Origin: an uncultured Rhizobiaceae bacterium
GTDB taxonomy: Bacteria > Pseudomonadota > Alphaproteobacteria > Rhizobiales > Rhizobiaceae
Reading direction: 5' to 3'
Assembly (NCBI GenBank): GCA_951813045.1
Contig: CATOTF010000002.1
Coordinates: 1,426,001-1,490,000 of the forward strand
DNA length: 64,000 nt
Position 1 is the stretch's first letter. Each line of letters starts with the position of its first letter. The translations under genes and the position numbers were made by a program. The notes beneath the pieces were generated by a model. It did not search any database, was not told the DNA's origin, and worked only from the letters and a program-made list of their open reading frames with translations. Positions 1 through 64,000 of this stretch are shown piece by piece.

Positions 1-166
1 GATGCTGTTCACGGATGTGCGCCAGAACCACCATGTCATCGCGCTGCCGTTGACTAACAGGGCGGTTGTGCCAGGCACGATAACCACGCGATGTAACATT
101 CAGAATATGGCAAAGCCGATCCACCGGAACGTGTTTCCTGTGTTCTTCGACAAACGCAAATCTCAC
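1..166 (-). CDS. IS3-family transposase OrfB, 5' part only
   Basis: This is the start of the DDE integrase subunit of an IS3-family transposase. The readable residues include EEHRKHVPVDRLCHIL and SRGYRAWHNRP, typical of the N-terminal HTH_21 segment that precedes the rve catalytic core. The catalytic DDE residues lie outside the window. The frame opens at a GTG overlapping the orfA stop as GTGA. In IS3 elements OrfB is usually made as an OrfAB fusion by -1 frameshifting. I see no A6G-type slippery run at the junction, so coupled re-initiation at the GTG is a possible alternative. Confidence 0.75.
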   Translation of the reverse strand, partial: MRFAFVEEHRKHVPVDRLCHILNVTSRGYRAWHNRPVSQRQRDDMVVLAHIREQH

Positions 167-438
167 TTGCTTTGACCCGCGAAGAACACTGTTGCCTTCT
201 TTAATATCTCCCTCTCCTCCGTGAGGAGACGAACCTCTCTGCGAAGCCGCTCATTCTCTTTGGCCAGATCAATATCAACCGATGGTGGAAGGTCATCAGG
301 CCGGGATTGTTGTATCCATTTCGATAACGTCGAAAAGCCGACCCCCAAATCTGATGCCACTTGTTTCCGGGTAAGTCCGCTGGTCAGCGCAATACGCACC
401 GCTTCACGCTTGAATTCGTCTGTGTGGCCTCGTGCCAT
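163..438 (-). CDS. IS3-family transposase OrfA (HTH_Tnp_1)
   Basis: This 91-residue protein is a typical IS3 OrfA: a helix-turn-helix DNA-binding domain (about residues 8-45, with TRKQVASDLGVGFSTLSKW) followed by a leucine-zipper-like coiled coil (about 58-82, ENERLRREVRLLTEEREILKK). OrfA recognises the element's terminal repeats and, fused to OrfB, forms the active transposase. The ATG at 438 has an AAGGAGA ribosome-binding site at good distance. The stop codon overlaps the GTG of orfB. The gene looks intact, but whether the whole element is active cannot be judged from this window. Confidence 0.85.
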   Translation of the reverse strand: MARGHTDEFKREAVRIALTSGLTRKQVASDLGVGFSTLSKWIQQSRPDDLPPSVDIDLAKENERLRREVRLLTEEREILKKATVFFAGQSK

Positions 439-574
439 AATAGTTCTCCTTGATGGGATTAATCCAATTCAAGGACACGGAACTAAACCGTGACAAGTCC
501 AAAACACCTTCTGCCGGTCAGTTTTAAATTGGCTCTTAAAGGGGGGCATCGTTCGATTATTCCCCCTGCAATGT

Positions 575-588
575 ACGATCAGCATCAA
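575..588 (+). promoter_or_regulatory. Candidate FNR/NnrR-type box upstream of nirK
   Basis: ACGAT-CAGC-ATCAA resembles the Crp/FNR-family consensus TTGAT-N4-ATCAA, with a perfect right half and two mismatches in the left half. A plausible -10 (TAGATA, 613-618) would put transcription start near 625, so the box would be centred near -43, the usual activating position. FNR, FixK, NnrR and DNR regulators drive nirK genes in many denitrifiers. The call rests on sequence pattern and position alone. Confidence 0.4.
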
Positions 589-682
589 CTTCGATATGAA
601 TTGCCCTGTTGCTAGATATTTTAATCATTAGACTGACAGGTTGGTGCGTGAAGCACAGTCAATGATTTGAGAAGGACTTGTC

Positions 683-2191
683 ATGAAAGAGTTTGTGATT
701 TCTACCATCGTTGCATTCGTAACTGCTGTCGGGGTGATTAGCTCGGCCACTGCACAAGAGGGAAATGTAGAAGCGGGTAAAAAGATATTCAGGAAATGCG
801 CGGCCTGCCACAGTGTCGGCGAGAATGCGAAAAACCGCGTTGGCCCAGTATTGAATGGTGTTGTTGGACGTCCTGCGGGGAGTTTTGCAGGTTACAAGTA
901 CGGAACAGGTGTCCAAGCTGCCAATGCGAAGGGGTTGATCTGGTCTAGGGAAGAGTTGTTCAAGTGGCTGGCGAGCCCGAGAAATTATCTTCGCGACTAT
1001 CTGGATGACCGGAAAGCCAAGGCAAAAATGGCATTCAGGTTGAAGGACGAACAACAGCGCAGGGACGTAATTGCGTATCTGGAAACTTTAGACGGCCCCC
1101 CGGTTTCGGATGAGAAGGCGGCGGATATTACCCACGGTAACACACCATTCAACCCGACAATGGGTAGCGTGGGGAGTGGTGCTGACCCGTTGGATGGTCT
1201 TGAGCGCGTAAGGCAGGAACTCGTCCTGCCTCCCTTTGCACCCAAACATAACCAAGTCGCCAAAGGTGGCCCAAAAGTTGTCGAGGTGGAACTGGTTGTT
1301 GAGGAGAAAAAATGGGTTCTCGACGGTGACGGGACAGAAATCGTCGCACTTACCTTTAACGGCTCGATACCCGCGCCGCTGATTGTCGTTCATGAGGGTG
1401 ATTATGTTGAAGTAACCCTTATTAACCCGGCCACTAATTTGATGGAGCACAATATTGACCTGCACGCGGCAACCGGAGCTTTAGGCGGCGCTGCTATTAC
1501 GACGGTTTCACCCGGCGAACAAACAACCCTGCGCTTTAAGGCAACCAAAGCCGGGGCATTTTTATACCATTGTGCCCCTGAAGGTTCGATGACGCCCTAT
1601 CATGTAACCCACGGTATGACAGGATCAATTCTCGTTTTACCCCGCGACGGTCTGAAAGACGACAAGGGTCAGTCGCTAACATACGACCGCATGTATTATG
1701 TCGGCGAAAACGAATTCTATGTACCGCGTGACGAAAATGGCGATTTCAAAAAATATGAAGCTGCTGGTGAAGATCTGGATGACTGGATACAATCCATGAA
1801 AACATTAATCCCGACCCACGTTGTGTTCAACGGTCGTGTGGGCGCTCTAACGGGTAAGGGAGCAATGAAAGCCAAGGTTGGTGAAAACGTCCTCTTCCTG
1901 CACATGCAGGGAAATAGGGACACTCGTCCACATATCATTGGTGGTCATGGGGATTACGTCTGGGAAACAGGTTCGTTTTCCTCTCCGCCCCTTAAAGATC
2001 AGGAAACATGGTTCATTCGTGGCGGATCAACAGGCGCAGCACTTTATAAGTTCCGTCAACCCGGCGTCTATGCCTACCTCAACCATAATCTTATCGAAGC
2101 GGTGGAACTGGGCGCTGCCGGTCACGTGGTGGTTGAAGGTGAATGGAACGATGATCTGATGAAGCAGGTCTATATCGGTCCGATCAAATAG
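683..2191 (+). CDS. nirK: Copper nitrite reductase with N-terminal cytochrome c domain
   Basis: This periplasmic enzyme reduces nitrite to nitric oxide, the committing step of denitrification. The 502 residues contain a Sec signal (about 1-24), a class I cytochrome c domain (CAACH heme site C39/C42/H43, likely axial Met116), a linker (about 137-195) and a complete two-cupredoxin CuNIR. By pattern, type 1 copper ligands are H256, C297, H307 and M312; type 2 ligands are H261, H296 and H468; catalytic Asp and His are D259 and H422. Ordinary NirK is about 340-380 residues and lacks the heme domain, so the fusion probably supplies its own electron donor. Heme-tethered NirKs are known, mostly with a C-terminal cytochrome; the N-terminal arrangement is less common. 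The ATG at 683 has a GAAGGA ribosome-binding site. nirV follows directly. Confidence 0.95.
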
Positions 2192-2201
2192 ATTGCGACT
2201 G

Positions 2202-2954
2202 ATGGGGCATATTCCAGCTTCAAAAGGCCCCGCGACGGTATCCCGATGGGTTGCCGTCGCGGTGGCAGCGGTGGCCGTCGGATATCTCGGCGCTATCGGG
2301 ACCCCGTATATATCCAAACTTAAAAATCATGATCCGGCGCAATTCCAGGAGTTTGTCAGTCTGGAGATTCAGAGCGGTCGCTTCCTTAATGTTGGTCGTT
2401 ATGAGGTAAGTGCGGCTCAATGGAAGACGTGTGTTGACGAAGGGTACTGTCGAAGTCGTGACAAGTCGCGCCGTGACCGGCTCGATCACCCGGCTACCAA
2501 AGTCAATTGGTTCGACACACAGGACTTCGCTAACTGGATGAGCAATAAGACCGGCCGCAACCTGCGCCTGCCAACTATGGTGGAATGGATGTTGATTGCA
2601 GATGATCACAAGCCAATACCCAAAAAGAAATTATTCAGCGATGCTAGACTGGCTTGGGCTGCTGATTATGACATCACCGCTGAACCCCGGATAAAGACTA
2701 CTCGGCCCGCCGGCGAATTTGGCACAAACAGCCTGGGCCTATCAGACTTTAAAGGTAATGTTTGGGAATGGACATCAACGGAATGTGGTTCAATGGACAC
2801 CGCTTTTCTGGATAATTGCCAGACGGGACGCATCGCTATGGGTGAACACCTGGCTGTCTTAAGCGACCTCGTCAGTGACCCAGGCAATACAAGCTGCGGT
2901 GTTGGTCTTCCGCCCGCAAATCTGGGATTTCGGCTCGTCTATGAGGACGCTTAA
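2202..2954 (+). CDS. nirV: NirV, SUMF1/formylglycine-generating-enzyme-like protein
   Basis: This is a membrane-anchored FGE-sulfatase-fold protein. A hydrophobic segment (about residues 14-32, Val/Ala rich) is followed by the domain, with NVGRYEVSAAQW, HPATKVNW, LRLPTMVEW and the family signature FKGNVWEWT near the C-terminus, ending in LGFRLV. NirV genes commonly follow nirK in Rhizobiales; their exact role in nitrite reductase maturation or function is not settled. The cysteine pair needed for formylglycine formation is not recognisable, so that chemistry is unlikely. The gene begins 10 bases after the nirK stop. I chose ATG 2202 over the in-frame TTG at 2193; neither has a strong ribosome-binding site, suggesting translation coupled to nirK. 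Confidence 0.85.
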   Translation: MGHIPASKGPATVSRWVAVAVAAVAVGYLGAIGTPYISKLKNHDPAQFQEFVSLEIQSGRFLNVGRYEVSAAQWKTCVDEGYCRSRDKSRRDRLDHPATKVNWFDTQDFANWMSNKTGRNLRLPTMVEWMLIADDHKPIPKKKLFSDARLAWAADYDITAEPRIKTTRPAGEFGTNSLGLSDFKGNVWEWTSTECGSMDTAFLDNCQTGRIAMGEHLAVLSDLVSDPGNTSCGVGLPPANLGFRLVYEDA

Positions 2955-3051
2955 TCTCACAATTCCACGCCACATTGAAACCGAAAAACGCGAGGAAGAA
3001 GCAGCAGGATAAGTTTCTATTTTACCGCTTCACCCCCGTGCATTAATGGGT

Positions 3052-3450
3052 CTAGTTTATTTTGGCCACACCAAGTGAAACCGAGAATTTCTCGCACCAG
3101 ATGTAGACCTCATTATAGGTGGACCAGTCGATATTGTCAGGGATGTGATACACTTGCATTCCCTTGATCTTGGTCATTTTACCAAGGTCAGCAGACTTCT
3201 CATATTTTCCACCTTTAACCAAAGCAACGCTTGGGTCCGGGGCACCGTCAAGGCTAAAGTCTTCGCCGAGGATCAAAACAGAACTGCCATTTTCGGCTTT
3301 CATGATCGAAACAGTTCCGGTTGTAATATGTTTATTCCGGCCTTCAAATGTCCCTGTAAAAGCACCTGAATCAGCTGCTGCTGCACTTATACCCATCGTT
3401 GTAGCGGTTAGTAGTGCGAGGCCTAAAGTTGCGTTTGAGAGTAACTTCAT
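3052..3450 (-). CDS. DM13-domain periplasmic protein
   Basis: This 132-residue secreted protein has a Sec signal (about 1-26, cleavage after an Ala-Ala-Ala stretch) and one DM13 domain. The domain pattern is visible: GAFTGTFEGR, the glycine-bounded strand with TGTVSIM, the DGAPDPSVALVKGG loop, GMQVYHIP and the single conserved cysteine in YIWCEKFSVSLG. DM13 domains have been proposed to act in extracellular redox or electron-transfer chemistry through that cysteine; this is a family hypothesis. The gene converges on nirKV, so it has its own promoter. The ribosome-binding site AGAAGGA before ATG 3450 supports the start. Confidence 0.8.
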   Translation of the reverse strand: MKLLSNATLGLALLTATTMGISAAAADSGAFTGTFEGRNKHITTGTVSIMKAENGSSVLILGEDFSLDGAPDPSVALVKGGKYEKSADLGKMTKIKGMQVYHIPDNIDWSTYNEVYIWCEKFSVSLGVAKIN

Positions 3451-3978
3451 TTGGTTTCCTTCTAATTGTAATATTGTGGTTTCTACGGAAATTTAACGTG
3501 ATGCGGTGGTTCTGCAGTTTCGTCCTTAAAAATTAACGGGCAGAGAGATGGAAACTATACCGTATCATTCCCGGCCATAAACTGGTTCATCACTTATCCG
3601 CATCTTTGTGCGTTTGCGTCACAAACTCATCTTCCAATCCTCTCGAGATTAACGAAAATGCGTCATTGCAGGTAGGGCTGATTGTATCGATGTTGGTGCA
3701 GATCGTACTTTTATTACTTTAGGTAGTGTCGCACTTTTATTACGACAATTTGTCATTGTGGGTCTTGTCGCAACCTGAACATCGTCGCTTGGTATTCCAA
3801 GTCATAAAGTCCACATCTTGGCCATTCGCGTGCTGTAATGTCGTGATGATTAAACCCAACCTAATAACCGTTCCGAGCCTAATCTGGCCAATGTTGCGGT
3901 AGCTTTAGATATCCGCTTAGCGAAAGGCTTGTATTTTCCATTGCCTCCGTGCTTCTTATTGAAAGCGGGAGAATGGAT
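3451..3978. other. Gene-free stretch between DM13 gene and methyltransferase
   Basis: No credible coding region is visible in these about 530 bases. The left part carries the leader of the DM13 gene. The middle holds a pair of near-identical repeats and further TGTC-containing motifs (3701-3770, listed separately) that look like the end of a transposon. The right part is the leader of the methyltransferase gene. Confidence 0.6.
3701..3770. repeat. Tandem TCGYACTTTTATTAC repeats, possible transposon end
   Basis: Two copies of TCGYACTTTTATTAC (about 3703-3717 and 3729-3743) lie 26 bases apart and differ at one position. They are followed by TGTCATTGTGGG and TTGTCGCAACC. Arrays of short TGTCG-starting repeats spaced by a few helical turns are typical of the transposase-binding ends of Tn7/Tn552/Mu-like elements. 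No transposase gene of that type and no matching opposite end was found in the window, so this would be a solo relic. Confidence 0.4.
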
Positions 3979-4794
3979 ATGAAGGAACTCCAGACTAACA
4001 ATGCATATATAAGCGCAAATCTCATCGCCTGGGATGAGGTTGCGCCAATACATGCACGCCACAATCAAGCCGAATTGCTGGAGCGCATTTGTAAACCGGG
4101 CTTTTCGGCCTTGGATGAAACTGCGACTGCACACCTGATGCGATTGGGGGTGTACAGGAAAAATGTAGCTCAAGTTTGCTGTAATAACGGGGTGGAGTTA
4201 CTGTCCTGTAAAACGCTTGGGGCTGCACGTTGCGTTGGGTTTGACGGTGCACAAGGATTTGTCGACCAAGGCAAGGAACTGACTGAGGCCGCCGGAACGG
4301 ATGTGGAATTCGTATGTTGCGACGCACACGAAATACCAAGCGAATACCATTCCGGGTTTGACATTGTCATGATCACCATCGGTGTGCTTAGTTGGATGCC
4401 CGACATTGACAGGTTCTTTGCCGAGATCGCAAAACTGCTCGCGCCAGATGGGGTGATCTTTGTCTACGAGCAACATTCCATCTTGGTGATGTTTGAGCCG
4501 GGACAGGCCGATGACCCGGTCAATTGGGAGTTATCGTATTTTCGGGATGAGGCGTATATCGACGAGAGCGGCTTGGATTACTATGGCGGAGAGAGCTATG
4601 ATGCCACTCCAAATGCTTCCTTCAGTCACAAGATGTCGGACATTGTCATGGGAGGCATCAATTCAAGCCTCACACTAGAGTACTTTGAAGAATTGCCGAA
4701 ACATATCTCGAATACATGGTGGAATGTCGAACACTCTGGGATCGGATTGCCGATGAGTTTTGTCATAGTTTTCAGAAATTCAAAGCAAAATTAA
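3979..4794 (+). CDS. Class I SAM-dependent methyltransferase, substrate unknown
   Basis: This 271-residue protein has a Methyltransf_11/25-like Rossmann core. Motif I is degenerate (QVCCNNGVELLSC), the acidic residue after strand 2 is in VGFDGAQG, motif II is VEFVCCDAHEIP, and FDIVMITIGVLSWMPD with the following LLAPDGVIFVYE gives motifs III-IV. The two cysteines replacing the usual glycines of motif I are odd. I set the start at ATG 3979 because GGGAG lies 7 bases upstream; in-frame ATGs at 3949 and 3973 are possible. The gene stands alone between repeat-like sequence and a convergent desaturase. Its substrate cannot be inferred; small molecules or quinones are possible. Confidence 0.75.
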   Translation: MKELQTNNAYISANLIAWDEVAPIHARHNQAELLERICKPGFSALDETATAHLMRLGVYRKNVAQVCCNNGVELLSCKTLGAARCVGFDGAQGFVDQGKELTEAAGTDVEFVCCDAHEIPSEYHSGFDIVMITIGVLSWMPDIDRFFAEIAKLLAPDGVIFVYEQHSILVMFEPGQADDPVNWELSYFRDEAYIDESGLDYYGGESYDATPNASFSHKMSDIVMGGINSSLTLEYFEELPKHISNTWWNVEHSGIGLPMSFVIVFRNSKQN

Positions 4795-4907
4795 GAACAG
4801 CGGTCATTCGTGAATGCATACCGAACGCATCAAAAGCCCCCACACCTGACCTTTGGTTTTTGCTTTGCACCTGCGCGCAAATCGCCATTATTGAGTTAGA
4901 ATCGGCA

Positions 4908-6053
4908 TCACCTCAGCCCCTTGGGTGCCAGTTCTCCAATTGAATTTTCCAATTCATCGTTCGAACTCTTGCTTCTGGTACGCGCAGGCGTCGGCACGGG
5001 TGTGTCGAATTGATAGCCTGGTTCGGCCTGTTGTCTTTTCCATATCTCAAGCATTTCACCCCATGCGCTACGCATCGTGCGCGGTTCTGGCATGTCGTCG
5101 GCGATTTGGCGGGCCAAATATTTGAGATTGTAGCATGGTACGCCAGCGTACATGTGGTGTTCGGTGTGCCAGTTCATGTGCCAATATAGAAATTCAACCA
5201 GCGGATTGAGCTTCATTGAACGCACACTTTTGCGAAAATCGCTGGTATTTGTCCGCAACCCGCAGTGCTGCGGCAGACCTACGAAATAACCGAGCCAATT
5301 TCCGATGAAGGAAGAAAATGTGGTGACGAGTGGCAGAACCCACAGGCCGGTTGCGATCGATATCAATAGAATAAGGCCGTGGAACGCGAGCAATATGCGT
5401 GACCATATGATTGATTTCCGGTGTTGGACTGGTTGATCAGCATGCAAGGCAGTCAACCATTCGTTGCTGGAAATTTTTTGGTCGCCTACCCTGCCAAAGG
5501 CAGACCGGATAGTGACGAGAACCGTCGATATCAGCCCACCTTTACCAAACGTGCGCCCCGGTTGCGTGAAGATATTTACCGTAAACATTTGAAGGAGAAA
5601 CGTTTTACCGACAGATGGATGCAGCGGTAACAGGTTTTCCCGATCCCCTGCCGGGTGAAGCGTATAGCGGTGGTGATAAGTGTGGCTACTCGCATAATCG
5701 AACGGATCCCACCAACTCAACAGGCTGAAAAGATACAGGAAAAACTTGTTCAGCCATTTGGTACGAAAGACCGAGCCGTGCCCCAGTTCATGGGGTGCCG
5801 TGCCCGAGAAAAAGCTGGCAACGGTTCCGTGGGCGAAAAGCGAAACAAACAACCCTGGCCAAAACTCATGCGCCCAACTCAGATAGGTTAACCCGCCTGT
5901 TATTAGAAATAGCGCGAAGTGGCCACCCGCTTGAAACCAACCCTGTAAATCGCTGCGTTTGGAAAATTCCCGCAGTTTTTCCGGTGGCATCTTCACGCGA
6001 TACCAATTCACTTTAAGTGAATCCCGAACTTCCGAGAGCGGTTGGTAATCCAT
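4908..6053 (-). CDS. Membrane fatty acid desaturase-family protein
   Basis: This 381-residue integral membrane di-iron enzyme carries the three histidine boxes of the FA_desaturase family: HELGH (88-92), HTYHH (about 124-128) and HTEHH (about 296-300). They are separated by hydrophobic segments at about 43-80, 105-118 and 210-260. The family introduces double bonds or hydroxyls into acyl chains, carotenoids or related lipids. The HTEHH third box and soluble C-terminal tail resemble alphaproteobacterial acyl desaturase or hydroxylase members, but the substrate is not determined. The tail (about 345-381) is low-complexity and polar. Start ATG 6053 has GGAGAG about 11 bases upstream. It follows murI by 63 bases on the same strand and may be co-transcribed. 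Confidence 0.85.
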   Translation of the reverse strand: MDYQPLSEVRDSLKVNWYRVKMPPEKLREFSKRSDLQGWFQAGGHFALFLITGGLTYLSWAHEFWPGLFVSLFAHGTVASFFSGTAPHELGHGSVFRTKWLNKFFLYLFSLLSWWDPFDYASSHTYHHRYTLHPAGDRENLLPLHPSVGKTFLLQMFTVNIFTQPGRTFGKGGLISTVLVTIRSAFGRVGDQKISSNEWLTALHADQPVQHRKSIIWSRILLAFHGLILLISIATGLWVLPLVTTFSSFIGNWLGYFVGLPQHCGLRTNTSDFRKSVRSMKLNPLVEFLYWHMNWHTEHHMYAGVPCYNLKYLARQIADDMPEPRTMRSAWGEMLEIWKRQQAEPGYQFDTPVPTPARTRSKSSNDELENSIGELAPKGLR

Positions 6054-6116
6054 TGAAATTCAATCTCTCCAGCAATGCTGCCGATCAATAGAAATTTAGC
6101 CGTGATAATTACCGCG

Positions 6117-6887
6117 TCAATTAACTTTCAACCCAAACCCCGACAAAAACCGCAGCATTTCCGGTTTAGGGTTTCCACCAGTGAATTCGGCAATGTCCTG
6201 CACATCTGTCACGTCGCTGGTGGAACTGATCAGTGTTTTTGCATGACGTGCAATTGCCTCGGCGGGGTTAAGCCAATCCACGGGCCAGGGTGCTAATCGA
6301 CGGCACACGTCACCCATGAACGGATAATGGGTGCATCCCATCACGATCACATCTGTACGGGCACCTAATCTATCAACGAAACACTCCTTGATCTCCTCCC
6401 AAACGGCTGTTTCGTCCACTTCGCCGGTCACCATATATTTGTCGGCGATTGCAGCAAGGTTCTCGGCTCCAACCAATCGTACGTTCACGCTGCTTGCAAA
6501 TTCTGATACGAGCGATCGTGTGTAGTCACGTTGAACCGTACCGGGCGTCGCCAATACAGAAATCTGTCCGCTTGATGTCCGTTCCGCGGCCGGTTTTATT
6601 GCCGGTACTGTACCGACGACTGGAATATCAAAGGCTTTCCGCAAGGGCTCGAGAACAATTGTCGAGGCCGTATTGCAAGCCACCATAATCATGACCGGTT
6701 GGTGACGTTCCACGAGTTCGTGAAATTTGGTCATCATCCGATCGAGTAAAGCGTCCTCCTCCCAATCCCCATATGGAAACCCGGCGTCATCGGCTACGTA
6801 AACATAACGATGCTCCGGCATGATGATGCGGGCTTCACGCAAAAGCGTTAACCCACCAATACCGGAATCAAATACAAGAATTGTCAT
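6117..6887 (-). CDS. murI: Glutamate racemase
   Basis: MurI interconverts L- and D-glutamate to supply D-Glu for peptidoglycan precursors in the cytoplasm. The 256-residue protein has the N-terminal FDSGIGGLTLL motif and both catalytic cysteines: Cys71 in VACNTAS and Cys185 in MGCTHYPF, with the adjacent His187. Length and motifs fit the family well. It lies between the desaturase gene and a DUF805-like gene on the same strand. The gap to the upstream gene is 38 bases, so a small operon is plausible. In many Rhizobiales murI sits elsewhere, so the local order is not diagnostic. Confidence 0.95.
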   Translation of the reverse strand: MTILVFDSGIGGLTLLREARIIMPEHRYVYVADDAGFPYGDWEEDALLDRMMTKFHELVERHQPVMIMVACNTASTIVLEPLRKAFDIPVVGTVPAIKPAAERTSSGQISVLATPGTVQRDYTRSLVSEFASSVNVRLVGAENLAAIADKYMVTGEVDETAVWEEIKECFVDRLGARTDVIVMGCTHYPFMGDVCRRLAPWPVDWLNPAEAIARHAKTLISSTSDVTDVQDIAEFTGGNPKPEMLRFLSGFGLKVN

Positions 6888-6925
6888 GGTGCAATTATGG
6901 CTCTCAACCGATAAGCATCAAGAGG

Positions 6926-7582
6926 CTATCGCATATGTGATGGTGCCAAATTACGGCGACCAAACCCTTTTCCCTGCGGCCTCGTACTTGGAACAGTTTT
7001 GGCTGCAACCGGGGTTTGCTGAACTACGGTTTGATCAGCAGCGGCGCGTAGCACTGCCGCTCGGGCAACAAGGTCTGTATCGTCGTCCAATGTGCCAAGT
7101 CCGGAGAGATTTTCATCAAAAGACAGTTTGTCATCGTCTGCGGTTGAACTAACCTGTGGCTGCACACTGCCTTTTAACAACAAAATCATACCAACAACCA
7201 TAGCAGGGGCGCCAAAAACCAGGCTCGAAAGGCCGAAATTCGAGACGGTTCCAAGCCCACCGTTGAAGACCAAATAAGGTCCGAGCCAACTGCCGATAAA
7301 CATCCAGCCAAGCACAGCACTGTTACTTGCATCCCGGCTGCGCTTAAATACCAGACAGACCTGGAACCACACGCCAACACAGATTAACGCCCCCAGACCC
7401 GGAGAGAGGGAAATAAGACCTATTGGACCGAGGGTCAGGAGTATTAGTGGATCACCACCGTTTTGATAGATAATGAGCGCAGCCACACCAAAATTCATGA
7501 GGCTGAATGCGCCAGTTAAAAGAGAATAACTAAAGCGGTTGATCCGACCCGATGGGCTAATAAGAAGTTGGTTTGATGCCAC
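6926..7582 (-). CDS. DUF805-like membrane protein
   Basis: This inner-membrane protein of about 218 residues has four hydrophobic segments in its first two thirds and a polar, Asp- and Ala-rich cytoplasmic tail. The N-terminal SGRINRFSYSLL and the KRSRDASNS motif in the middle resemble the GRINRxxYW and KRxHDxG features of DUF805 proteins, whose function is unknown. I start it at GTG 7582, which has AAGGA 8 bases upstream. A longer reading from TTG 7615 lacks a ribosome-binding site. It precedes murI on the same strand. Confidence 0.6.
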   Translation of the reverse strand: MASNQLLISPSGRINRFSYSLLTGAFSLMNFGVAALIIYQNGGDPLILLTLGPIGLISLSPGLGALICVGVWFQVCLVFKRSRDASNSAVLGWMFIGSWLGPYLVFNGGLGTVSNFGLSSLVFGAPAMVVGMILLLKGSVQPQVSSTADDDKLSFDENLSGLGTLDDDTDLVARAAVLRAAADQTVVQQTPVAAKTVPSTRPQGKGFGRRNLAPSHMR

Positions 7583-7669
7583 AGGTTTTTCCTTTTCCTC
7601 AACTGAATTCAGCAAAAAGGAATTAAGGAAGTGTACAATTAGCAGAATTTAACGAGACTAAAGTTCCGT

Positions 7670-8275
7670 TCAATCAATCCGGTAGTTCTTAGGTATAAAA
7701 AATACATAGTCCTTACTCGCCACACCTACGTGACACGTGTGACAATATTTGACCAGCTCCGGGTCATCACCGGTTGTATCACCGTACTGGGTACCGTCGG
7801 GCAAAACCATTATATAACGCCAATCCCCCGTCTCAGTATTTTTGCCGCTTTCCAGCTTCTCCATAACGAACATCGCTCCCATGAAGTTTTTTCCTTCATC
7901 GGTTACCGTGATAGAATCCTTGGCAAATACCGTTCCTGCGGGATATTGCTCTCCCTCAGCCAGCTTTCCATAGTCTTTACCGAGTTCATTTGCGTAATTG
8001 TTGACGAAGCGCTTGCCATGGGTAACAGAAATATAAGGTGCAGAATTATAGCGTTCCCAATTCTGATAATCCTTAATCTCAGATAATTCAGCCAAGCCAT
8101 AGCTTTCAGATAAAATTTCCTTCAGGGAGTCATATATGGTATTTGCTTCATCATGGGTCAGTTTCGCGGGATTCTCGATTGCCACATGGCTATTTTCCTC
8201 AGCATCCTGCGCAAATAATTGCGCACAGCTTGAAAAAAGCAGGGTCGCACCCAATAAATATCGTACCAGTTTCAT
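7670..8275 (-). CDS. Cytochrome P460-family c-type heme protein
   Basis: This 201-residue periplasmic protein has a signal peptide (about 1-22), then a cytochrome P460/cytochrome c'-beta type domain. The family pattern is seen in NWERYNSAPYIS, YPAGTVFAKDS, the METGDWRY-like TETGDWRYIMVLPDG, and the C-terminal heme site CHTCH (C178, C181, H182) followed by KDYVFF. Members bind NO or oxidise hydroxylamine, and some carry a lysine cross-linked to heme. Which residue, if any, plays that part here cannot be told from sequence alone. With nirK about 6 kb away, a role in handling NO or hydroxylamine is a reasonable inference. ATG 8275 has a strong GGAGG site. Confidence 0.8.
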   Translation of the reverse strand: MKLVRYLLGATLLFSSCAQLFAQDAEENSHVAIENPAKLTHDEANTIYDSLKEILSESYGLAELSEIKDYQNWERYNSAPYISVTHGKRFVNNYANELGKDYGKLAEGEQYPAGTVFAKDSITVTDEGKNFMGAMFVMEKLESGKNTETGDWRYIMVLPDGTQYGDTTGDDPELVKYCHTCHVGVASKDYVFFIPKNYRID

Positions 8276-8358
8276 GACAGCCTCCAGTGCTTACAGAAAC
8301 GCTATGCCTGTAACTGCGGTAACGCCAATCAAGTCGAATCGAGAATTCGTGAGAAAAA

Positions 8359-8643
8359 TCAGGAATCAGATGTGTATTCGCGGATTGGAATAAATTCTGG
8401 AAACGAATTCACACCAATTTCGAGATAATAAACCACAAACCAGAATATGAAAAAGACAACACCGGAGAGAAGCGTATTCCACGCCATACGTTTGGCAATT
8501 TGAGGGTCATGTGGTGCGGCAGGTTCAGTGCCGTCAACTACTTCACCGGCTTCAAATTGAGGTTTCATTCGAAATGGCAAGGTAATGAACAGCACCAACC
8601 ACCAGATGATGAAATAGATCGCAAAGCCGGTCCCGAAGCCCAT
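8359..8643 (-). CDS. DUF1467 family small membrane protein
   Basis: This protein of about 94 residues has two transmembrane segments (about 2-22 and 55-76) and the conserved LPFRMKPQFEAGEVVDGTEP loop between them, followed by DPQIAKRMAWNT. This is the DUF1467 pattern common in alphaproteobacteria, function unknown. ATG 8643 starts one base after the stop of mce; an upstream ATG (8664) would overlap mce by 20 bases and is less likely. It is the last gene of the long nuo-birA-rnj-mce transcription unit, a placement I recall as common in Rhizobiales. Confidence 0.85.
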   Translation of the reverse strand: MGFGTGFAIYFIIWWLVLFITLPFRMKPQFEAGEVVDGTEPAAPHDPQIAKRMAWNTLLSGVVFFIFWFVVYYLEIGVNSFPEFIPIREYTSDS

Positions 8644-8644
8644 G

Positions 8645-9049
8645 TCAGACCTGCTCCAACTCAACTAAAGTTCCCGCAAAATCTTTTGGGTGAAGGAATA
8701 ATACAGGTTTCCCGTGAGCACCTGTTTTTGGGTTTCCATCCCCCAAAACACGTGCGCCCTGCGATATGAGCTTTTCACGGGCGGAGACAATATCTTCGAC
8801 CTCGTAGCAGATATGATGCATGCCACCGGACGGGTTGCTTTCGAGAAATTTCGCAATAGGAGAGCCTTCACCCAAAGGCTCCAACAACTCTACTTTCGTG
8901 TTTGACAGTTCGACGAACACAACCGTCACGCCATGTTCCGGCAAGGCCTGAGGTGTGCTTACATTAGCGCCAAGCCCATTTGCATAAAGATTAGTGGCAG
9001 CATCCAAATCCGGAACAGCAATTGCGACGTGGTTGAGACGGCCAATCAT
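8645..9049 (-). CDS. mce: Methylmalonyl-CoA epimerase
   Basis: This enzyme interconverts (R)- and (S)-methylmalonyl-CoA in propionyl-CoA metabolism. The 134-residue VOC-fold protein starts RLNHVAIAVPDLDAA and carries metal-ligand candidates His7, a His in GGMHHICYEV (78/79) and Glu130 in GTLVELEQV. The GKPVLFLHPKD motif is also typical. The gene sits 3 bases after rnj and immediately before the DUF1467 gene, in one transcription unit with birA and nuo. Cytoplasmic, with the family's usual length. Confidence 0.92.
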   Translation of the reverse strand: MIGRLNHVAIAVPDLDAATNLYANGLGANVSTPQALPEHGVTVVFVELSNTKVELLEPLGEGSPIAKFLESNPSGGMHHICYEVEDIVSAREKLISQGARVLGDGNPKTGAHGKPVLFLHPKDFAGTLVELEQV

Positions 9050-9052
9050 GGT

Positions 9053-10732
9053 TTATATACGAGTGATAAAGACGTTAACGAGGGGCTTTTTGCCCCAGAT
9101 TTCGCGCACTTCGCTGCGGATGGCCCGTTCAACAGCTTGCTCGATACGACCATCATCCCGGCGTTTCTTGGGGGGAATATTCTCGTATGCCGCAACACCG
9201 GCGTCGTAGAGCACATCTTCGAATGTATCGTGCTTATCAGCCATACGTGGCAGGCCTTCGCATACGATATCCGGGTCCGCCAACAGGTCACCATCTTTAT
9301 TGATGACCAGGGACATAACCACATGCCCCACCCAGGATAGAACACGACGGCGTTTGATGCCGGTCGCGTCTTCATCGCCGATCACACGACCATCTTTATA
9401 AACCCGTCCGCTCGGCACTTGATTAAGCACTTCAGCTGGACCCGGTGCTAACCTCAACATGTCGCCGTTACGAATTGGCGCGACATCCGGAATTTCACAT
9501 TCCCCCATCAGTGCTGCATGTGCGCTGAGGTGCGCAGCCTCACCGTGTACCGGAACGCCAATGGTCGGTCGTGTCCATTGGTACATTTGTTTGAGTTCAT
9601 TGCGCCTTGGATGACCTGAAACGTGAACCAGATTTGGACCATCGAGAATAATCTCAACACCCATATCGATCAGCGCATTTTGAATGTTGATAATCTCGCG
9701 CTCGTTGCCGGGGATAGATCGCGATGAGAATATCACCTTGTCGCCCGGTGCAAGCGAGGCATTGCGATGATCGTCGCGTGACATCTTGCCAAGTGCCGCA
9801 CGGGGCTCCCCCTGCGAACCGGTGCAGATGACGACGAGTTTGTCACGCTGAACGCTTTGAAACTCATCCTCGGAGAGAAATGGTGCGATACCGTCCAAAT
9901 AACCGAGATCGCGGGATACTTCACAGACGCGAAGCAACGACCGTCCAAGGATCATCACCTTCCGTCCGGCAGTTTCAGCAGCCATGGCGATTGATCGTAT
10001 CCGACCAACATTTGATGAAAACGTTGTGACAAGCACCCTGCCCGTTGATTCTGCGATTATCTTCGCAAGACTTTCCGAAACTTCTTCTTCGCTTGGGCTC
10101 ACCCCTTCACGCACCGCATTTGTGGAATCACAAATGAGCGCCAGGACTCCTTCGTCTCCCAATCGGGTAAAATGGGTTTCATCTGTCTTTTGACCAAGGG
10201 TTGGCTCGTGGTCGAGTTTCCAATCGCCGGTATGAATGACATTGCCCAGCGGTGAGCGAATCATCAGCGAAACGGGTTCTGGTATCGAATGGGTTACGTG
10301 AACCCCCTCGATTTCAAATGCGCCGACCTTGAACGGCTCGCCAACCTTAAAGACCGTGACCGGGATTTTGGGGGCGTTCGGCTCCCCTTCAATTTTCGCT
10401 TCCAACATGCCAGCCGTAAACGGCGTACAATATACCGGGACATTGAGCATGGGCCAAAGGCTCAACAACGCACCATAGTGATCTTCATGCGCGTGGGTGA
10501 TGACTATCCCATCGAGTTTATCAACCCGGTCGGTAATATAGCTGATATCCGGGAGGACGAGATCAGCACCGGGTAGATCGTCACCCGGGAATGTCACGCC
10601 GACATCGACAATGATCCAGCGTTTGTCCTTACCAGCGCCATATCCATAAAGCGCGAAATTCATACCGATTTCCCCAACGCCACCAAGTGGCAGGAAAATC
10701 AGCTCTTCTATTTTGTTTTTTGTTTTTTTCAT
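9053..10732 (-). CDS. rnj: Ribonuclease J
   Basis: This metallo-beta-lactamase/beta-CASP nuclease processes and degrades RNA with endo- and 5'-to-3' exonuclease activity. The 559-residue protein has LGGVGEIGMN near the N-terminus, the zinc motif HAHEDH (H80, H82, D84, H85), THSIPEP with HTGDWK, the beta-CASP segment with TGSQGEPRAALGKMSRDDH, and VHVSGHPRR near residue 395. The C-terminal RNase_J_C region is present, ending FITRI. RNase J replaces part of the RNase E function in many alphaproteobacteria. The gene starts 6 bases after birA and 3 bases before mce, so expression is likely polycistronic. Confidence 0.95.
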   Translation of the reverse strand: MKKTKNKIEELIFLPLGGVGEIGMNFALYGYGAGKDKRWIIVDVGVTFPGDDLPGADLVLPDISYITDRVDKLDGIVITHAHEDHYGALLSLWPMLNVPVYCTPFTAGMLEAKIEGEPNAPKIPVTVFKVGEPFKVGAFEIEGVHVTHSIPEPVSLMIRSPLGNVIHTGDWKLDHEPTLGQKTDETHFTRLGDEGVLALICDSTNAVREGVSPSEEEVSESLAKIIAESTGRVLVTTFSSNVGRIRSIAMAAETAGRKVMILGRSLLRVCEVSRDLGYLDGIAPFLSEDEFQSVQRDKLVVICTGSQGEPRAALGKMSRDDHRNASLAPGDKVIFSSRSIPGNEREIINIQNALIDMGVEIILDGPNLVHVSGHPRRNELKQMYQWTRPTIGVPVHGEAAHLSAHAALMGECEIPDVAPIRNGDMLRLAPGPAEVLNQVPSGRVYKDGRVIGDEDATGIKRRRVLSWVGHVVMSLVINKDGDLLADPDIVCEGLPRMADKHDTFEDVLYDAGVAAYENIPPKKRRDDGRIEQAVERAIRSEVREIWGKKPLVNVFITRI

Positions 10733-10738
10733 GCCGCC

Positions 10739-11515
10739 TTATGCACCTATTGGTGGTGAATTTCCAAAGAATATATCTGCCGCAGAAATATGTCGCACCT
10801 GACCTGTATCCTCTTCCAGTTGCAGAAAACCGTTATCGTCTAAATCAAGGAACCGCCCTTCAATCTCTTCATCCGGAAATCGGGCAATGATGCGCTCTCC
10901 AAGTCCTTTGGCCCGTTCAAGCCATTCGCGTCGAATTATCGAGAAGCCTGCACCTGCTGACCAAATACGCAATTCCTCTGCCATCGACTTGGCCAATTGT
11001 TCGAACAACTGTTCAGGTGTCACATTATGCCCCTCTGCCCCCAGTGACGTACTGGGATAGAGCGGGCTATCTGGAAAATGCGTACAATTTATGCCCATTC
11101 CGATCACCACGGCCAGTCGACCGTGCTTGTCATTCGCAGCTTCAAGCAATATTCCCGAAAGCTTCTTACCGTCGAGCAAAATGTCATTCGGCCACTTGAT
11201 TTTAAGGACATCACTAAGGTCAGGACACAATTTCCCAATAGCTTTATGGAGCGCCAATGACACAACCAATGGCAAAGTCGCAAGTGCGTCAGCAGGTGCC
11301 GGGTTTAGCAACAATAGTGACGCATACAGATTGCCGGGTTCAGATACCCAATGTCGGCCCCTACGAGCCTTGCCGGCGTTTTGAGAACGTGCGGTGATCC
11401 AAAGCCTACCCGCGTCTCCCTGAGAGGCACGTTCAAAGGCAACAGTATTTGTTGATCCGACATCATCCAGCGATAAATGTCGCCAACCGTCCAATCCTTC
11501 AATCGAGCTAATCAA
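10739..11515 (-). CDS. birA: Biotin--[acetyl-CoA-carboxylase] ligase
   Basis: BirA attaches biotin to carboxyl carrier proteins via biotinyl-AMP. Visible motifs are VGSTNT, the nucleotide/biotin loop in GKARRGRHW, LPLVVSLAL, KWPNDILLDGKKLSG and GMGIN. It lacks the N-terminal helix-turn-helix of E. coli BirA, so it is a monofunctional ligase, as usual in alphaproteobacteria. An open frame extends up to 11617 inside nuoN, but the domain begins only after the nuoN stop. No ATG is suitably placed, so I chose TTG 11515 (TTG 11494 is the alternative). Neither has a clear ribosome-binding site; coupling to nuoN is likely. Confidence 0.88.
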   Translation of the reverse strand: MISSIEGLDGWRHLSLDDVGSTNTVAFERASQGDAGRLWITARSQNAGKARRGRHWVSEPGNLYASLLLLNPAPADALATLPLVVSLALHKAIGKLCPDLSDVLKIKWPNDILLDGKKLSGILLEAANDKHGRLAVVIGMGINCTHFPDSPLYPSTSLGAEGHNVTPEQLFEQLAKSMAEELRIWSAGAGFSIIRREWLERAKGLGERIIARFPDEEIEGRFLDLDDNGFLQLEEDTGQVRHISAADIFFGNSPPIGA

Positions 11516-11516
11516 A

Positions 11517-12956
11517 TCAGTTGAAGAACGTACGCGCAGCAGCGGTCGCGATGGTCGACATTGGACCGGCAATAACGACGTAGAAGATCGTGAAAAGGCC
11601 GGAACCAACGAGGACAATCTTCAACTCGGATGCCATGGGAACAAACCCCTGCTCAGGTTCGTCGAACCAAATCAGCTTCACGATGCGCAAATAATAATAT
11701 GCACCGACAACGCTGGCCAAAACGCCGATAACCGACAGAATATAAAGTTCGGCTTGGATAGCGGCAAGGAACACAAAATATTTCGCCCAGAACCCGGCAA
11801 GAGGCGGGATACCAGCAAGAGAGAACATGAAAGCCGTCAATACGAGCGCTAGCATTGGGTTGGTGCGGGACAAGCCAGCAAGATCATTGATCTCTTCCAC
11901 CATGCCATCAACCCTGCGCATGGCGAGAATACAGGCGAATGTACCCAATGTCATCGCCATATAAATAATCATGTAGAGCACCACACCGGAAACACCCTCT
12001 TCCGAGCCAGAAGCGAGGCCCACAAGCGCGAATCCGATATGACCGATTGATGAATAGGCCATCAATCGTTTGATGTTGTTTTGACCAATGGCCGCGAAGG
12101 CACCAAGCCCCATGGAAGCAATCGAAATAAAGGTAATGATTTGCTGCCAGTCACTAACTGCGGGTTCAAAAGCGCCGTGCACTACGCGCACCAGCAGTGC
12201 CATCGCTGCAACCTTAGGAGCGGCGGCAAAAAAGGCAGTAACGGGTGTCGGCGCGCCCTCATAAACGTCCGGTGTCCACATGTGGAATGGAACGGCAGAA
12301 ACCTTAAATGCGAGGCCTGCTAAAATAAACACGAGTCCGAATACGAGACCCAGGGACCGCTCATCCACAATCGCTGCTGATATACCATCGAATCCAGTGT
12401 GACCGGTAAAGCCGTAGACAAGAGACGCACCGTATAACAGCATGCCTGAAGACAGGGCTCCTAGGACGAAATACTTAAGGCCTGCCTCAGTGGAGCGCAG
12501 GGAATCACGGTTAATTGCAGCGACAACGTAGAGTGATAATGCCTGTAGTTCGAGGCCGAGATAGAGGGCGATCATGTCATTCGCCGATACCATGAGCAAC
12601 ATGCCCAAAGTCGCCAGAACAACCAAAATTGGATATTCAAATCGGTCAAAGTTTTCCAAACGGGCAAACCCAACCGACATGGCAATCGCCACACTGGACC
12701 CTATTAATACGAGAATCTTCATCAATCGGGCAAAGGGGTCCATGACAAATGCACCATGGAAGGCCTCACCTGTTCCTGGCACCCAAACAAGCCAAACTCC
12801 GGCAAGAATAATCAGAGCAACGGAAAGCCCGGTTACAACACGGGTCGAACTTTCACCGGAATAAACCCCGATCATCAGCAATATCATGGAACCGCCAGCG
12901 AGCAGCAATTCAGGCATCGCAAGTGCAAGATTAGGAATATCCATCGCAAGTTCCAT
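11517..12956 (-). CDS. nuoN: NADH-quinone oxidoreductase subunit N
   Basis: NuoN is one of three antiporter-like proton-pumping subunits of the complex I membrane arm. The 479-residue protein is almost wholly hydrophobic, with about 14 transmembrane helices. It shows family motifs such as [13 protein letters not shown] (with the conserved Glu), [16 protein letters not shown] and [20 protein letters not shown], plus the broken-helix region [15 protein letters not shown]. The [12 protein letters not shown] loop is the standard proton_antipo_M signature. It begins 2 bases after the nuoM stop and is followed directly by birA. Confidence 0.97.
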
Positions 12957-12958
12957 AC

Positions 12959-14476
12959 CTAATTACTTACCGCCTGCGCGGCTTTGACGGTGCCTTCAAT
13001 GGCAGCCTGATAATTGTTGATGAGATTATCTACCGACGCCTGTGTTACATCGAACACCGCGCTGGGATAGACCCCGAAGAAAATGACCAACACGATAAGC
13101 GGATAAAGTAACGCTTTCTCGCGTGAATTGAGGTCGAGAATAGACTTCAATGCTTCCTTGTCGAGCGCGCCGAACACCACACGACGGTATAGCCAGAGTG
13201 CATAGGCTGCGGAGAGAACCACGCCAGTGGTCGCGCCAAAGGCAACCCATGTGTTGGTTTGGAACGCCCCAAGCAGCGTCAGGAATTCACCAACGAAGCC
13301 TGCTGTACCCGGCAGGCCAACGTTAGCCATGGTGAAAATTAGAAACGCCACGGCATATTTCGGCATATTATTTACGAGCCCGCCGTACGCTGCAATTTCG
13401 CGGGTGTGCATACGGTCGTAAACAACGCCGACACACAGGAACAGCGCACCAGATACAAGACCGTGCGCCAGCATCTGGAAAATTGCTCCCTGAACACCGT
13501 GTATGTTGGCGGTAAAAATACCCATCGTCACATAACCCATATGGGCAACGGAGGAGTAAGCAATAAGCTTCTTGATGTCTTCTTGCATCAACGCAACCAA
13601 CGATGTGTAGATAATCGCGATCACCGACAGGGTAAATACAAAATACTGTAGGTCAGCACTTGCCAGCGGGAACATGGGTAAGGAGAAGCGCAGGAATCCA
13701 TAACCGCCCATCTTCAGAAGGATTGCAGCAAGGATAACCGAACCCGCAGTCGGTGCTTCAACGTGGGCATCAGGTAACCACGTATGAACAGGCCACATGG
13801 GCATTTTCACCGCAAAGGAGGCAAAGAACGCAACCCAAAGCCAAGTCTGCATATTGGTTGGAAATTGATAGGCCAACAATGTTGGAATATCAGTCGTACC
13901 TGCCTGCCAATACATCGCCATAATGGCCAGCAGCATGAGAACTGAACCGAGCAGCGTATACAAGAAGAACTTCAGGCTCGCATAAACACGGCGCGCGCCA
14001 CCCCAAACGCCGATGATCAGGAACATTGGGATAAGACCGGCTTCAAAGAAGACGTAGAATAGCACGATATCGAGCGCGCAGAACACGCCAATCATCAATG
14101 TCTCAAGAATGAGAAACGCGATCATATATTCGCGTATGCGGTTTTTTACACTTTCCCAGCTTGCCAGAACGCAAAATGGCATAAGGAATGTCGTCAGAAT
14201 GACGAATAGCATGGATATACCGTCGACACCCATATGGTAGGCAATTCCACCCTGCTGGATCCAATCGGTTTTTTCCACCATCTGGAAGCCGGACTGAGCG
14301 TTGTCAAAGCGGTACCAAATGCCAAGAGATACAAGGAAGGTAACTATCGTTGTAAACAAAGCGACATAGCGAACGTTTCGCCGCGCGACCTCGCTATCTT
14401 CCCAAATAAGGAAGATAATTAGTGCCCCGACAAGCGGTAGAAAGGTAACAACTGTAAGGATTGGAAGATCGGCCAC
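12959..14476 (-). CDS. nuoM: NADH-quinone oxidoreductase subunit M
   Basis: NuoM is an antiporter-like proton channel subunit of complex I. The 505 residues include the conserved Glu in [30 protein letters not shown], the proton-path segment [19 protein letters not shown] with its lysine, and [15 protein letters not shown]. About 14 transmembrane helices are expected from the hydrophobic pattern. It starts one base after the nuoL stop and ends 2 bases before nuoN, in canonical L-M-N order. Length is normal for the family. Confidence 0.97.
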
Positions 14477-14477
14477 G

Positions 14478-16490
14478 TTAACGAGCTCCCGGGAACATCA
14501 TATAGGTAATCAGGATCGCCGCTCCGATGAGCATGGCAAATGCATAGTGATAAAGGTATCCGGATTGCAATTTGACGACACCACGGGTCACATCAAGCAC
14601 CCGTGCCGATATGCCATCAGGTCCAAATCCGTCAATTAGCTTTCCGTCGCCCTTTTTCCAGAGCTGGCTTCCAAGCCACATGGCCGGACGGACAAAAATG
14701 AGATGATAGAGTTCGTCAAAATACCATTTGTTCAACAGGAATTTATACAATCCATTGTGCTGTCGTGCCAATTCAACGGGCATTCCCGGTGAGCGAATGT
14801 AGAACCACCATGCGGTGACGAACCCGAGCGCCATCATGATAAATGGCGACCATTTCACGAGTTTTGGTACCTCATGAAATGTTTCCAGAATCTTGTTGTC
14901 CGGACCAAGGAATAATGCGTCTTTCCAGAAACCAAGATAATGGGGATCAATGTGCCCAACTTCATGGTGTGAACCGATGAAATGTGTGTGGAACACCCAG
15001 CCGGCAAAAACAGCACCCACGGCCAAGACGTAAAGCGGCACCAACATGACATTGGGGCTTTCATGAATATGGCTCATGACTTCCGCAGACGCGCGAGGCT
15101 TTCCGTGAAATGTCATGAAGATCAGACGCCAGGAATAAAAGCTGGTAAACAACGCGGCTACGACGGTCATCATAAATGCGTAACCGGCAAATCCATTCTG
15201 GCCGACATACAGACTTTCAATAATTGCGTCTTTTGAAAAGAAACCTGCCGTCCCAAGAACTGTTCCGGGAATGCCAAGACCGGTCAGCGCAACTGTGCCG
15301 ATGATCATCATCCAGTATGTGCGCGGAATATGAGTCCGCAGGCCGCCCATCTTACGCATGTCCTGCTCGTTCGATACGGCGTGTATAACCGATCCGGCTC
15401 CAAGGAAAAGCAAAGCTTTGAAGAAAGCGTGGGTGAAGAGATGGAAAATTGAAGCGCCATAAGCACCGACACCGAGAGCTGCAAACATATATCCAAGCTG
15501 CGAGCAGGTTGAATAGGCAATAACGCGCTTGATATCGTTTTGAACCAGTCCAACTGTTGCCGCAAAAAATGCGGTTGTTGCGCCAACCAGTGTAACGAAC
15601 GTTAACGCAGTAGGCGATAATTCAAAAATTGGTGACATGCGCGCGACTAGGAAAACACCAGCCGTCACCATTGTAGCGGCGTGAATGAGTGCTGATACCG
15701 GTGTTGGGCCTTCCATCGCATCAGGTAACCAGGTGTGAAGCAGAAATTGCGCCGACTTACCCATGGCGCCCATGAACAAAAGCAGAGCCACCGCCGTAAT
15801 GGCACCATCGCGTGTCAACTCGGCACCGAGAAAAGTCAAGACAATCTGGTTCTTCGCATCCGCAGACGCGTCAGCAAACCCGGCGGCGTTGGCAAATATG
15901 ACGTCAAAATTCACGCTGCCAAAAAGGACAAAAACACCGAATATACCAAGCGCAAATCCAAAGTCGCCAACGCGATTGACCACGAATGCCTTAATCGCAG
16001 CCGCATTCGCGGTTGGTTTCTTGAACCAAAAGCCGATCAACAGATATGACGCGAGACCGACGCCTTCCCATCCAAAAAACATCTGGATGAGATTGTCGGA
16101 CGTTACCAACATCAACATGGCGAATGTAAAGAGCGACAGATAGGCAAAGAACCGTGGCCGATGCGGATCGTGGCTCATATAGCCAATGGAATAGATATGA
16201 ACCAGTGCTGACACCGTGTTCACAACGATCAACATAACTGCTGTTAGTGTATCAACGCGAAACGCCCAATCGACTGAAAAATTGCCAATCGTGATCCACC
16301 GCAAAACTTCCACAGTGAACGGTTCCGCGTTGCCAGCCCAAAATGAAATAAAATTCACCCAGCTCAAAAGTGCCGCGATAACCAGAAATCCAGATGTGAC
16401 GAGCTCCGAAGCTCTGTCACCAATTTGCTTGCCGAAAAGGCCAGCGATCAGGAAACCGACAAGAGGAAGAAATACAATGAGATGAAGCAT
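14478..16490 (-). CDS. nuoL: NADH-quinone oxidoreductase subunit L
   Basis: NuoL is the distal antiporter-like subunit, with a long lateral helix at its C-terminus. The 670-residue protein contains [66 protein letters not shown] in the channel region, and [16 protein letters not shown]. After about residue 500 it has the lateral-helix and final transmembrane region. It lies 25 bases after nuoK and one base before nuoM. Length and motifs are typical of the alphaproteobacterial subunit. Confidence 0.97.
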
Positions 16491-16515
16491 AATTTTTTGC
16501 CCGCCAAATGCGGCC

Positions 16516-16824
16516 CTACCCTTTCATCACATTCACATCTTCCACCGCGATGGAACCGCGATTTCGGAAGAAGACAACAAGTATCGCAAGCCCAATGGCT
16601 GCCTCAGCGGCCGCAACAGTCAACACGAACAGAGCAAATATCTGCCCCATCAAATCTCCGTTCGCCTGAGAAAAGGCAATGAAATTGATGTTGACCGCAA
16701 GCAGAATGAGTTCAATCGACATCAGGATAACGATCACGTTCTTTCGGTTTAAAAAGATACCAAAAATACCAAGTGTAAACAGGATCGCACCAACGGTGAG
16801 GTAATGGGAGAGGCCGATTACCAT
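16516..16824 (-). CDS. nuoK: NADH-quinone oxidoreductase subunit K
   Basis: NuoK is a small complex I membrane subunit of the MrpC type. The 102 residues form three transmembrane helices, with the conserved glutamates in [17 protein letters not shown] and [15 protein letters not shown], which belong to the central polar axis of the proton path. It starts 2 bases after the nuoJ stop and precedes nuoL. Length is exactly as expected. Confidence 0.97.
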
Positions 16825-16826
16825 AA

Positions 16827-17441
16827 TTATATCCCCTCGCCTGACTTCACGCCGCGCAGAGTTACCGCGTCTTTCGAATTCCGATTCACTTGATCAGAGA
16901 TATTTTGACGTTTGACATCATCACGATGGCTCAGCGTTAGAACAATTGCACCTATCATCGCGACTAACAGGACCAAACCAGACAGTTGGAAGAAGAAGAT
17001 GTAACGGGTGTAAAGAAGATCACCGATAGCTTTGATATTAGACGTTTCTGCGAGGTCCGGAATCGGCTGCACCGCAGTTTGGGCATCGCCAGGGTCAATC
17101 GTATAAGAACCCAGAACCAAAATGAGTTCAATCGCCAGAACCGCACCAATAATACCGCCAATTGGAAGATATTGGAGGAACCCTTCGCGCAATTCTGCAA
17201 AATCCACGTCCAGCATCATTACTACAAACAAAAAGAGCACGGCTACCGCGCCAACATAAACAACAATCAGGATAAGGGCCAAAAACTCCGCCCCCATCAG
17301 CATGAACAAGCCGGACGCATTGAAGAAAGCCAGTATTAAAAACAGCACTGAATGCACGGGATTGCGCGATGCAATCACCATGAATGCCGACGCAACTGTG
17401 ACGGTAGCGAACAGATAAAAAAACAGGGCAATGACGCTCAT
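16827..17441 (-). CDS. nuoJ: NADH-quinone oxidoreductase subunit J
   Basis: NuoJ is a five-helix complex I membrane subunit of the ND6 type. From ATG 17441 it has 204 residues. The conserved third helix with the pi-bulge is in [19 protein letters not shown], followed by [10 protein letters not shown] reject the longer frame starting at 17522 because its first 27 residues are polar and unlike the family, while ATG 17441 follows a GGAAG site. The C-terminal soluble tail (after about residue 165) is polar. It is separated from nuoI by about 200 bases, the largest gap within the J-N block. Confidence 0.95.
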
Positions 17442-17638
17442 GGCGTAATGCACTTCCTTACGTGGTGGAGCATGCGGCGAAACACCCCTGCCCCTCGAAT
17501 AACCTGCCTCTCGGCATTCCATTTAAGCGGTGCGTTTGACACTCCACTTGCGACTTGCGCCCTCTTAGCGCTTCCCCTGCCCCCCGTCCATGGGATTTGC
17601 AAAGGCATTCAAAACTATTCCCGATCTATCTCGAATAC

Positions 17639-18130
17639 CTACCGGTATGGCGCGTCAATGGCGATGTTGCGGGCCAATTCGCGTTCCCATCTCGCTCCAT
17701 TTTCCAGCAATTTATCCTTGTCATAATAAAGCTCTTCGCGTGTTTCAGTGGCGAACTCGAAGTTCGGCCCTTCAACAATCGCATCTACGGGGCAAGCTTC
17801 CTGACAGAAGCCACAGTAAATGCATTTGACCATGTCTATGTCGTAGCGAACTGTCCTCCGTGTGCCGTCATTACGACGAGGTCCGGCTTCAATAGTAATC
17901 GCCTGTGCAGGGCAAATGGCTTCACATAATTTGCAGGCAATGCAGCGTTCTTCACCGTTAGGATAACGGCGCAAGGCATGTTCACCACGGAACCGTGCAG
18001 AAGAATGGCCTTTTTCAAAGGGATAGTTGATTGTAGCTTTCGGCGCGAAAAAATATTTCAAACCCAGTCCGAATGCTTTGACAAATTCCAAGAGAAAGAG
18101 AGATTTACCGGCTTGCGCAAAAGACGCCAT
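17639..18130 (-). CDS. nuoI: NADH-quinone oxidoreductase subunit I
   Basis: NuoI carries clusters N6a and N6b, relaying electrons towards N2 in the peripheral arm. The 163-residue protein has two ferredoxin-type motifs: [11 protein letters not shown] (C63, C66, C69, C73) followed by P, and [11 protein letters not shown] (C103, C106, C109, C113) followed by P. All eight ligands are present. It lies 3 bases after nuoH. The N-terminal helix (about 10-30) is amphipathic, as usual. Confidence 0.97.
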
Positions 18131-18133
18131 AAC

Positions 18134-19186
18134 TTATGCCCACCCCATAATTTGCAGCACAAACGCTGTCGCAAAGACCATAAACAGCGATAACGGCAGG
18201 AAGACTTTCCAACCAAGGCGCATCAATTGGTCGTAGCGATAGCGGGGAACGATGGAGCGGACCATCGCCATGCAAAAGAAGACAAACAGACCTTTTAGAA
18301 CGAACCAGACTGAACCGTGTATCCAGTTGAACGGTGCGATATCGATTGGTGGAAGCCAACCACCCAGAAACAGGATTGTTGTCAATGCGCACATCAGGCA
18401 GATGGCGACAAATTCACCTAGGAAGAACAGCAGGAATGGGGTTGAAGAATATTCAACCATATGCCCTGCAACCAATTCCGATTCCGCTTCTGGGAGATCG
18501 AATGGCGGACGGTTGGTCTCAGCAATCGCGGAAATAAAGAACACGATAAACATCGGGAACAATGCCAGCCAATGCCAGTCAAGGAAGGAGTTGACCGGTA
18601 ACCCAATCCGTGTTCCCAGACCGTCAGCCTGCGAATTCACCACATCAGTGAGGTTCAAAGAACCGACGCATAAAAGTACAGTGATGATAACAAAGCCGAT
18701 TGAGACTTCGTAAGACACCATTTGCGCGGCAGATCGGAGAGACGCAAGGAACGGATATTTCGAGTTGGATGCCCATCCACCCATGATAATCCCGTAAACT
18801 TCCAGCGACGAAATCGCGAATACGAACAACAGGCCAAGATTTGGGTCGGCCACGGCCCATCCGTCTGCAATCGGCACGACCGCCCATGCGGATAGTGCCA
18901 GAACACCGGCCACCAATGGCGCCAACAGGAATACACCCTTGTTTGCGCCGGACGGGATTATTGGCTCTTTGATGACGAATTTCAAAAGATCTGCAAAGCT
19001 TTGCAGCAGGCCCCAAGGGCCTACAACATTGGGCCCGCGGCGCATTTGCACGGCTGCAAATATCTTACGGTCAGCGTAGAGAATGTAGGCGACAAAAACC
19101 AGGAGTAGAACGAGTAACAGGACGCTTTGTCCGAGCATCCAAAGGGGTGGCGCGACGTAGGTGAGGAAAAATTCGGATTCGAACAT
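18134..19186 (-). CDS. nuoH: NADH-quinone oxidoreductase subunit H
   Basis: NuoH forms most of the quinone-access channel and links the peripheral and membrane arms. The 350-residue protein has about eight transmembrane helices, the [14 protein letters not shown] loop near residue 50, the acidic [19 protein letters not shown] segment, and [20 protein letters not shown], one of the most conserved stretches of complex I. ATG 19186 overlaps the nuoG stop by one base (TAATG), so the two genes are translationally coupled. Confidence 0.97.
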
Positions 19187-21255
19187 TATTCCGCAGCCTC
19201 CGCAAAATCACCTTTGGCACGCGCAGAACACTCCGACATAACTGCAGATGAACGGGCAATTGGGTTGGTCAGATAGAAATCTTCAACGGAAGGTCTAAAC
19301 GGTGTTTTGGAAAGCGAACCACCGGCCCGTTTAGCCAAAGCTTTCACACCGGTGATATCAGATTCAGCAATCTCGTCTATCTCTGCGAAATGCGGGTGCG
19401 CTTCATAAAGCTGAGAACGGAGTTGCGCCAGGGAATCAAACGGCAATTTCTTGCCAATCGCTTCCGACAGAGCCCTGAGGATCGCCCAATCTTCGCGTGC
19501 CTCACCCGGCGCGAACCCGGCACGTGCACCCATTTGAACGCGGCCTTCAGTGTTTACCCAAGTGCCCGATTTTTCAGTATAAGCAGCACCGGGTAATATG
19601 ACATCTGCATGGTGCGCACCAACATCGCCGTGGCTGCCAATATAGACGGTGAATCCGGAACGACGTTCCATCATGTCCAGTTCATCAGCACCGAGCAGGA
19701 ACAAGACTTCCGCATCACGCAACATTGCACCGGTATCCATTCCGCCCTCGCCCGGCACAAAGCCAAGGTCTAAGCCACCAACGCGCGCTGCAGCGGTGTG
19801 GAGAATATTGAAACCGTTCCAGTCGTCGCAGGCGATATCGAACTCAACGGCCATCTTGGCAATCTTTTTCAACACGGCTGCGCCGTCTTTGCGATTTGCA
19901 ACCGATTCACCAACGATATACATGGGGCGTTTTGCTTCACCGGGCTTCTTATCGATGGCAGAAAAACTATCTGGGCCTGCCCCTGCATGGAAGTAGTCAT
20001 AGGTAAGGTCTACAGCATCCCCAAGCAGACCGACCCGCATTTCCCCAGTGCGCCAACGCTTGCGTATGCGGCTGTTCAATACTGCCGCTTCTTTGCGTGG
20101 ATTTGTACCAATCAGCATCAAAGCGTCTGCATCTTCGATACCATCAATAGTTGAATTAAAAATGTAGGAACTACGTCCAAGCGAAGGATCTAATGCAGAA
20201 TTCTCCGGTCGACAGTCCATGCTAGACGAACCAAGTGCAGTCAGCAATTCCCGCATGGCGTAAATTTCTTCAACTGACGAAAGATCACCGGCAATTGCGC
20301 CAACCTTTTCGGCAGAGGCAGCAAATACTTTCTCCGCAATCGCGCCAAACGCCTCAGACCACGTCGAAGGCGTCAGTTTCCCGTCTTTACGGATATACGG
20401 ACGGTCCAGCCGCTGAGCTTTCAATCCGTCCCAAATAAACCGCGTTTTATCGGAAATCCATTCCTCGTTCACCGCTTCATTGATACGCGGCATGATGCGC
20501 ATGACTTCTGACCCGCGCGTGTCAACGCGAATTGCTGATCCAACTGCATCCATAACGTCAATAGTTTCAGTCTTCGTCAGTTCCCATGGCCGGGCCTGAA
20601 ATGCATAGGGTTTCGATGTCAGCGCGCCCACCGGGCAAAGGTCAATCACATTTCCCTGCAACTCGCTGGTCATCGCTTTTTCAAGATACGTTGTAATTTC
20701 TGCGTCTTCACCACGACCCAGCAGGCCAAGCTCGGAAACGCCAGCAACTTCGGTCGTAAAGCGAACACAACGGGTGCAATGAATGCAGCGCGTCATTATC
20801 GTTTTGACGAGCGGGCCGATATTTTTATCTTCCACGGCGCGTTTGTTTTCCTGATAACGTGAATTATCCATGCCAAACGCCATCGCCTGATCCTGGAGAT
20901 CACATTCACCACCTTGGTCGCAAATCGGGCAATCAAGCGGGTGATTAATCAGCAGAAATTCCATCACCCCTTCGCGGGCTTTTTTCACCATCGAGGTGTT
21001 AGTAAAAATCTCCGGCGGTTCGCCGTTCGGTCCCGGGCGCACGTCGCGAACGCCCATCGCACATAAAGCCGCAGGCTTGGGCGGCCCACCTTTTACTTCA
21101 ACAAGGCACATGCGGCAGTTGCCGGCGATTGACAGGCGTTCGTGGAAACAAAAACGGGGAACTTCAGCACCCGCAGCTTCAGCAGCCTGAAGCAGGGTAT
21201 AATGGTCCGGAACCTCGATTTCTGTACCGTCTACTTTAATCTTGGCCATCGCCAA
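19186..21255 (-). CDS. nuoG: NADH-quinone oxidoreductase subunit G
   Basis: NuoG is the large iron-sulfur subunit of the peripheral arm. The 689-residue protein starts with a 2Fe-2S ferredoxin domain ([15 protein letters not shown]). It continues with the N5 site including [15 protein letters not shown] and the N4 site around [14 protein letters not shown], then a molybdopterin-oxidoreductase-like domain that does not bind a cofactor in this family. Length is the short alphaproteobacterial/mitochondrial form. Unlike the usual order, it does not directly follow nuoF: a lipoprotein gene and a DUF3291 gene lie between them. Confidence 0.97.
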
Positions 21256-21321
21256 ACTTTCCTGTCCTAACGCCGGTTAGCGCCGTAATTCTTCAGCCAC
21301 ACTGCTGCTCTTGCCACAATT

Positions 21322-21756
21322 TTACATGGGCATATGCGACCAGCCAAATGCATGGTCGCTATCGCCGTTTACGTCGAGATAATCAAGCCGTTCTTTTGCT
21401 TCTTTCAGTGTTGGTTGGTGTCCTGCATCCACATTCCACATCACAAGATGGTGCGATTCCATCTCGCTGAACCATTGGTTCTTATCGTTGTAAATTTGTT
21501 TATGCACTGTGTTCCAAACAAAATGCTCAAGATCACTGATCGATTCCCAGACGGAAAGCGTCATCACAACACCTGGCCCATCGCAGACAGCGTTGCGTCC
21601 CTTGTCATCGCGCTGTTCATCTATCAACCGCCAGACAAACCCATCAGACCGTTCAGCCAGTCCATTTATCCGTGAAACGTTGTCCGTAAACCCCGCACCT
21701 CCCGGCGATAGCGGGTCTACCTTCCATGACGATATATTGAGTTCGGCAAGATGCAT
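21322..21756 (-). CDS. DUF3291 family protein
   Basis: This 144-residue cytoplasmic protein has the DUF3291 pattern along its whole length: HLAELNISSWKV at the start, DNVSRINGLAERSDGFVWRL, MTLSVWESISDLEHFVW, WFSEMESHHLVMWNVDAGH and the closing AFGWSHM. The fold is predicted to be a dimeric alpha/beta-barrel like antibiotic-biosynthesis monooxygenases. No function is established. The ATG lies 3 bases after the stop of the lipoprotein gene, and the gene ends about 66 bases before nuoG, so it is transcribed within the nuo operon. Whether it serves complex I or is a passenger is unknown. Confidence 0.85.
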   Translation of the reverse strand: MHLAELNISSWKVDPLSPGGAGFTDNVSRINGLAERSDGFVWRLIDEQRDDKGRNAVCDGPGVVMTLSVWESISDLEHFVWNTVHKQIYNDKNQWFSEMESHHLVMWNVDAGHQPTLKEAKERLDYLDVNGDSDHAFGWSHMPM

Positions 21757-21759
21757 AAT

Positions 21760-22179
21760 CTACCCCGCCGGCTGTGTGACAGAACATTGCATATAGATGA
21801 AATGGGCTCTTTGTTCTAAATCATAATAAGGTGCGCGACTGCCAATTTTCCCAACCCCGGGCTCTGCCCCGCCGCTAGTGCCAAAAGGCTGATGACCACA
21901 CATTCTCGCGTAATTCTGCTCGGCGATCGTGAAAGCCCGGTTACGTTCTGAGCCGTCTAATGGTGAGATCGAGACCGTAAACCGACCCTGAGGATCAGAA
22001 GCAAATCGCTTTAACACCAATTCACCTTCCAACGGTGTTTCTTCAACCTGTTTTTCGTCTGCCAATTGCCGGATTGGTGGATCGTTATCAACCTTGATCA
22101 CATCTGTAGTTGTGCAACCAGCTAGGAGGATAGCGACAAACACCAGTCCAATTGCCCGTCGATTTGAGATCGTCGGCAT
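21760..22179 (-). CDS. Putative lipoprotein inside the nuo operon
   Basis: This 139-residue protein has a lipoprotein signal peptide: a positively charged start, a hydrophobic stretch and the lipobox LLAGC (Cys about residue 21). The mature part is polar, with a beta-rich middle and two later cysteines (in ARMCGHQ and YMQCSV) that could form a disulfide in the periplasm. I recognise no domain. The start ATG 22179 overlaps the nuoF stop as TGATG; a GTG one codon upstream is the alternative. Translation is therefore coupled to nuoF, which argues for a stable association with the nuo operon. Confidence 0.75.
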   Translation of the reverse strand: MPTISNRRAIGLVFVAILLAGCTTTDVIKVDNDPPIRQLADEKQVEETPLEGELVLKRFASDPQGRFTVSISPLDGSERNRAFTIAEQNYARMCGHQPFGTSGGAEPGVGKIGSRAPYYDLEQRAHFIYMQCSVTQPAG

Positions 22180-23486
22180 CACTCCGCAGCCTCCAGCACA
22201 GCACCTTCTTTATCGCTGCGATAGGTATAACTATCAATCCGCGCTTCCATTTCGGGGCGGAAGTGATTGATGAGACCTTGGATGGGCCATGCGGCCGCGT
22301 CTCCCAAAGCGCAGATTGTGTGACCTTCAATCTGCTTGGTCACATCGAACAGCATATCAATTTCACGCTTCTGAGCGCGGCCTTCGACCATGCGTTCCAT
22401 GACCCGCATCATCCACCCGGTACCTTCACGGCACGGCGTACACTGGCCACAGCTTTCATGTTTATAGAAAGCACTCAGACGCCAGATCGCACGAATTATA
22501 TCCGTCGATTTATCCATAACGATAACAGCCGCAGTGCCGAGACCGGATTTTAGCGCCATGAGGGAATCAAAATCCATCGGCGTGTCAATGATCTGTTCTC
22601 CCGGCACACAACGCACCGATGAACCGCCGGGAATGACAGCAAGCAGGTTATCCTCACCACCGCGAATACCGCCGCAGTGTTTGTCAATCAGCTCACGGAA
22701 CGGAATGCTCATTTCTTCTTCGACCGTACATGGTCTGTTCACATGGCCAGAAACACAGAAAAGCTTTGTGCCGCGGTTATTTTCACGACCGAAAGAAGCG
22801 AACCAGTCCGGGCCGCGCCGTAGGATGGTTGGCACAACCGCAACCGATTCCACATTGTTGACGGTGGTTGGGCACCCGTAGAGGCCTACATTTGCAGGAA
22901 ACGGAGGTTTCAGGCGCGGTTGCCCTTTTTTACCTTCAAGCGATTCCAGCAGAGCCGTTTCTTCACCACAGATATAGGCTCCAGCCCCGTGATGAACGTA
23001 GATATCATAGTCCCAGCCGTTCTTATTGTTCTTGCCGAGTAATTTGGCTTCGTAGCATTCGTTGATCGCCGCTTCGAGTGCTTCACGCTCACGCATATAT
23101 TCGCCGCGTACGTATATGTAACAGGCATGTGCACCCATAGCGAAACCGGCGATCAGACAGCCTTCAATCAGCGTATGCGGATCATGGCGCATAATATCCC
23201 GATCTTTACAGGTGCCCGGTTCTGATTCATCGGCATTGATCACCAGATAATGAGGACGCTCAGATGGCTCTTTCGGCATGAAAGACCATTTCAACCCGGT
23301 CGGGAAACCCGCACCACCGCGACCGCGAAGACCGGAGGCCTTGGTTTGTTCAACAACCCAGTCGCGTCCATTCTTAATGAAGCCTGACGTGCCAGACCAG
23401 TGGCCCCGTGACATTGCTCCCTTAAGGGATTTGTCGTGAATACCGTAAATATTGGTGAAGATGCGGTCTTTATCTTGAAGAGCCAT
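22179..23486 (-). CDS. nuoF: NADH-quinone oxidoreductase subunit F
   Basis: NuoF is the NADH-oxidising flavoprotein carrying FMN and cluster N3. The 435-residue protein has the FMN/NADH site in [16 protein letters not shown], the second glycine-rich stretch [18 protein letters not shown], and the N3 ligands in [13 protein letters not shown] plus a downstream Cys in HTICALGD. It starts one base after nuoE. Its stop overlaps the start of an embedded lipoprotein gene rather than leading into nuoG. Confidence 0.97.
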
Positions 23487-23487
23487 G

Positions 23488-24540
23488 TTATTTCGCCTTC
23501 TTCGCCAGAGCCTTGGCCTGTTTGATCCAGTCGTCGCGCTCTATCCGACCTTTGAACGACAACTCGTCATCGACGACAGCGACGTCCGCCTTTTTCCATT
23601 TGGCAAGTTGCGAGAAATGCCAAAATCCAAGGTCGTTCAGTGTTTTTTCCAGTTTCGGGCCGACGCCCGAGATTAGTTTGAGATCGTCTGCCTTACCACT
23701 CGGTTTTTTTAACCGTTCAGGGCCCGATGATTTCGCGGGAACTTTCTTCGTAGTTACTTTCTTAGCCACCGGCTTCGCAGGTGCCGCCTTTTTGGTGACG
23801 GCGGGTTTTACTGTCTTTTTAGAAGCAATTTCGCCAATCTTACCGGCGACCTTGGCCGCGGCTTTTTTGACAACAGTTTTCGCAGCAGCTGGTAATTTAG
23901 CAGAAGATTTACGGGCGGCAACTTTTACCGGCTTACCGGTGAGTGAGGTTAGTCCACCTTCCGGTGCCGAAAAGATGCGATCGATTTGTGGTCCAGGTGT
24001 AATTTCGTCGCCCTTACCGGCGGCGAACCGGTCGACAATATGCTCCATTTGCGTAATGGAAAGGTCTTCGTAGGAATCCTTGAAGATCATTATCATGGGT
24101 GCGTTTACGCAAGCGCCCTGACATTCGACTTCTTCCCAAGACATATTGCCATCTTCGGAAATTTCAAACGGATTGGGGGAAATGCGCTTCTTGCACACGT
24201 CCATAATGTCACCGGCACCGCGCAGCATGCAGGGCGTCGTGCCGCACACCTGAATGTGAGCACGTTTGCCAACAGGGGCCAGCTGAAACTGGGTATAGAA
24301 AGTTGCGACTTCCAATACCCGGATCAACGGCATATCGAGCATTTCAGCAATATGCTCGATGGCAGCTTTGGTTACCCAACCGTCCTGCTCCTGGGCACGC
24401 ATAAGTAGAGGGATAACCGCCGAAGCCTCACGCCCCTTGGGGTAATCTTTAATTTTGCGTTTAGCCCATGCCGCATTGCTGCGGTTGAAGGAAAAACTGG
24501 TTGGTTGGACTGACTCTTCAGCGAGACGACGAACGGACAT
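23488..24540 (-). CDS. nuoE: NADH-quinone oxidoreductase subunit E with C-terminal extension
   Basis: Residues 1-185 are the thioredoxin-fold NuoE with the 2Fe-2S cluster N1a ligands C99, C104, C140 and C144. Standard NuoE is about 160-220 residues. Here a further 150 residues follow: a Lys/Ala/Pro-rich histone-tail-like linker (about 205-275) and a small domain with a helix-hairpin-helix-type [18 protein letters not shown] motif (about 288-305) ending in [20 protein letters not shown] recall similar tails in Rhizobiales NuoE, so this is a lineage trait; its role is unknown. The basic linker could contact other subunits, nucleic acid or acidic lipids. Confidence 0.95.
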
Positions 24541-24666
24541 ACAGATGGCGACCGAAGTTAATTAACAGGCTCGCAGTCTCTTAGCACAAGCCCATCGAAT
24601 TGCCAGTCCACAAAACCCTAAGAATACCAAACAAGTGACAGTTTTTTCGCAATTTATTGAGAGTGA

Positions 24667-25632
24667 TCAGGCAGCCGTGTCTCGCGACAGAAATTCCAAC
24701 CAAAATGGACTTTTCGACGCGAAGAAATCATAGCCCTTACGTTTCACCGTTTTAAGAGCATCCATCTGCTTGAAATCGGTAATTTCGGTAAACTGGCCAG
24801 TTGAGGAACCGGCAAACAGACGTAAACCAAACTGCTCCTTAATTGCACGTGCAGTGGTGTGGTTTCGGTCCCGCCCGTGATCTTCAAAAACCACCAGAGT
24901 ATTGCTTTCCAAAAGATTTCGGGCTCCTTCAAGAGCCGCAATTTCAACACCTTCCACATCCAGCTTCAATACTAGGTTATCTGATTCCGGTTCGATATCT
25001 TCGAGATGCGCCAAAGCAAGTGATTTAACGGTCTCCCGCAACGGCCCGCTGGTTTCCTCAGCGACAATGGATCGTTGTTCATGTTTGCTGCTGCCGTAAA
25101 GTGTCACCAATTGATTGTGCTGATCACTGATCGCCCGGTGGTGTGCCGAGAAACGGTTGGAATTCAATGCACGATTGCGCATTGTGTGGCCAAAGCTTTC
25201 GCTTGATGCTTCAATGGCGATGGCTTTTTGATTACCCGCTTCATCTGAAGAAATCCGGCAAGACCAATATCCAAAATTGGCACCGCAATCGACGAATACA
25301 TAATTGAGCTTCTCTTTTGCACATCGGCGCACAAAACCATCGATTTCCTGTTCATAGGTAAAGCCTGGATTACACAGGATGCTCCAATAGGCGTCACCAT
25401 AGGGAAATTGATAAACTGTGCGGTCGGGAAAATGTATTCTAATATATTTATCACTCGGCAAAAGTGCTGAAATTCCCGCTGCCAACTTCGAAAACCCGGG
25501 GCGTTCAGGAGAATTTGTAACGGTCGCTGCAAGGCGCATTAGTGCAACTCCAGCTCGCTCTCGCCAATTCGCACCGTCGATAGCACCCGTTGACCAATTT
25601 AGATTAATTGCTTGTTGCTTCATGATCGGCAT
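24667..25632 (-). CDS. FkbM-family methyltransferase
   Basis: This is a SAM-dependent methyltransferase of about 321 residues. The FkbM core is visible: YVFVDCGANFGYWSC (motif I), AIAIEASSESFG (acidic loop), VTLYGSS, and the family hallmark LVLKLDVEGVEIAALEGAR with VVFEDHG after it. FkbM enzymes O-methylate sugars, lipids or polyketide-like substrates; this one's substrate is unknown. I chose ATG 25632, which has GGGA 8 bases upstream, over TTG 25653. The gene sits between the small membrane protein gene after nuoD and nuoE, an unusual place for this family. Confidence 0.85.
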   Translation of the reverse strand: MPIMKQQAINLNWSTGAIDGANWRERAGVALMRLAATVTNSPERPGFSKLAAGISALLPSDKYIRIHFPDRTVYQFPYGDAYWSILCNPGFTYEQEIDGFVRRCAKEKLNYVFVDCGANFGYWSCRISSDEAGNQKAIAIEASSESFGHTMRNRALNSNRFSAHHRAISDQHNQLVTLYGSSKHEQRSIVAEETSGPLRETVKSLALAHLEDIEPESDNLVLKLDVEGVEIAALEGARNLLESNTLVVFEDHGRDRNHTTARAIKEQFGLRLFAGSSTGQFTEITDFKQMDALKTVKRKGYDFFASKSPFWLEFLSRDTAA

Positions 25633-25756
25633 CACCAATTCCCGTGTGTTCAACCGAGTATGATAAACAAAAAGAGTTACCGGACTGTTCGAGTTTGAGA
25701 ATAATCAAGCCGCTTAGCTTCGATCTTCAAATGAACTTTTTTCCGCTTATGTGAGA

Positions 25757-26131
25757 TTACAAGCCCGGTGTTTGCAACCGCTCGCCAATTATCCAGAAAA
25801 TGAATGCCGCCAAGATTCCTGCGCATCCTGCAATCACATGCTGAGTAATGTTCCACGCCGAATTTCCGACGATCAAATAGATCCCTGCATCGATGAAACC
25901 AAGAAGCCCGCCCACAGCGGAAAATATGGAAAGGGCGCGATAATCTCCCAGAGTTGCAAAAACTGCGAGTAGTATTGCTAATCCAATATAGCGTCCGCCA
26001 AATGAATGGGGAACTCCCTGTGCGGTATGCGCGAAGCTGGCGATAGCTAAGTCCGGAAAAACAAGAAATGTTAAGCCAACCCCCAATAGCACCGCGCTGA
26101 CAACGAACGATGCGATCAACAGGGTTTTCAC
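25757..26131 (-). CDS. Small four-helix membrane protein, DUF4345-like
   Basis: This 124-residue protein has four predicted transmembrane helices (about 3-25, 45-65, 68-90 and 98-117) and little else. The [24 protein letters not shown] stretch between helices 1 and 3 resembles DUF4345 or DUF4267 proteins, but I cannot choose with confidence. The GTG start overlaps the nuoD stop codon (GTGA), so it is translated by coupling to nuoD. It is followed by the FkbM gene. A function linked to complex I is possible but unsupported. Confidence 0.6.
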
Positions 26132-27318
26132 CGGTCCACTTCACCAAACACGATATCCATGGAGCCGAGAACTGCGCCAACATCGGCCAGCATGTGACCG
26201 CGGCACATAAAATCCATGGCTTGAAGGTGAGCAAATCCCGGAGCGCGGAGTTTGCATCGGTACGGCTTATTGCTGCCGTCCGACACGACATAAACGCCGA
26301 ACTCACCTTTTGGCGCTTCAACTGCCGCGTAAACTTCACCGGCGGGCACTTTGAAACCTTCAGTATAAAGCTTGAAGTGGTGGATAAGCGCTTCCATGGA
26401 CTGTTTCATTTCAGCCCGTTTTGGCGGAACCGTTTTGCCGTCTATAGATGAAACAGGCCCCTGCCCTTCGGGGCTGAGAAGTTTATTCACGCACTGCTTC
26501 ATAATCTTTGTCGATTCGCGCATTTCCAGCATGCGGATCAGATAACGATCATAATTATCGCAGTTCTTGCCGACCGGAATATCGAATTCCAACTCTTCAT
26601 AACATTCGTATGGCTGTGACTTACGCAAATCCCACGCTGCGCCGGAGCCGCGTACCATGACGCCGGAGAACCCCCAAGCCCATGCGTCTTCCAGCGAAAC
26701 CAGTCCGATATCAACGTTACGTTGTTTGAAAATACGGTTTTCAGTCAAAAGGGTATCGATATCGTCGATCATCTTCGGGAATTCGTCGCACCACACGCCA
26801 ATATCCTCGACCAGCTTTTGTGGCAAATCCTGATGTACGCCACCGGGGCGAAAATAAGCTGCATGCATGCGTGAACCGGACGCCCGCTCGTAGAACACCA
26901 TCAGCTTTTCGCGCTCTTCAAAGCCCCAAAGTGGCGGTGTCAACGCTCCTACGTCCATGGCCTGTGTTGTGATATTCAACAGATGCGAGAGAATTCGGCC
27001 AATTTCCGAATAGAGGACACGAATTAACTGCCCCCTCTTAGGCACATCAATCCCCACCAGTTTTTCAATCGCAAGGCAGAAAGCATGCTCCTGATTCATC
27101 GGTGCGACATAATCAAGCCGGTCGAAATACGGCATCGCCTGCAAATAGGTCTTATGCTCAATCAGCTTTTCCGTACCGCGATGCAGCAGACCGATGTGCG
27201 GGTCAACCCGTTCGACAACCTCACCGTCCAGTTCAAGAACCAAACGCAACACACCGTGGGCCGCAGGATGCTGTGGGCCAAAGTTGATGTTGAAATTTCT
27301 AATATCGACTTCGGGCAT
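26128..27318 (-). CDS. nuoD: NADH-quinone oxidoreductase subunit D
   Basis: NuoD is the 49-kDa subunit, related to hydrogenase large subunits, that shapes the quinone site next to cluster N2. The 396-residue protein opens with [22 protein letters not shown] and shows [33 protein letters not shown] and the C-terminal [27 protein letters not shown]. Separate NuoC and NuoD (not fused as in E. coli) fits alphaproteobacteria. It starts 2 bases after nuoC. Confidence 0.97.
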
Positions 27319-27320
27319 AC

Positions 27321-27932
27321 TCAGTTGGCCTTCGTTTCTTTTTCATCACCGGGCAGAACGTAATCAGTACCTTCCCACGGCGACAGAAAATCGAAATTAC
27401 GGAATTCCTGACGTAATTCCACCGGCTCATAGACGACGCGTTTCTGTGCATCGTCATAACGAACTTCTGTGAAGCCAGTGAGCGGGAAATCCTTGCGTAA
27501 CGGGTAGCCTTCAAAACCGTAGTCGGTCAGCAGACGTCTCAGATCCGGATGGCCAGTAAACAGAATGCCGTACATGTCATAGGCTTCGCGCTCAAACCAG
27601 TCCGCACCGGGAAACACATCAACGACACTCGGTACCGGTGTTTCAGCATCCGTTGCCACACGAACGCGCACCCGCATATTCTGTCTGGGGCTAAGCAGGT
27701 GATAGACGATCTCAAAACGTTTGCGGCGCTCTGGATAGTCAACGCCGCATATATCGACGAACGAAATAAACTGAGTTTGAACATCGTCACGCAGGAAGCG
27801 CAGTACTGCGCAAATATTCTCTGCAGTCGTCGTCAGGTTCAACTCGTCAAACGCGAGTTCTGCACCGTCGAGCTTATCGCCTAGCCGTTCACCCACATAG
27901 GTTTGCAGGTCCATAAGGTCAGAAACGTCCAT
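27321..27932 (-). CDS. nuoC: NADH-quinone oxidoreductase subunit C
   Basis: NuoC is the 30-kDa structural subunit of the peripheral arm. The 203-residue protein carries the family signature [20 protein letters not shown], then [21 protein letters not shown]. An N-terminal alpha/beta part (about 1-120) precedes it. No cofactor is bound. It lies 9 bases after nuoB and 2 bases before nuoD. Confidence 0.97.
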
Positions 27933-27941
27933 ATTCAGCCC

Positions 27942-28523
27942 TTATCTTTCAATCGTGCCTGTGCGGCGGATTTTCTTTTGCAAAAGTAGTACACCGTAAA
28001 GCAATGCTTCGGCGGTTGGCGGACAACCCGGCACATATATGTCGACGGGCACAATGCGATCACAGCCACGTACAACCGAATAGGAATAATGGTAGTAGCC
28101 ACCGCCGTTTGCGCATGATCCCATGGAAATTACATAGCGGGGTTCTGGCATCTGATCGTATACCTTACGCAGAGCAGGAGCCATTTTATTGGTGAGCGTG
28201 CCAGCAACGATCATAACGTCGGATTGGCGTGGCGAAGCGCGCGGGGCGAAACCGAAACGCTCGGCATCATAGCGCGGCATGGAAAGCTGCATCATTTCAA
28301 CTGCACAGCAAGCCAAACCAAATGTCATCCACATCAGCGACCCTGTGCGAGCCCAATTGATCAGATCATCTGTCGACGTGACGATAAAGCCCTTGTCGGC
28401 GAGTTCATCGTTAATCTCACCAAAATAGGCATTATCACTGCCAATAGGCTTGCCCGTATTGGGATCAATCACACCTTTTGGTGTGGGCGCGATCAGTGTG
28501 GAGGTAGCGTCTTGCGTAGACAT
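27942..28523 (-). CDS. nuoB: NADH-quinone oxidoreductase subunit B
   Basis: NuoB (PSST) carries cluster N2, the last iron-sulfur centre before quinone. The 193-residue protein has all four ligands: adjacent C72 and C73 in [11 protein letters not shown]137 in MGSCANGG and C167 in VPGCPPT. The conserved [14 protein letters not shown] stretch is also present. The first 45 residues are a polar extension common in alphaproteobacteria. It is 40 bases downstream of nuoA. Confidence 0.97.
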
Positions 28524-28563
28524 GAATTTCTTTCGCTAAATTAGCATGATGCGATTGTGGGGT

Positions 28564-28929
28564 TTAATCCCATTCAAGCGCGCCTTTTTTCCATTCGTAA
28601 ATAAATCCGATGGTTAGAACACCCAGGAACACCATCATTGACCAAAATCCGAACCAGCCAAGACCTCCAAAGCTCACCGCCCATGGGAACAGGAAGGCCA
28701 CTTCAAGGTCAAAAATGATAAATAGAATAGCAACCAGATAGAAGCGCACATCAAATTTCATCCGCGCGTCATCAAATGCATTGAAACCGCACTCATATGC
28801 TGAGAGTTTTTCTGCATTAGGAGCCCTATAGGCCAGCAGAAATGGGGATATCAACAGCGCAAGACCAATGAGCAATGCAACGCCCATAAAAATCAATACA
28901 GGCAAATATGACAGTAGCAACTGTTCCAT
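28564..28929 (-). CDS. nuoA: NADH-quinone oxidoreductase subunit A
   Basis: NuoA is a small membrane subunit at the junction of the two arms. From ATG 28929 it has 121 residues and three transmembrane helices (about 5-28, 62-82 and 90-112), with the conserved loop [24 protein letters not shown] carrying the exposed cysteine. The frame is open up to 29010, but ATG 28929 has a GGAG site 7 bases upstream and the extra 27 residues do not fit the family. It is the first gene of the operon running to the DUF1467 gene. Confidence 0.97.
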
Positions 28930-29257
28930 TTCACACTCCAAATGCGCGTCACGCTTGTTCGTTCCCACGAATGAGCAGATTAGCCCCGCACAACAAAAAG
29001 TCCCGAACATTGAATGTCGTTATTGCTCGACAAAACCCGCTTGAGAAAAAGGTACGAAGACCGATAGCGGAGGCGGCTTTGCAAAGCAAGTTGGCTGGTC
29101 AACTCCAGGGTCAAAATAATACTGTTTCAGATGACTTTTTTGGAGGTACAAATTATCGCCGTTTTAAGCACGAATTATCATGAAACTCGCTTGACTTAAC
29201 ACCGCTGTATCCGTATTCCGTCTTTCGACCACGGAGGACTAACCTTCCTCCGCCCAC
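28930..29257. other. Divergent spacer between nuoA and tRNA-Asp
   Basis: This spacer must hold the nuo operon promoter (minus strand) and the tRNA-Asp promoter (plus strand). Only the latter is recognisable as a -35/-10 pair. Short open frames here resemble no protein I know. GTCAA motifs near 29098 and 29111 could be -35 elements for nuo, but no convincing -10 accompanies them. Confidence 0.4.
29191..29219 (+). promoter_or_regulatory. Candidate housekeeping promoter of tRNA-Asp
   Basis: TTGACT (29191-29196) and TATTCC (29214-29219) are separated by 17 bases, close to the sigma-70/RpoD pattern. The start site would be near 29226, about 32 bases before the mature tRNA-Asp. The spacing and the -35 support the call; the -10 is weak. 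Confidence 0.5.
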
Positions 29258-29334
29258 GCGGGTGTAGCTCAGTTGGTTAGAGTGCCGGCCTGTCACGCCG
29301 GAGGTCGCGAGTTCGAGTCTCGTCACTCGCGCCA
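29258..29334 (+). tRNA. tRNA-Asp (GTC)
   Basis: The sequence folds as a full cloverleaf. The acceptor stem GCGGGTG pairs with CACTCGC (one G-U), the D-loop is AGCTCAGTTGGTTAGAGT-like, the anticodon arm CCGGC-CTGTCAC-GCCGG presents GTC, and the T-arm GCGAG-TTCGAGT-CTCGT has the standard TTCGA. The discriminator is G73 and the CCA end is encoded. tRNA-Val lies 48 bases downstream, so the two may be co-transcribed. Confidence 0.97.
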
Positions 29335-29353
29335 CTTTCCTTTGGGAAAGTGG
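29332..29353 (+). terminator. Hairpin starting in the CCA end of tRNA-Asp
   Basis: CCACTTTCC and GGAAAGTGG form a perfect 9-base-pair stem with a four-base loop. No T-run follows, so it may serve 3'-end processing rather than termination. Its left arm includes the encoded CCA, so forming it would compete with the tRNA 3' end. Confidence 0.4.
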
Positions 29354-29382
29354 AGTGGAAATGCCGCAAGGCGAAATTTGAT

Positions 29383-29458
29383 GGGCGATTAGCTCAGTTG
29401 GTAGAGCATCTCGTTTACACCGAGAGGGTCGGCAGTTCGAGCCTGTCATCGCCCACCA
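29383..29458 (+). tRNA. tRNA-Val (TAC)
   Basis: Acceptor stem GGGCGAT pairs with ATCGCCC. The D-arm is GCTCAGTTGGTAGAGC, the anticodon arm TCTCG-TTTACAC-CGAGA presents TAC, and the T-arm GGCAG-TTCGAGC-CTGTC is standard. The discriminator is A73 and CCA is encoded. It follows tRNA-Asp on the same strand; an Asp/Val tRNA pair near nuoA fits the Rhizobiales layout as I recall it. Confidence 0.97.
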
Positions 29459-29474
29459 GTCGCCATCGCGACTG
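29457..29474 (+). terminator. Hairpin starting in the CCA end of tRNA-Val
   Basis: CAGTCGC and GCGACTG form a 7-base-pair stem with a four-base loop right at the tRNA 3' end. No clear T-run follows. It may be a weak terminator or a processing signal, like the one after tRNA-Asp. Confidence 0.35.
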
Positions 29475-29528
29475 CCATCAAATTGTCGATAGATTGCCTG
29501 TCAACACATCAACGATCGATATTTTAGC

Positions 29529-30101
29529 TCATTGTTGGAAAAAATCCGCTTCCATCAGCTGTTTTTCCAATTCTCGCCATAATGCCGGACTGGCGCCGTC
29601 GATCTGACTATTCATCGCAAGAACCCTGTCGCGATCTATCCCGTTCTCAACCCAGCTTTGACCGTTTGCAGCCAGATTCTGAATCACGGGATTTACTCTA
29701 TCAATGGCTTTTGCAAATTTAGCTTCAGGTGTATGACGTTCTTCAAATTCCCGCCAAAGTGCCAGCAACTCAGAACCTAATGGTTCATCCAGCATTCCGA
29801 ATATCCGAATAGCAGCCCTGTCTTCTTCCTCTGCTACATCGGCACGGGCCTGTGCGTCATAAACGAAGACATCTCCAGCATCGATTTCAACAATATCATG
29901 GATCAACAACATCTTTAGAACCTTCAAAGCATCCAGTTGATTCGGTGCATGGTCCAGAAATATGAGTGCCGTTAGGGCAGCTTGCCAGGAGTGTTCAGCC
30001 GTATTCTCATAACGCTCCAACCCAAGAGGTTTTGTTTTTCTCAAAATGCCTTTGAGTTTCTCGAGCTCCAGTATGAACCCAATTCGCTTTGCAACGCTCA
30101 C
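29529..30101 (-). CDS. HD-domain hydrolase, YfbR/HDDC2-like
   Basis: This 190-residue cytoplasmic protein has an HD-type metal-dependent phosphohydrolase domain. Metal-ligand candidates are His36 in ENTAEHSWQAA (position approximate), the HD pair in MLLIHDIVEIDAGD, and a later Asp in KAIDRVNPVIQN. This layout matches the 5'-deoxynucleotidase/HDDC2 group, which dephosphorylates nucleoside monophosphates; the exact substrate is inferred only. The GTG start at 30101 is supported by a GGAGG site 7 bases upstream. It lies downstream of hupB but behind a strong terminator, so it probably has its own promoter or is read at low level. Confidence 0.85.
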   Translation of the reverse strand: MSVAKRIGFILELEKLKGILRKTKPLGLERYENTAEHSWQAALTALIFLDHAPNQLDALKVLKMLLIHDIVEIDAGDVFVYDAQARADVAEEEDRAAIRIFGMLDEPLGSELLALWREFEERHTPEAKFAKAIDRVNPVIQNLAANGQSWVENGIDRDRVLAMNSQIDGASPALWRELEKQLMEADFFQQ

Positions 30102-30121
30102 TTGATGCCTCCAAAACTGAA

Positions 30122-30147
30122 AAACCCCGCACCACGGTGCGGGGTTT
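30122..30147 (-). terminator. Rho-independent terminator of hupB
   Basis: AAACCCCGCACC and GGTGCGGGGTTT form a perfect 12-base-pair stem with a two-base apex. On the minus strand it is followed by TTTTT. It lies 26 bases after the hupB stop and just before the HD-domain gene. Confidence 0.85.
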
Positions 30148-30172
30148 AATGCTTCCGCCCAATTCGGGCGAA

Positions 30173-30445
30173 TTAGTTGATTTTGTCTTTCAGACCTTTA
30201 CCAACTTTGAAACGGGCTACGTTGGCAGCTTTGATTTCAACAGCAGCACCAGTCTGTGGGTTACGGCCCATTTTCGCTTCGCGACGTGAAACGACAAAGT
30301 TGCCGAAGCCCAGAAGGCGAACTTCTTCGCCAGCTTTCAGCGAATCCGTTACAGAATCGATGAAGCTTTCCAGTGCAGCACCGGCTTGTTCTTTAGTTAG
30401 ATCGGCCTTACCAGCCATTGAAGCAATGAGTTCTTGTTTATTCAT
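30173..30445 (-). CDS. hupB: DNA-binding protein HU
   Basis: HU is a small histone-like dimer that bends and compacts DNA. From ATG 30445 the protein has 90 residues, the family length, with the N-terminal helical dimer core, GFGNFVVSRREAKMGRNPQTG on the beta-arm entry and the IKAANVARFKVGKGLKDKIN tail. I prefer ATG 30445 to ATG 30454 because AAGGA lies 8 bases before it. Its position downstream of lon is conserved in many proteobacteria. A strong terminator follows. Confidence 0.95.
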   Translation of the reverse strand: MNKQELIASMAGKADLTKEQAGAALESFIDSVTDSLKAGEEVRLLGFGNFVVSRREAKMGRNPQTGAAVEIKAANVARFKVGKGLKDKIN

Positions 30446-30661
30446 AAGAGACATCCTTATTGTCTTAATCTCCCCCGTACGCGCGACTCAACAGGTTGAC
30501 CCATTTTCGCCTTTTCGGTTGGGCGAAACAATAGAAACCCTATAAAATAAGGGGTTTCACGCTGTTTTTGTCACCTTTTTTGCCCGCAAATTCTCCAATT
30601 CGAATATTGTGGAAGACCTGCAGATAAAAATGATGTGAAAATTCTTCATTTCGAATCAAAA

Positions 30662-30693
30662 GGGCCTGTCCAGCGAATCTACTGAACAGGCCC
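30662..30693 (-). terminator. Terminator of lon
   Basis: GGGCCTGT and ACAGGCCC arms pair as a stable stem, extended by a CAG/CTG pair, around an 8-10-base loop. On the minus strand the hairpin is followed by TTTT. It lies 21 bases after the lon stop codon. Confidence 0.75.
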
Positions 30694-30713
30694 AATCTGT
30701 TTAAGTGAATAGA

Positions 30714-33170
30714 CTAATGCGCGACGCGGGTTGATTGCTCGTCGCCTTTTGCAGCTAAAGCAGCTGATTCAGCGTCCGCTTTGGCTTCATCCCATTCAAT
30801 GCTTTCAGGCATTTTTATGAGGGCGTGAGGCAACACTTCATCAAGGTGAGCAACTGGAACAATCTCCAACGCATTTTTTACATTCTCAGGAATATCCGCC
30901 AGATCTTTCGCGTTATCTTCAGGAATTAGCACTGTTTTGATACCACCACGCAAAGCAGCCAGAAGTTTTTCCTTCAATCCACCAATCGGTAGCACCCTGC
31001 CCCGCAAGGTTATTTCACCGGTCATGGCGATATCCTTGCGCACGGGAATTCCTGTCAGCATCGATACGATAGTGGTTGCCATCGCGGTGCCAGCACTTGG
31101 GCCATCTTTTGGTGTCGCACCTTCCGGCACATGGACGTGGATATCACGCTTTTCAAATAGGGTCGGTTTGATGCCGAAATCTATTGACCGTGAACGTACA
31201 TATGAAGCGGCAGCGGAAATTGATTCCTTCATGACATCACGAAGGTTTCCAGTGACGGTCATTTTTCCCTTGCCGGGCATCATAACGCCTTCAATTGTTA
31301 GCAGTTCACCACCGACTTCGGTCCAGGCCAGTCCGGTTACAATTCCAACCTGATCCTCGGCGTCGACCTGGCCGAACCGAAATCTTTGGACACCGAGGTA
31401 ATCGTTCAGATTTTCATCCGTAATGCCAACAGCCGTTACTTCGCCTTTAGACTTCAATATCTCGGTCACTGCTTTACGCGCTAGTGTTGCCAATTCCCTT
31501 TCGAGATTACGAACGCCGGCTTCGCGGGTGTAAAGACGAATGACATTCGTCAACGCAGCGTCGGAGATTGTAATCTCGTTTTCTTCCAGTGCGTGGTTCT
31601 TAATCGCTTTTGGAATGAGATGGCGGCGGGCGATCTCGACTTTCTCATCTTCGGTGTAGCCGGCAATTCGAATAATTTCCATCCGGTCCATCAATGGGCC
31701 AGGAATATTCAACGAGTTTGCTGTCGTGACAAACATAACATTGGAAAGATCGTAATCAACTTCCAGATAATGATCGCCAAATGCGTTATTTTGTTCTGGG
31801 TCAAGGACCTCAAGTAAAGCAGATGACGGATCGCCACGAAAATCCTGGCCCATTTTATCGATCTCATCGAGAAGAAATAGTGGGTTGGCCTTTTTAGCCT
31901 TTTTCATGGACTGGATGACCTTACCGGGCATGGAGCCGATATAGGTACGTCTGTGTCCGCGAATTTCCGCCTCATCCCGCACACCACCAAGCGACATACG
32001 TACAAATTCACGGCCTGTCGCTTTCGCGATTGACTTGCCAAGTGAAGTTTTACCAACGCCCGGAGGGCCAACCAGGCACAATATTGGGCCTTTGATCTTC
32101 GCAGAACGTGTTTGAACCGCAAGAAACTCGACAATACGTTCCTTGACCTTTTCCAAGCCATAATGGTCCGTATCCAATACGGATTCAGCCTCAACCAAAT
32201 CTGTCTTTACGCGAGATTTCTTGCCCCACGGGATACCCAACAGCCAGTCAAGATAATTACGTACAACAGTAGCTTCCGCACTCATTGGGCTCATCTGCTT
32301 TAATTTCTTAAACTCAGCATCAGCCTTTTCAGTCGCTTCTTTGGAAAGCTTTGTCTTTTTAATTTTCTCTTCGAGTTCTGCCATCTCGTCGCGGCCTTCT
32401 TCACCGTCGCCAAGTTCCTTCTGAATGGCCTTCATCTGCTCGTTAAGATAATATTCGCGTTGGGTTTTCTCCATCTGGCGCTTTACACGCCCGCGAATGC
32501 GTTTTTCCACCTGAAGAACGGAAATTTCACTCTCCATCATGGCCAGAACTTTTTCCAACCGTTCCTTCACCGAAAGAAGCGACAGAATGTCCTGTTTTTC
32601 AGAGATTTTGACCGCCAAATGGGATGCAATCGTATCCGCCAGTTTCGCGTAATCCTCGATCTGCGTGACTGCAGAAACGACCTCCGGTGAAACCTTTTTA
32701 TTGAGTTTTACATAGTTCTCGAACTCAGAGGTGACGGAGCGGGACAGCGCTTCGATCTGCACTTCGTCTTCGTCGATATCAGGTGCCGGTACCGCATAAG
32801 CCTCATGGTAATCAGCGCGAGCTGTAAACCGCGTAACAGACGCCCGTTCATAACCTTCAACAAGTACCTTTACTGTACCGTCTGGCAGTTTGAGTAACTG
32901 AAGAACAGTTGCAAGTGTTCCAATATCGTACATGGCAGCAGGAGACGGATCATCATCGCCGGCATTCTTCTGCGTCACCAGAAGAATCTGCTTGTCGTTC
33001 TGCATCACTTCTTCAAGGGCGGAGATAGATTTCTCTCGCCCTACAAACAGTGGTACAATCATGTGCGGAAATACGACGATGTCTCGCAACGGCAGAACTG
33101 GAAACATGCCACCGTTTGCGTCAAAATCTATTTCTTTTCTGGCGTTTTCTTTATTACTGTCTTCAGCCAT
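30714..33170 (-). CDS. lon: Endopeptidase La (Lon protease)
   Basis: Lon is the cytoplasmic ATP-dependent serine protease for misfolded and regulatory proteins. The protein of about 818 residues has the N-terminal LON substrate-binding domain ([15 protein letters not shown]), a coiled-coil middle, an AAA+ module with Walker [10 protein letters not shown] and Walker [11 protein letters not shown], and a C-terminal protease domain with the catalytic Ser in [10 protein letters not shown] and Lys in [10 protein letters not shown]. The frame is open to 33257, but ATG 33170 (MAEDSNKE) has an AGGAAG site and fits homologues. A candidate heat-shock promoter lies upstream and a hairpin terminator downstream. 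Order clpP-clpX-lon-hupB is conserved. Confidence 0.97.
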
Positions 33171-33331
33171 GAAAGTCTTCCTTACTTTGCTCGCAACCAA
33201 ATATGTGCATCGCGAATCCTCGGTGCTACAATAGCCACCAATTCGGACTCTGCCCACTGTCCAATGCCTTATATCACTAGGAAGTTGATATAACGGTTAA
33301 GGTGGAAATGAACATCAGCCCTGACACTGCA

Positions 33332-33359
33332 AAGTAGGAATCAAATACAGCAGTTCAAG
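33332..33359 (-). promoter_or_regulatory. Candidate sigma-32 (RpoH) promoter of lon
   Basis: On the minus strand, CTTG (33359-33356) and CCTACTT (33338-33332) are separated by 17 bases. The alphaproteobacterial RpoH pattern is about CTTG-N16-18-CYTATNT, so only one -10 position differs. Lon is a classical heat-shock gene. The leader to ATG 33170 would be about 155 bases. Confidence 0.4.
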
Positions 33360-33386
33360 GTTTAATCTGTTCCCGTAAGTACAAAA

Positions 33387-33410
33387 AACCCGCAGTTTTC
33401 ACCGCGGGTT
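33387..33410 (-). terminator. Terminator of clpX
   Basis: AACCCGC and GCGGGTT form a 7-base-pair stem with a 10-base loop, followed on the minus strand by TTTTTT. It lies 35 bases after the clpX stop, so lon is transcribed separately. Confidence 0.8.
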
Positions 33411-33444
33411 CTTAAAATAACTGGAGGGTCTATCCTCTTTTAGA

Positions 33445-34725
33445 TTAAGCGCTTTCGGCTTTCTCTTCTGACGCTTTATCGGCATAGATGTAAAGCGGTT
33501 GAGTGTTACCATTTACAACTTCCTCGGAAATCACGACTTCCTCAACGTCTTCCATTGAAGGCAATTCAAACATCGTTTCCAAAAGGATTGATTCAATAAT
33601 TGAGCGCAGGCCACGAGCGCCGGTTTTTCTGACAATCGCTTTCTTAGCAATCCCGCGAAGAGCATCTTCCTGGAAAGATAGTTTCACCTCTTCCATTTCA
33701 AACAGGCGTTGATACTGTTTTATGAGCGCATTTTTCGGCTCTGACAGAATTTCCACCAATGCATCTTCGTCGAGGTCTTCGAGGGTCGCTAGAACAGGAA
33801 TACGGCCCACGAATTCCGGAATCAGGCCAAAGCGCAGCAAATCTTCTGGCTCCAGCTCTTTAAAAAGCTCTCCTGTCTTGCGATCCTCTGGGCTTTCAAC
33901 GCTGGCGCCAAAGCCGATACCCGTATTACGACCGCGATCAGAAATGATCTTGTCGAGACCAGCAAACGCTCCGCCTGCAATAAAAAGGATATTTGTCGTA
34001 TCCACCTGAAGGAATTCCTGTTGCGGGTGCTTACGCCCACCTTGGGGAGGAACCGAAGCAACAGTTCCTTCCATAATTTTCAGCAATGCTTGCTGAACGC
34101 CTTCACCAGAGACATCACGGGTAATCGATGGGTTGTCTGATTTACGCGAAATCTTGTCGACTTCGTCTATATATACAATGCCGCGTTGGGCGCGTTCAAC
34201 GTTATAATCTGCCGATTGCAACAGTTTTAGAATGATGTTTTCAACATCTTCACCAACATAACCGGCCTCAGTCAGTGTTGTCGCATCAGCCATTGTGAAC
34301 GGTACGTCCAAAATACGAGCCAGCGTTTGAGCCAACAGCGTTTTACCGCAACCGGTCGGGCCAATCAGCATGATGTTGGACTTCGCCAGTTCAACATCAT
34401 CATTTTCACTGGCGTGGTTGAGGCGTTTGTAGTGGTTATGTACCGCGACCGACAACACGCGTTTGGCGTGGGGCTGGCCGATCACATAATCATTCAACAC
34501 ATCAAGGATTTCTTGAGGAGAAGGTGTCCCTTCGGTTGATTTAACCAGGCTGGATTTATTTTCCTCGCGGATAATATCCATACACAGTTCTACACATTCA
34601 TCGCAGATAAAAACCGTCGGTCCCGCAATCAGTTTGCGAACTTCGTGCTGGCTTTTACCGCAGAATGAACAGTAGAGCGTGTTCTTGGAATCGCCGCCGC
34701 CACCGTTGTTTGAAACCTTGCTCAT
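33445..34725 (-). CDS. clpX: ATP-dependent Clp protease ATP-binding subunit ClpX
   Basis: ClpX is the AAA+ unfoldase feeding substrates to ClpP. The 426-residue protein has the N-terminal zinc-binding domain (C19, C22, C41, C44), Walker A GPTGCGKT, Walker [10 protein letters not shown], the pore-loop GYVGEDVE and the IGF-like loop region needed for ClpP docking (IGFGA in the middle). Sensor and C-terminal domains are complete. It lies about 166 bases downstream of clpP on the same strand and is followed by a terminator. Two-gene clpPX arrangement is usual. Confidence 0.97.
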
Positions 34726-34891
34726 ACCATACCTTTACAGGACTTGTGATCCTGTCCTTCATACCACACCAAATAGCGGAGTGGATATTAGAATCTGCTA
34801 ATCACGCCACAACAACACGATACTAGCAATACGCAAATCAAATTTCCCTTAACACGTAATCCTATCTACGTGGTTTTCGAGTAAAATTTAT

Positions 34892-35527
34892 TTAACCGTC
34901 TGTTGATCCGCCTTCAATTTCGTCACGAGATGCAATAACTTTGTCTACAACTCCAAACTCCACGGATTCATCGGCCGTCATAAAATGGTCGCGATCAAGA
35001 GTGGTCTCAATAGTGTCATAGTCTTTGCCGGTATGCTTCACATATATATCATTCAGGCGTTTCTTAAGTTTCTGAATATCAGCAGCGTGACGCTCAATTT
35101 CGGAAGCCTGGCCCTGATAACCTCCAGACGGCTGGTGCAACATCACCCGCGCATTTGGCAGTGCAAACCGCATATCCTTAGTGCCGGCTGCCAGCAGCAG
35201 AGAGCCCATTGAAGCCGCCTGCCCCATGCACAGGGTTGCAACCGCCGGTTTAATGAACTGCATAGTATCGTAAATTGCCATCCCGGAAGTCACGATACCG
35301 CCAGGCGAATTGATATAAAGGGAAATCTCTTTCTTGGGGTTTTCAGCTTCGAGAAACAAAAGCTGCGCGCACACTAATACAGCCGTTGAATCTTCAATCG
35401 GACCAGTAATGAATATAATGCGTTCTTTTAAAAGTCGCGAAAAAATATCGTAGGAGCGTTCGCCGCGGTTTGTTTGTTCAACAACCATTGGAACAAGATT
35501 CATCGCGGTTTGGATGGGATCCTTCAT
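34892..35527 (-). CDS. clpP: ATP-dependent Clp protease proteolytic subunit
   Basis: ClpP forms the tetradecameric serine-protease chamber of ClpXP/ClpAP. The 211-residue protein has the catalytic triad Ser106 (MGQAASMGS), His131 (VMLHQPSGG) and, by alignment, Asp180 (DRDHFM), plus the oxyanion glycines in [11 protein letters not shown]. The N-terminal propeptide region is about 13 residues. ATG 35527 is the only sensible start. A candidate RpoH promoter lies about 140 bases upstream. Confidence 0.97.
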
Positions 35528-35665
35528 AGGATGCCTTTCTATGGAGAAATTCGCTTATGCGACAACAAAGAGATTGAAAGATAAAAGAGGATTAACATCA
35601 GCCATTTGTGCTCGGATATTCACAAAATTCGTCGAACAATGATCCGTGCGAATCCATTTTCGATA

Positions 35666-35694
35666 AAATAGGCGATCACATAGCGACTTTAAAG
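35666..35694 (-). promoter_or_regulatory. Candidate sigma-32 (RpoH) promoter of clpP
   Basis: On the minus strand, CTTT (35694-35691) and CCTATTT (35672-35666) are 18 bases apart. The -10 matches the alphaproteobacterial RpoH pattern CYTATNT fully, and the -35 differs from CTTG at one base. The leader to the clpP ATG would be about 130 bases. Confidence 0.35.
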
Positions 35695-35785
35695 GGGAGA
35701 TTGCAATTGTCGTAAACACTACAATAAACGGCAATCCCAATTCGCGCATCGATACAAAACAAGAAAGATGGTAAAACTCGAGGTT

Positions 35786-37111
35786 TTAGAACTTAACTTT
35801 GAACGAGGCACTTACCGCATAAACGATATCGCTATCATAGGAGTAGGATACGTTATTTGCCGCATCACCGCCTGAAGGACCGGATCGTCCGCTTGTGAGC
35901 AGACCAATAAGGCCGCCCAATTGCAGTTCTACATCTTCGTCAACCTTGTAGGAAACGCCCCCTGCCAGGTTCCAGGTGTCGGATTGAAATCCTGATATCG
36001 TTGAGGTTCCCCTATCCCACCCCAGGGAGATCAAGCCAGATAAATCTTCGGTAAGTGCGCGACCAATCCCTGCCGTGACGGTATACCCGTCCTGATATAG
36101 CGGGTCGAATGACAGGGCTGTCTGCGCACCTGTTGCCGGGTTAATTCCTCCAACAATTGGAAGAATTCCAAGTTCGCTCCATTGTTGCCAGCGAAAATTC
36201 AAAAATGCGAGCGTTTTTGCATTAATTCCAGATTGCAATCTGACATCGATGGACTGAGGGATTGTGGCTGCAACGCTGACCGGAACAATTGCGGTTGGCC
36301 CACTTACGCCAAAACCAAGGCTGCTCTGCCCACCTTGAAGGTTATGATTAATCTCGGAGTTGTAGATAACAGCGGCGCGCAAAGCGATTGATGGTATTTC
36401 ATAAGAAAGGCCGACCCGATAACCGAACTCCTCGCCATCCACGTCAAAATTTCCCAGTCCGGACGTATTTGTTACAAGACCCACAGCCCCTATTCCCGCA
36501 GTTGCGAGATCGAGAAAACTCTGTCGTTCCTGAAAACCTTCCAGCCGTTGATACGAACCACCGGCGATCACTCGCATATAGCTTTGTCCCAGCGACGTTT
36601 CACCAACACCAAACCGGTAACCGCAGGTAAGTCCAACATCTTGAGATTTTACTTCAAATCGGACGGTGGTTGCTGAATAAGCGTTACCGGTGCCGTAGTC
36701 AGCATCAATGCCATAAGGTTCATTGTAGGATGCCAAGCAAGAAAACTGGTCTGTAATGTTCGCTTTGTAGCCGATCGAAGGAATATGATAATTTAGGTTC
36801 GGCGAAATCTTTCCGGTTGTCGCTACCGGCAAAACAGGTGCACCAGGCGGTGAAATACCATTCACGGCGTTAACGCCGCGGACAATATTTCTCAAATCAC
36901 GCTGTGGTGCCACGAATGTCTGTGTTGTTTTAACACCAGACTTTTCATCAAACAGCTGATCGATATTCACACCACCTCGATCAAATCCGCCAGCCGTCGC
37001 AGAAGTGGTCATAAAAGCAGCCCCGAGAGCTGCAGCTAACGATATATTATAGGGATACAAAGGCCCCTCCCCAAAAATCCTATCAAAGAGCGACCCACGC
37101 CCTATTTGCAC
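35786..37111 (-). CDS. FadL/OmpP1-family outer-membrane transport protein
   Basis: This 441-residue protein has a signal-like N-terminus (hydrophobic about 20-38, ending ATAGG) and then a long series of amphipathic beta-strands ending in the aromatic VKF, typical of a beta-barrel. The overall pattern (FDRGGVNIDQLF, NYHIPSIGYKANITDQFS, SLGWDRGTSTISGF) fits the FadL/Toluene_X family, which passes hydrophobic compounds such as long-chain fatty acids across the outer membrane. The substrate is not known. The start is GTG 37111, with AGG a few bases upstream; no better start precedes the signal peptide. It is monocistronic between clpP and valS. Confidence 0.8.
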   Translation of the reverse strand: MQIGRGSLFDRIFGEGPLYPYNISLAAALGAAFMTTSATAGGFDRGGVNIDQLFDEKSGVKTTQTFVAPQRDLRNIVRGVNAVNGISPPGAPVLPVATTGKISPNLNYHIPSIGYKANITDQFSCLASYNEPYGIDADYGTGNAYSATTVRFEVKSQDVGLTCGYRFGVGETSLGQSYMRVIAGGSYQRLEGFQERQSFLDLATAGIGAVGLVTNTSGLGNFDVDGEEFGYRVGLSYEIPSIALRAAVIYNSEINHNLQGGQSSLGFGVSGPTAIVPVSVAATIPQSIDVRLQSGINAKTLAFLNFRWQQWSELGILPIVGGINPATGAQTALSFDPLYQDGYTVTAGIGRALTEDLSGLISLGWDRGTSTISGFQSDTWNLAGGVSYKVDEDVELQLGGLIGLLTSGRSGPSGGDAANNVSYSYDSDIVYAVSASFKVKF

Positions 37112-37443
37112 CTTACCTATGCGGCAATTAAGGTTAACAGAATCTTAAATACGACGTTTACGTAAGCAATAATAGAAACACCCAACAATAAGGAAACATG
37201 TTTTTTACCATTTATTTCAAATTGATAGCGGGTCGGTCACGGTAATTTGTTGAAAATTCAGCCAACAATGTTTCGGCCGAATGCTCTCCAAACAAGTACA
37301 GTCTACGGTGAACTGCAAAAATTTGCATGAACAGTGACGAATCAAACCAATTATTCAAACCTGCAATTGCCCACCTGCCATTTGTAAGGTTCTCCCATCA
37401 CAACGGTGATATCATCAACGCAAAGCAATTGTCGGCCAGCAAT
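37112..37443. other. Gene-free spacer upstream of the FadL-like gene
   Basis: About 330 AT-rich bases lie between the FadL-like gene and the valS stop. I see no coding potential, tRNA or strong terminator. It presumably holds the promoter of the FadL-like gene. Confidence 0.5.
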
Positions 37444-40293
37444 TCAGTTAAAGCTTTGCACCCGTTCGAGTGCTTCAACAACTTTAACCCGGCGTCCTTC
37501 TAGCTCAGCCAACCGATCTCTATTCTCCTGAACAATTGCAGCTGGAGCATTGGCGATAAACTTGTCATTGGAAAGCTTGCCGGAAATCTGCTTGATATCT
37601 TTGTCAACACCGTTGATTTCCTTTTCCAACCGGGCAATTTCGCTACCAAAATCGACGAGGCCTTTGAGCGGCAAGCACAAGGTAGTCTCACCAACGACAA
37701 TTTGCGCAGCACCTTCGGGTGCCACATCCGCAATATCAATTGATTCAACCCGCGCAAGCCGCGCCAGCGCAGCGGCCTGTCGCGAAAAGCGATCGTTGGT
37801 TTGCTCATTTGTACCCACAACGACTAACGGAACCTGTAGCGCAGGTTTAACGTTCATTTCGGAGCGAATAGAACGAATGGCGGAAACGGTTTCAATCAAC
37901 CAATTGATTTCGTCTGCGGCTGTTTCATCTACTAATCCAGCGGAAGGCCAATCTGCGTGGCACAGTAGGGATTCGCGAGATGATCCACCCGTTTGCGCCC
38001 ATAACTCCTCCGTCATGAAAGGCATGAACGGGTGCAGAAGTTTGTAGATTTCATCAATCACATGGGCAGCGACAACCTGTGCTTCCGCCTTTGCCGCCTC
38101 GTCTTCCCCGCCAAATACTGGCTTGAGCAGTTCCAGATACCAATCGCAAAACGTGTTCCAGACGAACTTATAGGCAGCGCCTGAAGCATCATTGAACCTG
38201 AATTTTTCAATGTTCTCCGTGACCGAAGAAACGGTGTTGGACAGTTCCGTCAATATCCACCGGTTCAACTGCGATTTCACCGATGACGCATCAAACGGTT
38301 CACCCTGTTTTACGTCATTCATTTGGGCAAAGCGCGTGGCATTCCAAAGCTTTGTACCGAAATTGCGGTAGCCAACAATGCGGTCTTCGTCGAGACGAAC
38401 GTCCCTGCCCTGTGCCGCCATAATGGCCAGGGTGAAGCGCAATGCGTCCGTACCGTATTTGTCCATAAGATCGAGAGGATCGATAACGTTGCCCTTGGAT
38501 TTGGACATTTTCTGCCCGTCCTTGTCACGCACCAACGCGTGAACATAGACGGTATGAAACGGCTCAACCTCCATGAATTTATTGCCCATCATCATCATGC
38601 GGGCGACCCAGAAGAATATGATGTCAAAACCTGTTACAAGAACATCGGTCTGGTAGTATTTTGCAAGTTCGGGAGTTTGATCTGGCCAGCCAAGAGTTGA
38701 GAACGGCCAAAGGGCTGAGGAAAACCATGTATCGAGGACGTCTTCGTCACGTTTAAGGTCAACATCATCACCATAATGAGCGCTTGCTTCTGCCTCCGCA
38801 TCATCGGCAGATTTCGCAACAAAAATCCTCCCATCTGGCCCATACCAAGCAGGTATGCGATGGCCCCACCAAAGCTGGCGAGAAATACACCAAGGCTGGA
38901 TGTTTTCCATCCAATTATAATAGGTGTTCTCCCAGGTCTTCGGCACAAAGTTCGTGCGGCCCTCTTTCACAGAGGCTAATGCAGGTTTTGCGAGCGTTTC
39001 AGCATCGCAGAACCATTGGTCGGTCAACATCGGTTCGATAACAACTTTGGACCGGTCACCGGTCGGCTGTTGCATCTTGTTGTTTTCGACCAGAGGAATG
39101 GCATTGCCCTCCTCATCTTTGGCCATAACCGCATTACCCTCGGCAGTAATGTCTGCGATCACACGTTCACGGGCCGTATATCGATCAAGCCCACGATATT
39201 CATCCGGCACCAGATTGATCGCATCAACGGTATTTTCGTCCGGTAAGTCGCCCGATTCAATAATAGCCATCGCTTTCGCAGATTCTTCAGAATAAGGCGC
39301 ACCATCGGCCCGCATAGCGGCTTGGGTGTCCATCAAACGATACAGCGGAATGTCATTGCGCTTTGCGACCATGTAGTCGTTGAAATCGTGCGCGCCGGTA
39401 ATTTTCACCGCACCAGAACCAAAATCCTTGTCTGGGTATTCGTCCGTAATAATCGGGATCATCCTCCGGTGTTCTTTCGGCCCAACCGGAATTTCGCACA
39501 GTTTGCCGATGATCGGTGCGTAGCGCTCATCGGACGGGTGAACGGCTACCGCGCCATCCCCCAACATGGTTTCCGGGCGAGTTGTCGCAATGGAAATGTA
39601 ATCACGCGTTTCCTTCAGCGTGATATTTCCATCTTCATCCTTCTCGACGTATTCATAGGTCTCACCACCGGCCAGTGGATATTTGAAATGCCACATGTGG
39701 CCGTCGACTTCGATGTTCTCCACCTCAAGGTCGGAAATCGCCGTTTCAAAATAGGGGTCCCAGTTAACCAACCGTTTGCCGCGATAGATCAGGCCTTCGT
39801 TGTAAAGCTTTACGAAAACTTCCAACACGGCTTCGGACAATCCATCATCCATAGTGAAACGCTCGCGAGACCAGTCACAGGAAGCGCCTAGCCGTTTGAG
39901 CTGGTTGAAGATCGCCCCGCCGGATTCCTCTTTCCATTCCCAGATACGTTCAACAAATTTCTCACGCCCCATTTCACGCCGACCGGGCTGTTGACGTTCC
40001 ATCAGCTGGCGCTCAACAACCATCTGCGTCGCGATTCCCGCATGGTCCATGCCCGGTTGCCAAAGCACGTTTTTGCCGCGCATGCGGTTAAACCGAACAA
40101 GAATATCCTGCAGCGTATTGTTTAGCGCATGCCCCATGTGGAGTGAGCCGGTGACATTTGGAGGCGGAATGACAATAGTGAACGATTCAGCACCGGGCTC
40201 CGAGCCCGCGCCCGCAGAGAAAGCGTTTGCTTCATCCCAATTCTTCGCAATGCGCGGTTCAACGCTGTTCGCGTCGTAATTCTTATCCAGCAT
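37444..40293 (-). CDS. valS: Valine--tRNA ligase
   Basis: This class I synthetase charges tRNA-Val and edits threonine. From ATG 40293 it has about 949 residues, with the HIGH-type motif in PPNVTGSLHMGHAL, the editing (CP1) domain around ATTRPETMLGD, WCISRQLWWGHRIPAWYG, the KMSKS motif in DKDGQKMSKSKGNVIDP, an anticodon-binding domain, and the C-terminal coiled-coil arm (about 880-949). The frame stays open to 40380, but MLDKNYD at 40293 matches the usual start. It is followed at a distance by the FadL-like gene and preceded by the popZ homologue, an order shared with other alphaproteobacteria. Confidence 0.97.
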   Translation of the reverse strand: MLDKNYDANSVEPRIAKNWDEANAFSAGAGSEPGAESFTIVIPPPNVTGSLHMGHALNNTLQDILVRFNRMRGKNVLWQPGMDHAGIATQMVVERQLMERQQPGRREMGREKFVERIWEWKEESGGAIFNQLKRLGASCDWSRERFTMDDGLSEAVLEVFVKLYNEGLIYRGKRLVNWDPYFETAISDLEVENIEVDGHMWHFKYPLAGGETYEYVEKDEDGNITLKETRDYISIATTRPETMLGDGAVAVHPSDERYAPIIGKLCEIPVGPKEHRRMIPIITDEYPDKDFGSGAVKITGAHDFNDYMVAKRNDIPLYRLMDTQAAMRADGAPYSEESAKAMAIIESGDLPDENTVDAINLVPDEYRGLDRYTARERVIADITAEGNAVMAKDEEGNAIPLVENNKMQQPTGDRSKVVIEPMLTDQWFCDAETLAKPALASVKEGRTNFVPKTWENTYYNWMENIQPWCISRQLWWGHRIPAWYGPDGRIFVAKSADDAEAEASAHYGDDVDLKRDEDVLDTWFSSALWPFSTLGWPDQTPELAKYYQTDVLVTGFDIIFFWVARMMMMGNKFMEVEPFHTVYVHALVRDKDGQKMSKSKGNVIDPLDLMDKYGTDALRFTLAIMAAQGRDVRLDEDRIVGYRNFGTKLWNATRFAQMNDVKQGEPFDASSVKSQLNRWILTELSNTVSSVTENIEKFRFNDASGAAYKFVWNTFCDWYLELLKPVFGGEDEAAKAEAQVVAAHVIDEIYKLLHPFMPFMTEELWAQTGGSSRESLLCHADWPSAGLVDETAADEINWLIETVSAIRSIRSEMNVKPALQVPLVVVGTNEQTNDRFSRQAAALARLARVESIDIADVAPEGAAQIVVGETTLCLPLKGLVDFGSEIARLEKEINGVDKDIKQISGKLSNDKFIANAPAAIVQENRDRLAELEGRRVKVVEALERVQSFN

Positions 40294-40642
40294 GGTGTGT
40301 CTCAAACAGGTTTTGCTTCGACAGTAAGCAAAATTAAAATTCAACCTGTCTAAAGACAAAGGCAGGGAGCAAGTCAACAAGCTGGCGCGGTAGAACGTGC
40401 CTTGGCTTAATATTTGGGGTTAAACCAATTGATCGAAAGCCAGGCCTGTGCATCGAAATGAAAGCATCAATGGTTCGGTGCTCGACTAAATTGCCGTAAA
40501 CGACGGCCACACCTCGTTCCCATAATATATGATCCGAATGCTACTGTTCAAAAACTTACTCTATTTCAGCAAAAGACCGAACCAAATTTACGCGCCTGAC
40601 GTCTGGTACATCTTTGCCGAAGAATACAGGAAATAGGTGAAC
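40294..40642. other. Gene-free spacer between popZ and valS
   Basis: About 350 bases without a credible gene. ACAGGTT and AACCTGT near 40306-40350 form a spaced inverted repeat, but nothing else is structured. It probably carries the valS promoter and leader. I see no T-box-like structure, as expected for a proteobacterium. Confidence 0.45.
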
Positions 40643-41431
40643 TTACGATACCCTCTTGCCGCGTGAAACCGCTTCGATCTCCTCGCGTACGAGCCGTTCA
40701 ACCAAACTTGGAAGATTGTCGCTCAACCACTGGCGAATGGTCGGTCGCATGAGGTCAGAAAGTAAAATTTCTAAATCAGCGGATTTCTCTGCCATCAGTA
40801 CTGCAGCCATCTCCTGTGCGACAGCCTTAGTCGAGGGCGTAGGGCTTGCAGGTGTTGGTGCGGGAATGGGAGCAGCAGCAGCGGGTGCAACACCAAGAAC
40901 AGGAATCGGATTAGCGTGATACAAAGGGGATGGCGCAGGTCCGGCCACAGGTATTGGAGCCGGACTGGGTGTGGCTCTCACAACTGGAATCGGGTTCGGA
41001 TCTACAGCCGGTATAGGCGCTGGCCGGTTAACGGGTATAGGCGGTGATTTCGATTCAGAAACCTGCTCCGCCAGCGTCTCCATTTTCAATTTTCCGCCAA
41101 TACGATATTTGGCCAGCCGCTCTTCTGCATTCAACCCCGGGTCAATATAGGATGACGCGTGCCGCAGTTGGGCAGCATGTTCTTGAATTGGTGATTCTAC
41201 CGGAGGAATTGCTGCATTTCCTATATCAACGGCGGGGCCGGATAGATTGCTATTGGAGTGGTCAGACGGGTGGGTATATCGCTCACGCTCCGTTGTCCCA
41301 TCTTCAACAGTTTCATCGTCCGCGATGATCTGCTTAATCGACGCGAGGATTTCGTCCATAGATGAGTCTTGAGCGTTTTCCTGATCAAGATCATTGGCCA
41401 AATTGGCTGAACCAGGGACAGAAGATGCCAT
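40643..41431 (-). CDS. popZ: PopZ-like polar organizing protein (DUF2497)
   Basis: This protein of about 262 residues has the PopZ layout: a short N-terminal helix SMDEILASIKQIIADDE (about 24-40) that recruits client proteins, a long acidic then proline-rich disordered middle, and a C-terminal helical oligomerisation region (RPTIRQWLSDNLPSLVERL, then VREEIEAVSRG). PopZ assembles a polar matrix that anchors chromosome and cell-cycle proteins in alphaproteobacteria. The middle (about 140-215) has repeated PIPV/PAPIP units. ATG 41431 has AGGGA upstream, better than the further start at 41464. The location between valS and tolC matches the Caulobacter-type neighbourhood as I recall it. Confidence 0.88.
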   Translation of the reverse strand: MASSVPGSANLANDLDQENAQDSSMDEILASIKQIIADDETVEDGTTERERYTHPSDHSNSNLSGPAVDIGNAAIPPVESPIQEHAAQLRHASSYIDPGLNAEERLAKYRIGGKLKMETLAEQVSESKSPPIPVNRPAPIPAVDPNPIPVVRATPSPAPIPVAGPAPSPLYHANPIPVLGVAPAAAAPIPAPTPASPTPSTKAVAQEMAAVLMAEKSADLEILLSDLMRPTIRQWLSDNLPSLVERLVREEIEAVSRGKRVS

Positions 41432-41544
41432 AATTTTTCCCTTTAACACGACAAAGTAGAGCACATTTCACGTGATTCGTTGCGCCACTATACGCCTAAT
41501 TCAAAGATCAGTGATGAATTCATTGGATTAAATTGAATTATATT

Positions 41545-42900
41545 TTATCGCCCACTTGGCGTACGAAGTCCAAACCAGAGGTCTTTTACGGCGCGATAAT
41601 GCTCTTTCGGCTCATAATGGCGAACATTTAATCCAAGGGTCTTGCTATTGAGACGACCTATTGCTGCTACAAGTGCATAGCCTGCAGTAATACGCGCGCT
41701 GCGGGCGTCGACGAGTGCAACCTCAGCATCAAGTACGACGCTTTGTTCATCAAGCACGTCGAGCTGGGTCCGTTGCCCCACATTACGTTCTTCTATAACC
41801 CCCGCTAAAGCCAATCGAGCGGCACGTAATGTGCCTTCGATTGCTATTACATTTGCCCGAGCTGCCACCAAAGATGACCAGGCCGAGACGACTGCTGACC
41901 TTATCTGGTCGCGCGCTTCATCAACCAGGATACGGTTTTGCGCGAGGAACTCCTTCGCTTCACGCACTTGCGAACTTGTGAGCCCACCCTGATAAATCGG
42001 GACCGTAACATTTACGGTTGCACTGGCGCTGGATGTGTTGACCCCGCGTGAACCGGAATTATATCGTTGCGATGCACTACCGCGTAAATTCACCGACGGA
42101 AGATATTGCCCTTCAACCGCTTTTACGTTGAACGCCGCAGCGTCAACCGCATGTTTTGTTGCTCGAATTGCCGGGTGTTCGTTAGCTGCTACGGCCAGAC
42201 CACTTTGAAGTGATTTAGCATAGAGCCGCACCGGGCCCGTTGGCCAGTTAAGCCTGGTGGGTCGTCTGCCAATAATTTCAAAATAAACCGCTTCCGAGGT
42301 TTGCAATGTAGATTGAGCAACCGCCAATGTTGCCTGCGCTGTGCCCAGACGGGCTCGACTTTGTGCAACATCGGTTCGGGTGCCCTCGCCAACATCGAGC
42401 CGTGCCTGCGAAGAGCGCAATTGCTCTTTCAGGAAACTAATATCCTTGCGTCTGATTTCGACTACCTCACGCGCTTCGAGCACATCAACATAGGCTTGTG
42501 CGGCACTTTGAAGGATGGTCTGTTCAACATTTCGCAGTTGCTCGCGACTGCCACGAATTGCGGCTTCAGATTGTTCAATGCGATTTCTGGTCTGGAATCC
42601 GTTAAACAGATTCTGATTGATCGTAATGCCAAACCCGAACGGGTTATTGGAAGTGCGACCAGATACGTTACTCCGGTTAACGGTCACACCAAAATCAGTA
42701 TCCCCGGTTACCGTGGGTCGGTCAGCAGACTTTGCTTGAGGTAACCCTTCATCTACTGCACGTGTGGCAGCGCGCTGAGCATTTAACGAGGGATTGTGAT
42801 TATAGGCAGCGGCCAGCGCTGCACGCAGACTCTCGGCGTTGGCAGCTTCCACTTGCGTGATCACCATCACCATACAAACTACAAAACTACGCCACCGCAT
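41545..42900 (-). CDS. tolC: TolC-family outer-membrane efflux protein
   Basis: This 451-residue protein forms the outer-membrane channel used by type I secretion and RND efflux systems. It has a signal peptide (about 1-21, cleavage near ANAES), then two OEP repeats built from long helices (ALAAAYNHNPSLNAQRAATRA, GTRTDVAQSRARLGTAQATLA, GQRTQLDVLDEQSVVLDAEVA) and short strands. The GxRTxxDVxxA signature occurs in both halves. ATG 42900 has AGGGG 7-8 bases upstream. It is about 113 bases upstream of popZ; no adaptor or pump gene is adjacent. Confidence 0.93.
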   Translation of the reverse strand: MRWRSFVVCMVMVITQVEAANAESLRAALAAAYNHNPSLNAQRAATRAVDEGLPQAKSADRPTVTGDTDFGVTVNRSNVSGRTSNNPFGFGITINQNLFNGFQTRNRIEQSEAAIRGSREQLRNVEQTILQSAAQAYVDVLEAREVVEIRRKDISFLKEQLRSSQARLDVGEGTRTDVAQSRARLGTAQATLAVAQSTLQTSEAVYFEIIGRRPTRLNWPTGPVRLYAKSLQSGLAVAANEHPAIRATKHAVDAAAFNVKAVEGQYLPSVNLRGSASQRYNSGSRGVNTSSASATVNVTVPIYQGGLTSSQVREAKEFLAQNRILVDEARDQIRSAVVSAWSSLVAARANVIAIEGTLRAARLALAGVIEERNVGQRTQLDVLDEQSVVLDAEVALVDARSARITAGYALVAAIGRLNSKTLGLNVRHYEPKEHYRAVKDLWFGLRTPSGR

Positions 42901-43082
42901 CAACAACCCCTAGAACACTGGAGAGCGCCGCCATTCAACACGGAGAATTGGGACCGCGAATTCAAGGCAAAACATCACTTCAGCCTAACGCCAATACCAT
43001 CACATACAAAATTAAAGTTGGCAAAGTTTCAGTTTATTAACACCTAGAAACCGAATTGCCCCCTCAACACCGGAAATAAAAG

Positions 43083-43745
43083 CTAGAATGAAAACTCGGG
43101 GGTTTTATCAAAGCCGGGAAGCGGCTGAACGGAGCAATTAAACGCTGTTTTTGTACCTAAGTGGTCGTCAAATTTGGTCAATACGCGGGCAACACCTGCG
43201 TTACTAGTACCTTCAACCAGAACCATACGGCCGCCATCCTTCAACTGTGACGATAAATGTTCCGGTACAACACTAACAGCTCCACCGATGAAAATAACAT
43301 CGTAGGGGCCTTCTTTCGCGTATCCATCTTCCATTGGCGCATTGACGACAACTGCATTGTCATAGCCCAATTCCACTAATGTCTGTGTTGCTTGGTCCGA
43401 TAGCGCTGCATCGCTTTCAACAGCGACAACAGAGTTGCAAAGCAACGACAGTACCGCAGTAGAATAACCAGTCGCACAACCAATATCGAGTACAATACTA
43501 TCCTCATCAATCTCAGCCAGTTGAATCAGCTTCGACATCGACATCGTTTCCATGAGATAGCGGGTGGTTCCGGATGCGTCGACGGGCAGATCTTCATCAA
43601 TGTAAGCGAGTGGTTTTTGCGCGGTGCTGACGAAGTCTTCACGCGGGACATGGAGGAACGCCGCGATAATATCGTGATTCGTCACATCATTAGGGCGAAT
43701 TTGGCAATCCACCATAGTTTGACGTGCTTTTTCAAAATCGATCAT
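43083..43745 (-). CDS. pcm: Protein-L-isoaspartate O-methyltransferase family protein
   Basis: This 220-residue SAM-dependent enzyme belongs to the PCMT family, which repairs isoaspartyl residues. It shows MVDCQIRPNDV near the N-terminus, the SAM motif VLDIGCATGYSTAVL, VVAVESDA, and DVIFIGGAVSVVPE. The family hallmark Ser/Thr-rich loop before motif I is replaced by SGTTRYLMETMSMSKL, as in the alphaproteobacterial PcmL group next to tolC, whose repair activity is not certain. ATG 43745 fits (MIDFEKARQ). It is about 180 bases upstream of tolC, same strand. Confidence 0.85.
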   Translation of the reverse strand: MIDFEKARQTMVDCQIRPNDVTNHDIIAAFLHVPREDFVSTAQKPLAYIDEDLPVDASGTTRYLMETMSMSKLIQLAEIDEDSIVLDIGCATGYSTAVLSLLCNSVVAVESDAALSDQATQTLVELGYDNAVVVNAPMEDGYAKEGPYDVIFIGGAVSVVPEHLSSQLKDGGRMVLVEGTSNAGVARVLTKFDDHLGTKTAFNCSVQPLPGFDKTPEFSF

Positions 43746-43795
43746 ACAACATCCATAGGCTCCCGGCGTGACATGCACCACCGCTTATAACAGAT

Positions 43796-43869
43796 TGGAG
43801 GCCTCGCCCGGAATCGAACCGGGGTGCAAGGATTTGCAGTCCTCTGCGTAACCACTCCGCCACGAGGCC
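43796..43869 (-). tRNA. tRNA-Cys (GCA)
   Basis: The minus strand folds as a cloverleaf. Acceptor stem GGCCTCG pairs with CGAGGCC, the D-arm is GGCGGAGTGGTTACGC, the anticodon arm AGGA-CTGCAAA-TCCT presents GCA, and the T-arm CCCGG-TTCGATT-CCGGG is standard. The discriminator is U73, the identity base of tRNA-Cys, and the CCA end is encoded. Confidence 0.97.
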
Positions 43870-43961
43870 ATCCGTCCTGTTTGGGACCGGCATCGCTTAG
43901 CAAACACCCCTACCCTTGCCAAGCAAAACATCCAAAATTCGTATGCAATTTTGCAATTGGT

Positions 43962-44186
43962 TCAATTACCTCGCTTAAACCGGCCATAAATACGACTAAT
44001 TTTGATTGTCCAACGCCGTCGAAAACGGCGGACTGCGGGAAAATCATGGGACAAAAAATATAATCCCAGCGGAATCATCCAAAATCCAAGCACCGGAAGA
44101 AAGCCCAAAGTCCCGCCGATTACCAATAACACGCCAATTACGGTCCTTTTGGCGCGCGTTTTGGGAACGGATTTACGTAAATTCAA
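43962..44186 (-). CDS. Conserved-type small membrane protein, function unknown
   Basis: This 74-residue protein has a basic N-terminus (KSVPKTRAKR), a hydrophobic core of two short helices (TVIGVLLVIGGTLGFLPVLGFWMIPLG with LYFLS; residues about 16-46) and a strongly basic tail (RRFRRRWTIKISRIYGRFKRG). The glycine/proline-rich helical pair resembles small PGPGW-like inner-membrane proteins of alphaproteobacteria. The start would be TTG 44186 with a GAG-containing leader. It lies alone between tRNA-Cys and tRNA-Asn. No function can be given. Confidence 0.6.
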   Translation of the reverse strand: MNLRKSVPKTRAKRTVIGVLLVIGGTLGFLPVLGFWMIPLGLYFLSHDFPAVRRFRRRWTIKISRIYGRFKRGN

Positions 44187-44269
44187 ATTTCTATCTCATT
44201 CAGTCAGATTAACGCTTGCGAAAACCTACATTCCTTTGTTATGAGCGCCCATCGCAATGCGATAAAAGT

Positions 44270-44344
44270 TCCCCGGTAGCTCAGTGGTAGAGCAATCGAC
44301 TGTTAATCGATCGGTCGCTGGTTCGAATCCGGCCCGGGGAGCCA
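44270..44344 (+). tRNA. tRNA-Asn (GTT)
   Basis: Acceptor stem TCCCCGG pairs with CCGGGGA. The D-arm is GCTCAGTGGTAGAGC, the anticodon arm ATCGA-CTGTTAA-TCGAT presents GTT, and the T-arm GCTGG-TTCGAAT-CCGGC is standard. The discriminator is G73 and CCA is encoded. It is a lone tRNA on the plus strand. Confidence 0.97.
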
Positions 44345-44391
44345 AATATCCCAATCTTACCTGTTTTTACAATTTTGTCGGTCTCAATAAA

Positions 44392-44419
44392 AAGGCCGCA
44401 ACGGGTTCGCTGCGGCCTT
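44392..44419 (-). terminator. Terminator of the OmpA-family gene
   Basis: AAGGCCGCA and TGCGGCCTT form a perfect 9-base-pair stem with a 10-base loop. On the minus strand it is followed by TTTTT, so it ends the OmpA-family transcript 44 bases past its stop. On the plus strand it may also stop read-through from tRNA-Asn. Confidence 0.85.
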
Positions 44420-44462
44420 CCTGGATACTGAAATCAGAAGTGAAACTTTCGTTGGTCCTGAA

Positions 44463-45125
44463 TTAACTGTTCGTCAATGGTGCAATCTCGATTTCAACGC
44501 GACGGTTACGGCTTTTTCCGTCAGCCGTGGCATTCGAAGCGATAGGACGCTCTTCACCAAATCCAACGATATAGAAGCGACGGCCATCGGTGCCTTGGCT
44601 CACGAGATAGTTAGCCACATTTACACCGCGGCGTTCAGAAAGCTGCTGGTTAAATGATTCGCCGCCATCGCTGTCGGTATGACCAAATACGTTTACTGTT
44701 GTCTGGTTAAACTCTTTCAACACTAGCGCGACGGAGTTCAATACACGGAAGAATTCAGGCTTAATCGAGTCAGATCCTGTCGTAAACGTGATGTTGCTTG
44801 GCATATTCAAGATAATCTTGTCACCATTTCTGGTGATGCTTACACCGGAATTCCGCAGCTCTTCACGCAGCTTCGCTTCCTGACGGTCTTGATACAGGCC
44901 TATTCCGCCACCGGTTAATGCGCCAATACCTGCGCCGATAAGAACCGCTTTACGCGTACTGGCTCCGGTTGTCTTACCGATAAGTAGACCACCCAGAGCG
45001 CCAACAGCGGCACCGCCGCCCGCGCCAAGCGCTGTTTTAGAAACCTGTCGCTGACCGGTATATGGATTTGATGTACAAGCGGCCAAGGCTATGACAGCGA
45101 CGAGTGATACGATTATTTTCTTCAT
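44463..45125 (-). CDS. OmpA-family lipoprotein with glycine zipper
   Basis: This 220-residue envelope protein has a lipobox LAAC (Cys about residue 17), a glycine-zipper segment (about 34-78, with ALGAGGGAAVGALGGLLIG and GAGIGALTGGGIG) and a C-terminal OmpA peptidoglycan-binding domain (about 110-215) with VNVFGHTDSDGG, NQQLSERRGVNVANYL and RNRRVEI. It probably tethers the outer membrane to peptidoglycan, similar to YiaD/Omp16-type proteins. It is a single-gene unit with its own terminator. Confidence 0.92.
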   Translation of the reverse strand: MKKIIVSLVAVIALAACTSNPYTGQRQVSKTALGAGGGAAVGALGGLLIGKTTGASTRKAVLIGAGIGALTGGGIGLYQDRQEAKLREELRNSGVSITRNGDKIILNMPSNITFTTGSDSIKPEFFRVLNSVALVLKEFNQTTVNVFGHTDSDGGESFNQQLSERRGVNVANYLVSQGTDGRRFYIVGFGEERPIASNATADGKSRNRRVEIEIAPLTNS

Positions 45126-45268
45126 GAAGGCGACTTTCGAGCGATTTACATTTCGGCACAGATGTGCCTGTTCGTGAGAACTTAGGTTAAAGTATGGCGG
45201 CGAATTCGCCTTCCCTATAACACAAAATGCGCAACAGGTAATAATTCCAAATTTTGGAGCAAATTAAA

Positions 45269-46729
45269 GTGTGTAAAACGGATACGAATCCGCCCATTAT
45301 CATGTGGTTTCGCCAGGATTTGCGAATATCGGATAACCCTGCACTCTGTTATGCTGTTGAGACCGGGAAACCAATTATACTCCTCTTTATCTATGACATC
45401 TTTTCCGCAGGATTGCGAGAAATTGGTGCTGCGCAAAAATGGTGGTTGCACCATTCACTCGTAAGTCTGTCCAAAGACATCACCACACTGGGGAACAGGC
45501 TGGTTTTGAAACGCGGTGCTGCAGCTGACATAATAGCTGAGGTCCAAGGGCAGTCTGGAGCGGACGAACTTGTTTGGAACCGGCGTTACGGTGAGGCCGA
45601 ACAGGATGTTGATCGTTCAATAAAATCAAACTTCAATGGCTCCGCACGCAGTTTTGCAGGTCTGCTACTCCACGAACCCAGCAAAACGAGAACCGGTGCT
45701 GGGGGTCCGTACAGGGTTTACACGCCATTTTGGAAAAACCTGATGAATGCCCCCCCTCCTCGTCACCCATTTGACCGGCCAGTTCAACTTCCAAAAACGA
45801 AACACGATTTAGCTGGAGAACACATAGATCATTGGGGATTTTTACCAACCTCGCCGAATTGGGCTGAGGGGCTGCGGGAGGAATGGCGTCCAGGTGAAGC
45901 TGGTGCGGCGGTGCGGTTAGAAAAGTTTATGTCTGAGCGACAGCAGAAATATGACAAAATGAGAGATCATCCCGGCCCAGATCAAACGTCTAAACTATCG
46001 CCTCACTTAAGGTTTGGCGAAATAAGCCCGAATCAACTTTGGCATGCATCGCTTACAGCAGAAGCAAACCTTGGGAAAAACAAGGGTGCAGCAGAAAAAT
46101 GGCGCCAGGAGCTCGTTTGGCGCGAGTTCTCGTATCATTTATTACAAGAATGGCCGGACTTGGCCGGGACGAATTTCAACAGGAACTTTGATCGATTTGA
46201 ATGGAGAACCGACCCAGCAGGACTGAAAGCCTGGAAACAGGGGAAAACAGGCTATCCAATTGTCGATGCTGGCATGCGGCAATTGTATCAAACTGGTTGG
46301 ATGCATAATCGGGTGAGGATGATTACCGGATCATTTCTCGTAAAACACCTGATGATAGATTGGCGTGAAGGGGAACGATGGTTCTGGGACTCTCTGGTTG
46401 ATGGCGACCCGGCGTCTAATCCTGCTTCTTGGCAATGGATTGCCGGAACGGGCGCTGACGCGGCTCCCTATTTTCGGATTTTCAATCCCATGCTGCAATC
46501 AAAGAAATTCGATAATTCCGGGGCTTACATCAAAAAATTCGTGCCTGAACTGAAAAACCTACCTCCAGAATATCTGGACGCACCGTGGGACGCCCCCACC
46601 CAGGTTCTGGAAACCTCCGGAGTAATATTGGGGCGAACTTATCCTGCCCCCATTGTGGAGCATAGGTTTGCTAGAGAAAGAGCGCTAAACACCCTTAATG
46701 CCTCCAAGGAAATCAACGAAAACGAGTGA
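45269..46729 (+). CDS. phr: Deoxyribodipyrimidine photo-lyase
   Basis: This flavoprotein repairs cyclobutane pyrimidine dimers with blue light. The protein of about 486 residues starts the photolyase domain at IIMWFRQDLRISDNPAL (antenna-binding Rossmann part, to about 130) and has the FAD-binding domain with SPHLRFGEISPNQLW, WRQELVWREFSYHLL, TGYPIVDAGMRQLYQTGWMHNRVRM and the DGDPASNPASWQWIAGTGADAAPYFRIFNP signature read in parts. I chose GTG 45269 because GGAG sits 9 bases upstream; a TTG at 45254 is in frame but overlaps that site. It stands alone on the plus strand, divergent from the OmpA-family gene. Confidence 0.93.
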   Translation: MCKTDTNPPIIMWFRQDLRISDNPALCYAVETGKPIILLFIYDIFSAGLREIGAAQKWWLHHSLVSLSKDITTLGNRLVLKRGAAADIIAEVQGQSGADELVWNRRYGEAEQDVDRSIKSNFNGSARSFAGLLLHEPSKTRTGAGGPYRVYTPFWKNLMNAPPPRHPFDRPVQLPKTKHDLAGEHIDHWGFLPTSPNWAEGLREEWRPGEAGAAVRLEKFMSERQQKYDKMRDHPGPDQTSKLSPHLRFGEISPNQLWHASLTAEANLGKNKGAAEKWRQELVWREFSYHLLQEWPDLAGTNFNRNFDRFEWRTDPAGLKAWKQGKTGYPIVDAGMRQLYQTGWMHNRVRMITGSFLVKHLMIDWREGERWFWDSLVDGDPASNPASWQWIAGTGADAAPYFRIFNPMLQSKKFDNSGAYIKKFVPELKNLPPEYLDAPWDAPTQVLETSGVILGRTYPAPIVEHRFARERALNTLNASKEINENE

Positions 46730-46987
46730 CATATAGGCGCGCGCTGAACGTATACTGACCTTATTGTAGTATGATTTGCCATTTCCATAGCCATTGTCAT
46801 GGCAAAGTTATCGATATTCGTGCTGGATCGGGATTATGTAACGGTGTTGCAATTGAACATTGAATGCCAAACCTACGCTCCAACAGAAATTCAATCTCAA
46901 ATTGACGATTGAGAAACAACACAATTGCTTGCTGACGCCATTAAGGGCAGATAGTTTCCAAGAAAAATAACGACGTTTGGAAAACTG

Positions 46988-48031
46988 ATGACCGTCCATA
47001 AATCCGTCATTAACGCAATCGGCAATACGCCTCTTATCCGACTTAACAAAGTATCGGATGAAACCGGTTGCGAGATTTTGGGGAAAGCGGAATTTCTCAA
47101 CCCCGGGCAAAGCGTAAAAGATAGAGCCGCTCTATCCATTATCCGGGCAGCTGAAAAGGCAGGAAAAATTCGCCCCGGCGGCATCATAGTGGAAGGCACT
47201 GCGGGAAATACTGGAATTGGGCTGGCCATGGTGGGCAATGCATTAGGATACCGGTCAGTTATCGTGATCCCTGATTCCCAAAGCCAGGAAAAGAAAGACG
47301 CCATCCGCGCGTTTGGCGCAGAATTGATCGAAGTGCCACCCAAGCCTTACAGTAACCCAAACAATTTTGTCCGCCTTTCCGGCCGTCTGGCTGAACAATT
47401 GGCAAAGAGCCATCCCCAAGGCGCCATCTGGGCCAATCAATTTGATAACACTGCAAATCGACAAGCCCATATTGACACAACAGGTCCAGAGATCTGGGAT
47501 CAGACAGATGGCAAGATTGATGGATTTGTGTGCGCGTGCGGTTCCGGTGGCACCCTTGCGGGAATCGCAATCGCTCTGCGAGAGCGAAACAACGGTGTAA
47601 AAATTGGGATAGCCGATCCAGGCGGCGCTTCACTTTACAATTATTATGCGAATGGCGAGCTGAAATCTGAAGGGACATCAATTTCCGAAGGTATCGGGCA
47701 GATACGTATTACTGAAAACCTGAAAGGCCTTGAGGTCGATTACGCCTATCAGATTACAGACAATGAAGCGCTCCCGTTGATATTCGATCTTATGGAGAAC
47801 GAAGGTCTGGTCCTCGGTGGATCAACTGGCGTAAACATCGCGGGTGCCGTACGCATGGCCAAAGATCTGGGTCCGGGCCATACGATTGTGACGATCCTTT
47901 GTGACTATGGCACCCGTTATCAGGCCAAGCTCTTTAACCCGGAGTTTTTGCGTTCAAAAGAATTGCCGGTGCCCGACTGGATGGAACGCGATTCCGGAAT
48001 AGACATCCCTTTTGAAGAGGTTGACGGGTGA
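46988..48031 (+). CDS. cysK: Cysteine synthase A
   Basis: This PLP-dependent O-acetylserine sulfhydrylase makes cysteine. The 347-residue protein has NAIGNTPLIRL, the PLP lysine in NPGQSVKDRAA, EGTAGNTGIGLAMV and the phosphate-binding CGSGGTLAGIA. The ISEGIGQIRITENL and EGLVLGGSTGVN stretches mark the alphaproteobacterial CysK group. The C-terminal extension is slightly longer than in E. coli CysK. The stop overlaps the GTG start of alaX, so cysK, alaX and sseA form one operon joining sulfur and amino-acid metabolism. Confidence 0.93.
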   Translation: MTVHKSVINAIGNTPLIRLNKVSDETGCEILGKAEFLNPGQSVKDRAALSIIRAAEKAGKIRPGGIIVEGTAGNTGIGLAMVGNALGYRSVIVIPDSQSQEKKDAIRAFGAELIEVPPKPYSNPNNFVRLSGRLAEQLAKSHPQGAIWANQFDNTANRQAHIDTTGPEIWDQTDGKIDGFVCACGSGGTLAGIAIALRERNNGVKIGIADPGGASLYNYYANGELKSEGTSISEGIGQIRITENLKGLEVDYAYQITDNEALPLIFDLMENEGLVLGGSTGVNIAGAVRMAKDLGPGHTIVTILCDYGTRYQAKLFNPEFLRSKELPVPDWMERDSGIDIPFEEVDG

Positions 48032-48771
48032 ACAGAACCAGACAAATTTTCGCGCAAGACGGCTATGCCACGACTTGCGACGCCACTGTAGTTCACATCA
48101 ATGATTTGGGTGGCATTGTGTTGGACCAAACCGTCTTCTACGCGACCAGCGGTGGCCAGCCTGGCGATACAGGGTTTCTTGAACGTGAGGACGGTACTCA
48201 ATTAGAAATTGCAACAACGGTGTATGAAAAAGGTGGCAAGGAAACCATTGTTCATGTGCCCAGTGAAGGTCTACCGACGCCTGATGTTGGTGAAAAACTG
48301 ATCGCACATATCAACTGGGAACGCCGTCACAAGCTCTCGCGCATGCACACCGCCTGCCACATCCTGTCGGTCGTTTGTTCAAACCCGATTACAGGCGCAG
48401 CTGTGGGTGAGAATGAAAGTCGTATTGATTTCGACATGAGTGAAACCGCTGACAAAGCGGGGCTTTCATCGGCAATGATGGAAATCGTAAACGCTAATCA
48501 TCCCGTATTTACAAACTGGATTACGGAAGAAGAATTGGACGCAAATCCTGTCCTAGTGCGGTCAAAAAACGTAAAACCTCCGCGTGGAATCGGAAAAATC
48601 AGACTGGTATGCATTGGGGAAGGTTCCAGCGTTGATTCGCAACCTTGCGGTGGCACACATGTGGGTGAAACCCAGGAGGTTGGTGAAATACATATCGGAA
48701 AAATTGAGAAAAAAGGCCGGGAAAACAGACGCATGCGCATCAGGTTCGGCCCATTACCAGAACAACAGTGA
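48028..48771 (+). CDS. alaX: Alanyl-tRNA editing protein AlaX
   Basis: AlaX is a free-standing editing domain that hydrolyses mischarged Ser-tRNA-Ala (and Gly-tRNA-Ala). The 247-residue protein has the FYATSGGQPGDTG segment of the AlaRS-C-like domain and the zinc motifs HTACH (HxxxH) and CGGTH (CxxxH). It starts at GTG 48028, overlapping the cysK stop as GTGA, so translation is coupled. It precedes sseA by 7 bases. Its place after cysK fits alphaproteobacterial neighbourhoods as far as I recall. Confidence 0.93.
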   Translation: MNRTRQIFAQDGYATTCDATVVHINDLGGIVLDQTVFYATSGGQPGDTGFLEREDGTQLEIATTVYEKGGKETIVHVPSEGLPTPDVGEKLIAHINWERRHKLSRMHTACHILSVVCSNPITGAAVGENESRIDFDMSETADKAGLSSAMMEIVNANHPVFTNWITEEELDANPVLVRSKNVKPPRGIGKIRLVCIGEGSSVDSQPCGGTHVGETQEVGEIHIGKIEKKGRENRRMRIRFGPLPEQQ

Positions 48772-48778
48772 GATATTC

Positions 48779-49642
48779 ATGACTGATAATCCAAATCTGG
48801 TTTCAACCGAATGGTTGTCTAACAATCTCGATAATCCTGACGTTTCGATCGTGGATGGCTCCTGGTACCTGCCAGCAATGTTTGACGCGGAGGGTTCGCC
48901 ACGAAACGGCCATGCGGAATATCTGGCACGCCATATCCCCGGCGCAGTATTTTTCAACATCGATGGAATTACAGAACCTGGGTCAAACCTCCCCCATACC
49001 ATTGCTCCACCCGACATATTTTCACAAAAAACCGGAGAGTTGGGCGTTTCCGACCAAGACACCATAGTTGTTTACGATGGCATGGGGCTGTTTTCCGCGC
49101 CACGGGTTTGGTGGAATTTCAAGGTTATGGGCGCAAAAAATGTTCGTATACTGGATGGTGGCCTGCCCGCTTGGGAAAAAGATGGTTACCCCGTGGAAAG
49201 CGGCGAAGTAGTCAATCCAAGTAAATTATTTGACGCGAGGTTCGATAATTCCGCGATTATCTCCTTTAACGACATGCAAGAAATCGTGGCCAATGGCCAA
49301 AAGCAAATTGCGGATGCGCGACCCGCGGGCCGGTTCACCGGCGAACAACCCGAACCGCGTAAGGGGATGCGTTCCGGGCACATGCCCGGTGCAAAATCGG
49401 TCCCGTTTTCGAACCTTGCGGCCAATGGTAAATTACTGCCCGCGGACGAGCTCAAGAATGCGTTTAATGATGCAGGAATTGACCTGACAAAGCCCATTGC
49501 CACGTCATGCGGATCTGGTGTCACCGCGGCAGCGTTAATTTTGGCGCTTCAAACTATCGGGCATACCGACAATGTTCTATATGATGGGTCTTGGGCCGAA
49601 TGGGGCGGCAGACCTGATACAGATATCATAACCGGCGGCTAA
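48779..49642 (+). CDS. sseA: 3-mercaptopyruvate sulfurtransferase
   Basis: This two-domain rhodanese-type enzyme transfers sulfur from 3-mercaptopyruvate to cyanide or thiols. From ATG 48779 it has 287 residues. The inactive N-terminal rhodanese domain (VSTEWLSNNLDNPDVSIVDG, ARHIPGAVFFNID) is followed by the catalytic domain with the active-site cysteine in ATSCGSGVTAA and closing WAEWGGRPD. The in-frame extension back to 48584 overlaps alaX and is rejected; GTGAG precedes ATG 48779. It is the last gene of the cysK-alaX-sseA unit. Confidence 0.93.
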   Translation: MTDNPNLVSTEWLSNNLDNPDVSIVDGSWYLPAMFDAEGSPRNGHAEYLARHIPGAVFFNIDGITEPGSNLPHTIAPPDIFSQKTGELGVSDQDTIVVYDGMGLFSAPRVWWNFKVMGAKNVRILDGGLPAWEKDGYPVESGEVVNPSKLFDARFDNSAIISFNDMQEIVANGQKQIADARPAGRFTGEQPEPRKGMRSGHMPGAKSVPFSNLAANGKLLPADELKNAFNDAGIDLTKPIATSCGSGVTAAALILALQTIGHTDNVLYDGSWAEWGGRPDTDIITGG

Positions 49643-49688
49643 ACTGAAGTTAAGCACCATTTAACAGGTTTCATTCAGCCAGGTGACG

Positions 49689-50504
49689 TCACCGGTTTGT
49701 ATACGGCTCCACGCGCGCGACGCGTTCTGATACAGCAGTTCGCACTTGAACGACATTCTTGCGGCCAACTCGGCTATATAGATCAATCACGTCCTGATTG
49801 ATCATTCTGAAACAGCCGCTGGACGCCGCTTTTCCGATTGAATAGGGCTTGGTTGTACCGTGGATGCGGTAAAGGGTATCGCGACCGTCTTTATACAAAT
49901 ACATCGCACGTGCACCCAGTGGATTTTCCGGGCTACCCTTTAATCCATCAGCATATTTCGCAAGCTTGGGATTACGGTCAATCATTTCCTTTGGTGGGGT
50001 CCATGTGGGCCATTTCTGTTTCCATTGAAGCACAGAATTACCGGTCCAGCCGAACCCCTCTTTACCGACCGCGATACCATAACGCATGGCTTTTTTATTG
50101 GGCTGGACGAGGTAAAGGAGTTTCCTCTTGGCATCGACAACAATCGTGCCCGGCGCTTCACCACCGTAATAATGAACTTCCTGGCGTAAATACCGTGAAT
50201 TCATTTTTGTGTAGTCAAAGGCAGGCACCAATATACCGCCATCATTTCTCGCTGAATACGCAGACGCGTAATCAATTGTTTGAAGAGCACCGCGCGACGC
50301 GTATGAATTATTTCGTGCCTGGTCAGATAGTGCCAAAGCATATGAGTCCGGCTCTCGACTCGAGACCGCCAGCTTTGAGGACGGGCTAATTGCCCCGCCG
50401 TATCCTGATGAAAGGGATGAAGTTTGAGAGCAACCAGTCGCTAAACCTGCAAGCCCCAGCGTTAATAACACCAGAGGTGAGGTTGATTTAAGTGTGGTTA
50501 TCAT
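49689..50504 (-). CDS. L,D-transpeptidase (YkuD/ErfK family), lipoprotein
   Basis: This enzyme makes 3-3 cross-links in peptidoglycan or attaches proteins to it. From ATG 50504 it has 271 residues: a lipoprotein-like signal (lipobox LATGC, Cys about 25), a low-complexity Ser/Ala region, and the YkuD domain (about 125-265) with PGTIVVDAKRKLLYLVQ, GARAMYLY and the catalytic IHGTTKPYSIGKAASSGCFR (His and Cys of HGT...SSGC). A GGAG site lies 8 bases before the start; the upstream extension to 50594 is unlikely. L,D-transpeptidases are numerous and important in Rhizobiales cell walls. Confidence 0.92.
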   Translation of the reverse strand: MITTLKSTSPLVLLTLGLAGLATGCSQTSSLSSGYGGAISPSSKLAVSSREPDSYALALSDQARNNSYASRGALQTIDYASAYSARNDGGILVPAFDYTKMNSRYLRQEVHYYGGEAPGTIVVDAKRKLLYLVQPNKKAMRYGIAVGKEGFGWTGNSVLQWKQKWPTWTPPKEMIDRNPKLAKYADGLKGSPENPLGARAMYLYKDGRDTLYRIHGTTKPYSIGKAASSGCFRMINQDVIDLYSRVGRKNVVQVRTAVSERVARVEPYTNR

Positions 50505-50639
50505 AGCTGAACTCCAAAACCTGGTATCTGCGAACAAATTGGGATTACCACGCCCCCAAGCCCAACTTAGTGAAGAATTGCACACCACGTGCATTTCTGC
50601 AAACTTCTAAACCCTTTCTTAATCATTATGTTTAACGCA

Positions 50640-50673
50640 AAAGGGCCGCGCCAGAGTGTTTGTGCGGCCCTTT
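50640..50673 (-). terminator. Terminator of rpoC
   Basis: AAAGGGCCGC and GCGGCCCTTT form a 10-base-pair stem with a 14-base loop. On the minus strand it is followed by TTTT. It lies 28 bases past the rpoC stop and ends the rpoBC transcript, so no downstream gene is co-transcribed. Confidence 0.85.
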
Positions 50674-50700
50674 CAATAGGTTCAGCGATAAAAAGTTAAG

Positions 50701-53700
50701 CTATTCAGCAGCTTCACCTTCTGTTTCGCTCATATCTGCAAGCATCGCAGCTTCGGCTTCAGCCACCTTGCGCTGCTCATCGATGATGAGGTCATCGCGG
50801 GAGTTGGCAACGCGACGCACCTGGTTCATCACCCCTCCGGTACCAGCCGGTATGAGGCGACCAACAATCACGTTCTCTTTCAGGCCTTCCAGCGTATCGG
50901 ACTTGCCGGCGACGGCAGCCTCGGTCAACACGCGGGTTGTTTCCTGGAAGGACGCAGCTGAGATGAACGAACGCGTCTGCAAAGAAGCTTTCGTGATGCC
51001 GAGAAGAATTGGATCACCAGAAGCAGGCGCACGGCCTTCTTCAGCGAGTTTCTCGTTCATCAAGTCCATTTCGATCCGGTCCATCTGTTCAGCACGGACA
51101 AGTCCGGACTCACCTGGGTCGGTAATCTCAACTTTTTGCAACATCTGGCGAACAATCACTTCGATGTGCTTGTCGTTAATGCCCACACCTTGCAAGCGAT
51201 AGACTTCCTGCACTTCGTCTACGAGATAGGATGCAAGCGCTTCAACACCTTTAACCGCAAGAATATCGTGCGGCGCCGGGTTACCATCGAGCAGGTAATC
51301 ACCTTTCTCGATCGGGTCACCGTCCTGATGGTGGAAAGGCTTGCCTTTCGGGATCAAGTGCTCAACCGGCTCGACAGTCTCATCGTTTGGTTCGATATGA
51401 ATGCGGCGCTTGTTCTTGTAATCGCGGCCAAAGCGGATCGTCCCGTCGATTTCCGCGATAACGGCTGCATCTTTTGGACGACGTGCTTCAAACAATTCGG
51501 CAACACGCGGCAGACCACCGGTGATGTCTTTTGTTTTCGCACTTTCCAATGGCACACGGGCAAGAACGTCACCGGCGTGAATATCAGCGCCCGGTTCAAC
51601 AGACAGAATAGCGTCCACTGAAAGCAGGAAGCGGGCATCACCACCCTGTTCGGATTTAACCACATTGCCTTTCTTGTCTTTCACGACAAGAGCAGGTTTG
51701 AGGTCAGTACCGCGTGGGTTTGTTCGCCAGTCAATAACAACACGTTTGGTAATACCCGTGTTCTCATCTGCGTTTTCGGAAACGGAAACACCATCCACCA
51801 AATCTTCAAACTCAACCGTGCCGCTTTCAGGCGTCAAAATTGGGCGGGTGTATGGGTCCCATTCTGTAATTCGTTGTCCTTGTTTAACAGTATCACCGTC
51901 ATCAACGTGCAGACGTGAGCCATAGGTTACGCGGTGTACGGCGCGTTCGTTATCTTGCTCGTCGAGGATCAAAACAGCCATATTCCGACCCATGACCATC
52001 ATATTGCCGCTGGAGTCGCGAACCATATTCCGGTTACGGATTTTGACCTTACCTTCGTAGGAAGCTTCAATAAATGAAGAGTCAACCACGTTCGCCGTAC
52101 CACCAATATGGAAAGTACGCATGGTCAACTGAGTGCCCGGTTCACCGATGGATTGCGCGGCGATAACACCAACCGCTTCACCCATATTAACAGGTGTACC
52201 GCGAGCCAAATCACGACCGTAACAAGTGCCGCAAATACCCGTGCGGGTCTCGCAAGTTAGTGCAGAACGGATTTTGACGGTTTGAATACCGGCGTCATCG
52301 ATCAACACCACATCCGGATCTTCAATTGACTGACCAGCTGAAACTATCACTTCACCGGTTTCCGGGTGTGTGACGTCTTCGGCAGCCGCGCGACCAACGA
52401 TACGCTGACCAAGGGATGCAACCATCTGTCCGGCATCAACAATCGCCTGCATCGTCAGACCATTGGTTGTGCCGCAATCTACTTCGTTGATGATGCAATC
52501 TTGCGCAACATCAACAAGACGACGGGTCAGATAACCGGAGTTCGCTGTTTTCAAAGCTGTATCAGCAAGACCTTTACGGGCGCCGTGGGTGGAGTTGAAA
52601 TACTCCATCACGGTCAGACCTTCTTTAAAGTTCGAAATGATCGGTGTTTCGATGATCTCTCCGGAAGGCTTGGCCATCAGGCCGCGCATACCGGCAAGCT
52701 GCTTCATTTGAGCCGGAGAACCACGTGCCCCGGAGCGGGACATCATGTAAACCGAGTTCATCTGCAACTGACGACCGTCCTCATCGAACTTCGTCTCCTG
52801 CAGACCATTCATCATTTCATCGGCAACCTTGTCACCGCATTTCGCCCAGGCATCAACAACTTTATTGTATTTTTCGCCCTGAGTGATGAGGCCATCGTTG
52901 TACTGTTGCTCGAATTCCTTGGCGAGGGCGGAAGTCTCTTCCACCATGCCAACTTTCGTATCAGGAATAACCATGTCATCCTTACCGAAGGAAATGCCCG
53001 CTTTACAGGCGTTCTCGAAACCAAGCTTCATAATTTGGTCGGCAAAAATGACCGTGTCCTTTTGACCGCATTTGCGATAAACCTTATCGATCATCATGGA
53101 GATGTTCTTTTTGGTCATTTCCTGATTGACGATTTCATAGCTAACGCCGGGACGGCGTGGCAGCAATTCACCCATCAACATGCGTCCGGGTGTCGTGTCG
53201 ATAATCTCAGAAGTTGGATTACCTTCATCGTCTACCGACTTGAAACGACCTTTGATTTTTGCATGCAATGTCACAACTTTATTGTCGAGCGCGTGTTGCA
53301 ATTCACCAAGATCACCAAACACCATGCCTTGGCCCGGCTCGTTTTCAGCCTCGATTGAGAGGTAATAAAGCCCAAGAACGATATCCTGTGACGGCACGAT
53401 GATCGGTTGACCATTCGCAGGGTGCAGAATGTTGTTGGTGGACATCATCAACACGCGAGCTTCCAACTGTGCTTCCAGGGAAAGCGGCACGTGAACGGCC
53501 ATTTGGTCGCCGTCGAAGTCAGCGTTAAACGCCGCACAGACGAGCGGGTGCAAGTGAATTGCCTTGCCTTCAATCAAAACAGGCTCGAATGCCTGAATAC
53601 CGAGGCGGTGAAGCGTCGGTGCACGGTTTAAAAGAACCGGGTGCTCACGGATAACCTCATCAAGGATATCCCAAACTTCGGGTTTTTCCTTCTCAACAAG

Positions 53701-54903
53701 CTTTTTAGCCTGCTTGACAGTGGAGGAATAACCTTTGGCGTCGAGGCGTGCGTAAATGAACGGCTTGAACAATTCCAGAGCCATTTTCTTCGGCAGGCCA
53801 CACTGGTGCAGTTTCAGTTCTGGGCCAACCACGATGACGGAACGACCGGAATAGTCGACCCGTTTACCGAGCAGATTTTGACGAAAACGACCCTGCTTGC
53901 CCTTGAGCATGTCGGACAGGGACTTCAACGGTCGCTTGTTGGCACCGGTAATTGTACGACCACGGCGTCCATTATCGAACAGCGCATCTACAGATTCCTG
54001 CAGCATCCGCTTTTCGTTCCGGATAATGATATCCGGTGCTCGTAGTTCCATCAGACGCTTGAGACGGTTGTTCCGGTTGATAACACGACGATACAGATCG
54101 TTCAGATCAGACGTTGCAAAACGTCCCCCATCCAATGGCACCAGCGGACGAAGGTCCGGCGGGATCACCGGAATAGTCTTCATGATCATCCATTCCGGAC
54201 GGTTACCGGAATCAAGGAAGGCCTCTGCGGTTTTGAGACGCTTGGAAAGCTTCTTGTATTTTAGTTCCGATGTTGTTGTCGCGATCTCTTCGCGCAACGT
54301 ATTGACCAGTTTTTCAAGGTCGAGAGCTGACAGCATTTCATGAATGGCTTCAGCACCAATCATGGCGGTAAAGCTATCTTCGCCATATTCTTCCTGAGCG
54401 ATCATATGCTCTTCTTCGGAAAGAAGTTGCAGTTCTTTCAGCGGCGTCAAGCCGGGCTCAATTATCACGAAGTTCTCGAAATAAAGAATGCGCTCAAGAT
54501 CTTTCAAAGTGAGATCAAGCAGCAAGCCAATGCGCGATGGTAGGGATTTCAGGAACCAGATGTGGGCAACCGGCGATGCAAGGTCGATGTGCCCCATACG
54601 CTCACGCCGAACGCGGGAAAGCGTGACTTCCACACCGCATTTTTCGCAGATAATACCTTTGTATTTCATGCGCTTATACTTACCGCACAGGCATTCGTAA
54701 TCTTTGATCGGGCCAAAGATACGGGCACAGAAAAGTCCGTCGCGTTCAGGTTTGAACGTACGATAGTTGATGGTTTCCGGCTTTTTGATTTCGCCAAAAG
54801 ACCAGGACATAATTTTATCAGGGGAAGCAATCGAAATCCGGATGGAATCGAAAGACTGGGCAACCACCTGTGGGTTGAAGAGATTCATGACCTCATGGTT
54901 CAT
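50701..54903 (-). CDS. rpoC: DNA-directed RNA polymerase subunit beta'
   Basis: RpoC is the 1400-residue subunit with the catalytic Mg site. It shows the N-terminal zinc finger ([20 protein letters not shown]), the lid/rudder region, the active-site [14 protein letters not shown] with the three aspartates, the bridge helix and trigger-loop stretch around [22 protein letters not shown], and the second zinc site ([13 protein letters not shown]). The C-terminal part ends in an acidic tail. Length is normal for the alphaproteobacterial protein. It follows rpoB by 101 bases containing three inverted repeats. No rpsL-rpsG-fusA cluster follows; instead a terminator and an L,D-transpeptidase gene. 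Confidence 0.98.
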
Positions 54904-54918
54904 GTGATTTTCTCCTTT

Positions 54919-54998
54919 TGGGACTGTGTCCCGTTTCGGCCAAATTGGCCTAATTCAAATTGAGCGGCGAATAAGGGGCGCGAGGCTCGACGAGCCTC
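54919..54998. repeat. Three inverted repeats between rpoB and rpoC
   Basis: The 101-base spacer holds three adjacent inverted repeats: GAGGCTCG-A-CGAGCCTC (54982-54998), GGCCAAATTGGCC (about 54939-54951) and GGGAC-TGT-GTCCC (about 54919-54931). None is followed by a T-run. The last ends about 16 bases before the rpoC start on the minus strand, close to its GGAG site. They could act as mRNA processing or translation-tuning elements. Confidence 0.5.
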
Positions 54999-55004
54999 AC
55001 GTTC

Positions 55005-58000
55005 CTATTCAGCTGCGTCCGGCATATCGATGAAGTCATCATTGTCTTCCTCAACTTCGAGTTTGGAATTTTCCAACTCGACAGAAAGACCCAATGACCG
55101 CATTTCCTTGACGAGAACGTTGAACGATTCCGGAATACCGGATTCGAACGTATCGTCTCCCCGAACAATGCTTTCGTAGACCTTGGTACGACCGGCAACG
55201 TCATCCGATTTAACGGTGAGCATTTCCTGAAGCGTGTAGGCTGCGCCATAAGCTTCAAGCGCCCAGACCTCCATCTCACCGAAGCGCTGACCACCGAACT
55301 GCGCCTTACCACCCAGCGGCTGCTGAGTAACAAGTGAGTACGGACCAATCGAACGGGCGTGGATTTTATCGTCCACAAGGTGGTGAAGTTTGAGCATGTA
55401 GATGTAGCCCATGGTCACCGGACGGTCGAAGGCTTCACCGGTACGACCATCGTAGAGAGTGGACTGGCCGGACCCGTCAAGGCCCGCCTGTTCCAGCATA
55501 TCAACGATATCCGGCTCATGCGCACCGTCGAACACTGGTGTTGCGATACGAACACCCGTTTTCAACTGATCCGCGATACGAACGATGGATTCATCATCGT
55601 AATCACGCACCGGCTCGTTACGGTCATTGGCTGGGTACAGGCTTTCAATCTCCTTGCGGAGAGCCTCTTGCTGGCCAGACTTCTGATAATCTTCCAGAAG
55701 CGCGCCAACTTTCTTACCCATGCCTGCACAGGCCCAACCCAGATGGGTTTCGAGGATTTGCCCAACGTTCATACGTGAAGGCACACCAAGCGGGTTCAAC
55801 ACGATATCGGCATGTGTTCCATCTTCGAGGAACGGCATGTCTTCAATCGGCATGATGCGTGAAACAACACCTTTGTTGCCGTGACGGCCGGCCATTTTAT
55901 CGCCAGGCTGTAGTTTCCGCTTGATCGCAACAAAGACTTTGACCATTTTCATAACGCCCGGTGGCAGTTCGTCGCCACGCTGAAGCTTCTCGACCTTATC
56001 CATAAAGCGGCCTTCGAGAAGCCCCTTAGAATCGTCGTAGGTGCCACGCAATGCTTCGATTTGGCCTTGCAGCTTCTCGTCTTCAACGGCAAACATCCAC
56101 CATTGACTACGCGGATGTTCTTCCATCTCTTCCTGGGTCAGTTTGGTGCCTTTATTGTAGCCCTTAGGACCAGCGACGGCTTCCTTGCCTTTCAGCATAT
56201 CGCCAAGGCGACCGTAGACGTTTCGGTCCAAAATGGCCTGTTCGTCATCGCGGTCTTTCGCCAGAGTTTCGATTTCTTCACGCTCGATTGCCATCGCACG
56301 TTCGTCTTTTTCAATACCGTGACGGTTGAAAACACGAACTTCAACAACGGTACCAAAAGCCCCGGGGCTCATACGCAATGAAGTATCGCGAACATCGGAA
56401 GCCTTCTCACCAAAGATAGCACGCAGAAGCTTTTCTTCCGGCGTCATCGGGCTTTCGCCTTTTGGCGTGATCCTACCAACGAGAATATCACCGGGGCCAA
56501 CTTCAGCACCAATATAAGTGATACCGGCCTCATCGAGATTTTTCAGCGCTTCTTCAGAAACGTTTGGAATATCACGGGTGATTTCTTCCGGCCCAAGCTT
56601 CGTATCACGGGCCATTACCTCAAATTCTTCAAGGTGGATGGATGTGAAAACGTCGTCGCGCACAATGCGCTCAGAAAGCAGAATGGAGTCTTCGAAGTTA
56701 TAACCGTTCCATGGCATAAACGCGACGAGCACGTTGCGGCCAAGCGCCAGATCACCAAGATCAGTAGACGGACCATCTGCGATAATATCGCCTTTGTTCA
56801 AAATATCCCCTACCCGCACCAGCGGACGCTGATTAATGCAGGTGGATTGGTTCGAACGCTGGAACTTTTGCAGCCGGTAGATATCAACACCGGGTTTGCC
56901 GGGGTCGAGATCGCCGGTAGCGCGAACAACGATACGCGTCGCATCAACCTGATCGACGATACCAGGACGTTTGGCGCCAATAGCCGCACCGGAATCCCGG
57001 GCAACAATCGGTTCCATACCGGTACCCACATATGGCGCTTCGGCGCGTACCAAAGGCACAGCCTGACGCATCATGTTAGCACCCATCAGCGCACGGTTCG
57101 CATCGTCATTTTCAAGGAACGGAATAAGCGCCGCGGCTACAGACACCAGCTGTTTCGGCGACACATCCATGAGATCCACATTGGGAACCGGCATGCGCTG
57201 AACATCACCCGCCTGACGACAGATGACGGTGTCATTAACAAATTTACCTTTATCATCGAGTGGAGCATTCGCCTGAGCGACGGTGTATTTCGCCTCTTCC
57301 ATGGCGGAGAGATAAACAACCTCAGTGGTCACTTTTCCATCGGCAACTTTACGATACGGGCTTTCGATAAAGCCGTATTTGTTGATCCGCGCAAAAGTCG
57401 CAAGGGAGTTGATCAAACCGATGTTTGGCCCTTCCGGCGTTTCAATCGGGCAGATACGACCGTAATGGGTTGGGTGCACGTCGCGCACCTCAAATCCAGC
57501 GCGCTCGCGGGTCAGGCCACCGGGCCCAAGCGCTGAAAGGCGACGCTTGTGCGTAATCTCGGAAAGCGGATTGGTTTGGTCCATGAACTGCGAAAGCTGC
57601 GAAGAACCGAAGAATTCACGAACAGCGGCTGCAGCCGGTTTCGCGTTGATCAGATCCTGCGGCATCACCGTATCGATTTCGATGGAAGACATGCGCTCTT
57701 TGATGGCACGCTCCATGCGGAGCAGACCGACGCGGTATTGATTTTCCATCAATTCACCAACGGAACGCACACGGCGGTTTCCAAGGTTATCGATGTCATC
57801 GATATCGCCGCGACCGTCACGAAGACCAACAAGCGTCGTCATGACGGAAAGGATGTCATCCTTGCGCAGAACGCGGACTGTATCTTCAACATCAAGATCA
57901 AGACGCATATTCATTTTCACGCGGCCAACTGCTGACAGGTCGTAACGTTCGCGATCAAAGAACAGGGACTGGAACATAGCTTCCGCTGTTTCCAATGTCG

Positions 58001-59189
58001 GCGGTTCACCGGGACGCATAACGCGGTAGATATCGAACAACGCGTCCTGACGGGAGTTGTTTTTATCCGCAGCAAGCGTCGAACGCATATAAGCGCCAAT
58101 CGTTACATGGTCGATATCGAGCACTTCAATTTCATCGTACCCCATATCAACAAGGTCAACGACAGAGCCGGACGCTTCGCCGGATTTCTCATCGACTTCA
58201 TAGACCAGTTCATCTCCGGCTTCGAAATAAATCTCGCCGGTTTCCATATTGACGATATCTTCAGCAAGATAACGCTGGTTCAGCGCCTCCGCAGTTACCC
58301 GAACAGCTTTGACCTTATCACCAAGATCCTTGATTGTCCGAGCAGTAACTTTCTTACCAGCCTCGATAATTACCTTGCCGGACTTGGCATCGATAATATC
58401 TTCGGTCGGCTTCGTACCCTTAAGACGCTCGGCGTCGAAAGGCATGCTCCAACCTTTTTTCGCATCATTCTTGAACGTAACCCTGTTATAGAAATGCTCG
58501 AGAATTTCCTCACCGTCCATGCCAAGTGCCATAAGCAGTGTGGTTGAAGGGATCTTACGACGACGGTCGATGCGAGCATAAACAATGTCTTTGGCATCGA
58601 ACTCGATATCAAGCCATGAACCACGGTAAGGGATGACGCGCGATGCAAACAGCAACTTACCGGAAGAATGGCTTTTGCCTTTATCGTGATCGAAGAACAC
58701 GCCAGGAGAACGGTGCATCTGCGATACGATGACGCGCTCAGTACCGTTGATGACAAACGTACCGTTGCCGGTCATGAGCGGCATGTCGCCCATGTAAACT
58801 TCCTGCTCTTTAATGTCCTTAACGGATTTCGCGCCGGTATCTTCGTCAATATCAAATACGATAAGGCGAAGCGTCACTTTCAGCGGCGCAGAATAGGTCA
58901 TGTCGCGCTGGCGGCATTCTTCGGTGTCGTACTTGGGTGGCTCGAAATCGTAACGCACGAAATCCAGCTGAGCTGCGCCGGTGAAATCCTTAATCGGGAA
59001 GACCGAGTTAAAAACAGCCTGCAGACCTTCGTCGCCGCGACCACCTTCCGGCTCTTCAACCATCAAGAATGCATCATAGGAAGACATTTGAACCTCAATG
59101 AGGTTCGGCATGTCCGTCACTTCCGTAATATTTCCGTAAACTTTGCGGACGCGCTTACGCCCGTTAAAAACATGTGCCTTTGAAGCCAT
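55005..59189 (-). CDS. rpoB: DNA-directed RNA polymerase subunit beta
   Basis: RpoB is the 1394-residue beta subunit. The rifampicin-site cluster is the wild-type form: [14 protein letters not shown] then [13 protein letters not shown], with the Asp, His and Ser that mutate in resistance all present, so sensitivity is expected. RpoB motifs such as [13 protein letters not shown] and [20 protein letters not shown] near the C-terminus are intact. ATG 59189 has a GGAG site. In most bacteria rpoB follows rplJ-rplL; here the upstream neighbour is a divergent sterol-desaturase gene 425 bases away, so the operon needs its own promoter in that spacer. Confidence 0.98.
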
Positions 59190-59614
59190 GAAAAAGAAAC
59201 TCCGTGGATGAGCTAGCCGGAAGCAGAACCGGAAGCGAGATCAAAAAAGCGCGACATACCCCGCACCAAGGCCGTTTGACCGCTTGTATTTTCATCAACA
59301 ATCCAGAACATCTCGCCCGATTGCTCAATCAACCACACAAACAGCAAAAAGAAACCGCGCCTACACCCATCCATTCGGTGAAGCCAGTTTCTCATCATAC
59401 TCAAACTAAAATCCGTCGTAAAAGAACCCTATCCAACCGGATTCTCAAAACACGAGAAGCATTCTTTATAAGCCAAATTGCGGTAAATGGAAGGGGGATT
59501 GCCGATAATTTTCATGCAAGAGCGCATAATTCGGAATTTCAACGCTTATCGTTTTGAGATTCGCACATCTTAGGTATTTATAACAAAAATATTCAGGCGC
59601 CAGGACCTCTCCAA
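59190..59614. other. Divergent promoter region of rpoBC and the sterol-desaturase gene
   Basis: About 425 bases with no ribosomal-protein gene (rplL remnants included) and no convincing ORF. It must hold the promoter for rpoBC on the minus strand and one for the plus-strand desaturase gene. I could not pick a reliable -35/-10 pair for either. Confidence 0.5.
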
Positions 59615-60634
59615 ATGACAATCGACGAATCTGCCGAGGAACAACCCCTTTCTTCTCCCTCCGCTATGGCCAAACAATGGCACTATCGGCCTGATGTTCC
59701 CGTTCAGGTATCGCCTCTGTTCGCCTGGCCACCTAAGCCTCGCGCGTTTGCCAGATGGGTTGCCCTACGCTGGTTTGTGATTGCAGAGAACTCAATTCTA
59801 GTCATCCTAGCAACTCTGTGTTGGTTGTATTTTCAACCATCTATGGAAGAAGCCAGCAGTTTCTCAGCAAGTTGGATTGGGCAGATTTACCTCCGTAATC
59901 TTTTCCTCATCCTTGTCGTAGCCGGCGGACTGCACCTCTATTTCCACAAATACAAACGTCAAAAGGATGACCTGAAATACGATCCCCGCGAACTCAAAGC
60001 CAAAAGTAAAGTCTTCACGCTGAACAGTCAGGTCTGGGACAATATTTTTTGGACAATAGCCAGCGGCGTGACGTTCTGGACTGCATTTGAGGTTTTGATG
60101 TTCTGGGCCATGGCAAACGGCTACGCCCCTACCCTCAACATTACCGAACACCCGATTTGGTTTGCCGCTTTGATTTTCCTCACCCCGATGTGGATTTCAT
60201 TTCACTTTTACTGGATACACCGCTGGCTTCACTGGCCACCGCTCTACAGGATGGCCCATGCCCTCCACCACCGTAACGTCAATGTCGGCCCGTGGTCCGG
60301 CCTGTCAATGCACCCTGTCGAACACATCCTGTTTTTCTCATCAATCCTGATCCATTTCATTCTTGCCGCCCACCCAATCGTCATCCTGTTCCACATGCAG
60401 CATCAGGCCCTGACGGCTGCAACGTCCCATACCGGGTTTGAGGGCTTTCAGATCAAGGACAAAAACCGGCTGGCGCTCGGCACATTCCACCACCAGATGC
60501 ACCACCGGTATTTTGAATGTAACTACGGAAACCTTGAGGTACCGTGGGACAAGTGGTTCGGGTCCTTCCACGATGGTACAGATGAAGCCCACACACGCAT
60601 GACGCAGCGGCGTCGAAATTTGATGGCTCCTTAA
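59615..60634 (+). CDS. Sterol desaturase/fatty acid hydroxylase superfamily protein
   Basis: This 339-residue integral membrane di-iron enzyme carries the superfamily histidine motifs: HFYWIHRWLH (about 198-207), HALHHRN (about 215-221), HPVEH and FHHQMHHRYFECNYG (about 289-303). Four to five hydrophobic segments surround them. Members hydroxylate or desaturate sterols, hopanoids, carotenoids or ornithine/fatty acyl lipids; the substrate here is unknown. ATG 59615 has AGGA 9 bases upstream. It is transcribed divergently from rpoB and converges on the DUF992 gene. Confidence 0.88.
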   Translation: MTIDESAEEQPLSSPSAMAKQWHYRPDVPVQVSPLFAWPPKPRAFARWVALRWFVIAENSILVILATLCWLYFQPSMEEASSFSASWIGQIYLRNLFLILVVAGGLHLYFHKYKRQKDDLKYDPRELKAKSKVFTLNSQVWDNIFWTIASGVTFWTAFEVLMFWAMANGYAPTLNITEHPIWFAALIFLTPMWISFHFYWIHRWLHWPPLYRMAHALHHRNVNVGPWSGLSMHPVEHILFFSSILIHFILAAHPIVILFHMQHQALTAATSHTGFEGFQIKDKNRLALGTFHHQMHHRYFECNYGNLEVPWDKWFGSFHDGTDEAHTRMTQRRRNLMAP

Positions 60635-60670
60635 CGGCGCACATAAATTTCAACGGAATACACATAAAAA

Positions 60671-60704
60671 TACAGCCCCAGCACAGTGAAGTGTCGTGGC
60701 TGTA
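60671..60704. terminator. Possible bidirectional terminator
   Basis: TACAGCC and GGCTGTA pair as a 7-base-pair stem, with a further ACA/TGT pairing inside. It lies between the convergent sterol-desaturase and DUF992 genes. T-runs are poor on both sides, so the call rests mainly on position. Confidence 0.35.
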
Positions 60705-60725
60705 CCCGTGGTGACAATCTCCAAA

Positions 60726-61199
60726 TTAGCGTAGCGTGATGCGGGCAAACCCGGCAGCCACATTCACTCCGGTCTCACCCGATACGCTAACCGGCTGCAG
60801 GGCGATTGAATTCTCAGAACCGCCGATCAACACGTTTGCACCGAGACCAACTGCCAGCGCGGCCGATGCAGACGCGCCTGAATAGGTTCCCCGGATATGC
60901 TTTGAACTGACATTGCTGTTTTCAGCGGCAACCACAGTCCAAATGATAACGCTGTCACCTGTAAAGCCCAGGTCAACTCCGTATTTTTGAATTTTACCGG
61001 AATACCGCTGCCGAGCACCGTTATCGTTCACAGATGTGAACACACAATTCAGCTTTTTCGAAGAGCCGAATACAAATCCGACACCACCGTCAACTTTGCA
61101 ATTGAGCTGGCCAAGTTCGATGCCCGCAGATTGAGCTGGTGACGCAAACGCAGCCAGACCCAGTGCAGCAACGAAGGATAGTTTTTTTAGAGTTGACAT
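60726..61199 (-). CDS. DUF992 family secreted protein
   Basis: This 157-residue protein has a Sec signal (about 1-25, cleavage after QSA) and one DUF992 domain: GIELGQLNCKVDGGVGFVFGSSKKLNCVF, then KYGVDLGFTGDSVIIW, and GLGANVLIGGSENSIALQP near the end. The two cysteines (in LNCKV and LNCVF) probably form a disulfide. The family is widespread in Hyphomicrobiales, secreted, and of unknown function. ATG 61199 has a perfect AAGGAG site. Confidence 0.9.
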   Translation of the reverse strand: MSTLKKLSFVAALGLAAFASPAQSAGIELGQLNCKVDGGVGFVFGSSKKLNCVFTSVNDNGARQRYSGKIQKYGVDLGFTGDSVIIWTVVAAENSNVSSKHIRGTYSGASASAALAVGLGANVLIGGSENSIALQPVSVSGETGVNVAAGFARITLR

Positions 61200-61529
61200 A
61201 TCGTCTCCTTGAAATTTGACGGTAGAATTACTCGAAATTTGAAACGCTGTTAAATTACATCACTAAACTCAATGAATGGGTTTCCAATATCGTTTCGCGC
61301 AAGTTGCTCCTGTTAAATCTCTGAATTGCGTCATAATTGCAGTGGTCGTAACGCTCACTCAAATAAAGATAATAACGAAAGAATCTGGCGCAATTCACGT
61401 TGACGTGAGTTATGAACCAAATGGTTTCTATTAATGATTGACCGATGAGCCATGCGGTGGCTTGAATATCGGGCTATGCCTTATGCGGTATCGTGGCCAA
61501 CTCAAGCCCGATTTTTAAACCAAAATGCG
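61200..61529. other. Gene-free spacer between DUF992 gene and truncated isomerase
   Basis: About 330 bases, AT-rich near the DUF992 start. It holds the promoter and leader of the DUF992 gene. No further ORF, tRNA or strong hairpin is visible. Confidence 0.5.
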
Positions 61530-61958
61530 CTATGCAGATTTTCGCATCTGAAGTTGGCGTCGTCCGTGGGCAACAATTGCAGCTTCGACTTGGGGCACGC
61601 GCTCTTTGCCAAAATAAATTTCATCCTTGACGAAGATGGTGGGGACACCGAATGCACCACGTGATACCGCATTATTCGTATTATCCAGCAATTTTGCTTT
61701 AATCTCGGGCTGGCGGGTTTGATGCAAAATATTCTGACTATCAAATCCGGCACCATCGAATGCAGCGGCGAACTCAATTGGATTATCCATATTCGCGCCG
61801 TCTTCCCACATGAACCGCATCCCAGCGTTCGTATATTCCAACAAACGACCATCCGCGCCTGCCGCTATCGCGCCACGCATAAGCAGCAACGTGTTGACCG
61901 GGAAGTTCGGGTTTAGCCTAAAATGCCTCAAACGGTGTTTTTGAATAAATCGTGACAT
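61530..61958 (-). pseudogene. 2-hydroxychromene-2-carboxylate isomerase-like gene, 5' truncated by IS21
   Basis: The remaining 142 residues match the C-terminal two thirds of DsbA-fold HCCA isomerases: RLNPNFPVNTLLLMRGAIAA, the EFAAAFDGAGFDSQNIL helices and GAFGVPTIFVKDEIYFGKERV. The usual first 80 or so residues, with the active-site start of the thioredoxin fold, are missing. Upstream sequence on the minus strand becomes the IS21 terminal region at 61959, so the element has inserted into the gene. The in-frame ATG at 61958 probably gives no functional protein. The missing 5' part would lie beyond the right edge of the window. Confidence 0.75.
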
Positions 61959-62046
61959 TTTGTCAATCCCAGCCTAAAATGGGTCTTGATCCCGGAGTAA
62001 AATTGGCCAGATTTTGGGACGTTTGTGTTTTTGATCTGGTTTAGTG

Positions 62047-62823
62047 TCAGTTGATTTGAACAGATTTTTGTTTTCGGCTCTGGTGCAACCTGTAGCTTTC
62101 ACCATTCATCTCCAGGATGTGGACGTGGTGTGTCAGCCGGTCGAGTATTGCGCCCGTTAGGCGTTCTGATCCGAAGACCTCTGTCCATTCGTCGAATGGT
62201 AGATTGGATGTGATGATGATGGAACCGCGTTCATACCGTTGGCTGATTACTTCGAACAGCAACTCCGCCCCGGTTTTGGAGAGAGGGACGAAGCCCAGTT
62301 CGTCAATGATCAGCAGGTCTTGAGCTGCCAGTTGTTTTTGATGCCGTTGCAAGCGACGTTCATCAACGGCCTCGATCATCTCATGAACCAGTGCAGCAGC
62401 CGTGGTGAAGCGGACTTTCATCCCCTTTTGGCAGGCAGCCAGTCCAAGGCCGAGGGCAACATGGGTTTTGCCGGTTCCACTTGGTCCTAACGCGATGATG
62501 TTTTGGCGTTTCGCAGCGTACTCGCAACGGGCCAGTTCCATCACGAGCACCTTGTTCACTGACGGGATCGTTTTGAAGTCAAAGCTGTCGAGGCTCTTGG
62601 TTGCCGGGAACTTCGCAGCTTTGATGCGTCGCTCCACCATTCGGCGCTCACGTTCAATCAGCTCCAACTCACATAACCGCAGGAGATATTGGACATGATC
62701 CTTATTCTCAGCGGCACATTGTTGGGCCTGTTTGGTATATTCACTCTGGAAGGTTGGCAGCCGAAGTTTGGTCAGATGATGTTTGAGTAGAACTTGCGGT
62801 GTATCGGTAACAGTGTCGTTCAT
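62047..62823 (-). CDS. istB: IS21-family helper ATPase IstB
   Basis: IstB is the AAA+ ATPase that assists IstA in target selection and strand transfer. The 258-residue protein has an N-terminal helical part (about 1-90), Walker A GPSGTGKTH, Walker B DLLIIDELGFVP, the sensor SIIITSNLPFDEW and RLTHHVHILEMNGESYR near the end. Its length is standard. The ATG overlaps the istA stop by four bases (ATGA), so the two are coupled. Confidence 0.93.
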   Translation of the reverse strand: MNDTVTDTPQVLLKHHLTKLRLPTFQSEYTKQAQQCAAENKDHVQYLLRLCELELIERERRMVERRIKAAKFPATKSLDSFDFKTIPSVNKVLVMELARCEYAAKRQNIIALGPSGTGKTHVALGLGLAACQKGMKVRFTTAAALVHEMIEAVDERRLQRHQKQLAAQDLLIIDELGFVPLSKTGAELLFEVISQRYERGSIIITSNLPFDEWTEVFGSERLTGAILDRLTHHVHILEMNGESYRLHQSRKQKSVQIN

Positions 62824-64000
62824 GCTGCCGCCTCCGACAACAGCACGGCATAGCTGGCAGGTTTTGTCGTCTCGACCACCGCTTTGGGCAAATAGGGGTA
62901 GATGTCGAGATCAAGCCTGGGCGGTCGCCGCTCGATCCGGCACAGAATAAGGTGCTTGATCGCATCATAGCCAATGGCACCCAGATCCAAAGCTTGTTGG
63001 ATTGCGGCGTGAACGTGCTCCAGCTCAAAAGTTTCCAGCAGACGCAGGATCTGAACATACTCGCGTTTTCCCGCCTTACCCATGCGGGCTTCTAATAAAC
63101 GATGAAGGATCGCAAATGCATCGGGTAAACCCCAGCCTTGCAATGGTGCCGCCTGATCGAGAGCACCTACCTTTTGTTCCAGCAAGGGCAGATAGTGAAG
63201 CGGGTCGAAGATCATGTCTGCCTTCTCATAAGACCGACGATGGCGGGCAATAATCTCGGTTCCACTGCCAATCACAACCTCATGGATGTAACCGCGAACC
63301 TGAACCTCATGATGGGCAAAGGCGACAGGAACGGAGTAATCATTATTGCGGTAGCGGATCATCGAGATTGACGTTGCCCGCGTGCTAAACTTTTCACACG
63401 CGTCGTATGGCGTTGGGGGCAATGCCATCAGCGCGTCCAGGTCTCTCAGCAATCGTTCACCAATACTCTCACCATGTCCGCGAACAACATCATCCTGACG
63501 CTTCAGGCAGCATTCTTCCAACCAGGCGTTCAAGGCATCAAAGCTGTCGAACCGTGGGGCTGGGATGAGAAAGTTCCTGCGACCGTAACCAATGACGCCT
63601 TCGACATTCCCTTTATCATTGCCTTTGCCAGGGCGACCAAACTTATCCTCAAACAGATAGTGCGATTGTAGCTCTGAGAAAGTTCTCGTGCGTATCCGTT
63701 TGCCACCGCCCAGGATCTTTGCAACTGCAATCACGGTGTTGTCGTAGAGCATCGACAACGGCACACCGCCGAAGAAAGCAAACGCAGCATTGTGACCGTC
63801 ACAGAAGGCTTCTGTTGTTTCCGCCGGATACGCCTTCATGAAGAACGCATCCGAATGCGGCAACGATATAGCGATGTAATGCAGCTTGCGTTCGACACCG
63901 TCGATCACGCCGAACGTCTCACCAAAATCGACCTGAGCATGGCCGGGCGCGTGAACCAGAGGAACAAACACCTCCTGGGTTCGTCTTTGCTTCTCACGCA
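62820..64000 (-). CDS. istA: IS21-family transposase IstA, C-terminal part
   Basis: IstA is the DDE-type transposase. The window shows about 393 residues, starting in mid-protein; the frame runs off the right edge. Visible parts of the rve catalytic core are HAPGHAQVDFGET (first Asp), FFGGVPLSMLYDNTVIAV (second Asp) and KGNVEGVIGYGRRNFL (catalytic Glu), followed by the C-terminal Mu-type region. The N-terminal helix-turn-helix is outside the window. No stop or frameshift is seen in this part. Confidence 0.9.
   Translation of the reverse strand, partial: REKQRRTQEVFVPLVHAPGHAQVDFGETFGVIDGVERKLHYIAISLPHSDAFFMKAYPAETTEAFCDGHNAAFAFFGGVPLSMLYDNTVIAVAKILGGGKRIRTRTFSELQSHYLFEDKFGRPGKGNDKGNVEGVIGYGRRNFLIPAPRFDSFDALNAWLEECCLKRQDDVVRGHGESIGERLLRDLDALMALPPTPYDACEKFSTRATSISMIRYRNNDYSVPVAFAHHEVQVRGYIHEVVIGSGTEIIARHRRSYEKADMIFDPLHYLPLLEQKVGALDQAAPLQGWGLPDAFAILHRLLEARMGKAGKREYVQILRLLETFELEHVHAAIQQALDLGAIGYDAIKHLILCRIERRPPRLDLDIYPYLPKAVVETTKPASYAVLLSEAAA

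Follow-up and report, generated by a model that had tools for sequence, protein, structure and literature searches.

Identification of the fused gene

The gene described here was found in a window of 64,000 nucleotides, which is the whole stretch of DNA that was analyzed, from the genome of an uncultured Rhizobiaceae bacterium. An open frame of 502 amino acids was read from the sequence (Table 1). The chain starts with a signal peptide and a cytochrome c550-like domain, and a linker of 37 residues connects these to a class I NirK core, which is complete. In the PDB comparison, the best solved relatives of the front part were cytochromes c2, and no nitrite reductase was named among the best 60 of the 106 PDB sequences that matched it. 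Both the CXXCH motif (C39-C42-H43) and the distal Met (M116) of a class I cytochrome c were present. The initial annotation had proposed this domain content, with the CAACH haem motif, Met116 and a complete NirK, and it was borne out by the Pfam and NCBIfam matches and by the conserved residues. The GC content was 0.51 for the gene and 0.498 for the window, which gave no sign of recent transfer within the window. In addition, two other features were read by eye on the minus strand of the window. An FkbM-like methyltransferase gene was located inside the run of NADH dehydrogenase (nuo) genes, between nuoE-like and nuoD-like genes (24667-25653), and an IS21-type pair (IstA/IstB-like) was located at the right end (62047-63971). 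Papers are cited below by PMC number and from excerpts.

Table 1. Features of the fused gene, its surroundings and related loci. Positions are those of the window unless a locus is named.
Feature	Positions	Strand	Basis
Ribosome-binding-like GAAGGA, ahead of the ATG at 683	671..676	+	read from sequence
Fused nirK, 502 aa, ATG start	683..2191	+	read from sequence
Signal peptide, Sec-like, without twin arginine, residues 1-24	683..754	+	sequence; type and cleavage site read by eye
Cytochrome c550/c2-like domain, residues 25-136	755..1090	+	Pfam Cytochrom_C (residues 29-136), 36.4 bits, cut-off 21.3; NCBIfam cytochrome c-550 CycA model NF043008 (residues 1-137), 82.5 bits, below cut-off 240; PDB; tree
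CAACH motif for binding of haem c, residues 39-43	797..811	+	C39, C42 and H43 in 18/18 fused domains
Met116, probable distal haem ligand	1028..1030	+	18/18 fused domains; role inferred from family
Linker, 37 residues (137-173)	1091..1201	+	78% of residues are P, A, G, S, T, D, E, K, Q or N
His151 of linker motif	1133..1135	+	alignment of fusions
NirK core, residues 174-496	1202..2170	+	NCBIfam TIGR02376 (Cu nitrite reductase), 483.6 bits, cut-off 296.3; Pfam multicopper-oxidase models (residues 217-488); best PDB match 5akr_A, a two-domain NirK, E 1.1e-155
YHC...HxxxxM segment, residues 295-312, with His296, Cys297, His307, Met312	1565..1618	+	17/17 fusions
Tyr497, C-terminal tail	2171..2173	+	17/17 fusions
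NirV-like gene (FGE-sulfatase domain), next downstream	2193..2954	+	Pfam PF03781, 93.6 bits
Cytochrome P460 family gene	7670-8275	-	Pfam, 48.5 bits; 5.5 kb from fused nirK
IS3-type transposase fragment	163-438	-	Pfam/NCBIfam; ~245 bases upstream of fused gene
P460 genes in four other fusion loci	L077:2899-4140; L080:4092-4676; L081:3894-4472; L086:2871-3497 and 7608-8207	same as fused nirK	PF16694
Stand-alone cytochrome c of this genome (L198; also L002)	G000:C2:4284250-4284582		73% identical to fused domain

Occurrence of the fusion

Eighteen distinct fused genes were found in 18 genomes, including that of the window. The carriers were members of the Rhizobiaceae group, Hyphomicrobiaceae, Rhodobacteraceae, Stappiaceae, Neomegalonema, Granulosicoccus, and Nitrospirota. 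The other fusions kept the same domain order at 60-76% identity (15 of the 17 others aligned). Their frequency was monitored in overlapping taxon samples, whose counts are not summable. In the genus, the fusion was found in 3 of 15 genomes, and a plain NirK in two others. In the family sample, NirK was matched at E 1e-60 in 113 of 297 genomes, three of which carried the fusion. NirK was found in 80 of 397 genomes of the order sample, with two fusions (the window and G324), and in 13 of 385 genomes of the class sample, where the window was the sole fusion. A match at E 1e-40 was obtained in 19 of 245 Nitrospirota genomes; four had the fusion, and one of these was new (G1193). The fusion was also present in 3 of the 34 NirK genomes in the family of the Sulfitobacter carrier (275 searched), in 1 of 20 in the family of the Roseibium carrier (87 searched), and in 1 of 4 in the order of Granulosicoccus (48 searched). 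A contig scan with peptide patterns from the fusions gave 21 loci, with 17 full fusions in 16 genomes.

A set of 149 distinct NirK-like frames was sorted, which was biased by the deliberate search for fusions. CXXCH stood before the core in 18, behind the core in 2, and was missing from 129. The two frames with CXXCH behind the core (L143 and L144) were distant Nitrospirota NirKs, 36-39% identical, with the more usual order. Among 193 plasmid NirK records, one covered 80% of the query, and its frame was without CXXCH. None of 15 further long NirK frames (461-696 aa) had CXXCH. The fusion order was rare among NirKs. The initial annotation had allowed that this order might prove common in the clade, and the outcome was mixed: the order was carried by 3 of the 113 NirK genomes in the family sample, yet it defined one lineage, and all 41 plain NirK rows of the core tree fell outside it.

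The complete chromosome of Nitrospira moscoviensis had two fused copies (L088 and L089), with identical cores and equal full-length scores. Identical NirK_1 and NirK_6 copies were reported for this organism, and the excerpt names no cytochrome domain (PMC6606698). These two would be the fused copies. In a Nitrospira MAG (L091:5980-7266), the fused gene was cut by an in-frame TAG, which could be the result of decay or of a sequencing error.

Conserved residues and linker

The core counts were based on 17 fusions, and L091 was omitted because the TAG cuts its core. H256, D259, H261, H296, C297, H307, M312, H417, I419, and H468 were present in all 17 fused cores and were the same as in two-domain NirKs. 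We take these ten positions to be the T1 and T2 ligands, AspCAT and HisCAT. Other positions were specific, or nearly so, to the fusions. Thr274, Thr304, and Trp368 were fixed in 17/17 fusions and were found in 0/98 two-domain rows, and Leu260 was found in 17/17 and 5/98, respectively. In the tail, Tyr497 was conserved in all 17 fusions, and none of 93 two-domain tails had a Tyr in this position. A Tyr elsewhere in the tail was found in 11 of the 93, and 6 of the original 99 were without the anchor motif. In the PDB alignment, residues 304 and 368 corresponded to residues 142 and 206 of AcNiR, which are presumably near the partner-docking surface. A variant of the T1 loop (Cys-x9-His), in which Tyr306 replaces the Trp of many NirKs, was found in 17/17 fusions. 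It was dropped as a fusion-specific feature, since it was also present in 34/98 two-domain rows.

The linker was 31-39 residues long in 16 aligned fusions (L091 and L130 left out). The motif [ST]HG[DNM] was found in 14 of them, and the two rows without it were from Nitrospirota. The fused chain had no linker behind the core. In RpNiR, the gate residue Tyr323 sits in the linker (PMC13324648), and in HdNiR, His27 of the N-terminal peptide anchors the substrate (PMC7201279). By analogy with these residues, it is our guess that His151 or Tyr497 might act as a gate.

Phylogeny and origin

Among 152 NirK frames, 22 duplicates were dropped. Of the 130 that remained, 12 had an identity of <45% and did not enter the first core tree. 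That tree included two class II outgroup rows, and their very long branch fell inside the fusions, with the fusion label needing two changes. It was rejected, and the core tree was rebuilt without the two class II rows and L108. Two-domain rows that were >82% identical were dropped, from 98 to 41 (total rows from 115 to 58). In the rebuilt tree, the 17 fused cores formed one side of a branch, opposite the 41 two-domain cores, with a support of 100/97. In the cytochrome tree (51 rows), the 18 fused domains and the stand-alone cytochrome L198 formed one side of a branch (97/89). The roots were not inferred by the trees; the core tree was rooted with a chosen outgroup and the cytochrome tree at its midpoint.

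In both trees, Roseibium grouped with Neomegalonema, and Granulosicoccus grouped with Nitrospirota. The trees disagreed on one placement: the core tree put Rhodobacteraceae together with L079 within the Rhizobiaceae group, and the cytochrome tree put Rhodobacteraceae beside Granulosicoccus and Nitrospirota. Since the two trees branched largely alike, the two domains appear to have stayed together across families and phyla. The stand-alone cytochromes closest to the fused domains came from Rhizobiaceae-group genomes. In the four Nitrospirota carriers, no cytochrome of the fused type was found beyond the fused one at E 1e-12. The gene probably arose by one fusion in an alphaproteobacterium, with later transfer of the whole gene; we infer the alphaproteobacterial origin, because the cytochrome tree has a midpoint root only.

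L198 is a stand-alone cytochrome c of the same genome as the window, and it branched inside the fused cytochrome clade. Forcing the fused domains together without L198 cost 21 log units (p-AU 0.044). Trp95, which L198 has, was found in 18/18 fused domains and in 3 stand-alone domains (of the 19 closest, taken from 33). This placement and the shared Trp95 made it likely, although not firm, that L198 was once the front domain of a fused nitrite reductase and was then released.

Export signal

A twin-arginine motif (RR before the hydrophobic stretch) was found in 90 of 99 two-domain frames versus 1 of 17 fusions (L087, with MRR at the start). The nine two-domain frames without RR by this rule comprised five with RR by a stricter rule, one with RH, and three with none. 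The stricter rule alone gave 55/99 two-domain frames versus 2/17 fusions (L087, and L130, where RR precedes a start that is unclear), because it misses the common TRRxAL form. As read from the sequences, the signals of the fused forms are Sec-like, and those of most plain class I NirKs in the set are of the twin-arginine type. Since cells attach haem c outside the cytoplasm, a Sec signal is expected for the fusion. In cNosZ, a cytochrome c fusion is likewise reported to go with export by Sec rather than Tat (PMC8139620). No split in signal peptides was found between NirK clades I and II (PMC4770552); the present difference separates fused from plain cores, all of the class I kind.

Gene neighborhood and nitric oxide reductase

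The neighbors of 18 fusion loci were compared with those of 40 two-domain control loci (L210-L249, with approximately 6 kb on each side and some cut by contig ends); the flanks of the fusion loci varied, with total sizes of 3 to 13.5 kb. All frames were searched with profiles. Those for NirV, 5-aminolevulinate synthase, Dps, P460, PAS, and Msr were built from fusion loci, and those for pseudoazurin, Crp/Fnr, NnrS, and NorB mostly from controls; NirK was recovered in 40/40 controls. An earlier clustering had undercounted the neighbors (NirK in 22 of the 40 controls, and 13, 15, 21, and 9 for pseudoazurin, Crp/Fnr, NnrS, and NorB), and it was superseded by the profile counts. The controls were Rhizobiales and Rhodobacterales only, whereas the fusions span phyla, and the counts are not independent because the fusion loci are partly near-copies (L082-L085).

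With these limits, a NirV homologue was found in 14/18 fusion loci versus 39/40 controls. 5-Aminolevulinate synthase and a Dps-like ferritin were each found in 8/18 fusion loci (L077, L078, and L080-L085 in both cases) versus 0/40 controls. TIGR01821 named three of the eight synthases, and all eight loci belonged to the Rhizobiaceae/Rhodobacteraceae/Hyphomicrobiaceae part, with the window not among them. The presence of this synthase fits a haem enzyme. Cytochrome P460 and a PAS protein were each found in 4/18 fusion loci, and MsrA and MsrB in 3/18 each, versus 0/40 controls in every case. In L077, L080, and L081, the genes for P460, 5-aminolevulinate synthase, nirK, and nirV were on one strand within approximately 6 kb. 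Pseudoazurin, named by TIGR02375, was found in 0/18 fusion loci versus 21/40 controls. The same trend was observed for a Crp/Fnr-type regulator, whose models score below their cut-offs (0/18 versus 22/40), for an NnrS-like protein, named from the sequence (1/18 versus 25/40), and for NorB (0/18 versus 10/40). From this set, the window had only nirV and the P460 gene, which was unmatched by the P460 profile. An IS3-type fragment lies upstream of the fused gene, and therefore the upstream neighborhood may have been rearranged.

In whole genomes, a close cNorB match was found in 1/18 fusion genomes (Roseibium, 76%) versus 14/40 controls, one of which was the query source; the MAGs behind the absences may be incomplete. 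Granulosicoccus gave a distant NorB match (32%) in a 777-aa frame, which is the size of the quinol type. The NorB query came from beside a control nirK. Its best PDB match, at E 6.3e-232, was subunit B of a nitric-oxide reductase (4xyd_A), and NCBIfam gave weak cbb3-type matches only and no name. Quinol-type enzymes were partly covered, because their PDB members matched the query at E 4e-38 to 1e-19. The occurrence of nir without nor is not unusual, for nirK above all (PMC8756737). The scarcity of cNor in the fusion genomes was suggestive rather than telling.

Proposed function

We propose, with a probability of roughly 60%, that the fused protein works in the periplasm as a copper nitrite reductase and carries a captive donor, whose tethered haem would feed type 1 copper. 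The observed basis consists of the domain order, the intact ligands, one clade per domain, the signals without RR, and the absence of donor and denitrification neighbors. This proposal is supported by the intact haem and copper ligands of 18 and 17 fusions, respectively, by the fusion-only core residues Thr304, Trp368, and Tyr497, and by the missing pseudoazurin near the fusions compared with the controls.

In this mechanism, a single in-frame fusion would have placed an alphaproteobacterial cytochrome c550 gene ahead of a class I nirK, and the Sec-type signal of the cytochrome would have taken the place of the twin-arginine signal. The chain would be exported unfolded, and haem would be added outside the cytoplasm, as for c-type cytochromes generally. 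The core would fold, take up copper, and presumably form the usual trimer. The haem would receive electrons from bc1 or another membrane donor, swing on the linker, and reduce the type 1 copper of its own chain or of a neighbor. The electron would then pass to type 2 copper, where nitrite would be reduced to nitric oxide. The extended linker would measure approximately 110-135 Å (a rough value, at 3.5 Å per residue). Such a linker should be able to span a NirK trimer, so that its length would not be what limits a productive contact.

In C-terminal haem NirKs, the haem lies approximately 10 Å from type 1 copper (PMC13324648, PMC7201279). However, in HdNiR, the closest known N-terminal tether, the extra copper is approximately 24 Å from the core T1Cu (PMC7201279), and for this reason direct haem-to-copper transfer is conjectural. 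The activity of tethered NirKs is reported to be an order of magnitude below that of two-domain forms (PMC13324648), which also counts against a captive donor. The initial annotation had suggested a self-sufficient enzyme with a different electron-entry geometry. We keep this as a working hypothesis. It would be consistent with the missing pseudoazurin neighbors and the fusion-specific residues, and the cupredoxin tether of HdNiR urges caution.

Other explanations were weighed against the captive donor. The cytochrome could be a docking or regulatory module that is far from T1Cu as in HdNiR, with separate cytochromes donating electrons and with His151 or Tyr497 gating type 2 copper. The geometry of HdNiR and its substrate-anchoring His27 (PMC7201279), the gatekeeper Tyr323 of RpNiR (PMC13324648), the fusion-specific linker His, and the tail Tyr would fit such a module, and the genome of the window has stand-alone cytochromes of this kind. 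However, pseudoazurin was absent from the 18 fusion loci, all haem ligands were kept, and the two Nitrospirota rows of the alignment were without the HG linker motif. We consider a docking or regulatory role less likely than direct donation. As for a chimeric assembly or a chance-joined frame, most named carriers were MAGs, and several came from bins with one naming scheme. The window genome, however, consisted of 2 contigs and was 98.8% complete, the N. moscoviensis chromosome, which is complete, and the R. sediminis strain carried the same order, and each domain formed one clade. This candidate was ruled out by the recurrence of the order at 60-76% identity, and its chance is close to nil.

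A reverse or NO-balancing function outside denitrification was also considered, in which NO would be converted to nitrite at type 2 copper with the electron leaving by the haem, or NO would be passed to a neighboring P460. The low cNorB count in fusion genomes, the P460 genes near the fusion in four loci, the nitrite oxidizer N. moscoviensis among the carriers, and the NO oxidation suggested for Nitrosomonas NirK (PMC10999283) are consistent with this idea. However, the active-site residues were the same as in two-domain NirKs, nir without nor is not unusual as noted above, and cNorB was absent from 26/40 controls too. The P460 gene of the window also lies 5.5 kb from the fused gene, on the other strand, and is unmatched by the profile. 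An NO-balancing function is thus quite improbable. In a broader and equally speculative form, the fusions might be a separate mobile NirK lineage outside denitrification that arose by one cytochrome c550 capture. The enzyme would be a nitrite/NO-to-cytochrome c converter, with its haem wired to the respiratory cytochrome pool, gated by His151 and Tyr497, and in places co-expressed with P460 and haem synthesis. It would let nitrite oxidizers such as Nitrospira set or remove NO without an NO reductase. In the genome of the window, this lineage might also have given its cytochrome back as a free carrier. We regard this as a long shot, and the nitrite reductase with a captive donor is preferred.

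The fusions present a tethering order in which the haem is directly before the core, in a gene group that crosses two phyla. They are natural variants that could settle whether the tethered domains of CuNiRs really donate electrons. In addition, they give a concrete biochemical handle on the role of NirK in nitrite-oxidizing Nitrospira, which was called undetermined (PMC6606698). As in cNosZ, the cytochrome fusion appears to be tied to a change from a Tat-type to a Sec-type signal, and this rule could be tested across copper reductases.

Comparison with known systems

The fused cytochrome domain groups with the alphaproteobacterial cytochromes c550 (CycA). However, CycA is a stand-alone carrier, and the cut-off of its model was not reached here. 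The two-domain class I NirKs of Rhizobiaceae and Rhodobacteraceae share the core, which is mostly 58-69% identical, the metal and active-site residues, and the NirV neighbor. In contrast, they have no cytochrome, their signals are mostly twin-arginine, and genes for pseudoazurin, NnrS-like and Crp/Fnr-type proteins, and Nor often adjoin them. In cNosZ, the cytochrome is at the C-terminus. Like the present protein, cNosZ is a copper reductase of denitrification with a cytochrome c fusion and Sec instead of Tat export (PMC8139620), but it is a different enzyme.

RpNiR and PhNiR, the C-terminal cytochrome c-tethered CuNiRs, share with the fusion a haem c domain that is tethered to a two-cupredoxin CuNiR by a long linker, which has 36 residues in RpNiR (PMC13324648). 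Their haem domain is behind the core, whereas here it is before the core (residues 29-136 versus 174-496). Their gatekeeper Tyr323 is in the linker; here the linker is at the other end, and Tyr497 is the conserved residue of the tail. HdNiR from Hyphomicrobium denitrificans likewise has an extra redox domain before the core. However, that domain is a cupredoxin and the enzyme is a hexamer (PMC7201279), whereas the extra domain here is a cytochrome c. A Chloroflexi ORF likewise joins cytochrome c and NirK, but it also has an N-terminal cupredoxin and a cytochrome c551/552-like domain of the C1 type, which set it apart by description (PMC8756737). It came from a few identical MAGs and is a possible assembly artefact according to its authors (PMC8756737).

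According to the initial annotation, the haem is C-terminal in most of the haem-tethered NirKs that are known. This agrees with a survey of 267 sequences, in which there were many C-terminal c-haem extensions and the N-terminal ones were cupredoxin or membrane domains (PMC4770552). In the characterized and surveyed enzymes, the cytochrome is C-terminal and the cupredoxin is at either end (PMC4770552, PMC6400189, PMC7201279, PMC9358711, PMC13324648). Earlier papers state in general terms that CuNiRs can bear an additional haem or cupredoxin at the N- or C-terminus (PMC13324648, citing Ellis 2007; PMC6400189), N- or C-terminal azurin or cytochrome domains have been mentioned (PMC9358711), and rare proteobacterial ORFs join cytochrome c with NirK (PMC8756737, citing Bertini 2006). 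A search of openly licensed papers for nirK with an 'N-terminal cytochrome c' gave none, and in the excerpts of such papers the order with haem directly before the core was not found described as a lineage. In its broad sense, 'class III' covers CuNiRs whose two-domain core is joined, in the N- or C-terminal region, by a further domain with haem or T1Cu (PMC6400189). The present protein, with a two-domain core and an extra haem domain, falls within this three-domain definition. Without claiming that it has never been seen, we would describe the fusion, from its sequence, as a variant of the three-domain CuNiRs.
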